A stretch of DNA of 64,000 bases from Thermomonas sp. (GTDB lineage: Bacteria > Pseudomonadota > Gammaproteobacteria > Xanthomonadales > Xanthomonadaceae), in NCBI RefSeq assembly GCF_029945965.1, contig NZ_JAQSDO010000015.1, positions 1,119,952 to 1,183,951 on the forward strand, written 5' to 3'. The position numbers and the translations under genes were made by a program. This document shows, in pieces, positions 1 to 64,000 of the stretch; positions within the stretch are counted from its first letter, which is position 1; each line of letters opens with the position of its first letter. The notes beneath the pieces are model-generated. The model searched no databases and was not told where the DNA came from. It saw only the letters and a list, made by a program, of their open reading frames with translations.

Positions 1-420
1 AAGCTGATGGATGGCGCCCTGCCTGGAAGCCCCAACCTGTGCTTCGGCGTGGTCGACGTGCGCGACGTGGTCGACCTGCACTTGCGCGCGATGGTGGATC
101 CCGCCGCAAACGGCGAACGCTTCCTGGCAGTGGCTGGCGATTTCATGCGGATGCAAGAGATAGCCCACGTACTCAAACAGCGAATGGGCGATGCCGCACG
201 CCGGGTACCCTCGCGCCAGCTACCGAACTGGATGGTCAGGCTGGCCGCACTGGTGGACCCGAACGTGCGCCAGATCGTGCCAGAACTGGGCAAGTACAAG
301 AACGCGACCAGCGCCAAGGCGCGACGCGTGCTGGGCTGGTCTCCGCGCTCCAACGAGGATGCGCTGGTGGCGACAGCCGAAAGCCTGTTACAGCTTGGCT
401 TGCTAAGAACAGCGCTCTAA
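1..420 (+). CDS. NAD-dependent epimerase/dehydratase family protein, C-terminal part (5' truncated by window edge)
   Basis: Open frame from base 1; VVDVRDVVDLHLRAMVDPAANGERFLAVAGD resembles extended-SDR/dihydroflavonol-reductase C-terminal regions. Confidence 0.75.
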   Translation, partial: KLMDGALPGSPNLCFGVVDVRDVVDLHLRAMVDPAANGERFLAVAGDFMRMQEIAHVLKQRMGDAARRVPSRQLPNWMVRLAALVDPNVRQIVPELGKYKNATSAKARRVLGWSPRSNEDALVATAESLLQLGLLRTAL

Positions 421-450
421 ACGTCAAACCAAACACGCTGCGCATAAAAA

Positions 451-473
451 ATGCCCCGCGCGAGGCGGGGCAT
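451..473 (-). terminator. Rho-independent terminator downstream of cspA
   Basis: Stem atgccccgc/gcggggcat preceded by an A-tract (T-tract on minus strand). Confidence 0.7.
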
Positions 474-496
474 TGAATACTTGGAGTCTAGTGCAA

Positions 497-700
497 TCAG
501 ACCGGTTTGACGGACGTTGCCTGTGCACCCTTCGCGCCCTGGGTGACTTCAAAACTGACCTTCTGGCCTTCCGGCAGGCTGCGGAAGCCGGTGGAGTCGA
601 TCGCGGAAAAATGCACGAACAGATCCGCGCTACCGTCCTCGGGCGTGATGAAACCAAAGCCCTTGGCGTCGTTGAACCATTTCACGGTGCCGTATTGCAT
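497..700 (-). CDS. cspA: Cold-shock protein (CspA family)
   Basis: 67 aa, [34 protein letters not shown]: canonical CSD with RNP motifs. Confidence 0.95.
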
Positions 701-823
701 GGTGACTATGACCTCTTGGGAATGTTGCTGGAACGTGCGTCTTCGGCACTATGGCCGGACGCACGGTGCCGAGTATGCAACAACCGTCTTCACTTGCAAC
801 GCCCGAGCGTCGCCGTTGCCGGA

Positions 824-1573
824 TCAGGTCCCGAGCAAAGCGCCCAGCAGGCGAGGCACGCCGTCCATCGCGGCCGCCACGTTATCCAGCACGTCCTGCA
901 GGGTAATGACCTCGTCCGGATCAGGACCCGCGCCTGCCGCCCAATTGGCGACGATGGCCAGGCAGGCGTAGTCCAAGCCCAATTCGCGGGCCAGGCCGGC
1001 CTCCGGCATGCCGGTCATGCCGACCAGGTCACACCCATCACGGCGCATGCGCGCGATTTCCGCCTTCGTCTCAAGCCGCGGGCCCTGGGTCGCACCGTAA
1101 CAGCCAATATTGACCAATGGCACGCAAGCGTGCGTGGCCGCGGCAATGATGCTTGCGCGCAATGCCGGCGTGTACGGATCGCCAAAATCCACGTGCAGCA
1201 CCTCGCTGCCCGGCTCTTCGCAAAAGGTGGAAATGCGGCCCCAGGTGTAGTCGATCAGCTGGTCAGGACAGGCGAGCACGCGCGGGCCGCAGTGGCTGGT
1301 GATGCCACCAACTGTGTTCAACGCCAGCACGCGCGATGCGCCGACTGCCTTCAACCCGGCAAGGTTGGCGCGGTAGTTGATCCTGTGCGGCGGCAGCGAA
1401 TGGCCTTCGCCATGCCGTGCCAGGAAGGCCACGCGCTTGCCTGCGTAGGTGCCCACACGGATCGGCCCCGAAGGCGCGCCATAGTGCGTGACGGGCTGGT
1501 GGGTCTCGACATCGCCCAGTTCGCCAAGTGCGTAAACGCCAGTGCCGCCGATTACCGCAAGTTCGATCATCAT
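824..1573 (-). CDS. S-methyl-5'-thioinosine/thioadenosine phosphorylase family (MTAP/PNP family)
   Basis: AVIGGTGVYALGEL..., GYGATQGPRLETKAEIARMRRDGCDLVGMTGMPEAGLARELGLDYA motifs. Confidence 0.9.
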   Translation of the reverse strand: MMIELAVIGGTGVYALGELGDVETHQPVTHYGAPSGPIRVGTYAGKRVAFLARHGEGHSLPPHRINYRANLAGLKAVGASRVLALNTVGGITSHCGPRVLACPDQLIDYTWGRISTFCEEPGSEVLHVDFGDPYTPALRASIIAAATHACVPLVNIGCYGATQGPRLETKAEIARMRRDGCDLVGMTGMPEAGLARELGLDYACLAIVANWAAGAGPDPDEVITLQDVLDNVAAAMDGVPRLLGALLGT

Positions 1574-1736
1574 CAGGAAGCCTCGTACCAGTTCGTGGCA
1601 AATTCGAGTGCGTGCCTGCGTTGGTGGCGATTTGCCGGACTTTCGGCGACACGGATGTCGCCGAGAAGCCTACATGGACGTATTCACGGCGTGTCCGGCG
1701 AATTGCTACCGATGCAGACACGTGCCCATGCGTGCG

Positions 1737-2288
1737 TCAAAGCGCGTAAATCGCCGGCAGATTACGACCCTGTTCGTGGTAATCCATGCCGTAGCCAAAT
1801 ACATACGCATCCGGCACGTCCACGCCCACGTGGTCGGCACTGATGCCATCGACACAGCGGTCGTGTTTTTTTTCCGCTAGCACCGCGATGCGCACCTCGG
1901 CCGCGCCCTGGTCTTCGCACCAGTGCTTGATCGCCAGCAGCGTATGACCCTCGTCGATGATGTCGTCAGCCAGCAGCACCTTGCGCCCCTGCATCGGGGT
2001 GGCCGGACGATGCAGCCAGGCCAAGCCCGAACCACTGGTCTGGCCGCGATAGCGGGTGGCATGCAGGTAGTCGAAATGCAGGTCCAGGCCACGCTCGCCC
2101 AGTGCGAACGCCAGTTGCGCGGCAAATGGCAGGCCACCATTCATCACGGTCAGGAACAGCGGCACGTCGCCTTCCTCGTATTCGCCACGGATCTCGCCCG
2201 CCATGCGCTGGATCGCGTCTTCCAGCACGCTTTTCTCGTGGACCACGCGTGCAGTCGCCAAGGCGTCGGACAGCTTCGGAATACTCAT
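1737..2288 (-). CDS. hpt: Hypoxanthine-guanine phosphoribosyltransferase
   Basis: PRTase motif KVLLADDIIDEGHTL; start MSIPKLSDALATARVV overlaps nagZ stop. Confidence 0.9.
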   Translation of the reverse strand: MSIPKLSDALATARVVHEKSVLEDAIQRMAGEIRGEYEEGDVPLFLTVMNGGLPFAAQLAFALGERGLDLHFDYLHATRYRGQTSGSGLAWLHRPATPMQGRKVLLADDIIDEGHTLLAIKHWCEDQGAAEVRIAVLAEKKHDRCVDGISADHVGVDVPDAYVFGYGMDYHEQGRNLPAIYAL

Positions 2289-3337
2289 GCCACGTTCCCC
2301 ACATTGATCGCACCGGATGCAGCCCCTGCATCCCGCGCGGAAACCGGCACGTCGCCGAGCCGCACTTGCGCCTGTTGGTAGTGCGCGTCGGCAAGCAAGC
2401 AATCCCACGCCTGCGGACCACGCCCCATCAGGCCGACCAGGTTCATCGTACTGGACGTGCGGCCATCGAGTGCATGCAACGACTCGTCCACCAAATCTGG
2501 ATGACAGACCAATACGACGTCGCAACCGGCATCCAGGTGCGCATCAATCCGCGCCTTGACGCCACCGGCGGAAAACGCCGCTGCCATGCCGATGTCGTCC
2601 GAAAACACCACACCGCGAAAGCCCATGTCCTTGCGCAGGATGTCGCCGATCCAGCGCGGCGCATAGCCGGCCGGTTCCGGCGCGATCTGTGGATACACCA
2701 CGTGCGCCATCATCACCGCGTCTGCCCCCGCGTCGACGCCGGCTACAAACGGCACCAGATCGAGCGCGCGCATCTCCTCCAGCGAGCGGTTGTCCACCGC
2801 CTCGTCGAAATGGGTGTCTTCCAGCACCGAGCCATGCCCGGGGAAGTGCTTGAGGGTCGCAGCCATGCCCGCACTGTGCATGCCTTCAACATAGGCGCGG
2901 GTGAAGTCGGCCACGACATCGGGATCGGGCGAGAACGCACGGTTGCCGATCGCCCGATTGCCACGCCCGAGATCGACCACCGGCGCGAAGCTGAGGTCGA
3001 TGCCGGTGGCGCGGATCTCGCTCGCCATCAGCCATGCATGTTCGCGTGCAAGCTCAAGTGCGCTGGCCACGTCGCGCCGATACAGCGCGTCGAAACCTTC
3101 CAGCGGCGGCAGCGCGCTGAAGCCATCGCGGAAACGCTGCACGCGTCCACCTTCCTGGTCGACGCATAACAGTTGCGGGCGCGGCGCCGCGTCGCGGATC
3201 GAATGGTTGAGTTCGATGACCTGGTCTTTCGATGCGAAATTACGGGTAAACAGGATCACCCCGGCGCAGGCATCGTGCTGCAACCAGTCGCGTTCGCGTG
3301 CGGTGAGTTCGTGCCCGGCGACACCGATGACCAGCAT
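2285..3337 (-). CDS. nagZ: Beta-N-acetylhexosaminidase
   Basis: GH3: LLCVDQEGGRVQRFRDGFSALPP, KHFPGHGSVLEDTHFDEAVD, VVFSDDIGMAAA. Confidence 0.95.
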   Translation of the reverse strand: MLVIGVAGHELTARERDWLQHDACAGVILFTRNFASKDQVIELNHSIRDAAPRPQLLCVDQEGGRVQRFRDGFSALPPLEGFDALYRRDVASALELAREHAWLMASEIRATGIDLSFAPVVDLGRGNRAIGNRAFSPDPDVVADFTRAYVEGMHSAGMAATLKHFPGHGSVLEDTHFDEAVDNRSLEEMRALDLVPFVAGVDAGADAVMMAHVVYPQIAPEPAGYAPRWIGDILRKDMGFRGVVFSDDIGMAAAFSAGGVKARIDAHLDAGCDVVLVCHPDLVDESLHALDGRTSSTMNLVGLMGRGPQAWDCLLADAHYQQAQVRLGDVPVSARDAGAASGAINVGNVA

Positions 3338-3340
3338 GCT

Positions 3341-3865
3341 TTAGCGTTCCTTGATGTCGGTGGCGAGGCGTTCTGCCTCGTCCCATTGCGAGTATGGCCG
3401 TGAGGCCAATGCAAGATTGTAGTAGCGCACTGCGTGAGTGGCTTCGACGCCCAGCCAGACTGGATGCTCGAACGATTCGTCCTCGCGATCCAGCTCGATT
3501 TCGGCGACCACCAGGCCGGCGTTTTCACCGAGGAATTCATCAACCTCCCACAGGTGCCCGGCGTGCTGGACCAGATGCCGGCGCTTGTCGATCACGCCGC
3601 CCACGCACAGCGCCAACAGCGCACGCGCATCGTCCATCGGGATCAGGTAATCGAATTCCTGCCGGCTTGCGCCAAGCTCGCGCGACTTGATGTTGAGCCG
3701 CGCCTGTTCACCTTCGATGCGCACCCGCACCGACGCATTCATCGTGCCGCTATCGACCGCATGCAGGTCGTTGAGGTAGCCCTGCACCATTGACACAACT
3801 TCGTGTGCGGCACCACGCCAGTCGTCGCTGGCGAGCAGGAACTTGCGTTCGATTTCGATACCCAT
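3341..3865 (-). CDS. CYTH domain-containing protein
   Basis: N-terminal MGIEIERKFLL (ExExK), 174 aa single CYTH domain. Confidence 0.9.
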   Translation of the reverse strand: MGIEIERKFLLASDDWRGAAHEVVSMVQGYLNDLHAVDSGTMNASVRVRIEGEQARLNIKSRELGASRQEFDYLIPMDDARALLALCVGGVIDKRRHLVQHAGHLWEVDEFLGENAGLVVAEIELDREDESFEHPVWLGVEATHAVRYYNLALASRPYSQWDEAERLATDIKER

Positions 3866-3872
3866 GGTCGCC

Positions 3873-5279
3873 TCAGGCCTGTTCGAACACGGCGATCGAT
3901 TCCACGTGCGCGGTGTGCGGGAACATGTCCATCACCCCGGCCGCGCGTAGTGTCCAGCCTGCTTCATTGACCAGATAACCGGCATCGCGCGCCAGCGAAG
4001 CAGGATGGCAACTGACATACACGATGCGCTTGAGCCCCTTCAGCGGGAACTGCTTGAGCACTTCAAGCGCACCGGACCGCGCCGGATCCAGCAGCAATTT
4101 GTCGAAGCCGGTTTTGAGCCACGGCTGGCCAGCCAAGTCTTTGCTCAAGTCGGCTGCATGGAAGCTCACGTTGTGCAGGCCGTTGTGTTCGGCATTGGCG
4201 CGTGCGCGCTGCACCAGGCCCGCATCGCCTTCCACGCCGACAACCGTGCCTGCATCACCGACGACACGCGCCAGCGGCAAAGTGAAATTGCCTAGTCCAC
4301 AGAACAGGTCGAGCACGCGTTCGCCCGGCTGCACGTCCAGCAATTCAAGTGCGCGGGCGATCATCGCCTCGTTGAGCTTGGCATTGACCTGGATGAAATC
4401 CAGCGGCCGGAACTGCAACTCCACGTCCCATTGTGGCAAGCGGAATGCCAGCTGCGACGCTTCGCCGGCCAGTGGATGCATCGTATCCAGGCCACCGGGT
4501 TGCAGGAAAATGTTGAAGTCGTGCGCCTGCGCGAACGCGAGCAGCTTCGCGCGATCGGCATCGCCCAGTGGTTGCAGGTGACGGAACACGAGTGCGACCC
4601 CACTTCCATCAGGCGAGGCGTCGCCAGCGATGAACTCGATCTGCGGAATGTCGCGGCGTGCGTCCATGCCATCGACCAGCGCGGACAATGCATCAATCTT
4701 GAAACCGATCGACGGCACCAGCGTATGGCACTCGCGGATGTCGGCGACGAAGCGCGGATCCAGTTCGCGGAAACCGACAAGCGTCTTGTCTTTCTTCTCG
4801 ACCCGGCGCACCGAGAACCGACCCTTGCGGCGATAGCCCCAGGCATCGCCGCTCAGCGGCGGCAACACATCTTGCGGTTGCACGTGGCCGATGCGTTGCA
4901 GGTTATCCAGCAACACACGCTGCTTGGCCTTGATCTGTTCACCCTCGGCCATGTGCTGCAGCACGCAGCCACTGCAGACGCCGAAATGCGGGCAGCGCGG
5001 CGTCACCCGATCCGGTGATGCAACCAATACCTCAAGCGTTTTTGCTTCATCAAAGTGGCGCGAGCGCGTGGTCTGCTGCACGCTGACTTGTTCTCCCGGC
5101 AGCGCGCCGGACACGAACACGGCCTTGCCGGCATGCACATGGCTTTCAGGCCAGCGCGCCACGCCGCGACCGTCGTGGGTGAGGTTGACGATATCGAGGG
5201 TCTTGGGGGTATGGTCGACGTAGGCCACGTGATCGATCGATGCGGTTGGCCGATCATTGTCGCAGATGCCCATATGCAA
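3873..5279 (-). CDS. rlmD: 23S rRNA (uracil-5-)-methyltransferase RlmD; start may be at 5273
   Basis: Fe-S cysteines CPHFGVCSGCVLQH, LDLFCGLGNFTLPLAR, YVSCHPASLARD. Confidence 0.92.
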   Translation of the reverse strand: MHMGICDNDRPTASIDHVAYVDHTPKTLDIVNLTHDGRGVARWPESHVHAGKAVFVSGALPGEQVSVQQTTRSRHFDEAKTLEVLVASPDRVTPRCPHFGVCSGCVLQHMAEGEQIKAKQRVLLDNLQRIGHVQPQDVLPPLSGDAWGYRRKGRFSVRRVEKKDKTLVGFRELDPRFVADIRECHTLVPSIGFKIDALSALVDGMDARRDIPQIEFIAGDASPDGSGVALVFRHLQPLGDADRAKLLAFAQAHDFNIFLQPGGLDTMHPLAGEASQLAFRLPQWDVELQFRPLDFIQVNAKLNEAMIARALELLDVQPGERVLDLFCGLGNFTLPLARVVGDAGTVVGVEGDAGLVQRARANAEHNGLHNVSFHAADLSKDLAGQPWLKTGFDKLLLDPARSGALEVLKQFPLKGLKRIVYVSCHPASLARDAGYLVNEAGWTLRAAGVMDMFPHTAHVESIAVFEQA

Positions 5280-5305
5280 ACGGCCCGCCGAAGCGGGCCG
5301 TTTGC
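5276..5305. terminator. Strong hairpin between ydbL and rlmD
   Basis: Perfect 13-bp stem gcaaacggcccgc/gcgggccgtttgc with cgaa tetraloop. Confidence 0.6.
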
Positions 5306-5364
5306 GCGATGGATCCCGTGTTAGCGGCTATCCACGGCCTGTACGGGATGACGCCATCCTGGCA

Positions 5365-5979
5365 TCACTTCTGCTTCCAGCCACCACCGGACTGGTACCA
5401 CCAGCCGCTGCGCGCGCTCTCCACCCATTGCTTGGCGAACACATTGCGGATCTGGACTTCCCATTCCGGATGGCCATTGGCCACCGCGACCTCGCGATAG
5501 ACTGCCTTGCGGTCGCGGTTGTCATCGGCCACCGCGGCGTTCATCGCCACGCGATCCTTGAGTTCCAGCTTGCCGGCATCGCGCACGCTGATCAGGCCAT
5601 CCTCGGTGAAGCCAAGCGCACCGGAATCAAACCCTGAGCGCAGGGTGCTGTTGAAACGTGCTTCCATCCGCGACTGGATCGCCTGGATCGCCGGGGTCTT
5701 GATGCTGATGTCGGGCGCGCTCTGTGCTTGCGCCGAACCAATCCCGATCAGCATCCATGGATCAAAGCCGGATGCGTCGAAATCGAAATGCTTCAGCTGC
5801 ATCGCCATCCCACCGCCACTGCTGTCCTTGATCTGTGTGCTGTCTGCCTGATCGATCACCTTCTCGACGAATTCGCGCGCCGCAGCCTTGGCCTCGGCTG
5901 CCGGGAAATAGACATTGATGGTCACGCATGCGCTGAGCAGCAGCGCCCCCACGACCGGCATTCCCAACCACTGTTTCAT
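5365..5979 (-). CDS. DUF1318/YdbL-like putative lipoprotein
   Basis: Lipobox LLSAC, CVTINVYFPAAEAKAAA, C-terminal DUF1318-like DRKAVYREVAVANG...IRNVFAKQWVE. Confidence 0.75.
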   Translation of the reverse strand: MKQWLGMPVVGALLLSACVTINVYFPAAEAKAAAREFVEKVIDQADSTQIKDSSGGGMAMQLKHFDFDASGFDPWMLIGIGSAQAQSAPDISIKTPAIQAIQSRMEARFNSTLRSGFDSGALGFTEDGLISVRDAGKLELKDRVAMNAAVADDNRDRKAVYREVAVANGHPEWEVQIRNVFAKQWVESARSGWWYQSGGGWKQK

Positions 5980-6064
5980 TGCATCGCTCCTCGCGTTTGT
6001 CCACTTCGTATTGTGCGCATTGCCCGACCTTGCATCTTTGAAGTTCTCATCTTTGAAGTTCTCA

Positions 6065-8116
6065 TCATTTCACGATCGGCTTCACTTCACCCGACCCGAC
6101 CGCACCCAACCTTTCCACCAACGTGGGCCAATCCACCTGCCGGTTGAAACCGACCACGGTCAGCCTCGGAATGCCGGCGCCTTCCACGATAGTAAAGCTG
6201 TTTCCCGCCTGACTATGGCGTGAACCCTCCAGGCCGGACATCTGGCAGACCTGGTTCACCAGCCGACAGGCAATACCGATGCGGCGATAGCCGAAATCGT
6301 TGAACAGGCCGATCAGCTTGCCCTGCAGGCTACCCATGAAGGAGGCGTCGCCGACGCTGGAAATGTTCTGCACCGCGCGTTGGCTGATGCGCTGCTTGCT
6401 GCCGGCCTGGTTGTCAGTCATGAACTCTGCATCGAATGCGACGGGCGTCCAGTCGACCAGGCGCAGGCCATTGATGTGGCCGTCCACGCGCCCGGTAATG
6501 CTGCCGAAATCGAGCACCTCGGTGAGTCGCAACATGTCAAGGTCGTCGAAGGCAATGTCGGCGCTCAGGCTGGGCGCGCTGCCGAACGGCCGTTCCAGCG
6601 CCAACGATGAGAACGCAACCCGGCCGTCGAACAACTGCATCGACAGGCCACCGTCGAAATCGATGCGTTCATTGGCGTAATGCGCTTTCGGAATCGTGCC
6701 GCTAAGCCTGCCCTTGAACGCCGGCAGGCCAAGTGCCTTCGATACACGACCGAAGTCGATGTCGTCCAGCACGAGGGCGAAGCGGATATCAGTACCGGCC
6801 TCACCCTGCGGCGGACGGATCACCAGGTCGCGGAAGGTCATGCGTCCGCCCATCATCGGCACCACGGCATCTTCGCGGAACTTCAACAGGCCGCCATCGC
6901 TTTCGAACGGCAGCGTTGATGCATCGAAATCCAGTCCGTACAGCTTGCCTCTGTTCCAACGCAGCTCACTGCGCACCGGCGCACCCGCGGAATAGCGCAC
7001 GTCACCCTGCAACCCGTTGAACACGAAACGCTCGGCCGGATCGCCGAGATTGACCCCATGCAGCTCCGCGTCGGCCTGGCTCAACACGCCATCGCGCACC
7101 TGGACTTTCAGGTTCATTGCGCCTTTCAGTCCAACATCGCCCAGCCCGAACAGGCCCAGCCAACCGGATAGATAGCGCTCGCGCAATGGACTCATGTCGG
7201 CGCTGTGGATGTCGATGTCGAGTTTCGCCAGGCTGGCATCCACACCGAATGCGGCGCTGCCTTCGGCATTCAGCGCATCACCGTCGTGCCATTCGATGCG
7301 TGGCAGTTCCCAGCCGCCGCCATCGTGCTGCATGGCATCGATGCGCAGGCCAATCGACGATGCCGGCAATGCGACATAGGTATTGCCGGTGAGGAATTCG
7401 CCACCTTGCAACTCGCCATCGACTGCGAGCAACGACAGTGCCGGCGTGGTCCGGTAGTCGATGTTGAAATGACCACCGAGGTGTTCGGCGGCAGTACTGG
7501 CATCGGCGGTTTCCAGTCCCATCCCGCTCACCTTCAGCGGACCTGCGATACGCAATGGACGGCCGGTGCCTGCATCAATGAGCAACCGGCCATCGAGTTC
7601 GCCGGAGGTCAGTCGCGCCTGGGGCCAGGCCTTCGCCAACAGTGCTTGCACCCAATGCAGCGGCACCTTGCTGAGGTCGAAACTGGTCAGGTCGGGGCTG
7701 GCAACGTTGCGATCCAGTGCAATCCGTGCAGACCCTCGGCTCAGGCTCGCCTTGGTGACGGCGGCATCGAACTGCACGGCAAGTCGCAATGGTTCTGCGC
7801 TGCCGGAACGCAGCAAGCCATCGCATTGCCAACCGTCGTGGTCGGCGCGCCGCAGCCGGCACTGCCAATGCAAGTCGCGGTACTCGTAGCCCAAATCAGG
7901 CGCATCAATGCGTGCAGCCCACAGGTCCAGCGTGCCGGCAGGCGCGCCATCGGGCCAATCGAGCTTTACCCGAACTTGCTCCAATGTGGCAACGGGCGTG
8001 GCGACCTTTGCAATACGCGCCTGTGCCACCCGCGCCTGCGCTGGCACCGGCGCAAACGGCGACACGCACAGCAGCGCGGCCAGCAGGAGGTGAACAGGTA
8101 AGATCGGCCGCGACAT
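6065..8116 (-). CDS. YdbH-like AsmA-related intermembrane transport protein
   Basis: ~680 aa repetitive beta-rich protein, signal peptide MSRPILPVHLLLAALLC, C-terminal region before the ydbL homologue. Confidence 0.75.
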   Translation of the reverse strand: MSRPILPVHLLLAALLCVSPFAPVPAQARVAQARIAKVATPVATLEQVRVKLDWPDGAPAGTLDLWAARIDAPDLGYEYRDLHWQCRLRRADHDGWQCDGLLRSGSAEPLRLAVQFDAAVTKASLSRGSARIALDRNVASPDLTSFDLSKVPLHWVQALLAKAWPQARLTSGELDGRLLIDAGTGRPLRIAGPLKVSGMGLETADASTAAEHLGGHFNIDYRTTPALSLLAVDGELQGGEFLTGNTYVALPASSIGLRIDAMQHDGGGWELPRIEWHDGDALNAEGSAAFGVDASLAKLDIDIHSADMSPLRERYLSGWLGLFGLGDVGLKGAMNLKVQVRDGVLSQADAELHGVNLGDPAERFVFNGLQGDVRYSAGAPVRSELRWNRGKLYGLDFDASTLPFESDGGLLKFREDAVVPMMGGRMTFRDLVIRPPQGEAGTDIRFALVLDDIDFGRVSKALGLPAFKGRLSGTIPKAHYANERIDFDGGLSMQLFDGRVAFSSLALERPFGSAPSLSADIAFDDLDMLRLTEVLDFGSITGRVDGHINGLRLVDWTPVAFDAEFMTDNQAGSKQRISQRAVQNISSVGDASFMGSLQGKLIGLFNDFGYRRIGIACRLVNQVCQMSGLEGSRHSQAGNSFTIVEGAGIPRLTVVGFNRQVDWPTLVERLGAVGSGEVKPIVK

Positions 8117-8149
8117 ACGCGCAGCATACCCAGCCACCGCGAGGGTGCA

Positions 8150-8887
8150 ATGAACGAACGACTCTTGGCTTCGATGCCTTCGATCCCGCGGATCCTGCTG
8201 GTCGAGGACGATGTGGTCAGCGCCGCCTACCTGGGCGAGGTCGTGGCATCGCTTCCGGCACAAGTGGACGTGGCTGGCAGTGTTGCCCAGGCGCTATCCA
8301 TTGCGAGCGCTGATTACCATGCGCTGCTGCTGATCGATGCCCACCTGCCCGACGGGCGCGGCGCAACCTTGCTGCAGGCCCTCCGGGCACAAGGCGTGAT
8401 GGCTCCTGCACTCGCGCATACCGCTGCCGCCGAGACCGCGCTGCGCGATGAGCTGCTTGCAGCGGGATTCGTGGAGGTGCTGCGCAAGCCGCTGGGCATG
8501 GTCGACTTGAAGCTTGCCTTGCAACGGCATCTTCCGCAGGCGACTTCGACACCAACACTCCTCTCCGACCTGCGACGCTGGGACGATGCGGCCGCACTGG
8601 CGGCACTTGGCGGCCAACGCGCCAATGTCGATGCCTTGCGCGGACTGTTCGCGGAGGAGCTACCGGGCCAGCGGCATCGCATTACCCAGGCCTGCATCGA
8701 GGGCAACGAGGCCGGGGTGCGCGATGAACTGCACCGCCTGATTGCCAGTTGCGGCTTCGTTGGCGCAGCGCGACTGGGCCAGGTGGTGCGCCAGATGCAG
8801 GCCACGCCACTGGACGGGGATGCACTAACCGCGTTGCAATCCGCAGTCGACGAGGTGCTGGCTTCAGCCGGGGCGAGCGGCGGATAG
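8150..8887 (+). CDS. Response-regulator receiver domain fused to C-terminal Hpt domain
   Basis: [19 protein letters not shown]...[12 protein letters not shown]...RKPL; Hpt: [17 protein letters not shown]. Confidence 0.85.
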
Positions 8888-9601
8888 CCGCCCCAGTTCA
8901 CCCAGCATGTCCCAGGATTTCAGGCCACGCCCATCCAGGTAGTGCAGAAGCAATGCGCGCAGCGGCAGGCGCAGGCTGGCCAGGTCGTCGCGCTCCGGGA
9001 TTGCATCCGCAGCCAATGCCAGCAGGCCGCAGCCGGTCGCTGCCGCATGGCGTCCATCACCACGATCGTTCAATGCACGTCGCGGGCCGTATTCGGGATC
9101 CAGCAGATAGCGTGCGGCCGGATCCAGCGGCTGGCCATCGCCATCGTGATCCAGTGCGAAGCCCACGCCGAGCGACTCCAGCAGGTCGCGCTCGAAGCGA
9201 CGCAAGGTCCACGCAAGCGGCTGGTTGCTCCGCAAGCGTTCGCGGGTAATGGCATACGCCGCGTGCATGTCCGGCTGCGGATCCTCGCGCGGGGCCAGGC
9301 GCATGCACAACTCGTTGAGGTAAAACGCGGCCATCGCCACATCGCCGCGCAGCATGGGTAATGCGTCCACGGCTTCAGCCGAGGTCAGTTGGGCCAGCTC
9401 GCCACGCTGGACCGCATCAAAACGGATCGATTGCAGCGGCTGCAGCGCCGCCCGCAGTACATGCCGCTTCGGCCCCTGCACGCCACGCGCCAGCAACCCG
9501 ACACGGCCGTGGTTCGCACTGAGGACTTCCACCAACAGGCTGGTCTCGCGCCACGGTCGCGCGTGCAGCACGAACGCCGGCTCGCCGACGTAACGCTGCA
9601 T
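8864..9601 (-). CDS. recO: DNA repair protein RecO
   Basis: [32 protein letters not shown]; adjacent to era. Confidence 0.95.
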
Positions 9602-9604
9602 GGT

Positions 9605-10534
9605 TCAGTCGTGGTAGCCGAGCGAGCGCAAGGCAGCTTCGTCGTCCGACCAGCCCTCGCGCACGCGCACCCAGGTCTGCAGGAACACCTTGCTGTCGAA
9701 CAGGCGTTCCATCTGCAGCCGCGCGCGGGTGCCGATCTCACGCAGGCGTTCGCCCTTCTTGCCGATCACGATCGCCTTCTGGCCCTCGCGTTCGACCCAG
9801 ACCACGGCATCAATGCGATACATCACGCCACCCTTTGGCGATGGCTCTTCCCCGAATTGTTCGATCTCGACCGTGGTCGCATAGGGCAGCTCGTCGCCAA
9901 GCTGGCGCATCAGTTGCTCGCGAACCAGCTCGCCAGCCAGGAAACGCTGGCTCTTGTCGGTGATCTCGTCCTCGCCGTACTCCGGCGCCGCTTCCGGTAC
10001 CAGTTGCAGCAGCGTCTCCACCAGCGGCTCCAGGCCCTTGCGCTTGAGCGCGGACAGCGGGTGCACGGCGGCGAAGTCGCGGCCTTCGGTGACCTTGGTA
10101 ATGAATGGCAACAGCGTGCTCTTGTCCTTGATCTTGTCGACCTGGTTGACTACCAGCACGACCGGCAAACCGCCATCGCGCAGGGCATCGAAGGCCAGCC
10201 CGTCTTCCATGTCCCAGCGGCCGGCCTCGATTACGAGTATGGCCGCATCCACGCCTTCCAGCGCGCCACGTGCGGCCCGGTTCATCATCCGGTTCATCGC
10301 CTTGCCCGAGCGCTTGCCCTGTTCGCCATGGATGCCGGGCGTGTCCACCAGTTGCAGTTGGCCGCCGGGGAACGTGGCGATGCCCAGCAGGCGATGCCGG
10401 GTGGTCTGCGGTCGGTTCGAGGTAATGCTGATCTTGGCCCCGACCAATGCGTTGACCAAGGTCGATTTGCCGACATTGGGACGGCCAATGACCGCCACCG
10501 CCCCGCTGTGTTGCGCTTGTGCATTCACACTCAT
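9605..10534 (-). CDS. era: GTPase Era
   Basis: [34 protein letters not shown] domain; ORF trimmed to MSVNAQAQH. Confidence 0.96.
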
Positions 10535-11238
10535 GCCTCGATCTCCTGCAGGGCCGCTTCGGCGGCCTGCTGTTCGGCGGCGCGACGCGAGCTGCCCTCG
10601 CCCATGGTATTCAATGCCGGCTCGGCCAGCGTGCAACTGACTTTGAAAATACGTGCATGGTCGTCGCCGGATTCCTCGGCCAATGCATAGACGGGCAAGC
10701 TGCGCTGGCGTGCCTGCAACCATTCCTGCAGGCGGGTCTTGGGGTCCTTGCCGACTTTGTGCGGTGGCGGCAGCGCCGCCAGCAGTGGCGCGAACCACTG
10801 CAACACCACTGCCTTGCAGGCTTCAAAACCTGCATCCAGATGGATCGCAGCGACTAGCGCTTCCAGTGCATCGGCCAGGATCGAATCGCGGCGATGACCG
10901 CCGGTTTTCATCTCGCCCGGCCCCAGTACCAGGTGTTCGCCGAGGGCCAACTCACGCGCGATTACGGCCAGCGCGGATTCACGCACCAGCTCAGCGCGCG
11001 CCCGTGTCAGCGCGCCCTCATCGGCACGTGGCCAATCCAGGTACAGGGTTTCGGCGACGATCAGGTTGACCAATGCGTCGCCAAGAAATTCCAGCCGTTC
11101 ATTGTGCGGACTGCCGGCGCTGCGATGGGTCAGTGCCTGTTGCAGCAGGCCGACATCATTGAATGCATGACCGGCAAAGTTCCCCTGTGGCAAATTAATT
11201 GGACACGCCCGCACCACGCACCAACGCCTGCTCGGCAT
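10531..11238 (-). CDS. rnc: Ribonuclease III (start codon uncertain)
   Basis: [21 protein letters not shown] signature and C-terminal dsRBD. Confidence 0.93.
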
Positions 11239-11581
11239 GGAACTTGCCCACGATATCGAGATTGGCGATCAACGACTCACGACGCTCGTATTCGACGGTC
11301 AACATGTAGCCGGTATCGGTGGATTCAATCTTGAGTGGATCCATTTTCAGGACGGTAAGCGCGTAACTCATGTCCATCCGACGATTGAACAGCGTCCGGA
11401 TCTTGTCCTTCGACGCATTGCCCAACTCTGGCTCGCTGGCCATGCCGGCCAATGCCTGCTTGACCGAGTAGAACTCGGAGTACATCGGAATGATCTTCAT
11501 GCCGCAATAGATGAAGAGAATGATCACCGCCAAGGTGATCAGGAAGCCGATCATGGTCATGCCACTGTGCTTGCGATTCAT
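11195..11581 (-). CDS. DUF4845 domain-containing membrane protein
   Basis: [40 protein letters not shown], between lepB and rnc. Confidence 0.88.
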
Positions 11582-11612
11582 TGCTGCTCCCCTTGACCCC
11601 TGAGTTGTCGCG

Positions 11613-12407
11613 TTAATGGATACGGGTGCCGATCCGCGAAACATCCACTACGTGGTCGGCAGTACGGTCGAAGTTCATCCAGATCAGGAACGCCTTGCCG
11701 CGCAGATTTGCTTCCGGCAAGAAGTGCGTCGGCCAGAAGCGGCCATCTTCACTGTTGTCGCGATTGTCGCCCATGACGAAATAATGCCCTGCCGGCACCG
11801 TCCAGTCACCATCCCCCCTGTTGTACTCCCACTCCAGCACAAAATGTGGCCGTCCAGGCAGACTTTCGGTCAACTTGGTCGAACCGGTTTCCGGGGTCCC
11901 TTCCCCAGTCCCCAGGTACTCACCTTCGTTTCGATACGGCAGCACTCTGCCGTTGATCGTGACCTTGTTGTCGTGAAACCCGATGGTGTCGCCAGGCAGC
12001 CCGATGATCCGCTTGATCCAGTCTTCCTTCGGGAGCTGTGGCGGATGGAACACCACCACATCGCCACGCTGAGGCTCGCCGATGTCGAGGAATTTCTTGT
12101 TGGTGATCGGCCAGCGCAGGCCGAAGGCGAACTTGTTGACCAGGATGAAGTCACCGGTCAGCAGGGTCGGCATCATCGAACTGGACGGGATCCGGAACGG
12201 TTCGGCAACGAAGCTTCGCAGCCCGAGCACCAGCGCCAGGATCGGGAAGAACGCCTTGGCGTAGTCCACCACGATCGGCTCCTTCGGCTCTTCCAGCAGG
12301 CCCGCAGCAGCGGCGCGGCGCTTGGCCAGGAACAGTTTGTCGAGTAGCCAGATCAAGCCGGTCAGCGCGGTCAATGAGACCAGGATCGTTTCGAACCACA
12401 CCATCAT
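11613..12407 (-). CDS. lepB: Signal peptidase I
   Basis: PFRIPSSSMMPTLLTGDFILVNKFAFG, GDVVVFHPP, VMGDNRDNSEDGR. Confidence 0.96.
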   Translation of the reverse strand: MMVWFETILVSLTALTGLIWLLDKLFLAKRRAAAAGLLEEPKEPIVVDYAKAFFPILALVLGLRSFVAEPFRIPSSSMMPTLLTGDFILVNKFAFGLRWPITNKKFLDIGEPQRGDVVVFHPPQLPKEDWIKRIIGLPGDTIGFHDNKVTINGRVLPYRNEGEYLGTGEGTPETGSTKLTESLPGRPHFVLEWEYNRGDGDWTVPAGHYFVMGDNRDNSEDGRFWPTHFLPEANLRGKAFLIWMNFDRTADHVVDVSRIGTRIH

Positions 12408-12441
12408 TGCGCGTACTCCATCGGTAACGGGTCGATAGCGA

Positions 12442-14250
12442 TCACTTGTTGTCCATCTGCAGCACGGCGAGGAATGCTTCCTGCGGGATCTCCACGTTGC
12501 CCACCTGCTTCATCCGCTTCTTGCCTGCCTTCTGCTTCTCCAACAGCTTCTTCTTGCGCGAAGCATCGCCACCGTAGCACTTGGCCAGCACGTTCTTGCG
12601 CATGGCTTTGACCGTGGTGCGGGCGATCACCTGAGCACCGATCGCGGCCTGGATCGCAACGTCGAACATCTGCCTCGGGATCAGTTCCTTCATCTTCTCG
12701 GTGAGCTCGCGGCCACGGCGATCTGCATGCGAACGGTGGACGATGAGCGACAACGCATCGACCTTGTCGCCATTGATCAACGTATCCACGCGCACGAAGG
12801 GGCCAGCCTCGAAGCGCAGGAAGTGGTAATCCAGCGAGGCGTAGCCGCGGCTGACCGATTTCAGGCGGTCGAAGAAGTCCAGCACCACCTCGGCCATCGG
12901 CAGCTCATAGCTGACCTGGACCTGGCTGGCCATGTAGGTGATCCCGACCTGGATGCCGCGCTTGTCCTCGCACAGCTTGATCACGTTGCCGATGTAGTCC
13001 GGCGGGGTGAGGATATTCGCGCGGATGATCGGCTCACGGATTTCCTGCACCTGGTTGATCGGCGGCAGCTTGGCCGGGTTGTCCATCGACACGATGCTGC
13101 CATCGGTCTTGAGCACCTCGTAGACCACCGTCGGCGCGGTACTGATCAGGTTCAGGTCGTACTCGCGTTCCAGCCGCTCCTGCACGATCTCCATGTGCAG
13201 CATGCCGAGAAAGCCGCAGCGGAAGCCGAAACCCATCGCCTCGGAACTTTCCGGCTCGAAGCGCAGCGCGGCATCATTCAGGCGCAGCTTGTCCAGCGCC
13301 TCGCGCAGGTCCGGGTAGTCCTCGGCATCGACCGGAAAAAGACCAGCGAACACGCGCGGCTGCATTTCCTGGAATCCGGGCAGTGCATGCGGCGCGGGAT
13401 CCGATGCCAATGTAAGCGTGTCGCCGACCGGCGCGCCATGCACGTCCTTGATCGAGGCATTGACCCAACCGACCTCGCCAGCACCGAGCTTGGCCAGGTC
13501 CTTGCGCTTGGGGGTGAACACGCCAACCTTGTCGACCAGGTGCCAACGTCCGGTGGACATCACCAGGATCTTGTCGCCTGGCTTGATCTCGCCCTGCATG
13601 ACCCGCACCAGCGAGACCACGCCAAGGTAGTTGTCGAACCAGGAATCGATGATCAGTGCCTGCAGCTTGTCGGTATCGCGCGGCTTCGGCGGCGGGATGC
13701 GCTTGACGATGGCTTCCAGCACGTCGATCACATTCAGGCCGGTCTTGGCGCTGATCGCCACTGCATCCTCGGCATCGATGCCGATCACCGCTTCGATCTC
13801 TTCCTTGACCTTGTCGATGTCGGCGGTCGGCAAGTCGATCTTGTTCAGCACCGGCACCACTTCCAGGCCTTGCTCCACCGCGGTGTAGCAGTTGGCCACC
13901 GATTGCGCTTCCACGCCCTGGGCGGCATCGACCACCAGCAGCGCGCCTTCGCAGGCTGCCAGCGAGCGGCTGACCTCGTAACTGAAGTCGACATGGCCGG
14001 GCGTGTCGATGAAATTGAGCTGGTAGGTCACGCCATCTTTCGCCGTATACGGCAAGGACACCGACTGCGCCTTGATGGTGATGCCGCGCTCGCGCTCGAT
14101 CGGATTGCTGTCCAGCACCTGCGCTTCCATCTCACGATCCTGCAGGCCGCCGCACAACTGGATGATGCGGTCAGCCAAGGTCGACTTGCCGTGGTCGATG
14201 TGGGCGATGATCGAGAAATTGCGGATGAACCGCATGGCGTCGTGCTGCAT
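12442..14250 (-). CDS. lepA: Translation elongation factor 4 (LepA)
   Basis: [63 protein letters not shown]. Confidence 0.96.
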
Positions 14251-14385
14251 GGACTGGGGCTGCTTCGGTCGAGTGGGCCGAAGGAACACGGCCGTGGGGG
14301 TAAACGGCGGATTATCGCACAGCACCCCATGACCGCTTCCATTGGACCTCGTCCTGCAAGCGTGCGTCGCTCAGCCTCGCACCGA

Positions 14386-15933
14386 TCAGTGCTGCGCCGG
14401 AGTGACGGTGACGTATTGGGTGCTGCCGCCACGCCGCGCCAGCAGCATGACCGTCTGGCCAGCCTTGGCCCCACGCAGCTGCGCATTCAAGGCATCGGCG
14501 CTACCGACATCCTTGCGGCCCACTGCCAGGATCACGTCGCCCGGGCGCAGACCGGCTTCGCGCGCGGACATGCCTTCCACCCGTGCAATCAGCACGCCCT
14601 CGCCTGCCTGCAGGCCCAGCTGGCGGCGTTGGGCGCCATCCAGGTTCTCGCCGACAATGCCAAGCGCATTGGCTTGGGCTGCGGCCGCCGGACCTGGACT
14701 GGTGTCGTTGTCGCCTTTATCGCCCATGGACGCAGTCGCCGCGCGCTCATCGAGCTGGTTGAGCACGGCGGTGACCGTGCGCGGCTTGCCGTCGCGGATA
14801 AACTCCAAGGTAACCTTGGTACCAGGCGTCATCGCACCGATGATCGGCGGCAGGTCGCTGGAATCGTTGATCGGCTCGCCATTGACGCGGCTGATGACGT
14901 CCATCTGCTGGATGCCGGCCTTCTGCGCCGAGCTACCGGGTTCGACCCTTGCGACCAGCGCACCACGCGCATCGGCCAGACCAAGCGCTTTTGCATTGTC
15001 GCGACTTATCGCCTGGATCTGCACGCCCAGTTGCCCCCGGGTCACCTTGCCAGTCGCCTTGAGCTGCTGCACCGCATTCATCGCCACATCGATCGGGATC
15101 GCGAAGCTGACACCCTGATACCCGCCGGAATTGCTGAAGATCTGTGAATTGATCCCGACCACCTGACCGCGCGTGTCCAGCAAGGGACCGCCAGAATTGC
15201 CACGATTGATCGCCACATCGGTCTGGATGAAGGGCACGTAGCGCTGGTCGGCATAGGGATTGGCGCGGCCAACTGCACTCACGATGCCGGCGGTCACCGA
15301 ATGGTCCAGCCCGAACGGCGAACCGATCGCCACCACCCACTGGCCGGACTTCAAGGTCTTGGAGTCGCCGATGCGCAGGGTTGGCAAGCCAGTCGCCGCG
15401 ATCTTGAGCAGGGCGACGTCGGACTGCTCGTCACTACCCACGACCTTGGCGGTGAACTCGCGACGATCGGCAAGACGAATCCGCACGGTATCGGCGCCGT
15501 CGACCACGTGATGATTGGTCAGCACGTAGCCATCGCTGGAAATGATGAAGCCGGTGCCCTGCGAGACACCGCGTGGCCTCTCCTGCTGCTGGCCAGGCTG
15601 ACCGGGCATGCCACCGGGACCAAAGAAACGCCGGAAGAATTCCGGGATCTGGTCCTCGTCCGGTATCTGCGGGGATTGCCCACGCTGTTGCGCAACCTGC
15701 GGCTTGCTGCCGATTTCGGCTTCGACGCTGACTACCGCCGGACCGACTTCATCAACCAGGCGGGTGAAATCGGGCAAGCCGACCACCAGTTGCGGTGCTG
15801 GCGACATCGCCTGTTGCGGCGGTTGCGCAGCTGCCGAGGAGGAATACCAACCCACGCCGCCACCAATGATCAGTGCGAGCGCGGTGGAAAGGACGACGGG
15901 GCGAAATACAGACGTGCGCGTGGCGGCAGGCAT
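14386..15933 (-). CDS. DegP/MucD-family periplasmic serine protease with two PDZ domains
   Basis: GTGFIISSDGYVLTNHHVVDGAD, RGNSGGPLLD, PDZ repeats; ORF trimmed to MPAATRTSVF. Confidence 0.93.
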   Translation of the reverse strand: MPAATRTSVFRPVVLSTALALIIGGGVGWYSSSAAAQPPQQAMSPAPQLVVGLPDFTRLVDEVGPAVVSVEAEIGSKPQVAQQRGQSPQIPDEDQIPEFFRRFFGPGGMPGQPGQQQERPRGVSQGTGFIISSDGYVLTNHHVVDGADTVRIRLADRREFTAKVVGSDEQSDVALLKIAATGLPTLRIGDSKTLKSGQWVVAIGSPFGLDHSVTAGIVSAVGRANPYADQRYVPFIQTDVAINRGNSGGPLLDTRGQVVGINSQIFSNSGGYQGVSFAIPIDVAMNAVQQLKATGKVTRGQLGVQIQAISRDNAKALGLADARGALVARVEPGSSAQKAGIQQMDVISRVNGEPINDSSDLPPIIGAMTPGTKVTLEFIRDGKPRTVTAVLNQLDERAATASMGDKGDNDTSPGPAAAAQANALGIVGENLDGAQRRQLGLQAGEGVLIARVEGMSAREAGLRPGDVILAVGRKDVGSADALNAQLRGAKAGQTVMLLARRGGSTQYVTVTPAQH

Positions 15934-16036
15934 CGTGGACGAATCCTCGTTTGCTGTGGGGTGTGTGAGTTTGAAACGCGAAGTTTGAAGCGCGGAATTC
16001 AGAGTGCGAATGTCGATGGAACCTGCAGTACGGCGA

Positions 16037-17038
16037 TCAGGACTGCGGCAACTCATTTTCGGCAACGCCATCTGTACTGTTGCCTTCGCGATTGTCCGCG
16101 GGCGGCGTTGCATCCTGCCGGTTGGGCTGTCCGAGCAACACCGGTGGCAGGTTGCCGATGCCCCTGCGCACCTGGAACGGGTTATACGGCGCTGCGTTGC
16201 GGGCACTGTCGCCGAAGCCGACCGTGATGCCGGTGTTGCCATCGTGCGGAAATACCGAGCGAGGCCACGGACGAGTGATGATGTCGGCCTGCGGCAGCAA
16301 CGACGGGATGTTGCTGGCGGCGGCAATTCCGGCGTCGATGGGTTGCTTATCGTTCGCTGCGGTCAACATTGAAGCTGCCTGCATCGCGTTGGCCTGATTG
16401 CCACGGCGGTTGTTGCGCGCGGGACGGGCTATGGCAGCGACGGCGGATGCCAGCGCCGCAGTCTGCGATTCGAGGCTGGCGCCGGCCGGATTCTGCGCGG
16501 GGGCCTGCGGCGCAGGCGCCTTGGGTGCTGGCACCTTTGAAAGAGCGGCGGCGTCGCTTGCAAGCGACGGCGCAGTATCGATGACAGCTACCACAGTGCT
16601 ATCTGGCAGGTTGCCGGGCGATTCCAATGCAACCGGTTGAGTCATGAAAGCAACGACCGCCAGCGAGGCCGCCATCGCCGCTCCACCGCCCCAGCGCAAC
16701 CAGGCCGGTGTACGCACCGTGTGCTTGCTGGTTGTAACCGTTTCGACCCTTGCTCCGCCATGCTGGTCTTCGCCACGCAGCGAAGCGGCCACGCGCGACG
16801 CGAAATCCGCCGGCAATCGCTGCGCCGGGGCGAGCCCGCGCATCACTTCCGCGGACAATCGCCATCGTTCCCAGCATTCCGCCAGGGAATCATCGTGCTG
16901 CAGCCGACGCAGCAGGAAACGGGTCTCGTCCGCGGGCAGCGCGCCATCCATCAACGCGGACAGCTGTTCGCGGCTGCTCAGTTGGGTCAGGTCGGTTGCA
17001 TCCATGGCCATCTCTCCACTAATACCTGCGGTCTTCAT
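16037..17038 (-). CDS. Sigma-E anti-sigma factor (RseA/MucA-like)
   Basis: SSREQLSALMDGALPADETRFLLRRLQHDDSLAECWERW; overlaps rpoE stop. Confidence 0.9.
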   Translation of the reverse strand: MKTAGISGEMAMDATDLTQLSSREQLSALMDGALPADETRFLLRRLQHDDSLAECWERWRLSAEVMRGLAPAQRLPADFASRVAASLRGEDQHGGARVETVTTSKHTVRTPAWLRWGGGAAMAASLAVVAFMTQPVALESPGNLPDSTVVAVIDTAPSLASDAAALSKVPAPKAPAPQAPAQNPAGASLESQTAALASAVAAIARPARNNRRGNQANAMQAASMLTAANDKQPIDAGIAAASNIPSLLPQADIITRPWPRSVFPHDGNTGITVGFGDSARNAAPYNPFQVRRGIGNLPPVLLGQPNRQDATPPADNREGNSTDGVAENELPQS

Positions 17039-17652
17039 GCCTGTGCTCGGTTGCGGACGTTGTCGTTTTCCAGAAGCGGTTTCATGCGCTCGTCGATGGC
17101 CTCGCGGGCCCTGAAGATGCGCGAACGCACGGTGCCGATCGGGCAGTTCATGCGTTCGGCGATCTCCTCGTAACTCATTCCTTCCACTTCGCGGAAGGTG
17201 ATCGCCTCGCGCAGCTCCTGCGGCAGTTCTTCGACCGCACGCAGCACGGTTTGTTCCAATTGCTGGCGCATCAGTTCGCGTTCTGGGGTGTCGTTGTCGC
17301 GCAGACGCAGGCCGGATTCGAACTGCTCGGCATCCTCAATCTCGATGTCGTCGGTTGGCGGCCGCCGGTTGCCAGCCACAAGGTGGTTCTTGGCTGTGTT
17401 CACCGCGATCCGGTGCAGCCACGTCGAGAACTGCGCATCGCCACGAAAACCGCCAATCGCGCGATAAGCGCGAATAAACGTGTCTTGGGCCACGTCCTGG
17501 ACTTCGCTCCAGTCGTGGATATAGCGCGAAATCAATGCACCGACCCGATGCTGGTACTTGCGCACCAGCAGATCGAAGGCAGCGCTATCACCGCGTTGCA
17601 CGCGGGCGACGAGATCCTGATCCAGCGCTTGCGACACGTCATCCTCTGCCAT
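17035..17652 (-). CDS. rpoE: RNA polymerase sigma factor RpoE (ECF)
   Basis: DVAQDTFIRAYRAIGGFRGDAQFSTWLHRIAVNTAKNHL; REVEGMSYEEIAERMNCPIGTVRSRIFRAREA. Confidence 0.95.
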   Translation of the reverse strand: MAEDDVSQALDQDLVARVQRGDSAAFDLLVRKYQHRVGALISRYIHDWSEVQDVAQDTFIRAYRAIGGFRGDAQFSTWLHRIAVNTAKNHLVAGNRRPPTDDIEIEDAEQFESGLRLRDNDTPERELMRQQLEQTVLRAVEELPQELREAITFREVEGMSYEEIAERMNCPIGTVRSRIFRAREAIDERMKPLLENDNVRNRAQA

Positions 17653-17698
17653 TTCGCGCCGATGCCTCAAAGGTGGGCCCGGTGCGTTCCGGACGTTG

Positions 17699-17724
17699 TG
17701 ACAATGGTGCGCCACAAAAGTTCC
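17699..17724 (-). promoter_or_regulatory. Putative sigma-E-dependent promoter of the rpoE operon
   Basis: Minus strand GGAACTT-N15-GTCA about 50 bp upstream of the rpoE start. Confidence 0.65.
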
Positions 17725-17814
17725 TCGGCACTGGATTTGAGTGAAGGCGATTAGACAAGCATTCAAGTGCTGGCGGGCTACGATAGCCGTAACTTTTGTC
17801 TGGATCGCAAGTTT

Positions 17815-19917
17815 ATGGTCGACTCCTTTGCAAACAGTTTCGACGGGCTCCGTTTCCAGCACTGGCAAGTAGAGCCACGCGAGGATGGCATCCTGGTGAT
17901 CGGCCTGGACCGGGCCGGCGAATCGGTGAACGCACTGGCGCAAAACGTCTTGCTGGAGCTAGACGCAATACTGGAACGCATCAGCCTGGATCCGCCCAAG
18001 GGCGTGGTGATCCGCTCACTCAAGCCCAGCGGCTTCATCGCTGGTGCCGACATCCGCGAATTCCGCGAGTTCGACGCGCGCGGCACCACCGACGACGCGA
18101 TCCGCCGCGGCCAGCAAGTCTTCCAGCGCCTGTCCCAGCTGCGCTGCCCCACGGTCGCGGCGATCCATGGTTTCTGCATGGGTGGTGGAACAGAGTTGTC
18201 ACTGGCCTGCCGCTATCGAGTGGCGTCGAACGATCCATCGACCCGGATCGGCCTGCCGGAAGTGAAACTCGGCATCTATCCGGGCTGGGGCGGCAGCGTG
18301 CGCCTGCCACGGCTGGTCGGCGCGCCAGCCGCGTTCGACATGATGCTGACCGGCAGGACCCTCTCGGCCAGCGCAGCACGCGCGATTGGCCTGGTCGACA
18401 AGGTCGCCGAACCAGCAGTACTCGTCGATGCCGCGATCGAGCTGGTCAAGCGCGGCACGCAACGCCCGTTCAAGCAGCGCGTGACCGCATGGGCCACCAA
18501 TACCTGGCTGGCGCGGCAGATATTGGCCCCGATGCTGGTCAAGCAGGTCGCGCGCAAGGCCCGCAAGGCGCATTACCCGGCCCCTTACAGCTTGATCGAG
18601 ACCTGGCGGCGCAGCAGCGGCAGCATCCAGTCGCGGCTGTCCGCAGAACGCCGCTCGGTGGTGAAACTGTCGGCCACGCCGACCGCGCGCAACCTGATCC
18701 GGGTGTTCTTCCTGCAGGAGCGACTCAAGGGCATCGGCGGTAAATACTCGGGGCCGGCCATCCAGCACGTGCATGTAATCGGCGCCGGCGTGATGGGCGG
18801 CGACATCGCTGCCTGGTCGGCCTACAAGGGCTTCGAGGTGACGTTGCAAGATCGCGAGCAGCGCTTCATCGATGCCGCACTGACCCGCGCGCAGGCCTTT
18901 TTCACCAAGAAGGTGAAGGACGATGCCAAACGCCCGGCGGTGGCTGCGCGACTGAAATCGGACCTTGCCGGTGACGGGATTGCCGAAGCAGATCTTGTGA
19001 TCGAGGCCATCATTGAACAGGCGCAAGCCAAGCGCGACCTATATGCCGACGTCGAGCCACGGATGAAGGCCGATGCATTGTTGACCAGCAATACATCGTC
19101 GATTCCGCTGACCGAATTAAGTGGCCACATTGCCCGGCCCATGCAGTTCGCCGGCCTGCACTACTTCAACCCCGTCGCGCTGATGCCGCTGGTGGAAATC
19201 ATCCACCACGACAGCATGGCCGCCGAGACCCAGCAGCGGCTGGCCGCGTTTTGCAAGAAGCTGGACAAGCTGCCGGTGCCGGTCGCCGGCACGCCCGGCT
19301 TCCTGGTCAATCGCGTGCTGTTCCCGTACATGCTGGAAGCGATGACCGCCTATGCCGAAGGCATTCCCGGACCGGCGATCGACAAGGCCGCAGTAGCGTT
19401 CGGCATGCCGATGGGGCCGATCGAGCTGGTCGATACCGTGGGCCTGGATGTGGCCTCAGGTGTGGGCGGCGAACTTGCGCCGTTCCTCGGCCTGCCGATC
19501 CCGGCTGCCCTGCAGAGCCCACCGGAGCAAGGCAAGCGTGGCAAGAAAGATGGCCAGGGCGTGTACCGCTGGGAAAACGGCAAGCCACAAAAGCCCGAGA
19601 TGCCGGCCAACTACAAGACGCCCGAGGACCTGCAGGATCGCCTGATCCTGCCCCTGCTCAACGAAGCGGTGGCCTGCCTGCACGATGGCGTGGTTGCCGA
19701 TGCCGAACTGCTGGATGCCGGGGTAATCTTTGGCACCGGTTTCGCCCCGTTCCGCGGCGGCCCGATCCAGTACATCCGCGAGACCGGCGCCGAAGTGCTG
19801 CTTGCGCGACTGAAGGCACTGCAGGCCGCGCATGGCGACCGCTTCGCGCCGCGACCGGGCTGGGGCAACGAGGCATTGCTGCGAGGCACTGCCTCGCATG
19901 CCGAGGGCCGCCCGTAG
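17815..19917 (+). CDS. Multifunctional enoyl-CoA hydratase / 3-hydroxyacyl-CoA dehydrogenase (FadB/FadJ family)
   Basis: Crotonase GFCMGGGTELSLACRYR; HADH VIGAGVMGGDIAAWSAYKG; HYFNPVALMPLVEII. Confidence 0.93.
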   Translation: MVDSFANSFDGLRFQHWQVEPREDGILVIGLDRAGESVNALAQNVLLELDAILERISLDPPKGVVIRSLKPSGFIAGADIREFREFDARGTTDDAIRRGQQVFQRLSQLRCPTVAAIHGFCMGGGTELSLACRYRVASNDPSTRIGLPEVKLGIYPGWGGSVRLPRLVGAPAAFDMMLTGRTLSASAARAIGLVDKVAEPAVLVDAAIELVKRGTQRPFKQRVTAWATNTWLARQILAPMLVKQVARKARKAHYPAPYSLIETWRRSSGSIQSRLSAERRSVVKLSATPTARNLIRVFFLQERLKGIGGKYSGPAIQHVHVIGAGVMGGDIAAWSAYKGFEVTLQDREQRFIDAALTRAQAFFTKKVKDDAKRPAVAARLKSDLAGDGIAEADLVIEAIIEQAQAKRDLYADVEPRMKADALLTSNTSSIPLTELSGHIARPMQFAGLHYFNPVALMPLVEIIHHDSMAAETQQRLAAFCKKLDKLPVPVAGTPGFLVNRVLFPYMLEAMTAYAEGIPGPAIDKAAVAFGMPMGPIELVDTVGLDVASGVGGELAPFLGLPIPAALQSPPEQGKRGKKDGQGVYRWENGKPQKPEMPANYKTPEDLQDRLILPLLNEAVACLHDGVVADAELLDAGVIFGTGFAPFRGGPIQYIRETGAEVLLARLKALQAAHGDRFAPRPGWGNEALLRGTASHAEGRP

Positions 19918-19996
19918 CAGGATGCGAAGGGCAGGAGCGACTTGGTGAGGCCCGGATGGCCGAACCTAGTCGCCACTTGCAAGACTCAGACCGACA

Positions 19997-20362
19997 TCAC
20001 ATCGTCTGCGTCGGCTGGTCCGCATTCATGGCACCGGCAAGCGTAGTCTCGATCTTGCTGCGCACCTGTTCGCCTTCGGCGGTATCGGCGAACTGCACGC
20101 CGATGCCAGCGACGCGGTTGCCCTGCGCACCGGGCGGCGTCACCCAGCACACCCGCCCCGCCACCGGCAGGCGTTCGGAGGAATCAGGCAGGGTCAGCAG
20201 CAGGAACACTTCATCGCCGATGAAATAGCGGCGCGTGGTCGGCACGAAGACGCCACCCTGCTTGATGAAAGGCATGTAGGCGTTGTACAGCGCGCCCTTG
20301 TCCTTCACCACCAGCGACAGGATGCCTTGCCGTGCGCCGCCTGCGCCTGTTGGTCCGCTCAT
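19997..20362 (-). CDS. PilZ domain protein
   Basis: 121 aa after trimming; MPFIKQGGVFVPTTRRYFIGDEVFLLLTLPDSSERLPVAGRVCWVTP. Confidence 0.88.
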   Translation of the reverse strand: MSGPTGAGGARQGILSLVVKDKGALYNAYMPFIKQGGVFVPTTRRYFIGDEVFLLLTLPDSSERLPVAGRVCWVTPPGAQGNRVAGIGVQFADTAEGEQVRSKIETTLAGAMNADQPTQTM

Positions 20363-20372
20363 GCCGTCCCCT

Positions 20373-21377
20373 TCATCTGCACCACCCCAGCAAAGTTTCC
20401 GCCACCGCCAAGTCCGCGCGCACAGTGGTGCGCAGCAGGTTCCGCGTGCGATTGGCAGCATCAAAACGCGCAGCCAGCGTGCGGGTTCGGGCCGGATCGG
20501 TCAAGCCCGCCGCATCGTGCAAGGCCAGCTCGGCGAGATGGCGCAGGCGCTCATCCGTGCGGCCATCGGCTACCCAGCGCTGTGCCAGTTCGACCGGCGC
20601 GGCCTGTCCGCGCTGCAAGGCCTCGGCGTCCTGGCGGACGCTGCGGCGCAACGTCATGCCATCACTGGCAATCCAGGCATCGGCCAATCCGGGATGCCCA
20701 CGCGCCGCGTCCAGCGCTTCACTGGCGATGGCGCTCGAATGCCCGCGTGCAGCCAGCCAGTCCAACGCTTCCGCGCGCGGCGGCAGGCGCAGTTCCAGCC
20801 GTTGACAGCGGCTGCGGATGGTCGCCGGCAGACGCGCCGGATTGCTCGACAGCAACCACAGGTAACGGCCTGGCTGCGGTTCTTCGAGGGTCTTGAGCAG
20901 CGCATTGAACGCGTTGTAGTTGATCGCATCGGCCGGATCGACGATCGCCACCAGGGTCTCGCCCATGCGCGGCGTCAGCGTGAGTTTTTCCGACAGCGAG
21001 CGCACCTGCTCAATCACCAGTTCTGCACGCGGCTTGCCGGTTTTCTGGTTGATCTCGTAGCCGATGAACATCAGGTCGGGATGCGCGCTATGCCCCCACG
21101 GCTGCGAAGGCGTGCCATCCGGGCGGGTTTCCAGTGGGTCGTATTGCGATCGCGAGGCAAACAGCGTGCAACTGCGACAGCTGCCACAGGCCTCGCCATC
21201 CACCAGCGGCGACAGGCACAGCACGCGACGCGCTAGATGCTCGGCCAGCACCCGCTTGCCGATGCGCTCCGGCCCGACCACCAAGGTCGCATGACCCATC
21301 TGCCTACCGGCCAGCGCCGCGGCGGCATGCTGGTAGGCGCGTTGCTGCCAGGGACTCAGTGCGGGCAACAGGCTCAC
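20373..21377 (-). CDS. holB: DNA polymerase III subunit delta'
   Basis: GHATLVVGPERIGKRVLAEHLARRVLC; NAFNALLKTLEEPQPGRYLWLLSSNPARLPATIRSRCQ. Confidence 0.95.
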   Translation of the reverse strand: MSLLPALSPWQQRAYQHAAAALAGRQMGHATLVVGPERIGKRVLAEHLARRVLCLSPLVDGEACGSCRSCTLFASRSQYDPLETRPDGTPSQPWGHSAHPDLMFIGYEINQKTGKPRAELVIEQVRSLSEKLTLTPRMGETLVAIVDPADAINYNAFNALLKTLEEPQPGRYLWLLSSNPARLPATIRSRCQRLELRLPPRAEALDWLAARGHSSAIASEALDAARGHPGLADAWIASDGMTLRRSVRQDAEALQRGQAAPVELAQRWVADGRTDERLRHLAELALHDAAGLTDPARTRTLAARFDAANRTRNLLRTTVRADLAVAETLLGWCR

Positions 21378-22024
21378 GCCATGTCCTCGCGATACTGCGT
21401 AAGCGCGGAAACTGCCGTGGCCGCCACCACGCTTGCGACAGGACTGGCATCGATCACCCGGAACCGCCCTGAATGCTCCGCCGCGCGCGCCAGGAACCCG
21501 CCACGCACGCGCTCGAAGAATTCATCGCGCTCGCGTTCGATCCGGTCCGGCAAAAGGTCGCGGCCACGGGCGCGTTCCCGGCCATGGGCGATGCCAAGAT
21601 CCAGCAACAGCGTCAGGCCGGGTTCGATGCCGACAACGCGGCGTTCGAGGTCCTCGATGAACGCGCCATCCAACCCACGGCCTGCGCCCTGATAGGCGTG
21701 GCTGGAGTCGGTGAAACGGTCGCTGATCACCCATGCCCCGCGTCGCAACGCGGGCAGGATGCGTTCGGCCACGTGCTGCGCGCGCGAGGCGAACATCAGC
21801 AGCAATTCGGTTTCCGGCGATGCGGCCTCGTGCGAGGGATCCAGCAGCAATTCGCGGATGCGTTCGGCCAATGGCGTGCCGCCGGGTTCGCGCGTGCTCA
21901 CCACTTCGCAACCATCGGCGAGCAGCGCATCGCGCAGCGCCGCAAGCACGGTGCTCTTGCCGGCGCCCTCGCCGCCTTCCAGGGTGATCAATCGTGGTTC
22001 GATGGTGAGCCCTGCTGGCATCAC
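21374..22024 (-). CDS. tmk: Thymidylate kinase
   Basis: LITLEGGEGAGKSTVLAAL; STREPGGTPLAERIRELLL; ISDRFTDSSHAYQGAGRG. Confidence 0.96.
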   Translation of the reverse strand: MMPAGLTIEPRLITLEGGEGAGKSTVLAALRDALLADGCEVVSTREPGGTPLAERIRELLLDPSHEAASPETELLLMFASRAQHVAERILPALRRGAWVISDRFTDSSHAYQGAGRGLDGAFIEDLERRVVGIEPGLTLLLDLGIAHGRERARGRDLLPDRIERERDEFFERVRGGFLARAAEHSGRFRVIDASPVASVVAATAVSALTQYREDMA

Positions 22025-23088
22025 TTCGGCACCGCCTGTTGCTGCGCGCGATAGCGCTGCAGGTAGTCACGCACCGCGACCTGGTGCTCGGCCAGCGAAC
22101 GGGTGAATACATGGTGGCCGCTGCCATCGCCGACTGCGACGAAGTACAACGCATCGCCATCTGCCGGATGGGTAGCGGCACGCAATGCGGCGGCGCCAGG
22201 CATCGCGATGGGCGTCGGCGGCAGGCCGTCGCGGGTATAGGTGTTGTAGGGCGTATCGGTGGTGAGGTCGCTGCGCCGTATATTCCCGGCATAAGCGCTG
22301 CCCATGCCGTAGATCACGGTCGGGTCGGTCTGCAGGCGCATGCCGACCTTCATCCTGCGCTCGAACACCCCGGCGATCGCGGGGCGTTCTTCTGCAATCC
22401 CGGTTTCCTTCTCGATGATCGAGGCAAGCGTCAGCAGCTCGTCCTTCGAGTTCAGTGGCAGGCCGTCCGCACGCGATGTCCACGCCGCATCCAAGGCCTT
22501 GTCCATCGCCTGCCATGCACGCCGCAACACGTCCAGGTCGCTGTCTCCGCGTACCCAGGCATAGGTCTCCGGCAGGAAACGACCCTCGGGATGCTGGTCG
22601 GCATGGTCGAGCGCGCGCATCAAGGCGGCATCGTCCATGTCCCTGGATGCATGTTCGAGCAGCTCGACCTTGGCCAGCGCCGCGCGCAGGTCGCGGATGT
22701 TCCAACCCTCGACAATGGTGAACTTGCGCCGCACGACCTTGCCGTCGCGCATCGCCAGCAGCAATTGCTCGGGGTCGATGCCGGGCTCCAGCGCGTATTC
22801 GCCGACCTGCAATTTTCCGGCCGCACCCAGCTTGCGGGCGAGCAGCTTCCACTGCAGCAACTCACCCGTGCGCACACCCTCGGCCTGCAGCTTGCGCAAC
22901 ACCGAATCCAGCGAATCGCCACGCGCCACCAGCAGGTGATCGCCGGCTTCGATACCAACCAGCGGAGCATTGGCAAAGCCCTGGTAGCGCTGCCATGTCC
23001 AGGCACCCGCCACGATTGCGGCGATCAACAGCAGCCAAAGGATGCGTTTCAACGCGCCGCCAGAGGCCCGGGGAGAACGACGGCTCAC
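22021..23088 (-). CDS. mltG: Endolytic transglycosylase MltG (YceG-like)
   Basis: LASIIEKETGIAEERPAIAGVFERRMKVGMRLQTDPTVIYG...PYNTYTRDGLPPTPIAMPG. Confidence 0.95.
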   Translation of the reverse strand: MSRRSPRASGGALKRILWLLLIAAIVAGAWTWQRYQGFANAPLVGIEAGDHLLVARGDSLDSVLRKLQAEGVRTGELLQWKLLARKLGAAGKLQVGEYALEPGIDPEQLLLAMRDGKVVRRKFTIVEGWNIRDLRAALAKVELLEHASRDMDDAALMRALDHADQHPEGRFLPETYAWVRGDSDLDVLRRAWQAMDKALDAAWTSRADGLPLNSKDELLTLASIIEKETGIAEERPAIAGVFERRMKVGMRLQTDPTVIYGMGSAYAGNIRRSDLTTDTPYNTYTRDGLPPTPIAMPGAAALRAATHPADGDALYFVAVGDGSGHHVFTRSLAEHQVAVRDYLQRYRAQQQAVPK

Positions 23089-23906
23089 GCAACCTCCTTG
23101 TGCACCTGGAACATGGGAAATGCCGCGGCCAACTGCGTCTGCAGCGCCGCCACAGCCGGATGCTGGTGGTACTCATGCGTACCCAGCGACGACACCGGCA
23201 GGATACCGCGCAGCGCATTGCACAGGGCCAACGCGTCAGCGGTTTCGACCTCGTGTGGCGTCAGCATGCCGATCGCGACCAGACCCTGCTCGATCAGCCA
23301 GCCGCGGCATACGCCGGCAACGCCACTTGCTTCAACCGGCGGCGTGGTCCAGCGGCCCTCGCGCAGAATCAGAAGGTTCGCAGCGGTCGCGCAGACCACA
23401 TCGCCCGCAGTACTCAGCATCAGGCCTTCGTCGCAACCCGCCTGATCACACTCGGCCCGCGCCAACACCTGTTCAAGGCGGTTGCAATGCTTGATTCCGG
23501 CCAGCGCCGGCTGCGCGGCCAGCCGGATCTGGCAGCAATGCAGGCGTAAGCCAATCGATGATGTCGATGGCAATGGGTGCAATGTCAGCATCCACATCGA
23601 AACCGGATCTGCTGGCGGCGCATATCCACGGCCACCGCTGCCGCGGGTGACCAGCAGCTTCAGCACGCCTGCATCAACGCCTGCGATGGCCTCGCTGATG
23701 TGCGCTTCGATGACATTGATCCGCGGCAACGCCAATCCAAGTTGCTGAGCGCCAAGCATCAGTCGCTTGCGATGCCGCGGCCACAGCGGCAGCATGCTCG
23801 CGTGCACGCGCATGGTCTCGAACACGCCATCGCCATAGGCCAAACCGCGATCATCCGCGGGAATCACATCGACGGTAGTTTCGCCGATGAAGATGCGTGC
23901 CTTCAT
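23085..23906 (-). CDS. pabC: Aminodeoxychorismate lyase
   Basis: Class IV aminotransferase fold motifs; DRGLAYGDGVFETMRVH; next to pabB. Confidence 0.9.
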   Translation of the reverse strand: MKARIFIGETTVDVIPADDRGLAYGDGVFETMRVHASMLPLWPRHRKRLMLGAQQLGLALPRINVIEAHISEAIAGVDAGVLKLLVTRGSGGRGYAPPADPVSMWMLTLHPLPSTSSIGLRLHCCQIRLAAQPALAGIKHCNRLEQVLARAECDQAGCDEGLMLSTAGDVVCATAANLLILREGRWTTPPVEASGVAGVCRGWLIEQGLVAIGMLTPHEVETADALALCNALRGILPVSSLGTHEYHQHPAVAALQTQLAAAFPMFQVHKEVA

Positions 23907-25273
23907 CCAGCCACCCCGAGTGCATGCAACATGCCGCGCGCCTTGGCTCGGGTTTCATCGAGTTCGTACCGTGGATTGGAATCGATCACGATACCGGCGC
24001 CGTTGCGGAAGCGCAGCGCGCCCGACTCGATCTCGGCGCTGCGGATCAGGATATTGAGGTCCATGTCGCCGTCGCGGTTGAGCCAGCCCATCGCGCCGGT
24101 GTAGGCGCCGCGACCCTGGCCTTCAAGTTCCGCGATGATCTGCATGCAACGGATCTTGGGACAGCCAGTAATGGTGCCGCCGGGGAACACCGCGGCAATG
24201 ACCGCGCCGGGCGTCGCATCGTCTTTCAGTATTCCGCGCACATTGCTGACGATGTGGTGCACGTGCGGATAACTCTCCACGATCATCAGCTCATCGACCA
24301 CGACGCTACCCGGCGTGCAGACGCGACCGAGGTCATTGCGCTCCAGGTCGATCAGCATCACGTGTTCGGCGCGTTCCTTGGGATGGCCGACCAATTCACG
24401 GATGCGCGCGGCATCGTCATCACCATCGAAACGCGGGCGGGTGCCGGCAATCGGCCGGGTTGCAACCTCGCGCCCCTGCACCGACACCAGGCGCTCGGGC
24501 GAGGCGCTGACCACGCTCCAGCCCGTTCCATCAGAAGCGCCACCCGCGAACACGCCCGCGAATGGTGCCGGGTTGTGGTCGCGCAGGCGCTGGAACAGTG
24601 CTGCCGGCTGCAACGGCGCCTCGAAACCAACCTGCCAGCCACGCGACAGGCTGACCTGGAAGACATCGCCTGCGGCCAGGTAGTCGAGAATCCGCGCCAC
24701 CCCATCGATGAAGCGTTGCGGTGGTTCTTCCTGCACATCGACCGGCGCTTGCCATGCTGGCAACGGCGACAAATCGTCCAGCGCAGCGATATCGATTTCG
24801 ATGCGATCCAACCAACCGGCTTGGTCGGCCTCGGCAATCGCGATGCATTCGCCGCTCACCCGGTCGCGTAGTACGGCGGCGGGACAACGCAATGCGCAGG
24901 CCACCGGCAAGCCGCCTTCGGCAGCGGGCAGATGCAGGATTGGTTCTATTTGCGCGGCAAGTTCATAACCGAGGAACAGCGCCCAACCGCCGCGAAATGG
25001 CCAGTAGGCATCGGCATCGTGTTCGCATCGCAGGGCACGCCAATGCGCATCCAGCACATCCAGGAACTTACCTGCATGAGCATGACCATCCTGACCGCGG
25101 ACCACGCCATCGCGCTGCAATTCCAAGCGTTCGCCGGCATGCGCCAGTAGCATGTCCCAGCGGCCGTGCGCGCCGCTGGCGCTGGACTCGAACAGCACCG
25201 GATAGCGTCCGGGTGCCAGCCGATGCAGGGCCAGCAGGTCGATGTCGGTGGGGAGGGCTCGGGTCTGGGTCAT
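23903..25273 (-). CDS. pabB: Aminodeoxychorismate synthase component I
   Basis: RPIAGTRPR...AEHVMLIDLERNDLGRVC; VAAVFPGGTITGCPKIRCM. Confidence 0.93.
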   Translation of the reverse strand: MTQTRALPTDIDLLALHRLAPGRYPVLFESSASGAHGRWDMLLAHAGERLELQRDGVVRGQDGHAHAGKFLDVLDAHWRALRCEHDADAYWPFRGGWALFLGYELAAQIEPILHLPAAEGGLPVACALRCPAAVLRDRVSGECIAIAEADQAGWLDRIEIDIAALDDLSPLPAWQAPVDVQEEPPQRFIDGVARILDYLAAGDVFQVSLSRGWQVGFEAPLQPAALFQRLRDHNPAPFAGVFAGGASDGTGWSVVSASPERLVSVQGREVATRPIAGTRPRFDGDDDAARIRELVGHPKERAEHVMLIDLERNDLGRVCTPGSVVVDELMIVESYPHVHHIVSNVRGILKDDATPGAVIAAVFPGGTITGCPKIRCMQIIAELEGQGRGAYTGAMGWLNRDGDMDLNILIRSAEIESGALRFRNGAGIVIDSNPRYELDETRAKARGMLHALGVAG

Positions 25274-25331
25274 CACGCCCCCATCCGCCTGCGGCACCTT
25301 CCCCCGCAGGCGGGGGAAGGAAGACCAGCAG

Positions 25332-26570
25332 TCAGATGCGCCGGAACACCAGCGTGCCGTTGGTGCCACCGAAGCCGAAGCCGTTCGACACGACCACGTC
25401 GACCTTGGCCTCACGTGCGATGTTCGGCACATAGTCCAGATCGCAGCCCTCGCCCGGGTTTTCCAGGTTGATGGTCGGCGGGATGATCCCGGTTTGAAGT
25501 GCCTTGACCGAGAAGATCGCCTCTACGCCACCGGCGGCACCTAACAGGTGACCAGTCATCGACTTGGTCGAACTGATCATCGTCTTGTACGCATGGTCGC
25601 CCAGTGCGCGCTTGATCGCCAGGGTTTCGGCAAGGTCACCGAGTGGCGTCGAGGTGCCATGCGCATTGAGGTAGCCGACATCACTGGCATTCACGCCCGC
25701 ATCTTTGAATGCAGCCGTCATGCAGCGCGCCGGACCCTCGCCGTTCTCGCTGGGCGCGGTCATGTGGTACGCATCGGCGCATGCACCGAACCCGGCCAGC
25801 TCGCAATAGATGCGCGCGCCGCGGGCCTTGGCGTGTTCGTATTCCTCCAGCACCAGCACGCCCGCGCCGTCACCCAGCACGAAGCCGTCGCGTTCGGCAT
25901 CCCATGGCCGCGACGCCGCATGCGGGTCGTCATTGCGCGTGCTCATCGCCTTCATCGCGCAGAAACCGCCCATCGAGGTCGGCGAGCTGCCGCGTTCGGC
26001 GCCACCGGCGACCATCACGTCGGCATCGCCGTACTGGATCAGGCGCATCGCCATGCCGATGCTGTGATTGGCGGTCGCACAAGCAGACACTGCGGAAAAA
26101 TTCGGGCCCTTGATGCCTGTCAGCAGGCTGACCTGGCCGGGCAACATGTTGATGATCGTGCTGGGCACGTAGAACGGCGAAATCTTGCGCACACCGCCTT
26201 GGTGCAGCTTGATCGCGGTTTCCTCGATGCCCCAGATGCCGCCAATGCCGGAACCCAGGATCGCGCCGATGCGTTCGGCATTGGCCTCGGTCACTTCCAG
26301 TCCGGCATCGGTTATCGCCATCAAGGATGCGGCCACGCCGTAATGGATGAAGTGATCCATCTTCCTGGCGTCCTTCGGCGACACCCACCGGGTGACATCG
26401 AAGTCGCGGATTTCGCCGGCGATCCGGGTCGGATAGGTCGAGGCATCGAAACCGGCGACCATACTGATACCCGAACGACCATTGACGATCCCGTCCCAGC
26501 TGCTGGCCAGGTCGTTGCCCAGTGGCGAAACCATGCCCATCCCGGTCACCACGATGCGTCGTTTCGACAT
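25332..26570 (-). CDS. fabF: 3-oxoacyl-ACP synthase II
   Basis: MSKRRIVVTGMGMVSPLG; SACATANHSIG; VGYLNAHGTSTPLGD. Confidence 0.97.
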   Translation of the reverse strand: MSKRRIVVTGMGMVSPLGNDLASSWDGIVNGRSGISMVAGFDASTYPTRIAGEIRDFDVTRWVSPKDARKMDHFIHYGVAASLMAITDAGLEVTEANAERIGAILGSGIGGIWGIEETAIKLHQGGVRKISPFYVPSTIINMLPGQVSLLTGIKGPNFSAVSACATANHSIGMAMRLIQYGDADVMVAGGAERGSSPTSMGGFCAMKAMSTRNDDPHAASRPWDAERDGFVLGDGAGVLVLEEYEHAKARGARIYCELAGFGACADAYHMTAPSENGEGPARCMTAAFKDAGVNASDVGYLNAHGTSTPLGDLAETLAIKRALGDHAYKTMISSTKSMTGHLLGAAGGVEAIFSVKALQTGIIPPTINLENPGEGCDLDYVPNIAREAKVDVVVSNGFGFGGTNGTLVFRRI

Positions 26571-26703
26571 GACGGCTCCTCGATTGATCCTGAAACTATC
26601 TGTTGCGGGCCGGTTGCGGGAACTGTTGCGTGCTTGCACGGCCACACTCACAAACGCACGGGGCCGCATCAGCGGCCCCGGCGCGAACCTCCCATCAGCA
26701 GCC

Positions 26704-26943
26704 TCAGGCCTTGACGTGGGCCTTCACGTAATCGATCGCCTGCTGCACGGAGGTGATCTTCTCGGCATCTTCGTCCGGGATCTCGCACTCGAACTCTTCC
26801 TCGAGCGCCATCACCAGCTCGACGGTATCCAGCGAATCTGCACCGAGGTCGTCAACGAACGACGCGCTTGTGGTGACGTCTTCTTCCTTGACGCCCAGTT
26901 GCTCGATAACGATTTTCTTGACGCGCTCTTCGATGGTGCTCAT
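26704..26943 (-). CDS. acpP: Acyl carrier protein
   Basis: [18 protein letters not shown]...[21 protein letters not shown]. Confidence 0.98.
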
Positions 26944-27066
26944 GTTTGGTTGCTCCTCCCGGGAGTCGGTTGTTTCAGGTGGGTAGTGTACGGGAAAGCC
27001 GGCCGGCACAAGCTCCGGCCCGCTCCCACGACGGGTCTGTTGACGGGAAGCTCTTTACTGACATCA

Positions 27067-27843
27067 TCACGGCATGTACATGCCGCCGTTGACGTGCAGA
27101 GTTTCGCCGGTGATGTAGGCCGCGGACGGCCCGACAAGGAACGCGACCGCCTTGGCGATGTCTTCCGGCTCGCCCAGGCGACCCAGCGCGATTTGCGCCA
27201 GCATCGTCTCGCGCGCCTGCTCAGGCAGATCGGCGGTCATGTCGGTGGCGATGAAGCCGGGCGCCACGACATTCACGGTAATCCCACGCGAACCAATCTC
27301 CTTGGCCAGCGACTTGCTGAACGCGATGATCCCGGCCTTGGCCGCGGCGTAGTTGGACTGCCCGGCATTGCCGGTGACTCCGACCACCGAGGCGATGTTG
27401 ACGATGCGGCCCCTGCGCGCCTTCATCATGCCGCGCAGCACCGCCTTGGAACTGCGGAAGACGCTGGTCAGGTTGGTGTCCAGGATCGCCTGCCAGTCCT
27501 CTTCCTTCATCCGCAGCAGCAGGTTGTCGCGGGTGATCCCGGCGTTGTTGACCAGGATTGATATTCCGCCGAATTCACTGGACACGGCATCGATCAATGC
27601 CTCGATCGCACCCGCCTCGTTGACCTGCAAGCGGCGGCCATGTCCACCGACAGCTGCAAGTCGCTCGCCAATCGCCAGTGCGCCTGCATCCGACGTCGCA
27701 GTCCCAATCACTGTCGCGCCGCGTGCCGCCAGTTCATCGGCGATCGCCGCCCCGATTCCGCGCGATGCGCCGGTCACCAGTGCGACTTCCCCTTTCAGAG
27801 ATGCGCCTTGCAAAGACGCTCCTTTCAGATCTTGCTCGCTCAT
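27067..27843 (-). CDS. fabG: 3-oxoacyl-ACP reductase
   Basis: VALVTGASRGIGAAIADELA; ILVNNAGITRDNLLLRMKEEDW; SNYAAAKAGIIAFSKSLAKEI. Confidence 0.97.
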   Translation of the reverse strand: MSEQDLKGASLQGASLKGEVALVTGASRGIGAAIADELAARGATVIGTATSDAGALAIGERLAAVGGHGRRLQVNEAGAIEALIDAVSSEFGGISILVNNAGITRDNLLLRMKEEDWQAILDTNLTSVFRSSKAVLRGMMKARRGRIVNIASVVGVTGNAGQSNYAAAKAGIIAFSKSLAKEIGSRGITVNVVAPGFIATDMTADLPEQARETMLAQIALGRLGEPEDIAKAVAFLVGPSAAYITGETLHVNGGMYMP

Positions 27844-28805
27844 GCCGTCCATTCCTCGATTGCCGCTTCGAAGTCGCCCACGCTTCCCAGCGCGCGCGCT
27901 TCAAGTGATTTGTCGATGCGCTTGGCCAGTCCTGCCAGCACCTTGCCGGGTCCGCATTCGCCGATCCGGGTAATGCCACGTGCGGCCAATGCCTGCACGC
28001 AACCGGTCCACTGCACCGGCAGGTACAACTGGCGCACCAAGGCTTCGCGAATCGCATCGATGCTGTCGTGTACTTGCGCGTCTACGTTTTGCACCACCGG
28101 CAACACCGGCAGTCTCCAATCCATGCCGGCCATGGTGTCGGCCAACCGATTGGCGGCGTCGCGCATCAGCGGCGTATGCGACGGCACGCTGACCGCAAGT
28201 TTCACTGTCTTGCGCACACCGCGCTCAGCCAGCATGGCAAGCGCCGCATCCACCGCCGCAGCATGGCCGCCGATCACGATCTGTCTCGGCGAGTTGTAAT
28301 TGGCCGGCACCACGACCGCGCTGGCGGAGACCGCCTCGCAAACCTCAAGCACCAGTGCGTCTTCGGCACCGAGCACGGCGGCCATCGCACCCGTTCCTGC
28401 TGGCGCAGCGGCCTGCATCAGCTGGCCGCGGATGCGGACCAGATGCGCGGCATTGCGCAAGGAGATCGCCTGCGCCGCAACCAGCGCGGCGTATTCGCCA
28501 AGACTATGTCCAGCCAGTACCGACGGCTGCGCGCCACCCTGCTGCTGCCACAGACGCCACACGGCCACGCCCGCGGCGAGCAATGCCGGCTGGGTGTATT
28601 CGGTGCGGTTGAGCTGTTCTTCCGGACCGGCCTGCGACAACGCCCACAGGTCAACGCCAGCACCTTCGGAGGCTTCCTCAAAGGTGGCGCGCACGCCGGG
28701 ATGCAGCTCAGACAGCTCGGCGAGCATGCCGACCGACTGCGAACCCTGCCCCGGGAACACAAACGCAAGCGATGGCGAAGTATTGAAATCAGTCACGCGT
28801 GGCAT
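27840..28805 (-). CDS. fabD: Malonyl CoA-acyl carrier protein transacylase
   Basis: LAFVFPGQGSQSVGML; VLAGHSLGEYAALVAA. Confidence 0.96.
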   Translation of the reverse strand: MPRVTDFNTSPSLAFVFPGQGSQSVGMLAELSELHPGVRATFEEASEGAGVDLWALSQAGPEEQLNRTEYTQPALLAAGVAVWRLWQQQGGAQPSVLAGHSLGEYAALVAAQAISLRNAAHLVRIRGQLMQAAAPAGTGAMAAVLGAEDALVLEVCEAVSASAVVVPANYNSPRQIVIGGHAAAVDAALAMLAERGVRKTVKLAVSVPSHTPLMRDAANRLADTMAGMDWRLPVLPVVQNVDAQVHDSIDAIREALVRQLYLPVQWTGCVQALAARGITRIGECGPGKVLAGLAKRIDKSLEARALGSVGDFEAAIEEWTA

Positions 28806-28925
28806 TGGCCTCTGTGGCCCCTGTTACGGATGCGCATGATACGAGCAATTGCTCTAACGCGTCTGTACCAGCGCGTATGTGGTGACTGCACGCATCAAGT
28901 GTGAATGCGCCAGCAGGCGCAAGGC

Positions 28926-29921
28926 TCAATAGCGCAGCAGCACCGAGCCCCAGGTGAAACCTCCGCCGAAGGCTTCCAGCAACACCAGCTGGCCGCGCTT
29001 TACGCGACCGGAACGCACGGCTTCGTCCAGTGCCAACGGTACCGAGCCGGAGGAGGTGTTGCCATGCCGGTCGACGGTCACGATGACCCGATCCATCGGC
29101 ATCGCCAAGCGCTTGGCGGTGGCCTCGATGATGCGCAGGTTGGCCTGGTGCGGCACCAGCCAGTCGAGATCCTCGCGTGCAAGTCCATTGGCAGACAACG
29201 CCTCGTCGACAACACTGTCGAGCGCCTTGACCGCATGCTTGAACACTTCGTTGCCGGTCATCAGCACGCGAACGCCGGCATTGTGTTCTTCGGGCTTGAA
29301 GCCGGTGGACACCCCAACCGGGTTCCACAACAGCTCTTTCTTGCTGCCATCGGCATGCATATGGGTGCTGAGGATGCCGGTTTCGGTATCGGCCTTGAGC
29401 ACTACCGCGCCCGCGCCATCGCCAAACAGCACGCAGGTACCACGGTCGGTCCAGTCGAGCATCCGGGTCAGGGTTTCGGCACCCACCACCAGCGCGGTCT
29501 TCGCGGCGCCAGACTGGATGAACTGGTCGGCGACGGTCAGCGCGTAGATGAAGCCCGAGCACGCGGCATTGACGTCGAATGCCGGACAACCGGCAATGCC
29601 CAGCTTGTGCTGCAGGATGCAGGCGGTGGACGGGAAGATCAGGTCGGGGGTAGTGGTGCCGACGATGATCAGGTCGATCTCGGACGCATCCACACCGGCC
29701 GCTTCCAGCGCGCGACGCGCGGCATGCAGGGACAGGTCGCTGGTGAGCTCGCCTTCAGCGGCGACATGGCGTTCACGGATGCCGGTTCGCGAGGTGATCC
29801 ATTCGTCGCTGGTGTCGACCCGCGTGGCCAGGTCGCTGTTGGTCAACACCTTTTCCGGGAGATAGCTGCCGGTACCGGCAATTCGGGAAAACAGGCGCGG
29901 CGACGTGGACGACTGGCTCAT
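28926..29921 (-). CDS. fabH: 3-oxoacyl-ACP synthase III
   Basis: [59 protein letters not shown]. Confidence 0.96.
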
Positions 29922-30070
29922 GCGGGAAGCTCCTTGCAGGCCTGCCACCATAGCGCGGCGGGCCGGGGCGGGCCGAGGCCGGCCCAAAATTGGGCGAAAC
30001 GCAGAAATGCCAACGGCCGCACCAAGGGCGCGGCCGGGCATGGAAGCTCACACGACCTTGCGGTCGCGGC

Positions 30071-30265
30071 TCACTCTTCGTCGACGACCTTGACCTTGGG
30101 CGCGATGACCTGCTTGCCGCGGTAGTAACCATCGGCGGTCACGTGATGGCGCACATGGATCTCGCCGCTGGTCGGGTCGGTGGCCAACTGCTTGGCGGAC
30201 AGGGCGTCATGGGCGCGGCGCATGCCACGGCGGGACGGGGAAACGCGGGACTTCTGGACAGCCAT
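30071..30265 (-). CDS. rpmF: 50S ribosomal protein L32
   Basis: [22 protein letters not shown]...[20 protein letters not shown]. Confidence 0.97.
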
Positions 30266-30380
30266 CGTGCAACTCCAAACTGTGAAAACGGGACCACAAC
30301 AGTGCGGCCAAGCCGCGATGATTTGTCAGTCGAACTCTAAGGTCTCGAATTCGTACCAACGATTTTAAATAGCTGGACGT

Positions 30381-30887
30381 TCAATCCTTCTTCAGCCCCA
30401 CCAATGCCGCGAACGGATTGGCTTTGGCCGTTTCCTCGATGGTGGGCGCGAAATCGCGCTCGACCACTTCGGCATCCGGCGCCACCGCAACTACCGGCAA
30501 CGCCAATATCAATTCGTCCTCCACCAGCTCCGCCGGCCGCAGCATCGCATCGGCATCCACCAGCAGCGCCTCGTACTCCTCCGGCAGGGCCGCTTCATCG
30601 GCCTCATTACGGATCAAGCCCAGCCGCTGCGAAATCCGTACCGGCAACAGGAATCGCTTCAAGCTTCTCTGGCATTCCAGCGGCAGCTCGGCATCGATCC
30701 CGAGTTCGACGTACGAAACCCGCAACGCATCGATACCGAACGCAAGCCGGAACCGGACTTCGCCTTCGGTATCAAACAAGCTGCTGCCCAGCCGGGTCAT
30801 CGCCGCAAGCGGAATCCGACCTTCGAATTCACGCCGCGCCGCGACCATCCGCCAAGCATCCAGCACATCGGGCACGGTGTGGGACAT
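30381..30887 (-). CDS. DUF177 / YceD family protein
   Basis: Upstream of rpmF; MSHTVPDVLDAWRMVAARREFEGRIPLAAMTRL...VEDELILALPVV. Confidence 0.9.
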   Translation of the reverse strand: MSHTVPDVLDAWRMVAARREFEGRIPLAAMTRLGSSLFDTEGEVRFRLAFGIDALRVSYVELGIDAELPLECQRSLKRFLLPVRISQRLGLIRNEADEAALPEEYEALLVDADAMLRPAELVEDELILALPVVAVAPDAEVVERDFAPTIEETAKANPFAALVGLKKD

Positions 30888-31013
30888 AAGCCGGAGAATG
30901 TTACGGGACTGGCCTTTTCTCGTCAAACCATGGACTTGTTGACTGATCGAGCGCTGCGTCGAGGCAAAGCGCACAGGTTTGCCGCTATCTTCGCGCTGTC
31001 GCAGACTGGAGAC

Positions 31014-31379
31014 ATGAATGCCGCCCTGACTGTGATTTTAGCCGCTGTTGCAGCGGGTGCCCTGTTCCTGCTCTGGCGGTTACGCCGCATCAGCAGCGGA
31101 CGCCACCGCGCCATCCGTGAGCTGCTGGATGCCGCCGACGCCCTGGAAACCCGGTTGCGCACCGCCCGGGAGGAAATCGAGGCGATTGCTGGCGACCAGC
31201 AGGACCCGGTACTCGGCGCGATGCAGGAAATCCTGCGCCAGCGCCTGTGGCTGCAGGAACACGCCAACGACGCCAGCGTGGAGCACCTGCAAGCCGTGCG
31301 TGACTCGCTGGAAGCCGCCCGGGTCAAGCTCGAAGGCCAATTGCAGCGGGTCGACCAGGCCCGGCTGGTTGGTATCTGA
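31014..31379 (+). CDS. Small membrane-anchored coiled-coil hypothetical protein
   Basis: MNAALTVILAAVAAGALFLLWRLRRISS (single TM) followed by a charged coiled-coil-like region; 3 bp before maf. Confidence 0.7.
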   Translation: MNAALTVILAAVAAGALFLLWRLRRISSGRHRAIRELLDAADALETRLRTAREEIEAIAGDQQDPVLGAMQEILRQRLWLQEHANDASVEHLQAVRDSLEAARVKLEGQLQRVDQARLVGI

Positions 31380-31382
31380 TCG

Positions 31383-31961
31383 ATGTCGCGGCTGATCCTG
31401 GCGTCCACCTCGGTCTATCGCCGCGAGCTGCTCGGGCGCCTGCGTCTGCCGTTCGATGTGGCCCGTCCCGATGTCGATGAGACGCCTCTTCCAGATGAGG
31501 CCCCAAGCGATCTGGCAGTTCGGCTGGCGCGCGCCAAAGCCTGGGCGGTCGCGTCGCAGCAATCGGATGATGTCTGGGCGCTGGGTTCCGACCAGGTCGC
31601 CGAACTGAACGGCCAGCCCCTCGGCAAGCCCGGCGGCCGCGATGCGGCAATTGTCCAACTGCAGGCGATGCGCGGTCATTGCGTGCGCTTCCACACGGCG
31701 CTGTGCGTGGCCCATCCCGATGGGCACATGTTTGCGGCGCTTGATCTCACCGAGGTCCATTTCCGCGCGCTGGACGATGCGGAGATCACACGTTATGTCG
31801 ATGCCGAACGGCCCTTTGACTGCGCCGGCAGCTTCAAGTCCGAAGGCCTCGGCATCACCCTGTTCGAGCACATCGACAATCAGGATCCGACCGCACTGGT
31901 CGGCCTTCCGCTGATTGCAACCTGTCGAGTGCTGCGGCTGGCGGGTTTCGCCCTGCCCTGA
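31383..31961 (+). CDS. Maf-like nucleotide pyrophosphatase (YceF type)
   Basis: MSRLILASTSVYRRELLGRLRLPFDVARPDVDE; LGSDQVAELNGQPLGKPG. Confidence 0.94.
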   Translation: MSRLILASTSVYRRELLGRLRLPFDVARPDVDETPLPDEAPSDLAVRLARAKAWAVASQQSDDVWALGSDQVAELNGQPLGKPGGRDAAIVQLQAMRGHCVRFHTALCVAHPDGHMFAALDLTEVHFRALDDAEITRYVDAERPFDCAGSFKSEGLGITLFEHIDNQDPTALVGLPLIATCRVLRLAGFALP

Positions 31962-31973
31962 CCGCGCAAGCTG

Positions 31974-33821
31974 TCAGCGAACCGTGATTCGCTGCTCGGC
32001 CCAGTCTTCGACGCTGCCGTCTGCGCCATGCAGGCGCAGGCCCAGCCAATGCCCGCCGGGCGCGATATTCGTGATGCGGCCGCGTAAACCCACCCGTGGC
32101 TGGTTGGGATCGCTGCTGATCTTCCAGAAACCGGCCACCTCGGGCTTGGATTCGCCATATTCCGCCAATGCGGCCACGCGGCCATCGAGCAGGATCTCGA
32201 CCGATGCGAGTCCCACCCCATCCTTGAATGCCCAACCGGCAACATCGAACGATGGATCCACCATCGCCGACGGCCCGGGGGCATCGAGGAAAGCCAGCGA
32301 TGGCGTGGTGCAGGCATGCGATGGCGCACGTGCCTGCAGCGCGAACAACAGGAAACGCTGGCGGCCATGGTCCACGTTCACCACCTGCGGCGCCGGCAAT
32401 GGCCCGGCCTGTTCGCACAGGCGATGGTAGTAGCCGAGCAGGTCGCTGAATTCGACATCGTTCGCTGCGATTACCAGTAACTCGGGCCGGTCGACATCGA
32501 CATCGAGTCTCTCGCGCAACAGTCCCCATAACGCCAACTGCGGCGCGCGCCCGTGCTTGCCATTGAGCGGATGGTCGAGCACGGGGATCTCGGCATTACC
32601 CAGTGCAAAGCCCAGCTCGGCACCCAGCTTGAAGTCGCCGGCGATCAGGCGCGTGCCGGGTGGCATCGACGCCAACCTGCTCCGCACCGTATCGGCAAGC
32701 ACATCCCATCCGGCGAAATTAGTCGGATGGAAATTGCGCGATGCCGTTTGCGCGCGCAACGCGGGCACAGATGCGATGGCGTAATACCCGAGCACCGCCG
32801 CCAGGCCCAGCCCTGCCGTGACCCAGGTGGCGATCCGCCAGCCGCGCGACCAACGCGCCAACACCAAAGGCACCAAAGGCAATAACGCCAGGTAGCCGGG
32901 CAACGGCCAATGGAAGCTCACCCGCTCGCGGTCGGCGAAGAAGCCCAGCGCAAGAAACCCGAGCACGATCAGCGAACCACACAGCGCCAGGTAGCGCGAG
33001 GCGTCATCGCTGCGGGTGGCCAGAGCACGCCACGCTGCAACAGTCATGGCCACCAGCAGCAGTGGTGTTGCGAGCAGCAATTGCATCCGGCCCAGGCGCA
33101 GGCCTTCGCTGCTGAACTGCCATGGATGCCGGTCGACCAGCTGAAACTGCAGGCCGGCATCGCCGTGATGCAGGTTCCACAGCAGCAGCGGAAGCCAAGC
33201 GAGCGCGCCAACGACGATCGCCAACCACGCCAACGGACTGCGCAAGACGCGACGACCTGCCGGCAATACCAGCATCGCGACGAGACCCACCGCGATGACC
33301 GCGGCGAACCGGTAGTGGCATAGGCCGCCGATCGCCAGGCCCATTGCCAATTCCGCGGCACCGAATGCCCCGACCTGCCGCAACAACCGCAGGCCGGCAT
33401 CCAGGCACAGCACCGTCGCCAGCAGCAAGGGCACATCGGGAAGTGCGAGCAGACCCATGCTGCCGGCCAAGGGCAGCAGCAGCGACAGGCTGCCGGCCTG
33501 CCAGCCCGTGCGCGCATCGAATTCATGTGTGGTCATGCGCACCATCAGCCATGGAATCAGCGCACTGATCAGCAGAAACGGCAGGCGCAGCGCAAACGCG
33601 TGGTTGCCGCCGAAACTCGTACCAAACCAGGCCAGCCATGCAGTCAGGCCAGGCAGGTCGGAATACGCCCAGGCCAGGTGCTGGCTTTCCTGCCAGTAGA
33701 ACGCCTCATCGACGAATACCGGCAACTGCCACGCCAATACGAGCTTGATCGCACAAACGACCAGCCACAGCCCGACGAACCAGCGTCGCGCGCATCCAAC
33801 CTCTGGCCTGTCACGTATCAA
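31974..33821 (-). CDS. Family 39 (ArnT-like) membrane glycosyltransferase
   Basis: Multi-TM, WQLPVFVDEAFYWQESQHLAWAYSDLPGLTAWLAWFG. Confidence 0.85.
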   Translation of the reverse strand: MIRDRPEVGCARRWFVGLWLVVCAIKLVLAWQLPVFVDEAFYWQESQHLAWAYSDLPGLTAWLAWFGTSFGGNHAFALRLPFLLISALIPWLMVRMTTHEFDARTGWQAGSLSLLLPLAGSMGLLALPDVPLLLATVLCLDAGLRLLRQVGAFGAAELAMGLAIGGLCHYRFAAVIAVGLVAMLVLPAGRRVLRSPLAWLAIVVGALAWLPLLLWNLHHGDAGLQFQLVDRHPWQFSSEGLRLGRMQLLLATPLLLVAMTVAAWRALATRSDDASRYLALCGSLIVLGFLALGFFADRERVSFHWPLPGYLALLPLVPLVLARWSRGWRIATWVTAGLGLAAVLGYYAIASVPALRAQTASRNFHPTNFAGWDVLADTVRSRLASMPPGTRLIAGDFKLGAELGFALGNAEIPVLDHPLNGKHGRAPQLALWGLLRERLDVDVDRPELLVIAANDVEFSDLLGYYHRLCEQAGPLPAPQVVNVDHGRQRFLLFALQARAPSHACTTPSLAFLDAPGPSAMVDPSFDVAGWAFKDGVGLASVEILLDGRVAALAEYGESKPEVAGFWKISSDPNQPRVGLRGRITNIAPGGHWLGLRLHGADGSVEDWAEQRITVR

Positions 33822-33841
33822 CTTGCAACCCCGCTACACTC

Positions 33842-34831
33842 GTGGACTCACGGACCGAGGCGCCATTGCCCATACTCGACATGACTGCATCCCCGGCGAA
33901 CGACGCGATCCTACCCGAAGCCCTGCGCGCCGCCCTGCGCGATGCACAGGCCCAGGTCAATACATTGGTGCTCGGCAAGCCGCAACAGGTGCGGCTGGCC
34001 TTCGTCGCCCTGCTGGCCGATGGCCACCTGCTGATCGAGGACTTGCCGGGATTGGGCAAGACCACACTCGCGCATGCAATGGCGGCCACGCTCGGCCTCG
34101 GCTTCCAGCGCGTGCAGTTCACCTCCGACTTGTTGCCAGCCGACATCCTGGGCGTCTCGGTATACGAAGCGCAGACCCGGCGCTTCGAATTCCACAAAGG
34201 CCCGGTGTTCACCCATGTGCTACTGGCCGACGAGATCAACCGCGCGCCACCGCGCACGCAAAGTTCACTACTGGAGGCAATGGCCGAACACCAGGTCAGC
34301 ATCGACGGCCAGACCCGTCCATTGCCCGACCCGTTCCTGGTGATCGCGACGCAGAATCCGGTCGATCTCGCCGGCACCTATCCGTTGCCGGATTCGCAAC
34401 TTGATCGCTTCCTGCTGCGGCTCGCACTGGGTTATCCGGACGAAGTCGCAGAACGCGCGCTGCTGTCTGGCGTTGATCGGCGCGACCTGATCGCGCAGGT
34501 ATCGCCATTGCTGGATGCCGAACAGGTCATTGCGCTGCGCCGCGCGGTGCAGTGTGTAAATGCCAGCGAGGCATTGATCGGCTATGTGCAGGCGCTGGTC
34601 AGCCGTAGCCGCAGCCATCCCGGCGTTCGCGTCGGCTTGTCGCCCCGCGCGGGGCTTGCCCTGTTGCGGGCAGCGCGTGCACATGCACTGCTGCTGGGTC
34701 GCAGTCACGCATTGCCGGAAGACGTGCAGGCACTGTTCGCCGCGGTCGCCGAACATCGCCTGGTCGGTGAGGCGGACACCTCTGTCGCCACCCTGGCCAA
34801 GGCGATCCTGCACGCGGTGCCGGTGGACTGA
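33842..34831 (+). CDS. MoxR family AAA+ ATPase
   Basis: GHLLIEDLPGLGKTTLAHAMAATLGLGFQRVQFTSDLLPADILG; ATQNPVDLAGTYPLPDSQLDRFLLRL. Confidence 0.94.
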   Translation: MDSRTEAPLPILDMTASPANDAILPEALRAALRDAQAQVNTLVLGKPQQVRLAFVALLADGHLLIEDLPGLGKTTLAHAMAATLGLGFQRVQFTSDLLPADILGVSVYEAQTRRFEFHKGPVFTHVLLADEINRAPPRTQSSLLEAMAEHQVSIDGQTRPLPDPFLVIATQNPVDLAGTYPLPDSQLDRFLLRLALGYPDEVAERALLSGVDRRDLIAQVSPLLDAEQVIALRRAVQCVNASEALIGYVQALVSRSRSHPGVRVGLSPRAGLALLRAARAHALLLGRSHALPEDVQALFAAVAEHRLVGEADTSVATLAKAILHAVPVD

Positions 34832-35800
34832 GTGTTCAGCGGACTGCGCCGGCGGCTGCAAGCCAGGATCCAGGGATGGATGCGACCTCGGCAGGCGGAA
34901 ACCCTGCCGGCGCGCATGACCCGGCAACGCATCTATGTATTGCCCACCGCCAGCGGCCTGTTCTTCGGCTTCGTGCTCGGCACGATGATGCTCGGGGCGC
35001 TGAACTTCAACAACAACCCCGCACTGCTGCTCGCCTTCCTGGTCGCCGGTGCCGCGCAGGCCAGCCTGTTTGGCGCGCACATGCAGTTGTCGGGCGTAGT
35101 GGTGTCCACCATTGCTGCCGATCCGGTGCCGGCCGGCGAGCCCATGCGCCTGCGCATCGCACTCGGAGCGATCGACCAACGCGTACGCCGCGGTTTGCGC
35201 GTTGCCCATGGCGATGCCTTCGCTCACACCAGTTTCGACAGCCATGGCGGCACTGTCGAGTTGCTGTTGCCGACCGAACATCGCGGCTTGCTGTCGGTGT
35301 CGCGGATCGAACTGAGCACCGTGCAGCCGCTGGGGCTGGCGCGTGCCTGGGGCTATGTGTGGCCCGACGAATCCCTGCTGGTTTATCCCGCCGCGGAAGC
35401 CCAGGCGCCCCCACTGCCTGCACCGGCGGGCGACGCAGGCCGCGCGCATGTCACCCGCGCCGGCGACGACATCCACCAGTTGCGCAATTACCGTGCCGGC
35501 GATGCGCGCCGCAGCGTGGCGTGGAAGGCATCGGCACGCCGCGGCAGCCTGTTGGTGCGCGAATACGAACAGCACCGCAGCGAACAGCTGACCCTGGACT
35601 GGCAACTGACCGCCGGCCTGCCCTACGAACAGCGCATCCGCCGGCTGGCGCGCTGGGTTGACGATGCCGAACGCGAAGGCCGCCGCTATGCACTGGCCCT
35701 CCCCGGGCAAGCGCTGATTCCGATGGGACTAGGCACCTCACATCGGCATCGCTGCCTGCGCGCATTGGCCCTGCTACCCGGCGAGGCCGCACATGGCTGA
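34832..35800 (+). CDS. DUF58 domain-containing protein (GTG start)
   Basis: GDDIHQLRNYRAGDARRSVAWKASARRGSLLVREYE; follows moxR. Confidence 0.92.
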   Translation: MFSGLRRRLQARIQGWMRPRQAETLPARMTRQRIYVLPTASGLFFGFVLGTMMLGALNFNNNPALLLAFLVAGAAQASLFGAHMQLSGVVVSTIAADPVPAGEPMRLRIALGAIDQRVRRGLRVAHGDAFAHTSFDSHGGTVELLLPTEHRGLLSVSRIELSTVQPLGLARAWGYVWPDESLLVYPAAEAQAPPLPAPAGDAGRAHVTRAGDDIHQLRNYRAGDARRSVAWKASARRGSLLVREYEQHRSEQLTLDWQLTAGLPYEQRIRRLARWVDDAEREGRRYALALPGQALIPMGLGTSHRHRCLRALALLPGEAAHG

Positions 35801-37766
35801 GGCCAAGCCACGCTCACCGTTGATGGAAATGCGCAGCCGCCGCTTGGTACTGCTCGCAAGCGAGGCTTGCCTGTTGCCGCTACTGCTGCAATTGCCACGG
35901 TCGCTGGGGATTGGTTTTGGCCTCTCGGCGCTGGCGATCATGCTGCTGTCCAGGCACCAACCGATCCCCTCCCTGCTGAGGATCGTGCTGGGGATTGGCG
36001 CGATTGTCGCGGTGGCGGCGGTCGCCCCGGGCATCGGCCGCGACACCGCCTGCGCGGTACTGGCTGCGATGCTGGCACTGAAGCCGGCGGAAACCTTCAG
36101 CCTGCGCGATGGCCGCAGCCTGATCGGCTTCGCCCTGTTCGCGCCGTTCGCGACATTCCTGCTTGACCAGGGGCCATTGAGCCTGGTGCTGGCCTTGACG
36201 GCGGCGGCCCTGGCATTGCTCGCCCTGCAGCAACTGGCCCGCGACCAGGCCGGGGTGCAACCGCCAGCAGGCGCACATTGGTGGTCGTCATCGACCGGCG
36301 TGCTGCGGCTGATCGCATTGGGCCTGCCACTCGCCTTGGCCGCCTTCTGGCTGTTCCCGCGCCTGCCCTCGCCCATGTGGGGATTGCCGGATCGGGTGGT
36401 CGCCCGTCCCGGCTTGTCCGACAGCATGACCCCGGGCGGTTTCCTCGACCTGCTGAACGACGACAGCCCGGCCGCACGCGTGCAATTTTTCGGTGCGACC
36501 CCCAGGCCTGAGCAGATGTATTGGCGCGGGCCAGTGCTTTGGGATTTCGATGGCAGTACCTGGCATCGGATCCCGTGGCGGCAACATGTGCCACCTGCAG
36601 AGCTGCGCGCCGGCCCGATCCAATGGGATTACCAGGTCGAACTGGAAGCAACGGATCGCGATCAGTTGATCGCACTGGATGTACCAACCCATGTACCCGA
36701 CGGCGCCAGCATCAGCCGCGATTTCAGCGTGTATGCGCCAAACCCGCTCAACAACGTAAGCCGCTGGCGGATGCAGTCGGCAGTGCCGCTCGCGGTCGAA
36801 CCCGACCTGCCAGACGTGCTCCGGCAGCGCGCGCTCGCATTGCCGCAAGGCTTCAACCCACGCACCGTGGCGTTGGGCCAGCAATGGCGGCGCGAGGCCG
36901 GCCAGGATGAACAAGGCCGTAGCGACATGGCGATCGCCACCCGCGCGCTGGCATGGATCAGACGCGACTTCGCCTACACCCTGAACGTGCCGCTAGCTGG
37001 TCGCAACGAAATCGACGACTTCCTGTTCGACCGCAAGCAAGGCTATTGCGAACATTTCAGTTCATCGTTCGTGGTGCTGATGCGCGCCGCCGGGATTCCG
37101 GCCAGGGTTGTCACCGGCTATGCCGGCGCATACCGCAACCCGATCGGCGACTACTGGCTTGTGCTCCACTCACGCGCGCATGCCTGGGCCGAAATCTGGC
37201 TGCCGCAGCGTGGCTGGGTACGGGTGGATCCGACTGCAGCGGTGGCTCCGGAACACGTCTATGACACGCTTGCAGATCGGCAGCCAGGCCGCATCGGCAG
37301 CTTCACCGGCCTGGTGCCGATGTTCAACGCCAGCGACTGGCTGCGCCGCGGATGGAACGACTTCGTGCTCGGCTATAACGCGCAACGCCAGCAACACCTG
37401 CTCGATCCATTCGGCATGGACAACCTCGGCATGCGTGGCTTGATCCTGATCTTCGCTTTCATCGCCGGATTGGCACTGGCATGGATGGCCTGGCTGATCG
37501 CCCGCGGCGAGCGTGAACGTGACCCGCTGCTGCGTGCATGGCGGCGACTGGGCGCGCGCTATGTGCGGATTGGCAGCGGCCGCTTCACGCATGAACCGGC
37601 GCAGGCCTGGGCTGAACGCGCCGGGGCTGACGTGCCGAAGGCCGGCCAAAGCCTACGCTCGCTCAGCCTGCGTTTCTCCAACGCGCGTTACGCTCAATCA
37701 GGCACAACTGGCGCAAGTGAAGATTTGCGCAGCTTGCTGCAGGACATGGATACGCATCGACCATGA
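35793..37766 (+). CDS. TgpA-like transglutaminase / DUF3488 membrane protein
   Basis: FDRKQGYCEHFSSSFVVLMRAAGIPARVVTGYAGAYRNPIGDYW...HAWAEIWLPQRGWVRVDPTAAV. Confidence 0.93.
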   Translation: MAEAKPRSPLMEMRSRRLVLLASEACLLPLLLQLPRSLGIGFGLSALAIMLLSRHQPIPSLLRIVLGIGAIVAVAAVAPGIGRDTACAVLAAMLALKPAETFSLRDGRSLIGFALFAPFATFLLDQGPLSLVLALTAAALALLALQQLARDQAGVQPPAGAHWWSSSTGVLRLIALGLPLALAAFWLFPRLPSPMWGLPDRVVARPGLSDSMTPGGFLDLLNDDSPAARVQFFGATPRPEQMYWRGPVLWDFDGSTWHRIPWRQHVPPAELRAGPIQWDYQVELEATDRDQLIALDVPTHVPDGASISRDFSVYAPNPLNNVSRWRMQSAVPLAVEPDLPDVLRQRALALPQGFNPRTVALGQQWRREAGQDEQGRSDMAIATRALAWIRRDFAYTLNVPLAGRNEIDDFLFDRKQGYCEHFSSSFVVLMRAAGIPARVVTGYAGAYRNPIGDYWLVLHSRAHAWAEIWLPQRGWVRVDPTAAVAPEHVYDTLADRQPGRIGSFTGLVPMFNASDWLRRGWNDFVLGYNAQRQQHLLDPFGMDNLGMRGLILIFAFIAGLALAWMAWLIARGERERDPLLRAWRRLGARYVRIGSGRFTHEPAQAWAERAGADVPKAGQSLRSLSLRFSNARYAQSGTTGASEDLRSLLQDMDTHRP

Positions 37767-37843
37767 CATTGCATTGACGGTCGTATGCGACCCTGATCCC
37801 GCAAAGCTCTTCCTCCACATCGCCGTTCACCCCAGGAATCGCC

Positions 37844-38332
37844 ATGAACATGCGACTGACCACGATCTGCATAGCGACTGCTCTGCTTGCTGCCTGCGCA
37901 ACTCAGCCCAAGCCACTGCAGGGACAGTTCCAAGCGCTGACTGCGCACCAAGCGGTAGACGGGGACCACACCGGCAGCATGGTCCGTTGGGGCGGGCGCA
38001 TCATCCGCACCGAGCCGCGCCCGGACCGTACCTGCTTCGAGGTCATTTCAACCAAGCTCTCTGCCAATGGCCGCCCCTATTGGGCCAGCGACGACACCTG
38101 GGGACGTTTCATCGCCTGCCGCACCGGCTTCTACGACCCTGCACTGTTCGAACTCAATCGCGAAGTCACCTTCACCGGCCATATCGAAGGCTATGAGGAC
38201 CGCAAGGTGGATGGCTTCACCTACAAATTCCCGCGGGTATCGGCCGATGTGGTCTACCTGTGGCCGCAGCGCGAGCGGGTCAATGTTGTGACTCAGCCAT
38301 CGTTTCGTTTCGGCTGGGGTTGGGGCTGGTAA
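37844..38332 (+). CDS. Slp-family outer membrane lipoprotein
   Basis: Lipobox LLAAC; VRWGGRIIRTEPRPDRTCFEVISTKL...REVTFTGHIEGYEDRKVDGFTYKFPRV. Confidence 0.85.
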   Translation: MNMRLTTICIATALLAACATQPKPLQGQFQALTAHQAVDGDHTGSMVRWGGRIIRTEPRPDRTCFEVISTKLSANGRPYWASDDTWGRFIACRTGFYDPALFELNREVTFTGHIEGYEDRKVDGFTYKFPRVSADVVYLWPQRERVNVVTQPSFRFGWGWGW

Positions 38333-38344
38333 GCGGCAAAAAAG

Positions 38345-38695
38345 TCAGCCCTGCGTGCCGAATCGCCCAAGCGGCGCGCCCGCCAGCAGGTGCAGGTGGA
38401 TCTGGAACACGGTCTGCCCGGCATCGCCGTTGCAGTTCATCACGATGCGATAGCCGTCCTCGGCGAAACCCTGTTCTTTCGCGTAGCGGGCAGCAGCGCT
38501 TGCGAGCCTTCCGATCACCACCGCCGCATCCTCTGGCACATCATTGAGCGTGGCGAAATCCTGCTTCGGCACGAACAGGACATGGATTGGTGCTTGTGGA
38601 GCAATGTCGCGGAATGCGAACAGATGTTCGTCTTCGAAGACAATGTCGGCCGGGATTTCACGGCGCAGGATCTTGTGGAAAAGCGTCTCGCTCAC
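38345..38695 (-). CDS. HIT family protein (HinT-like)
   Basis: [36 protein letters not shown]. Confidence 0.95.
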
Positions 38696-39330
38696 CGGAC
38701 TGGCTCCTTCGTTTCCTGATGTTTCAGTTGGTCGTTTGGAATTTCGCTGCGGCTGCCGAACGCATGCGACAAGGTTCCGCGATCCACGTATTCCAGTTCG
38801 CCACCCAGTGGCACGCCGTGCGCCAGCCGGCTTGGTTGCACGTCTTGGGCACGTGCAAGCTGGGCCAGGTAATGCGCGGTAGCCTCGCCTTCCACGGTCG
38901 GGTTGGTAGCCACGATCAGTTCCTTGACTTCACCTTCGCGCAAGCGCTGCACGAGCTGGTCCAGCCCGAGTTCGCGCGGGCCGATGCCGTCAAGCGGGCT
39001 CAAGCGTCCCTGCAGTACAAAATATTGGCCGCGGAAGCCGGTCGCCTGCTCGATCGCCAGCCGATCCGCCGGCGACTCGACCACGCAGAGCAAGTGCGCA
39101 TCGCGTGAACCGCTGGCGCAGGTCGGGCAGGTTTCGGTTTCACTAAAATCGCGGCAACGACGGCAATGGCCGATGCGTTCCATCGCGTCGGCCATTGCAG
39201 CAGACAGGCGCACACCGCCTTCGCGTTGGCGCTCCAGCAGATGGTAGGCCATGCGCTGCGCGGATTTCTGGCCGACGCCTGGCAACACTCGCAAGGCGTC
39301 GATCAATTGTTCAAGTAGCGAAACGCTCAT
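38692..39330 (-). CDS. recR: Recombination protein RecR
   Basis: [42 protein letters not shown]; Toprim. Confidence 0.96.
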
Positions 39331-39338
39331 TGCGATTT

Positions 39339-39387
39339 CGTCATTCCTGCAACCAAGAGCTGGATCCCGGCATTCGCCGGGATGACG
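39339..39387. repeat. REP-like dispersed-repeat candidate between recR and ybaB
   Basis: cgtcattcctgc...gctggatcccggcattcgccgggatgacg: gtcat/atgac ends and internal cccggc/gccggg hairpin. Confidence 0.55.
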
Positions 39388-39393
39388 GCACGA

Positions 39394-39714
39394 TCAAAAT
39401 GGCAGTTTCATGCCAGGCGGCAACTGCATCCCGGAGGTGGCGGCGGCCATCATTGCCTGCGACTCGGCATTGATCTTGTTGACCGCATCGTTGAACGCCG
39501 CCGCGATAAGGTCTTCGACCATCTCCGGATCGGCCAGCGCCGCTGGATCGATGCGCACCTTGCGGCAATCCATGCGTCCGCCAATCGTCACGCTGACCAT
39601 GCCGCCACCGGCACTTCCGGTCGCCTCCAGCGCTCCGACCTGCTCCTGCGCCTTCTGCACGTTTTCCTGCATCTGTTGTGCCTGCTGCATCAGCTGGGCG
39701 ATGTTTCCACGCAT
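39394..39714 (-). CDS. YbaB/EbfC family nucleoid-associated protein
   Basis: MRGNIAQLMQQAQQMQENVQKAQEQVG; between recR and dnaX. Confidence 0.94.
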   Translation of the reverse strand: MRGNIAQLMQQAQQMQENVQKAQEQVGALEATGSAGGGMVSVTIGGRMDCRKVRIDPAALADPEMVEDLIAAAFNDAVNKINAESQAMMAAATSGMQLPPGMKLPF

Positions 39715-39766
39715 GAGTTTGCCTCGGTTGTTCGTTAGCAAAGAGATGGCGACTGCTGGTGCAGGT

Positions 39767-41488
39767 TCAACCGTCACCGAGCGGCCGGATCGAATCCGGC
39801 ACGATCTGCGCGCCATGCACCTTGACCAGCCGCTGGATGTCGGGATCGGCGGCGAAGCCCTGTTCGGCGCCGAGCTGTTTCTCGTCGCGCTCGCGCGCAT
39901 TGCGGACCCGCGCGGTGTCGCCACGCGCCTGGCCGGTTTCGAAGCGCAACTGGACCGGGCCGCCCAGCATGATCGCGACCGCATCGCCCAGCTGCAGGAC
40001 CAGACTCGGCGATTTCAGATGTTCGTCGCCGGGCGTGAGCGACAACTGCAGGACACCATCAGCATGTGCGATGAAGCCTGTGTGCTCGGCCAGCAGCCGC
40101 ACAGGACCGCGCACATCACTGCGCGCCACCAGGTCCAACCAGTGTTCGGTGTCGGTGACCAGCAGGCTCGATGCAGCAGACGCCGCGACCACTTCAGGTG
40201 CAATAACAGGGCGTACCGTCTCGCGCGGCGGTTCGATGCTTGCTGCTGGCTTTGGAGTCGGCATCGGCTTGGCCGGCTCAGCCAACGCAGCGCGAGCCTG
40301 CTCCGCCGCATTGCTTGTTGCTTGCCGCCGTGCCGGCGGTGCCGCGGACGCAGCCGATGCCGCCAGGCGCGTCGACATGGCTTGCGCGCCGTCCTGGTTC
40401 GGGCGGAACGCCAGCATGCGCAGCAAGCTCATTTCGAAGCCGGAACGCGGGCTGGGTGCATGGCCAAGGTCGCGGCGCCCGTTCAGCGCCATCTGGTACC
40501 AGAGCTGGACGAGTTCAGGACGCAGTTGTTGCGCCAGCCCATCGACATCGACCGCATCACTGGTGACCTCGACCTCCGGCACCAATTGCCGGACCTGGAT
40601 CCGGTGCAGCGCATCACTGATGGCATCCAGCACGCTGCCCCAGTCCGGAGAAAACTCCGCCAGTTCGGCGGCTTCCGCGAGCAGGCGCGCGCCGTCGCCG
40701 TCGCCCAGTGCCGACAGCAATGCCTGTACCCGGCTGCGATCCACAGTGCCCAGCATCGTTGCAATCGTGGCCGAATCCAGCCGTCCGACAGCGGCTCCTG
40801 CACCGCAATAAGCAATTGCCTGGTCGAGCAATGACAGGCCGTCGCGCAGGCTGCCATCGGCGGCGACCGCCATCTGGTGGATCGCGTCGTCATCGGCCTC
40901 GATGTTTTCGGCAATCAGGATCTTCGCAATCTGGCCTTGGATCTGCTCGACATCCAGGCGCTTCAGGTTGAACTGCAGGCAGCGCGACAGCACGGTGACC
41001 AGGAGCTTCTCCGGATCGGTGGTCGCGAACAGGAACTTGACGTGCTCAGGCGGCTCTTCCAGCGTCTTCAGCAGCGCGTTGAATGCCTGTTTCGACAGCA
41101 TGTGCACTTCGTCGATCAGGTAGACCTTGTAACGACCGCGCGAGGGCATGTACTGCGCGTTCTCGATCAGCTCGCGCACGTTGTCGACGCCGGTGTTGGA
41201 CGCGGCGTCGATCTCCAGCAAGTCGATGTAACGGCCGGCATCGATGGCCAGGCAGGTCTCGCATTCGCCGCATGGATCGGAGCCAGTGCCGCGCTCGCAA
41301 TTGAGCGACTTGGCAAAGATGCGCGCGATGGTGGTCTTGCCCACACCGCGCGTGCCGGTAAACAGGAACGCATGGTGCACGCGGCCGGTTTCCAGCGCAT
41401 TGGTCAACGCGCGAACCACGTGTTCCTGCCCGACAAGTTCGGCGAAACGCTTGGGGCGCCACTTGCGGGCGAGTACGAGATAGGACAT
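39767..41488 (-). CDS. dnaX: DNA polymerase III subunit gamma/tau
   Basis: MSYLVLARKWRPKRFAELVGQEHVVRALTNAL; HAFLFTGTRGVGKTTIARIFAKSLNC. Confidence 0.96.
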   Translation of the reverse strand: MSYLVLARKWRPKRFAELVGQEHVVRALTNALETGRVHHAFLFTGTRGVGKTTIARIFAKSLNCERGTGSDPCGECETCLAIDAGRYIDLLEIDAASNTGVDNVRELIENAQYMPSRGRYKVYLIDEVHMLSKQAFNALLKTLEEPPEHVKFLFATTDPEKLLVTVLSRCLQFNLKRLDVEQIQGQIAKILIAENIEADDDAIHQMAVAADGSLRDGLSLLDQAIAYCGAGAAVGRLDSATIATMLGTVDRSRVQALLSALGDGDGARLLAEAAELAEFSPDWGSVLDAISDALHRIQVRQLVPEVEVTSDAVDVDGLAQQLRPELVQLWYQMALNGRRDLGHAPSPRSGFEMSLLRMLAFRPNQDGAQAMSTRLAASAASAAPPARRQATSNAAEQARAALAEPAKPMPTPKPAASIEPPRETVRPVIAPEVVAASAASSLLVTDTEHWLDLVARSDVRGPVRLLAEHTGFIAHADGVLQLSLTPGDEHLKSPSLVLQLGDAVAIMLGGPVQLRFETGQARGDTARVRNARERDEKQLGAEQGFAADPDIQRLVKVHGAQIVPDSIRPLGDG

Positions 41489-41600
41489 GCCCCATTCTGC
41501 CACGGCGGCACGGCGCGCCCCGGCCCTGATCGACCCGGATCAGCGAACCAACATGATTTCCTTGTAGCCCCGACCCGCGGTCGCTAGAATGCGCGGTTCC

Positions 41601-41693
41601 GGAGAGGTGTCCGAGCGGTTGAAGGAGCACGCCTGGAAAGTGTGTAAGCGTCTAAACCGCGCTTCGGGGGTTCGAATCCCCCTCTCTCCGCCA
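41601..41693 (+). tRNA. tRNA-Ser(GGA)
   Basis: ggagaggtgtccgagcgg...ctGGAaa...long variable arm...ggttcgaatcc...ctctccgcca. Confidence 0.95.
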
Positions 41694-41760
41694 GACGTCA
41701 CAGTGTCACCCACGCACCACGTTCAAGAATCATGCGTCGTCCAAGACGCAGTCCTATGGT

Positions 41761-41862
41761 GGCCCCGTCGGCCCCTCGCGACGCTAGATCGAAAACTCCG
41801 CCAGGGCCGGAAGGCAGCAACGGTATCGATTGATGCGGGCGCCGAGGTCAGTCGGCGGGGCC
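41761..41862 (+). ncRNA. ffs: Signal recognition particle 4.5S RNA
   Basis: ggccccgtcgg/...ggcggggcc closing stem and conserved ccagggccggaaggcagcaacgg apical domain. Confidence 0.88.
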
Positions 41863-42009
41863 ATCGCCTTTTTGCATTGCGAGGCAGCACCAACCATCCT
41901 CCGCATGCAGGTAGCCAGAACGATCGACACATCTATCCGTGCCGTGGCGTTCTCGAAACAGTCAGCATGGCCGCCACGCGATTGCACGGTGGCGGCGCTG
42001 GATGGCTCG

Positions 42010-43359
42010 CTAGAAGGCGTTCCAGATGAACGCATACCACGTATTGTTGTCACTGGCATTGCGGCCGAAGCCGTCGTAGTTCCGACTGGCGCCATTGAAT
42101 TTACTGTACATGGTGTACTGCAGCCCGAAGCGCAGGTTCACCCATGGCGACTTGTACGAATCAGTCTCGCCAAACGGCGTCCAGTCGGCCTGCAGGACCA
42201 CGCCGCTGCTGTCCGGTTTGCCGGTGCGGCTGCCATCCCCCGGATTAGGCGCGTACAGCAGCGTGTCTCGATCGCTGCGGACATCAAACAATCCGCCCGT
42301 CAATCCGTAGTGCTCCTTGTAGTACCAGGACGCATTCACGTTGGCACTGGTGACATGTCCATTGGGGTGGTCGGCTTCGCCTCCGACGAAGGCGAAGTTG
42401 CGCCGCTGGTGCTCTTGGATGAGATCCGCGTCGATGATGAAAATGGAATCTGTGCTACCCAGGAATTGATAGCTGGCGTCGACGCCGAGATCGTCATAGC
42501 GATTGGTCGGACCATGCATGCGATCGGGATGGATGCGCGCGGACAATCCGGTAATGCCCACTTCCAGCGTGTGGCCAGGTCCGGAGAAGGTCGTGTTGAA
42601 CCGGACATAGGGGGCGACACCGTCGATGCTCCCGCCATCATCCACGTTCATCCTTCTCAGCATGGATGCCGACCAACTGCGGTAGAAACCGATCTCGCCG
42701 TAGTGGCGTCCATCAAGATAGGCATATGCAGAGGCGCCGACCACCTGTTGCCCCAAGCCACCTTCCAGCAAGGTAGCCACGGCGGGACCAGGCACCAACC
42801 CGGACGCCATGAAGGGGAAGCGCCAGGCTGGGGAGGTGTTCCATGCATCCTGCGAACCGGGATTGTTGTTGACGCTAACCCCGAACACGCCGGAGTGATT
42901 GCCCCAAGTCACTGGCTTTGCAAACCGGATATCCACATTGTCCATGGTCAGCTTGCGGTCGATATCCGAATAGGTGATCTGACCGAAGGTGCCCAAATGC
43001 TCGCTGAGGCGTCCAGCCAGAAACAGCGATACCTGCTGCAACGAAAAATTGTTATTGGGCTTGTCGTAGGGGCCGGCGTTGTCCGGCTGCGCCTTCGCCG
43101 TCCGGCTGTAGGACTCCACATCCATCACCGACAACGGAATATCGCTTTCGCCATTGCTCTGGGTGTAGCCGTTGAGCTTGAACTGGCGCCCGAAGGCGGT
43201 CAGCTGCGGACCGAAACCACCCACATGGCATCCCGAGCATGCCACCCCGGTTTGCCTGGCGTAGGAAGGAACGGCACTGGCCTGGCCTGCCGCCAGCAAG
43301 GCCACGGCAAACAGCAGGCAGAGCGCGTGTTGGCGCCCAATGGCACGAGTACAATTCAT
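42010..43359 (-). CDS. Cyc2-like monoheme c-type cytochrome / outer-membrane porin fusion (putative)
   Basis: Signal peptide; one CSGCH heme motif in YARQTGVACSGCHVGGFGPQLTAFGRQFKLNGY; long beta-rich C-terminal part ending in aromatic NTWYAFIWNAF. Confidence 0.75.
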   Translation of the reverse strand: MNCTRAIGRQHALCLLFAVALLAAGQASAVPSYARQTGVACSGCHVGGFGPQLTAFGRQFKLNGYTQSNGESDIPLSVMDVESYSRTAKAQPDNAGPYDKPNNNFSLQQVSLFLAGRLSEHLGTFGQITYSDIDRKLTMDNVDIRFAKPVTWGNHSGVFGVSVNNNPGSQDAWNTSPAWRFPFMASGLVPGPAVATLLEGGLGQQVVGASAYAYLDGRHYGEIGFYRSWSASMLRRMNVDDGGSIDGVAPYVRFNTTFSGPGHTLEVGITGLSARIHPDRMHGPTNRYDDLGVDASYQFLGSTDSIFIIDADLIQEHQRRNFAFVGGEADHPNGHVTSANVNASWYYKEHYGLTGGLFDVRSDRDTLLYAPNPGDGSRTGKPDSSGVVLQADWTPFGETDSYKSPWVNLRFGLQYTMYSKFNGASRNYDGFGRNASDNNTWYAFIWNAF

Positions 43360-43442
43360 GATGTTTCCCCTAAGTGAATCGTGCGTACTCAGGCTCGAAA
43401 ATAAACCGCGGTAGCCCGAGACGTCGCGGTAGCGCGATGTGC

Positions 43443-43775
43443 TTAGCTAGGACGGTTGCTCTTGCTCCAGGCGGAACACCAGCCCTTCGGGGCAACGCTG
43501 TAGCCGGCGAACAGGGAGCAGGCGCCCGTGCTGGGAGTAAAGAACTGGCAGTTGGCGCAGTTGCTTCCCGGCTTGTGGTTGGCAGCCTTGACCAAAGAAG
43601 CATCTTCTGTGTAATTCAGCGCATGCGCCTGGGCATTGGTCACGGGCAACGGCGGCAATGGCTTGGCCTTGGCGTGAGCCTCAGTGGGCCAGCGCAGCAC
43701 AACAGGAATGGCAATCGCTGAAAGGCCCGCCAGGACCAGGAAACGACGTCGTTGCATGGTTTCGTTCGTGTCCAT
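43443..43775 (-). CDS. High-potential iron-sulfur protein (HiPIP), Tat-exported
   Basis: Twin-arginine leader MQRRRFLVLAGLSAIAIPVVL; CANCQFFTPSTGACSLFAGYSVAPKGWCSAW. Confidence 0.93.
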   Translation of the reverse strand: MDTNETMQRRRFLVLAGLSAIAIPVVLRWPTEAHAKAKPLPPLPVTNAQAHALNYTEDASLVKAANHKPGSNCANCQFFTPSTGACSLFAGYSVAPKGWCSAWSKSNRPS

Positions 43776-43922
43776 GGGATAGGCCTCCAGCCTGAGTTGG
43801 CTGGACCCTACTCCTAATGGAACCTTCCATTTGTGAAGAGTTCTATGCACATACAGCACGTATCGTCGGCAAGCCGACCAACGGTCTTCAGTCTTGCCGC
43901 GCGATACGGCATACGACCTGGT

Positions 43923-44432
43923 TCACGACAACGTCCCCACATCGCGCTTGCCACCGCGCTTGCCCAGCAATTTGGCAGGTCCGATCAGGATCGCGTGCGA
44001 CAGCGCCTTGCACATGTCGTAGACGGTAAGCGCCGCAACTGTGGCACCCGTCAGCGCTTCCATCTCCACGCCGGTGCGATGAGTCACCCGGACCGTGCAT
44101 TCGATGCGCAGCGTGCGCGGGTCGTGCCAGTCGATGGCGAGCTTGCAGCTGTCGATCGGCAACGGGTGGCAGAACGGAATCAATTCGTGGGTACGCTTGA
44201 CCGCCATCGTGCCGGCGATGATTGCGGTATCGACGATGCCGCCCTTGGCGCTGCGCAGGCCATTGTCGTGTAGCTGCGCGGCGACATCGGCCGGGAACCG
44301 CACGCGGCATTCCGCGCGGGCCTCGCGCACGCTCACGGCCTTGCCGCTGACGTCGACCATGGTCGGTCGGCCGGTGGAATCGAGGTGAGTGAGCTCGGGC
44401 GTTCGCTTCATCTGCATAGTATTGCCTGACAT
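43923..44432 (-). CDS. moaC: Cyclic pyranopterin monophosphate synthase (start 44432 or 44417)
   Basis: [63 protein letters not shown]. Confidence 0.96.
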
Positions 44433-44443
44433 CAGGCTTGAGC

Positions 44444-45466
44444 TCAGCCGCCGACCAGAAACATCTCGACATGCCGGCGCGACGCCCCTGCTTCGCTGCC
44501 TGCTCCAATACGCCGCGTCTCGCTGTAGCGATCGGCGCGCTGTTCCCACAAACCCTCCACATAGCTTGCCAGCGCATTTTCGCCCTGTGCCAGCAAGGGC
44601 CGCAGCGCATGCCCGGCTCCGGCAAACAGGCAGGTATAGAGCTGGCCATCTGCGGAGACGCGCGCACGGTGGCAGTCCCCACAGAACGGTGCGCTGACCG
44701 AACTGACAAAGCCCACTTCACCGGCGCCATCCACAAAGGCATGGCGCGATGCGACTTCGCCGCGGTAATTGGGATCAAGTGGCTGCAGCGGCCAGCGCGC
44801 ATGGATGCGGTCGCGGACTTCGATCGACGGCACCACACGTTCCCGCGACCAGCCATTGCAGGTACCGACATCCATGTACTCGATGAAGCGCAGGACGTGG
44901 CCGTGTTCGCGTGCGTACGCGGCAAGGTCGACGATGCCATCGTCATTGACGCCACGTTGCAGCACGCAGTTCAGCTTGATTGGTGTGAAGCCTGCAGCCT
45001 TGGCGGCAGCAATCCCGGCGAGCACGCTGGCAAGCTCTCCACGACCGCCTGACAGCTCACGGAACAACACAGGATCCAGCGTGTCCAGGCTCACCGTGAT
45101 CCGGCGCAGACCGGCATCGCGCAAGCTTTGCGCATGGGCCGCCAGCAGGCTGCCATTGGTCGTCAGTGCAAGATCCTCGAGACCATCGATCACCGCTAAC
45201 CGCCGCACCAGCTCGGGCAGGCGCTTGCGTAACAGCGGTTCTCCGCCGGTCAGGCGCAGCTTGCGCACGCCAAGCTGGACGAAGCCACGGACCAGGGTTT
45301 CGATCTCATCGAACGACAACCGCGATGCGGCATCCAGCCCATAATCGTCGCCGATCTGGTCGGCCGGCATGCAATACGGGCAACGGAAATTGCAGGCTTC
45401 GATCACCGACAGGCGCAGGTCGCGCAGCGGGCGTCCAAGCAGGTCACGCGGGAGTACTGCGGTCAT
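44444..45466 (-). CDS. moaA: GTP 3',8-cyclase
   Basis: [20 protein letters not shown] radical SAM; C-terminal [20 protein letters not shown] Fe-S motif. Confidence 0.95.
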
Positions 45467-46218
45467 TCCGGTACCACGCCGAGCGGCGTCCGTAACGCAA
45501 CCACCTCGCCCGGCATGCCGACCCGCCAGCCACGCGCGCGCAGGGCTTCGCCGTCCGCAATGCTTTCGTAGTGGTAGAGCAGGCAACGCTGCAGCAGCAC
45601 GTCTGGATATTCACGCTCGAGATCGTCGATGCCGCTATGCGAGGGATTACCGCGCAATGCGCAGTCGTGCGCGATCAGCTCATCGGCATCGGCATGCTTG
45701 GCCAGCATTTCCGGGATCGGACGGGTATCGCCGGTCCACACCAGGCTGCCATGCAGGCGCAGGCCGAACGCGGTGTCCGGCCAGTGGTGGCGCACCGGGA
45801 AGACCTCCAGGCGGATGCCGTCGTGCCAGAAATGATCGCCAACGGGAATGATCCGGAACGCATCCCAGAAATTGACCCCACCCTCGGCAAGTGCATTCGG
45901 ATAGCTGGCCACCCGCTGCTGCAGCAAGGGCATCAGGCCGACTGGCACATACAGCCGCACCTCGCCGCGACGCGCTTCGTCGAACCAACTATTGACGAAC
46001 AGCCGCTCGAAACCGGCAATGTGGTCCAGGTGCGCATGGGTCATAAACAGCGCCATCGGACTGTCGCCGTAGGCCTTGTGGTAGGCGGTCAATCCTTCGC
46101 CACCGCAATCAATGGTCAGCCACGGCGCGCCATCACGCTCGATGGTCGCCATCGCCGAACCCAACTCCACCGCAGAAGCGTTGCCGACGCCGAGCAGGCG
46201 TAGCGTCCATGCACTCAT
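45463..46218 (-). CDS. MBL-fold metallohydrolase
   Basis: LFMTHAHLDHIAGFERL; LVWTGDTRPI; LIAHDCA. Confidence 0.88.
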   Translation of the reverse strand: MSAWTLRLLGVGNASAVELGSAMATIERDGAPWLTIDCGGEGLTAYHKAYGDSPMALFMTHAHLDHIAGFERLFVNSWFDEARRGEVRLYVPVGLMPLLQQRVASYPNALAEGGVNFWDAFRIIPVGDHFWHDGIRLEVFPVRHHWPDTAFGLRLHGSLVWTGDTRPIPEMLAKHADADELIAHDCALRGNPSHSGIDDLEREYPDVLLQRCLLYHYESIADGEALRARGWRVGMPGEVVALRTPLGVVPE

Positions 46219-46961
46219 CAGTAGCCCCGTTGCCATGTGGCCTCATAAGCGGCGCGCAGTTGTGCGAAGCCTGCATCCACCTGCTCGACGCTGCGATCCC
46301 CACGCTGCTTGCGCAAGGAGCGCTGCAGGCGCTGCAGGTTGGCTTCACGCCAGGGCGTGGCCGGGATACGCAATTGCGAGCGGTCGAAATCGATCATCCA
46401 GCCATGGCCTTCGTCATCGAACAGCAGGTTGTGCGCGTTGAGGTCAGCATGGTCCAGGCCGGCGCGGTGGAAACGCGCGACCAATAGCCCGGCGGCCTCC
46501 CAAGGCGCCTGATCCTGCGCAGCCAGCACGGCCAACGGCTGTACGCCGGGAAGCCGCTGCAGCAGGATCGCGGCACGATACTGCAGGCCTTCGCGGCGAT
46601 ACCAGGCCGCGAATGGCATCGGCACCGGTAGCTTCTTCTCGCGCAACACCCGCATCAGGCGGAACTCGGCGAAACTGCGCACGCGGTTGACGCCGCGCCA
46701 GAGGTGGCCATCACGGCTCAGGCTGGCAGCCATGCCGCCGCGCAGGTAGTGGCGAAGGAACGCATCACCCTCGCCGGTCTGGATGAACCAGGCACCGCCG
46801 CGCCCGCCTTCTTCCACCGGCTGGGCGGCATCACCCCAGTGTGCGGGCGAGAACCAGTCGGGTTCGGGTTGCCTGATCTGGCTGCGGTCGAACAGAATCG
46901 CCCCATAGCCGCGGGAATCGCGGAAAGGCGTCAGGTGTTCGTTGGCGTCGAAACCGCTCAT
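46218..46961 (-). CDS. kdkA: 3-deoxy-D-manno-octulosonic acid (Kdo) kinase
   Basis: [59 protein letters not shown]. Confidence 0.9.
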
Positions 46962-46981
46962 GACCCGAGTTTAACAAGCAC

Positions 46982-48043
46982 ATGCCCAACCCCAACCAGC
47001 CGCGATCAATCTGCCTGCTGCGCCTGTCGGCACTCGGCGATGTCACCCATGTGTTGCCGCTGCTGCATACCCTGCGCACGGCCTGGCCGGAGATTGAGAT
47101 CAGCTGGGTGATCGGCAAGGGCGAGCACCGCCTGCTGGATGGCCTGCCTGGCGTGCGCTTCATCGAGTTCGACAAGAAGGCCGGGCTGGCTGGCATGCGC
47201 GGCGTGCGCCGGCAATGCGGACAGCGCTTCGATGCGTTGTTGCAGTTGCAGGTCTCGGCGCGCGCCAACCTGCTGTCTGCCTTTATCCCGGCCCGGCGCA
47301 GGATCGGTTACGACCGCTCGCGGTCCAAGGATGGCCATGGCCTGTTCATCAACGAGCGCATCGCCGACCGTCCCGGCATCCATGTGCTGGACGTGATCGG
47401 CAGTTTCTGTGAGCCGCTCGGCCTGGTCCGCGGGGAGGTCGTCTGGAACCTGCCGGTACCTGACGACGCGCACGCATGGGCACGGGCGCAATGGCCGGAT
47501 GACGACATCCGTACGCTGATGATCTCGCCCTGTTCGAGTCATGCCTTGCGCAACTGGCGCCCGCAACGGCATGCCGCATTGGCCGACCATGCCATCGCGC
47601 AAGGTTGGCGGTTGGTGCTGTGCGGCGGCCGCAGCGAGCTGGAGCGCAACACCGGCGATGCGATCCTCGCGGCTATGCGCACGCCTGGAGATGACGCGCG
47701 CGTGCTCGACCTGATCGGCAAGGACACCCTCAAGCAGCTTCCCGCGCTGCTGGCCCGCGCCGACCTGCTGGTGTCCCCGGACTCCGGCCCGATGCATATC
47801 GCCAACGCGATGGGCACCAAGGTGCTGGGCCTGCATGCGGCCAGCAACCCGAAACGCAGCGGTCCGTATTCGGACCTGCGCTATTGCGTGGACCGCTACG
47901 ACGATGCCGCGCGCAAGTACCGCGGCAAACCGGCATCGGAACTCAAGTGGGGCAGCAAGATCGAAGCCGATGGCGTGATGGACCTGGTCACGCTCAAGGA
48001 TGCGATCGCCGCGTTCGAGCGGTATCGCAGCGACATCGGCTGA
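46982..48043 (+). CDS. Glycosyltransferase family 9 (LPS heptosyltransferase-like)
   Basis: ICLLRLSALGDVTHVLPLLHTLRTAWPEIEISWVIGK; LLVSPDSGPMHIANAMGTKVLGLHAASNPKRSGPY. Confidence 0.93.
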   Translation: MPNPNQPRSICLLRLSALGDVTHVLPLLHTLRTAWPEIEISWVIGKGEHRLLDGLPGVRFIEFDKKAGLAGMRGVRRQCGQRFDALLQLQVSARANLLSAFIPARRRIGYDRSRSKDGHGLFINERIADRPGIHVLDVIGSFCEPLGLVRGEVVWNLPVPDDAHAWARAQWPDDDIRTLMISPCSSHALRNWRPQRHAALADHAIAQGWRLVLCGGRSELERNTGDAILAAMRTPGDDARVLDLIGKDTLKQLPALLARADLLVSPDSGPMHIANAMGTKVLGLHAASNPKRSGPYSDLRYCVDRYDDAARKYRGKPASELKWGSKIEADGVMDLVTLKDAIAAFERYRSDIG

Positions 48044-48046
48044 CGC

Positions 48047-48454
48047 TTACGCGCCCTGCCTGTTGCCATAATCCTGATACGACTTCTCCTCGACATAAGC
48101 CGAGCCCAGCGCGAGGTTGATGTCCTTCTTGATCCGGGCGCGCACGTCGTTCTCGAAATAGACGTTGCGTGCCAACTGGATGAAGCCGTCATCGAAGGCC
48201 TGCGCCTTTTCCTTGATCCGGATGTCGTCCTCGATCACCCATAGCCGTTCATTGACCGCCTTGAGCTGCACGCGTAGTTCGGCGATGTCGCCACCAGCGG
48301 CGGAATGCGCCATCCAGACCTGCTCCAGCGCGTTCAGTTCGTTGCGCACATTGGCCAGCTTGGCCGGGTCGGACATACGCTCGGACTTGATCTGCAGGAT
48401 CGAGATCTTGTCCAACAGTTCGCCGAACGAGACGGGGACGAGGATTTCGGACAT
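48047..48454 (-). CDS. DUF6165-like conserved hypothetical protein
   Basis: MSEILVPVSFGELLDKISILQIKSERMSDPAKLANVRNEL; next to an LPS glycosyltransferase. Confidence 0.75.
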   Translation of the reverse strand: MSEILVPVSFGELLDKISILQIKSERMSDPAKLANVRNELNALEQVWMAHSAAGGDIAELRVQLKAVNERLWVIEDDIRIKEKAQAFDDGFIQLARNVYFENDVRARIKKDINLALGSAYVEEKSYQDYGNRQGA

Positions 48455-48548
48455 GGCGGGCGCGTTTTTTCTGGGGCGACCAGTGTAGCGCCTTGCCCGG
48501 CGGACACCCGGCCCGTATCATTCGCAGCCCGCTGCACCTGAAATTTCC

Positions 48549-48638
<90 letters not shown>

Positions 48639-48645
48639 GACAAGA

Positions 48646-48670
48646 ACAACGCCCCTTGTGGGCGTTTTTC
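48646..48670 (+). terminator. Rho-independent terminator of tRNA-Ser(CGA)
   Basis: acgcccc/ttgt/gggcgttttt. Confidence 0.8.
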
Positions 48671-48940
48671 TTGTCTGATGGAAAGGCGGCGGAAGAGAAC
48701 TCCCTGCGGGGTTCGACTGATTCGTCTGGAACGAATCAGGACAGCCGCAGGCTGCCCGAAGGGCGCGGCACAGGATGTGCCGCGTCTATCCCCCCACACC
48801 CCGTACCCGAACGCATCCTGTAGTGATCCACTCAACCTTCGCGCCCTCTCCACCCGCCAAAACCCATTCTGACCCGAACGCGTCCGGTTCCCCCGCACGA
48901 TTGCGTTAGCCCCTTCAAACCCCGGACGAAATACGCCCGC

Positions 48941-49645
48941 ATGATCGAATTCGGACACCTCAGCCATGTCGGCCTGCGCCGGGAATTGAATGAGGACACC
49001 TATTACGGCGACAGCGAACTCGGCCTTTGGCTGGTCGCCGACGGCATGGGTGGACACGAGTTCGGTGAAGTGGCCAGTGCGCTGGCGCGGGAAGCAATCG
49101 TGCGCGAGGTCCGCGCCGGCACGCCGCTTGCCGAAGCCATTCGCAGCGCCGACGTGGAAATCATCCGCTGCTCCAAGCGCCGCGGCGACAGCCTGCCGAT
49201 GGGCACGACGGTCGTGGCCGCGCGCGTCGACGGCAACCGTTTCGAAGTCGCCTGGGTAGGCGACAGCCGGGTCTACCTGTGGCGCGACGGCCAGCTTACC
49301 CAGATCTCGCAGGATCACAGCTACGTGCAGGAACTGATCGCCACCGGTGCGATCACCCCCGACCAGGCCCGCAGCCACCCGCATCGCAACGTGGTGACCC
49401 AAGCGCTGGGCGTCACCGATCCGAAACAGCTGAACGTGGAAACCCTGACTGGCGAACTGCGCCCCGGCATGCAACTACTGCTGTGCAGCGATGGCCTGAC
49501 CGAGGAAGTCGACGACAGCAGCATCGCCCGGGTGCTCGCCCACCAGGAATGCAGCGCGCAGGAATGCGTGGACGGACTGGTTGCCGCTGCGCTGGACGGC
49601 GGCGGTTCGGACAACGTGACCGTGGTGCTGGTCCGCCGCCACTGA
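48941..49645 (+). CDS. PP2C-family serine/threonine protein phosphatase
   Basis: LNEDTYYGDSELGLWLVADGMGGHEFGE; VGDSRVYLWRDGQLTQISQDHS; GGSDNVTVVLV. Confidence 0.94.
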   Translation: MIEFGHLSHVGLRRELNEDTYYGDSELGLWLVADGMGGHEFGEVASALAREAIVREVRAGTPLAEAIRSADVEIIRCSKRRGDSLPMGTTVVAARVDGNRFEVAWVGDSRVYLWRDGQLTQISQDHSYVQELIATGAITPDQARSHPHRNVVTQALGVTDPKQLNVETLTGELRPGMQLLLCSDGLTEEVDDSSIARVLAHQECSAQECVDGLVAAALDGGGSDNVTVVLVRRH

Positions 49646-49679
49646 GGCGAAAAACTCCAGGCACGCCTCCGGCCTCACC

Positions 49680-50390
49680 TCAGGCAGCAGACTCCAGCTG
49701 CAGCCACAGGCAGTGCCCGGCCTTGGCCTGCAGGCCCTGCAAGCGGGCATCATGGGCTGTCGTTTCCTCGTCATCGACCCGCACGCGCGGGCGCGCAGCG
49801 GCATCCGGGCTGGTCGCAGGCAGGGTCCGTTGCGCAACCGCCACGGGTTCGCTGGCAAAACCAATCTCTTCCTGTCCTGAGGTCAGTGCCAGGTAGGCCT
49901 CGGTCAGCAGTTGCGCGTCGAGCAGCGCACCATGCAGCTGCCGATGCGAGTTGTCCACGCCTAGTCGCTTGCACAACGCATCCAGTGAATTGCGCTGGCC
50001 GGGAAAGCGCTGGCGCGCCAGCAGCAGGGAGTCCTCGATGCCGCAACGGTCCTGGATACGGCCGTGTCCAGCGGCAAGCCGGGTCAATTCGGCATTCAGG
50101 AAACCGACGTCGAACGCGGCGTTGTGGATGACCAGTTCGGCGCCTTCGATGAAGGCCAGGAACTCATCGACGATTTCGGCGAAGCGTGGCTTGTCAGCCA
50201 AAAACTCCACGGTCAGGCCTGTCACTTCCTGCGCGCCCTGCTCGAACTCGCGATCCGGGTTGAGGTAGCACTGGAAGCTGCGGCCGGTCGGGCGCCGTTC
50301 CAGAAGCTCGATACAGCCGATTTCGACCAAGCGATTGCCTTTTTCCCAGCTCAGGCCGGTGGTTTCGGTATCCAGGACGACCTGTCTCAC
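49680..50390 (-). CDS. dnaQ: DNA polymerase III subunit epsilon
   Basis: MRQVVLDTETTGLSWEKGNRLVEIGCIELLERR; HNAAFDVGFLNAEL. Confidence 0.96.
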   Translation of the reverse strand: MRQVVLDTETTGLSWEKGNRLVEIGCIELLERRPTGRSFQCYLNPDREFEQGAQEVTGLTVEFLADKPRFAEIVDEFLAFIEGAELVIHNAAFDVGFLNAELTRLAAGHGRIQDRCGIEDSLLLARQRFPGQRNSLDALCKRLGVDNSHRQLHGALLDAQLLTEAYLALTSGQEEIGFASEPVAVAQRTLPATSPDAAARPRVRVDDEETTAHDARLQGLQAKAGHCLWLQLESAA

Positions 50391-50427
50391 GATGCCTGTC
50401 TCACGCGTTTTACCTCACGATTTCGCC

Positions 50428-50889
50428 TCATGCGCCACCCAACTCCTTGATCCTGATCGCCTCATTGCGCGCCAACACATCCACCCGCTCGTTTTCCGGG
50501 TGACCGGAATGACCCTTGACCCAACGCCAGTCCACCACGTGGCGACCGGCTGCGGCATGCAGCCGCTCCCACAGGTCGCGGTTCTTGACCGCATCGCCGC
50601 CCGAGGTCTTCCAACCGCGCCGTACCCAGTTTGCCATCCACTGGGTAATGCCTTGGCGGACGTATTGCGAATCGGTGGTCAGGATCACGTCGCAGGGCTC
50701 GCGTAGCGCTTCCAGCGCGCCGATCGCCGCCATCAGCTCCATCCGGTTGTTGGTAGTGTCGGCCTCGCCACCAGCCACTTCACGCTCGATCTCGCGCCAG
50801 CGCAGCAACGCGCCCCAGCCTCCGGGGCCCGGATTGCCCAGGCATGCCCCATCGGTATGCACCTCGACCTGCTTGCGTGCCGCCGTCAT
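50428..50889 (-). CDS. rnhA: Ribonuclease HI
   Basis: [55 protein letters not shown]. Confidence 0.97.
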
Positions 50890-51557
50890 GCGGCGGGCAA
50901 TCCGGGCTGCAGGCGCAGTCTGCGCGTGGCGCGCATGGGCGTCAGCGGAATCCGGCGCTTCTCCGCACGCAACAGGAAGGCTGCACGCAGACCTGCGCCA
51001 TCCTGCAAGTGATCGTTGATCGACATCGCCCAAATCGGGCCTATCCCTTGCGACACCGGATCCGGCGACAAACCCGCGGCGCGCAACCGGCGGCGCCAGG
51101 TGAAAGGTTCTGCGGCGCGTGGTCCCTGCCCGCGCCAACGCAATCGATAAGGTGCCAACGGGTTCAGGGCCAACAGCCACAAGCCTCCGCCCGGCACCAG
51201 CACCCGCGCGCACTCGGCCAGTAGAACGGCAGGATCCGCACTGATGTCAGCCAGGTGCTGCACAACCACGATGCCACAGGATTCACTGGCCAGTGGCAGC
51301 ACTGCGCCGCAGCGGATATCCCCGGAAAAACCATTGCCCGCGGCATGCAGGCGCAATCCCGGAAGCTCCAGGCAATCGCTATCGCCCAGGTCGATCACTC
51401 CTGGCTGCAGCCACAGGCCGGGTTGGCCAGGTCGTTCGCGGGCCGCAGCGCGCAGCAATTCGGCTTCGCTGGCAATCACCATTTGCCCTGCCGGCCCGGC
51501 AAACCACGTCGCCGCGGCGGCAGGAGCTGGTTGACGGCGAAAGACAGGCATGGGCAT
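50886..51557 (-). CDS. SAM-dependent methyltransferase (YafS-position)
   Basis: Class I MTase pattern [36 protein letters not shown]; between rnhA and gloB. Confidence 0.8.
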
Positions 51558-51604
51558 GGTTCGATTTTGCGGGAAAGCCCGCGCCGCGTCACGGACGGAC
51601 TTCG

Positions 51605-52411
51605 ATGCGACTGCAGCCAGTACCCGCGTTCAATGACAATTACATCTGGTTGCTAGTCGACCATGCCGGCGAAGGAAGTGCCCCCGAAGGCGCGTCGCGT
51701 GCGCTGATCGTCGACCCTGGTGATGCCGCACCCGTGCTGGATGTATTGCGCGACGGTCCAGCGCCACACGGCATCCTGCTCACCCACCACCATGACGACC
51801 ACATCGGGGGCGTAGCCGAACTGCTGCGCCACTGGCCGCAACTCCCGGTGATCGCGCCGCACGATGCTCGAATCGCCACCGCAACCCGACGCGTGGCGGA
51901 TGGCGAGCGCATCGACATCGGCCCATGGCATTTCGACATCATTGAAATTCCCGGGCATACCTCCAGCCATATCGCATTCCATGGGCGGACCCTTGAGGGG
52001 ATGGGGCTGCTGTTCTGCGGCGATACCCTGTTCAGCCTGGGCTGCGGTCGCTTGTTCGAAGGCACACCGACGCAAATGCTGGATTCCCTGCGACGGCTAT
52101 CTGCCCTGCCCGTTGGAACAATGGTCTGTTGCGGACACGAATACACCGTGGCCAATGCCGCTTTCGCACTGACAGTGGATCCAGCCAATGCGGCCCTGCG
52201 TGAGCGCGCCGCTCAGGCAATGACAGCACGCGACGCAGGCCTACCCACCTTGCCCGTGACGCTGGCGTCGGAGCGCGACTGCAACCCGTTCCTGCGCATC
52301 GACACGCCGGCCGTACTCGCTGCGCTGGAACATCACCTGCAACGCGCGCTGGTGGACGATGTCGATGCGTTCGCGGAACTACGTCGATGGAAGGACGGCT
52401 TCAGCGGATGA
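51605..52411 (+). CDS. gloB: Hydroxyacylglutathione hydrolase (glyoxalase II)
   Basis: PAFNDNYIWLLVD; LLTHHHDDHIGGVAELL; PGHTSSHIAFHG; CGHEYTVANAAFAL. Confidence 0.96.
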   Translation: MRLQPVPAFNDNYIWLLVDHAGEGSAPEGASRALIVDPGDAAPVLDVLRDGPAPHGILLTHHHDDHIGGVAELLRHWPQLPVIAPHDARIATATRRVADGERIDIGPWHFDIIEIPGHTSSHIAFHGRTLEGMGLLFCGDTLFSLGCGRLFEGTPTQMLDSLRRLSALPVGTMVCCGHEYTVANAAFALTVDPANAALRERAAQAMTARDAGLPTLPVTLASERDCNPFLRIDTPAVLAALEHHLQRALVDDVDAFAELRRWKDGFSG

Positions 52412-53256
52412 GGGGCAGGCGCTGCCTGTGCCTGCTCCTGCTGGTGTTCGCCGGCACGACATTGGCCGCCTCGGCGCCGCCCACCCGCAATGGCGGCGAA
52501 CTCATGCGCGAGTTCGAACAGGGCCTGACCGAACCCGGCTGCACCGACGCCAGCCCACGCTGGCGCAGGCATTACGCGCAGTCTGCGAAAGACATGGCGG
52601 TCGAGGATGAAGTCGCGCTGACATTGTTCGCCTATGTGCTGGATGAAGTGCGCAATGCCGGACTTCCCAGCGAACTGGCGTTGATCCCGTTCGTCGAAAC
52701 CCGTTTCCACCCGAATGTACGCAGTGCCAGCGGCCCGGCCGGGCTGTGGCAGTTCACCACATCGACCGCACGCCGCAACGGGGTCGGCGTGCAGGCAGGT
52801 CGCGACGGACGGATGTCGGTAGTCAGCTCAACCCGTGCTGCGGTGAAACACCTGGGCCGCCTTCAACGCAGGTTCGGACACCAGTGGCGGCAGACGGCGA
52901 TGGCCTACAACGCCGGCGAAGGCGCACTGAAGGCATCGCGACGCAGGCACGCACGCCGCCTGTCCGGGATCACCCGCAGCTATCCAGTGAAACTGCATGC
53001 GATCGCATGCCTGTTCATCGAGCAGGGCAATGATGACCGTTGGCAGCAAGCCATCGAACGCCCGCTGCCGCGCCTGGCGCCACGCACGCTGCCCATCGGC
53101 ACCCGCGACCTGCGCCGCTGGGCACGCGCGCAGGGATTCGACCCGGACCTGGTCGCCGCACTCAATCCCGGCTGGCACAGCGGCAGCCGTGACATCCTCG
53201 CCCCCGTGGCGGGTCATGCCGCCGCTGGCCCACGCGGCCATCGCAAGGCAAACTAG
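52408..53256 (+). CDS. Lytic transglycosylase (MltD-like SLT domain)
   Basis: [53 protein letters not shown]. Confidence 0.9.
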
Positions 53257-53315
53257 AGCATTCGCTCGAGGCGCCAAGGCGCCATACGTCCGCTGCACAT
53301 CCATCAGGAGAGACC

Positions 53316-54101
53316 ATGGGATTCCTTCAGGGCAAGCGCGCGCTGGTCACCGGTATTGCAAGCCAGCGTTCGATCGCAAGCGGTATTGCAGATGCCATGC
53401 ACCGGCAAGGCGCGGAACTGGCATTGACCTACCAGAACGACAAACTCAAATCGCGGGTTGAAGCCGCTGCCGCCGGATATGGCAGCACTATAGTTTTACC
53501 GCTGGACGTGGCCGACGATGGCCAGATCGATGCCTGCTTCAGCGAACTTGGCAAGCACTGGGACGGCTTCGACATCCTCATCCATTGCATCGCATTCGCG
53601 CCACGCGAAGCGATCGAAGGCGACTTCCTGGATGGCATCACCCGTGAGAACTACCACATCGCGCACGACATCAGCGCCTACTCGCTGGCCGCGCTCGGCA
53701 AAGCGGCGCGGCCGATGATGAAGGGCCGCAACGGTTCGATCCTGACCCTGAGCTACCTGGGTGCCGAACGCGCGCTGGCCAACTACAACACCATGGGCGT
53801 GGCCAAGGCCAGCCTGGAAGCCACCGTGCGCTATATGGCGATGGCGCTTGGGCCAGAAGGCACGCGCGTGAATGCGATCTCGGCCGGCCCGATCCGCACC
53901 CTGGCGGCCAGCGGCGTGGCCAACTTCCGCAAGATGCTTAGCCAGTTCGAGGCGACCGCGCCGCTGCGCCGGGTAGTGACCATCGAGGATGTCGGAAACG
54001 CCGCTGCATTCCTGTGCTCGGACCTGGCCGCCGGCATCACCGGCGAAATCACGTACGTCGACGCCGGCTACAACATCATGGGCATGAGCGGCATCGACTG
54101 A
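53316..54101 (+). CDS. fabI: Enoyl-ACP reductase (NADH)
   Basis: [61 protein letters not shown]. Confidence 0.97.
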
Positions 54102-54124
54102 CGCATTGATGCCTGCGCCAATGA

Positions 54125-54154
54125 AAACGCCCGATCATGACCGGGCGTTTTTTA
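54125..54154 (+). terminator. Rho-independent terminator after fabI
   Basis: aacgcccg/atcatga/ccgggcgtttttt. Confidence 0.85.
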
Positions 54155-54171
54155 TCAGGATGGACGACCCA

Positions 54172-56139
54172 TTACAGGCGGTCTTCGGCCACCTTGATCT
54201 CGTACTTCGCCCGCGACGCCCGCACATAGGCCTTCTGGGCGCCGATGCCGGCAATCTTCGCCAACTGCGTGCGCAGTTGGTCGCGTTCCTGTGGAGTCGC
54301 CTTGGTCAGATCGCCATCGTGAACCGCGCGGATCGCATAGACCATGTACTGGCCGCCGATCTCGACCTTGCCGACCGGGATCAGGTTGCCGCGTGGACCT
54401 GGGGTATCGAAGAACGCATCGACTGCGCGCCGCGATGGGATCGCACTAGCGCGCGAAAGTGCATCCATTTCCGCCATGGCCAGCTTCGCGCTGTCCGCCG
54501 CCTTGGCCAGGGTGTTGGCCTTGGCCGCCTTCACCAGTGCATCGGCAGCCGCTTCGGCAGTCTTGCGCTGGCGATCCAGGTGAATGGCCACGACCACCGC
54601 TGCGGACACTTCGGCCAGCGGGCGCGGGCGTTCCGGATTGTGCTCGATCACCCGGATCATGACGCTGTGGTTGGGGCCAAGCTCGATCGGATCGCTGGCG
54701 GTGCCGTCCTGGATCAGCGTGTCAGTGAATGCCGCAAGCAAGACTTTCTGGTTCGCCGCTAGACCCGGGCCACCGGTCCGCGAGAACGCAGGCGTGGTCT
54801 TCACTTCCAGGTCCAGGGCCTTTGCAGCCGGCTCCAGCGAGCTCGGGCTCTTGTAGACCTGGTCCACTAGTTTCCCGCTCAGATCGTTATAGGCGCGCTC
54901 GCGTTCGGACTCCTGCAATTCGGTTTCGAGTTGTGCGCGGACCTCCTCGAACGAACGTTGGGTACCGGTGTGGATTTCGCCGACCTTGATGATGTGCCAG
55001 CCGAAATTGCTCTTGACCGGACCGCGGATTTCACCCGACTTCATCGCGAACGCGGCGTCCTCGAACGGCCCCGGCAAACCGCCCTTGGTCATCAGGCCCA
55101 AATCGCCACCCTTGTCCTTGGAACCGGCATCGTCACTGTTGGCCTTGGCCAGTGCGGCAAAATCCGCACCTGGCGCACGCGCTTCAGCCGCAAGCTTGTT
55201 GGCACGCGCCTCGGCAGCCTTCTTGTCCGCAGCGCTGGCGTCGGCAGCGACTTGTACCAGAATGTGCGAGACCTGCCGCTGTTCGGAGGCGGAGAATTTC
55301 GTCGCTTCCTCCTGGTAGCGTTTGTGCAACGCCGCCTCGTCCACCACCGGTGGCGGCAAGCTGGCACCGTCCACTTCAACGTACTCAAGGCGCACAGTCT
55401 CGGGCTGTCGATAGCCATCGACATGCGATTTGTACCAGCCCTGGATCTGCGCTGGGGTCACCGTTGCGGAATCCGCGGGCGTGGCAGGCAGCATCACGAA
55501 ACTGACGTCGCGCTGTTCGCCGAGCAGACGCATGATGCGGTCGACGTCGGCATTGGTGACGAAAGCCGATTGCGCCAACCGGCTCGGGATCAGGCCATAC
55601 TGCAGGTTGTCGCGGATCCGATCCTCGAAATCTCGCGGAGTCTGCGGCGGGCTCTGCGATGCCAGCAACAACTGGTAGCGATTGGCATCGAACTTGCCGT
55701 CGACCTGGAAATCCGGCACGTCCTGGATCGCCTTGCGCACTTCACCGTCGCTGACCACGATGCCATCCTGCTCGGCAGCCATGCGCATGACCTGCTCGTC
55801 TATCATGTCGTCAAGCACCTTGCGCTTGTTGTCGACCGATTCGAACGTCTTGGCATCGAACTTGTCGCCCTGTTCCTCGCGCGCACGCATGCGTGCCTGC
55901 TCGAAGCGCTGGCGGAATTCTGCATTGTCGATGTCGTGAGTCCGCCAAAAGTAGCTCACCGGCCACGCCTGCGGCGCCGACTGCCACCACGAAGGCGGTT
56001 GCACGATGCGCGCCGCATAGGTATCCACCCGTTGCGACATGTAGGACTCCATGCCGAAGAAGGCGAATGGGACGATCAGCAATCCAAGGATTACCGTGGC
56101 GATCCAGCCTGAGGTTTTGTCGCGGAGTTTCTGCAGCAT
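54172..56139 (-). CDS. ppiD: Peptidyl-prolyl isomerase PpiD/SurA-type periplasmic folding factor
   Basis: MLQKLRDKTSGWIATVILGLLIVPFAFFGMESY; rotamase domain SHILVQVAADA...LGLMTKGGLPGPFEDAAFAMKSGEIRGPVKSNFGWHIIKV. Confidence 0.93.
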   Translation of the reverse strand: MLQKLRDKTSGWIATVILGLLIVPFAFFGMESYMSQRVDTYAARIVQPPSWWQSAPQAWPVSYFWRTHDIDNAEFRQRFEQARMRAREEQGDKFDAKTFESVDNKRKVLDDMIDEQVMRMAAEQDGIVVSDGEVRKAIQDVPDFQVDGKFDANRYQLLLASQSPPQTPRDFEDRIRDNLQYGLIPSRLAQSAFVTNADVDRIMRLLGEQRDVSFVMLPATPADSATVTPAQIQGWYKSHVDGYRQPETVRLEYVEVDGASLPPPVVDEAALHKRYQEEATKFSASEQRQVSHILVQVAADASAADKKAAEARANKLAAEARAPGADFAALAKANSDDAGSKDKGGDLGLMTKGGLPGPFEDAAFAMKSGEIRGPVKSNFGWHIIKVGEIHTGTQRSFEEVRAQLETELQESERERAYNDLSGKLVDQVYKSPSSLEPAAKALDLEVKTTPAFSRTGGPGLAANQKVLLAAFTDTLIQDGTASDPIELGPNHSVMIRVIEHNPERPRPLAEVSAAVVVAIHLDRQRKTAEAAADALVKAAKANTLAKAADSAKLAMAEMDALSRASAIPSRRAVDAFFDTPGPRGNLIPVGKVEIGGQYMVYAIRAVHDGDLTKATPQERDQLRTQLAKIAGIGAQKAYVRASRAKYEIKVAEDRL

Positions 56140-56230
56140 GGGCAATGGTGTGTTCGTGAGGCGTAGCCGCTTAGTTTAGCGCGCCTCGTGCAAAGTCGCC
56201 CGTCGATTTCGCGTCAACCAATGATCGACA

Positions 56231-56263
56231 AAAAAAGAAGGCGCCGTTTCCGGCGCCTTCTTC
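56231..56263 (-). terminator. Terminator of the tRNA-Val/tRNA-Asp unit
   Basis: gaaggcgccg/tttc/cggcgccttc with A-tract on the left (T-tract on minus strand). Confidence 0.85.
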
Positions 56264-56273
56264 AACTCATAAG

Positions 56274-56350
56274 TGGCGGAGTGGACGGGACTCGAACCCG
56301 CGACCTCCGGCGTGACAGGCCAGCATTCTAACCAACTGAACTACCACTCC
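56274..56350 (-). tRNA. tRNA-Asp(GTC)
   Basis: Reverse complement GGAGTGGTAGTTCAGTTGGTTAGAATGCTGGCCTGTCACGCCGGAGGTCGCGGGTTCGAGTCCCGTCCACTCCGCCA. Confidence 0.96.
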
Positions 56351-56399
56351 GCTGAGACGAATATGATAACCAGCGACCTGAATTCGCGCAAGACCTGAT

Positions 56400-56474
56400 T
56401 GGTGGGTGCTGAGGGGATCGAACCCCCGACCCGCTCCGTGTAAAGGAGCCGCTCTACCGCTGAGCTAAGCACCC
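56400..56474 (-). tRNA. tRNA-Val(TAC)
   Basis: Reverse complement GGGTGCTTAGCTCAGCGGTAGAGCGGCTCCTTTACACGGAGC...AGCACCCACCA. Confidence 0.96.
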
Positions 56475-56566
56475 GGTCGACGCAATTATCGCTAAATATT
56501 AGTGTGGATGCCCATAAACGAGAAGCCCGGCCATTGGCCGGGCTTCTCGGGTCAATCAGGTACGGA

Positions 56567-56839
56567 TCAGTTGACCGCGTCCTTGAGCGCCTTGCCGGCC
56601 TTGAATGCCGGGTTCTTCGACGCCTTGATCTTGATCGCCTCGCCGGTGCGCGGGTTGCGACCGGTACGCGCACCACGCTTGCGTACCGAGAAGGTACCGA
56701 AGCCCACCAGGGTCACGGTGTCACCCTTTTTCAGGGCCTTGGTGATCGCGGCGACCATCGCATCGAGGGCGCGACCTGCGTCTGCCTTGGTCAGCTCGGC
56801 GTGATCGGCGATGGCATCGACAAATTCGGCTTTGTTCAT
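56567..56839 (-). CDS. hupB: DNA-binding protein HU
   Basis: [74 protein letters not shown]. Confidence 0.97.
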
Positions 56840-56965
56840 GTGTTTGATGACTCCCTAGTACGGAATAGACGCGGAATATTCGTTGACCGGTGCTGCGACG
56901 CTCCCCTGCCACGGTACCGGTTGGCTGCCACGGCGCACATCGTGCGTTCGCCGCGGTTGCCTATT

Positions 56966-56994
56966 GTTATACCAGCAGGATTTTCTCCATGCAA
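56966..56994 (-). promoter_or_regulatory. Putative sigma-70 promoter of hupB
   Basis: Minus strand TTGCAT-N17-TATAAC upstream of hupB. Confidence 0.65.
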
Positions 56995-57069
56995 CACGGA
57001 AAACCAATGCTGGTGCGGCTTTCAGGTACTTGCCGACGAGTGGCCCGGCGCCAATGGCCAATCAATGGA

Positions 57070-59502
<2,433 letters not shown>

Positions 59503-59557
59503 GCAGGCTCCGGGAGGATGCAGGCCGGCGCCAGATGCGCCCGCCTCAGCCATGTTT

Positions 59558-59584
59558 ATGGGGGTGGCGGCTCCGGGATGCAAG
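59558..59584 (-). promoter_or_regulatory. Putative sigma-32 (heat-shock) promoter of lon
   Basis: Minus strand CTTGCAT-N14-CCCCAT; consensus CTTGAAA-N11-16-CCCCAT. Confidence 0.55.
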
Positions 59585-59606
59585 CGGAAAAGTCGGGCGG
59601 GGCTGC

Positions 59607-59640
59607 AATGAAAAGGCCGCCTTGCGGCGGCCTTTTCATT
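59607..59640 (-). terminator. Terminator between clpX and lon
   Basis: Perfect dyad aatgaaaaggccgcc/ttgc/ggcggccttttcatt. Confidence 0.8.
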
Positions 59641-59656
59641 CATGAATCACCGCAAC

Positions 59657-61009
59657 TCAGTCCGCGGATGCCGCTTTCGGTAGCGTCGCGGCAATGGCTG
59701 GCGCTGCAGATGGCGCAGCCACCAGCTCCTTGTCCTGGTCTTTCTCGAACGCAGTGTTCTTGTAGATCAGGTATGGCTCGGATTTGTGCTCGATTACCGA
59801 TTCGTCGACCACCACCTTGCTGACGTTCTCCAGCGAAGGCAGGTCGTACATGGTATCCAGCAGGACGGACTCGACAATCGTGCGCAGGCCGCGCGCGCCG
59901 GTCTTGCGCTTGAGCGCGCGCTTGGCGATGGCCACCAGCGCGTCCGGGCGAATTTCGAGCTCCACGCCCTCCATGTCGAACAGTTTGCGGAACTGCTTGG
60001 TGATCGCGTTCTTGGGCTCGGTGAGGATCTGGATCAACGCCGCCTCGTCCAGCTCCTCCAGCGTCGCCACGACCGGCAGGCGGCCGACGAATTCAGGGAT
60101 CAAGCCGTATTTGATCAGGTCTTCAGGCTCGACCTGAGCAAGGACATCGCCAATATTGGCCTTGCGTTCGACGCTCCTGACCTTGGCACCAAAGCCAATC
60201 CCGCCGGATTCGTTGCTGCGCTGCTGGATCACCTTGTCCAGGCCAGCGAACGCGCCACCGACGATGAACAGGATATTGCGGGTATCGACCTGCAGGAATT
60301 CCTGCTGCGGATGCTTGCGTCCGCCCTGCGGCGGCACGCTGGCCACGGTGCCTTCGATCAGCTTGAGCAGCGCTTGCTGCACGCCTTCGCCGGAGACATC
60401 GCGAGTGATCGACGGGTTCTCGGACTTGCGCGAAATCTTGTCGATCTCGTCGATGTAGACGATGCCCTGCTGCGCCTTGTCGACATCGTAGTCGCACTTC
60501 TGCAGCAGCTTCTGGATGATGTTCTCGACGTCCTCGCCAACATAACCGGCTTCTGTCAGTGTGGTCGCATCAGCCATGGTGAACGGCACGTTGAGCATCC
60601 GCGCCAGCGTTTCCGCGAGCAGGGTCTTGCCCGAGCCGGTAGGGCCGACCAACAGGATGTTGGACTTCGATAGCTCCACATCGTCCGACTTCTGCCGGCT
60701 CTCGATGCGCTTGTAGTGATTGTAGACCGCCACTGCGAGGGTCTTCTTGGCCCGTGCCTGGCCGATCACGTACTGGTCGAGGACTTCCAGGATCTCGCGC
60801 GGCTTGGGCAGCGCACTACGCGTGGACTGGGCCTTCTCTTCCAGTTCCTCGCGGATGATGTCATTGCACAGCTCCACGCATTCATCGCAGATGAACACGC
60901 TGGGCCCTGCGATCAGCTTGCGCACCTCGTGCTGGCTCTTTCCGCAGAAGGAGCAGTAGAGGATCTTGGTGCTGTCGCCGGTGCTGCGTCCCTGACGGTC
61001 TTCGCTCAT
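59657..61009 (-). CDS. clpX: ATP-dependent Clp protease ATP-binding subunit ClpX
   Basis: Zinc finger [55 protein letters not shown]. Confidence 0.98.
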
Positions 61010-61217
61010 TCGCCACTCACTGTCCGCGCTGTGCGGATTCGGCCCGAGGATACCATACGCTCCCGTTGGGCCAAGCGGGGGCTGGAACTGATTGAAACCG
61101 CATGGGGACGCGGTTTCAGTGGAGTCAAATGATCCTTGAAATCACCTATCCGGCCCCCGCGCGCAGCGCTTCGGGCGTTCGCACGGGTGCGCGCCATTAG
61201 CGCGCAAGCACCCGCGC

Positions 61218-61844
61218 TTACCCAGCCTGGATCGAATCGTCCGGACGGCGCACAAGTACCTCGTCGACCAGCCCGTATTCACGGGCTGCCTCGGCACTCT
61301 TGAAGTTGTCGCGTTCGGTGTCGCGGGCAATCACGTCCAGCGGCTGGCCGGTATGGTTGGACATTATTTCGTTGAGTCGTTGGCGCAGCGCGAGGATCTC
61401 GCGGGCCTGGATCTCGATATCGGTGGCCTGTCCCTGCGAACCACCGGACGGCTGGTGGATCATCACCCGCGCATTCGGCAGCGCATAACGCTTGCCCTTG
61501 GCACCGGCCGCAAGCAACAACGCACCCATGCTGCATGCCTGGCCGACGCAAATCGTGCTCACGTCCGGCTTGATGTACTGCATGGTGTCGTAGATCGCCA
61601 TGCCGGCAGTGACCACGCCGCCGGGCGAATTGATGTAAAGGCTGATGTCCTTCTCGGGATTTTCGGCCTCAAGGAACAATAGCTGTGCAACGATCACGTT
61701 GGCGACGTGATCATCAACACCACCCACCAAAAAGATCACCCGCTCCTTCAGCAGGCGCGAATAAATGTCATACGCGCGCTCGCCGCGACTGGTCTGTTCG
61801 ACCACCATTGGCACGAGGTTGAGAGCTTTGGTCAGGTGATCCAT
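61218..61844 (-). CDS. clpP: ATP-dependent Clp protease proteolytic subunit
   Basis: [63 protein letters not shown]. Confidence 0.98.
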
Positions 61845-61898
61845 GGTTACTCGCTGGTAGGACTTCGATGCTTCAGATGGAAACGTACCGATAGAACC

Positions 61899-63191
61899 TT
61901 ACTGCCCGATCGCTTCCTGGAAGCTCAACGGCTGCTGGGTGTGCTGGGCGCGCTCGGCGATCCAGTCGATCACCTGCTCTTCCATCACCCGCGACTGCAG
62001 GCCCTGCATTAGCTGGGGGTCGTTGCGGTACAAATCAATGACCTGCTGCGGCTGCTCATAGGTCGACGCGATCAGCTGCATGGTCTCGGTCAGGCGCGAC
62101 TGCTCCAGGCGAAGTTCGTTGCGGCGCGCGACTTCACCCACCAGCAAGGCGACCAGCACACGCTTGCGCGCGGCTTCCATGAAGTCTTCATGGCCGGCTT
62201 CAACGTGCTGGCCCTGGCGACGGGCCTGCTCGGTGGCATTGGCGTGCAGGCCACGCGCCTCGTTTTCGACCAGGCGCGGCGGCAGCTCGACATCCTTGTA
62301 GGCCTCGACCAGTTGCTCGCCGACTTCGCGGCGCAGGCGGTTCATCAACGCCCCTTTCAGCTCGCGTGCGAGGTTGCTGCGGATTTCAGTGCGGAACTGT
62401 TCGACATCGCCACTCTTCACGCCGAAGCTGCGGATGAACGCAGCATCGATTTCGGGCAGGATCTGTTCGGCCACATCGACCAGCTTGAACGTCGAGGTGA
62501 CGGTCTTGCCGGCGAATTGCGGCACGTGCCAGTCGGCAGGCAGGGTCACATCGACGGTCTTTTCTTCATCCGGCTGCATGCCGACGATGGCCTTCTCGAC
62601 CTCCTCGTACATGCCGCCACTGCCCAGCACGGTACTGGCCTTCTCCGCGCCTTCGGCAGGCATGCGCGCGCCTTCGACCACGCTGAAGGTTTCTATATTC
62701 ACCATGTCGCCAGCCTTGGCGGCGCGCGTCACCTTGCTCCAGCTGCCGCGTTGCTGCTGCAGGTTGACCAGCATGCGGTCGATGTCGGCGTCCGCCACGT
62801 CCGAGGTATGCCGTACGACCTCCAGCTTGGCCATGTCCAGCTCGCCGAACTCCGGCACCAACTCGACGGTGGCCACGTATTTCAGCTCACCCTCATCGGC
62901 TTCGTCGGCCTCGTTGATCTGCGGCGCACCGGCAATGCGCATTTCGTTTTCACGCACTGCCTGGTCCATTCCTTCCCGCAGCAGGCCATCAAGAATCTCG
63001 GCGCGAACCTGGCTGCCGAAGCGCTGCTCGATCACCTTGGTCGGCACCTTGCCGGGACGGAAACCATTGAGGCGAGAGGTGCTTGCGATTTTGCGCAGGC
63101 GCTCACCCACTTGGCTGTCCACGTCCGCGGCTGGCAGGCTGAGGATGACGCGACGCTCGAGGTTACCGACGGATTCGACCGAAACTTGCAT
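61899..63191 (-). CDS. tig: Trigger factor
   Basis: [62 protein letters not shown] trimmed. Confidence 0.97.
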
Positions 63192-63437
63192 GATGCGATG
63201 ACTCCTGGGTGGGTTCGCCTGGAACCCGGTTGCACGTGATGGGTGGCGTTGCGCGAACGGAACGATTGGATACGGCTGCGCGTAACGCGATAGTTTGGCG
63301 GATGACGGCGCTGCTGTCATCTTTTCTGGCTCCACGCGTTGACAGTCTGGCCGCATGGCCGGACAATGCCCGGCCTTTCGCCATGCTGGCGCGTCGCGAA
63401 AGCCTGCAATTGCAAGTCGTGTTGTCGGTTGTATCGG

Positions 63438-63514
63438 CGGGGTATAGCGCAGTCTGGTAGCGCGCCTGCTTTGGGAGCAGGATGTCGGGGGTTCGAATCC
63501 CTCTACCCCGACCA
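63438..63514 (+). tRNA. tRNA-Pro(TGG)
   Basis: cggggtatagcgcagtctggtagcgcgcctgctTGGgagcagg...ccctctaccccgacca. Confidence 0.96.
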
Positions 63515-63564
63515 TTCGTGGTTACATCTCGAATGGCTCACTTCGATGCGACAATCCGGTCCGG

Positions 63565-63641
63565 GCGCCCGTAGCTCAACCGGATAGAGCACCGGCCTTC
63601 TAAGCCGGCGGTTGCAGGTTCGATTCCTGCCGGGCGCGCCA
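63565..63641 (+). tRNA. tRNA-Arg(TCT)
   Basis: gcgcccgtagctcaaccggatagagcaccggcctTCTaagccgg...cgggcgcgcca. Confidence 0.96.
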
Positions 63642-63661
63642 ATGCGACGGGAACAACTTTG

Positions 63662-63738
<77 letters not shown>

Positions 63739-63775
63739 AATTTGCTGCAACAAGTTTGTTACAATTTTGTACATC

Positions 63776-63851
63776 GGGCCGTTAGCTCAGTTGGTAGAGC
63801 AGTTGACTCTTAATCAATAGGTCGAAGGTTCGAATCCTTCACGGCCCACCA
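63776..63851 (+). tRNA. tRNA-Lys(CTT)
   Basis: gggccgttagctcagttggtagagcagttgactCTTaatcaa...acggcccacca. Confidence 0.96.
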
Positions 63852-63858
63852 AACCCGA

Positions 63859-63890
63859 GACGCCCGGCCACAAGCCGGGCGTTTTCTTTT
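63859..63890 (+). terminator. Terminator of the tRNA Pro-Arg-His-Lys cluster
   Basis: cgcccggc/cacaa/gccgggcgttttctttt. Confidence 0.85.
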
Positions 63891-64000
63891 GTCGATGCTG
63901 TCCATCAAACCAAGGTTCGCCCGCTGCGCGGGTCCGGCCACGCGCAGCGCGCGTGGCGTTCGAACGGACGCGAACCGGTGGTTCGCAAGCCGTCCGTTCT

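Follow-up and report, generated by a model that had tools for sequence, protein, structure and literature searches.

Cyc2 serves as the marker gene for microbial iron oxidation, and a cyc2-like gene in a Thermomonas sp. genome raises the questions of whether its product is a genuine member of this family, which protein would take over its electrons, and whether Fe(II) would supply them. The window referred to below is the whole stretch of DNA analysed (64,000 nucleotides), and the features concerned are collected in Table 1. The original prediction, made from the sequence alone, was of a monoheme c-type domain fused in Cyc2-like fashion to an outer-membrane beta-barrel, and the interval it named is filled exactly by one open reading frame with an ATG start, encoding 449 aa, a length above the minimum used for the Cyc2 family (at least 365 aa). 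The elements described there are all present: a hydrophobic signal peptide, which by reading of the sequence ends in ...QASA, is followed by PSYARQTGVACSGCHVGGFGPQLTAFGRQFKLNGY, containing the sole CXXCH of the protein, and the C terminus is the aromatic ...NTWYAFIWNAF. This open reading frame is not a product of chance, since full-length relatives were found at 43-53% identity with E values down to 1e-150. Their cytochrome segment is strongly conserved, both cysteines, the histidine, the lysine of FK, and other residues being invariant.

Table 1. Features of the cyc2-like locus and of its chromosomal surroundings (window coordinates)
Feature	Coordinates	Strand	Description
tRNA-Ser(GGA)	41601..41693	+	downstream neighbour, edge of site, outside module
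Small SRP RNA	41765..41861	+	convergent downstream neighbour, edge of site, outside module
cyc2-like gene	42010..43359	-	signal peptide residues 1-29, monoheme c-type domain with CXXCH at residues 41-45, predicted 16-strand outer-membrane beta-barrel
Heme-binding CXXCH codons (CSGCH)	43225..43239	-	
HiPIP gene	43443..43775	-	110 aa, ATG at 43775, RRRF twin-arginine signal, CxxC...C...WC cluster ligands

The published Cyc2 signature comprises AXPXFAR[Q/K][T/Y] before CXXCH and PXL after it (PMC8406198). Compared with this motif, the window protein reads AVPSYARQT-GVA-CSGCH-VGGFG-PQL, with a single conservative departure (Y for F) that is common to several relatives; the strict motif occurs in 104 of the 180 collected proteins and a relaxed form, permitting F or Y and any last residue, in 159. 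An AlphaFold model of the mature protein, computed from an alignment of 61 relatives from named genome records, is confident (mean pLDDT 92.8, pTM 0.90); in it, three short helices at the N terminus surround the heme motif and precede sixteen strands. The model thereby supports the proposed barrel, for which about 16 strands had been set beforehand as the check, and rules out that a barrel is missing. Foldseek comparison of the model with the PDB returned 16-strand porins, including OprP 2o4v and OprO 4rjw (TMq 0.52). OprP and OprO have also been named as structural homologs of Mariprofundus Cyc2PV-1, for which 16 strands were reported (PMC8406198), so that both the strand number and the shared homologs support a Cyc2 architecture. 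Localization in the outer membrane is predicted. The model contains no heme, and a closed barrel plugged by the heme domain is the presumed arrangement.

Searches of Pfam, NCBIfam, and PDB sequences with this protein returned no match, and family membership was therefore assessed through an anchored homolog. The class was screened with a profile of the relatives, and the matching genomes were then searched for rusticyanin. In one of them (G815), Cyc2 heads an operon on a single strand with a cupredoxin-like ORF, coxB, coxA, a further membrane protein, ctaA, ctaB, and rusticyanin (136 bits, slightly below the curated 146.7), a layout which we take to be the rus arrangement. The lack of a significant Cyc2 match, named in the original prediction as grounds for abandoning it, is ruled out by a BLASTP alignment of the window protein with this rus-operon Cyc2 from end to end (33% identity, E 3e-72). 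Both proteins lie inside one 71-row clade (support 100/99) of a tree of 90 proteins, and two other cytochrome-porin types, located outside that clade, match the window profile over approximately the first 120 residues only. This separation agrees with reports that A. ferrooxidans Cyc2 shares only its N terminus with Cyc2PV-1 and Cyt572 (PMC5566968) and that a network links Acidithiobacillus Cyc2 to Rhodanobacteraceae homologs (PMC10654088). By its motif, single CXXCH, model, homology to the rus-operon Cyc2, and position in the tree, the window protein is a Cyc2-family cytochrome-porin. Within the family it is Cluster 2-like, a placement anchored by the rus-operon copy rather than by published cluster sequences; the Cyc2 of A. 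ferrooxidans and of rus operons is reportedly Cluster 2 in McAllister 2020 and Keffer 2021.

Absent from the original prediction is a gene on the same strand that ends 83 bp upstream of the cyc2 start and whose own start codon was chosen by reading the sequence. Its product matches PF01355, the HiPIP family (E 5e-17, 62.3 bits, cut-off 22), and carries the four-cysteine cluster motif CANC...C...WC and a twin-arginine signal, QRRRFLVLAG, with a weak match to the TAT profile. An assignment to the Iro iron oxidases (NF041615) was rejected at 12.8 bits versus the required 100. The HiPIP was also rejected as the genus's own gene: a HiPIP gene is present in six other members of the genus, but at other genomic positions, and the ones included in a weakly supported tree are placed in a different part of it. 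No terminator-like site was found between the two genes on their strand, and a consensus scan found no promoter-like site; the two genes are presumably co-transcribed.

The pair is located between the SRP RNA, tRNA-Ser, and dnaX on one side and moaC-moaA on the other, and no linked rus, cyc1, or cox genes were found among these neighbours, nor a cytochrome gene beside the pair in the window. As read from translations and compared with window positions 43443-45586, the slot beside moaC that HiPIP-cyc2 occupies in the window is taken by moaD-moaE in three genomes of the same genus (L061, L063, and L067). The only moaE of the host genome maps to G000:C6:396556, roughly 9 kb away from its cbb3 oxidase gene. 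The GC content of cyc2 and the HiPIP gene is 0.59-0.60 versus 0.645-0.65 for the neighbours. Lower GC content and occupancy of this site suit a recent arrival of the pair and do not prove it. Phage origin of the Cyc2-like protein was rejected, with no match in 50,697 phage records.

The presence of such a gene in an otherwise Xanthomonadaceae-like chromosome had been regarded as unexpected, and this part of the original prediction does not hold. Homologs were found in 39 of 298 sampled genomes of the family and 87 of 349 of the order, a handful of them N-terminal matches only, and cases from Xanthomonas, mentioned outright in one report (PMC8406198), and from Rhodanobacter are already in the literature (PMC8406198, PMC5566968, PMC10654088). 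Cyc2-type cytochrome-porins are thus a kind already known and common in the relatives of the host; the gene is unusual only within the genus, where the source genome is the one carrier among 25, and its gain or retention there is notable. Named carriers further include Lysobacter, Dyella, Zoogloea, Ideonella, Uliginosibacterium, Thiomonas, Derxia, Methylomicrobium, Phenylobacterium, and a Rokubacteria MAG, and homologs are borne on plasmids of Polymorphobacter, Caballeronia, and Acidiphilium, the last conjugative and with a transposase gene adjoining. Two plasmid records, CP084173.1 (labelled Acidithiobacillus ferrooxidans) and NC_009469.1 (Acidiphilium cryptum pACRY03), gave a Cyc2 match of equal identity, span, and bit score and seem to represent one plasmid type under two host names. 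Several genomes contain multiple cyc2-like copies (three in G503, four in G534, and a second copy within a few kb at L132 and L185), and at L056 (G353:C2:578234-579576) the gene is split into two overlapping ORFs, probably by a frameshift or an assembly error.

To which partner the protein would pass its electrons was approached through the neighbours of cyc2 in 80 loci of named relatives, 72 of them usable for HiPIP and 73 for cytochrome, with 376 distant bins as background. A HiPIP gene lies within 1.5 kb upstream of cyc2 in 11 of 72 loci versus 3 of 376 distant bins (P 2e-7). The position directly downstream is taken by a small c-type cytochrome gene in 17 of 73 loci, again versus 3 of 376 bins (P 5e-12). 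Both P values ignore relatedness, several Dyella and Rhodanobacter loci being near kin. Across all 80 loci, 13 have a HiPIP, 17 a small c-cytochrome, and none both, with about 2.8 expected to have both. Because each carrier is enriched at its own position and the two never occur together in these loci, the HiPIP is the probable periplasmic electron acceptor of the Cyc2-like protein. The annotated gene order on the Caballeronia plasmid is HiPIP, cyc2, cytochrome c, so exclusion between these carriers is not strict.

The arrangement itself varies: HiPIP and cyc2 genes share a strand in the window and in G108 and are divergent in Dyella and Rhodanobacter, and in Alphaproteobacteria they again share a strand, with very different HiPIPs; the cyc2-HiPIP gene cluster of Bradyrhizobium has been published (PMC5566968). 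We read this pattern as repeated recruitment of a periplasmic acceptor beside cyc2. L032 and L003, which hold the closest relatives of the window protein, have no adjacent HiPIP, and the pairing is thus not conserved among close relatives. Co-occurrence across the family is not strong either (4 of 39 cyc2 genomes with a HiPIP, 2 of these adjacent), so that it is adjacency, seen in many lineages, and not co-occurrence that argues for the coupling. Clustering of conserved neighbours was performed on unfiltered ORFs and was cluttered by wrong-frame ORFs, leaving the families of response regulators, cytochrome b561, and HiPIP as the only readable ones. OmpR-type response regulators occur near cyc2 in up to 22 of the 80 loci (L114-L193 flanks), and a cytochrome b561-like gene lies directly upstream in 10 of the 80, which hints that regulation and partners differ in other lineages.

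The host genome contains aa3 and cbb3 cytochrome oxidase genes and a qNOR-type gene, the types being read from the sequences and their neighbours. The qNOR-type nitric oxide reductase gene (G000:C15:26944-28281, L206) adjoins genes for an FNR-type regulator and an NnrS-like protein, and on this basis a capacity of the host for NO respiration or detoxification is probable. No RuBisCO match was found in the host genome, and growth by Calvin-cycle iron autotrophy is therefore unlikely, to the extent that the assembly is complete.

Drawing on the architecture seen in sequence and model, on homology, on gene pairing, and on these oxidase genes, we consider it likely that HiPIP and cyc2 constitute a two-gene module for extracellular electron uptake, with Fe(II) as the best candidate donor because the characterized family members are Fe(II) oxidases. 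The Cyc2-like protein would be exported by Sec, would receive one covalent heme in the periplasm, and would form a 16-strand barrel in the outer membrane, with the N-terminal heme domain plugging the periplasmic mouth. An extracellular donor could then reduce the heme without entering the periplasm, and single electrons would pass to the neighbouring Tat-exported HiPIP, which would deliver them either to NO reduction or, with or without an intervening c-cytochrome, to the aa3 or cbb3 oxidase. In a host lacking RuBisCO, such a module might provide auxiliary energy or detoxification rather than support Calvin-cycle autotrophy.

Fe(II) as the donor of the window protein is possible by analogy, and a serious possibility, although we place it behind Fe(II), is that the same conduit serves another donor, for instance reduced humics, reduced quinones, shuttles resembling phenazines, Cu(I), Mn(II), or a solid surface, Fe(II) being incidental; this alternative shares the whole mechanism and differs in the donor only. 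Of the named organisms with close homologs, most (Dyella, Rhodanobacter, Lysobacter, Zoogloea, Derxia, and Phenylobacterium) are heterotrophs and, to our knowledge, not iron oxidizers, and the missing RuBisCO match in the host points the same way. The literature allows functions other than Fe(II) oxidation (PMC5566968, PMC8406198) and cautions that much of Clusters 2 and 3 lacks functional verification (PMC8406198); a Rhodanobacter isolate from culture KS could not oxidize Fe(II) alone (PMC11366258), although Cyc2 is present in a Rhodanobacter of this culture (PMC5566968). The biochemically tested members, one per cluster, nevertheless oxidize Fe(II) (PMC8406198), and no donor-specific gene stands beside the pair in the window. 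The restraint of the original prediction in naming a donor was justified.

Two further explanations question the uptake itself. Porin-cytochromes can in principle run in both directions and HiPIPs serve several electron chains, so the protein might export electrons, serve redox balancing, or guard against periplasmic Fe(II) instead of feeding respiration, and its sporadic presence in the genus (1 of 25) would suit such a role. HiPIP potentials, however, are high, about +0.5 V and above in acidophile HiPIPs (PMC10879576), a value taken from those proteins and not from that of the window, and would favour inward flow to oxidases; export appears improbable to us. We give still less credence to an ordinary porin with a vestigial or structural heme domain and a coincidental HiPIP neighbour: Foldseek does return generic 16-strand porins and the nearest relatives have no HiPIP beside the gene, but the invariant residues of the cytochrome segment and the enrichment of HiPIP and cytochrome c neighbours argue against it. 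A broader idea, which we regard as rather doubtful, is that HiPIP-Cyc2 forms a compact cassette that heterotrophs use for electron uptake and that moves horizontally. It would have been put together on several occasions from different HiPIP lineages, would be exchangeable for a version of Cyc2 with cytochrome c, and would serve some donor or function apart from Fe(II)-based lithotrophy.

Returning to the two-gene uptake module, the pair in the window is probably an electron-uptake conduit, as judged from sequence, model, and analogy, with Fe(II) as the leading donor candidate by family precedent. An acidophile-like Cyc2 with a single HiPIP partner in a host without RuBisCO offers a small testable unit for asking whether such a Cyc2 oxidizes iron and whether a HiPIP or a small cytochrome c acts as the acceptor; should the donor be something other than Fe(II), surveys based on the marker gene count too many iron oxidizers.

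Among known systems, the window protein resembles A. ferrooxidans and rus-operon Cyc2 in its signal peptide, one CXXCH within an AxPx[FY]AR motif, PxL, LTxFGRxFK, and barrel, and in its clade and end-to-end homology, the anchor for the latter being the G815 copy (33%) and not the A. ferrooxidans sequence; it differs in having a HiPIP partner in place of linked rusticyanin, Cyc1, and cox, and in its host without RuBisCO. The CHxQHFPxLNxFGR proteins, which we take to be Cluster 1-like, match the window profile over about the first 120 residues only and form a separate clade. In architecture, the Cluster 1 proteins Mariprofundus Cyc2PV-1 and Gallionellaceae Cyc2 are nevertheless alike, being single-heme cytochrome-porins with 16 strands and an OprP/OprO-like barrel (PMC8406198). 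PioABC of Rhodopseudomonas palustris TIE-1 likewise joins an outer-membrane porin-cytochrome conduit to an adjacently encoded HiPIP, PioC (PMC10654088), but consists of a decaheme cytochrome and a separate large porin, whereas the window encodes one fused monoheme protein; the two would work alike without belonging to one family. In the Bradyrhizobium cluster, cyc2 is likewise grouped with a HiPIP gene, together with three periplasmic cytochromes c that are absent in the window (PMC5566968).
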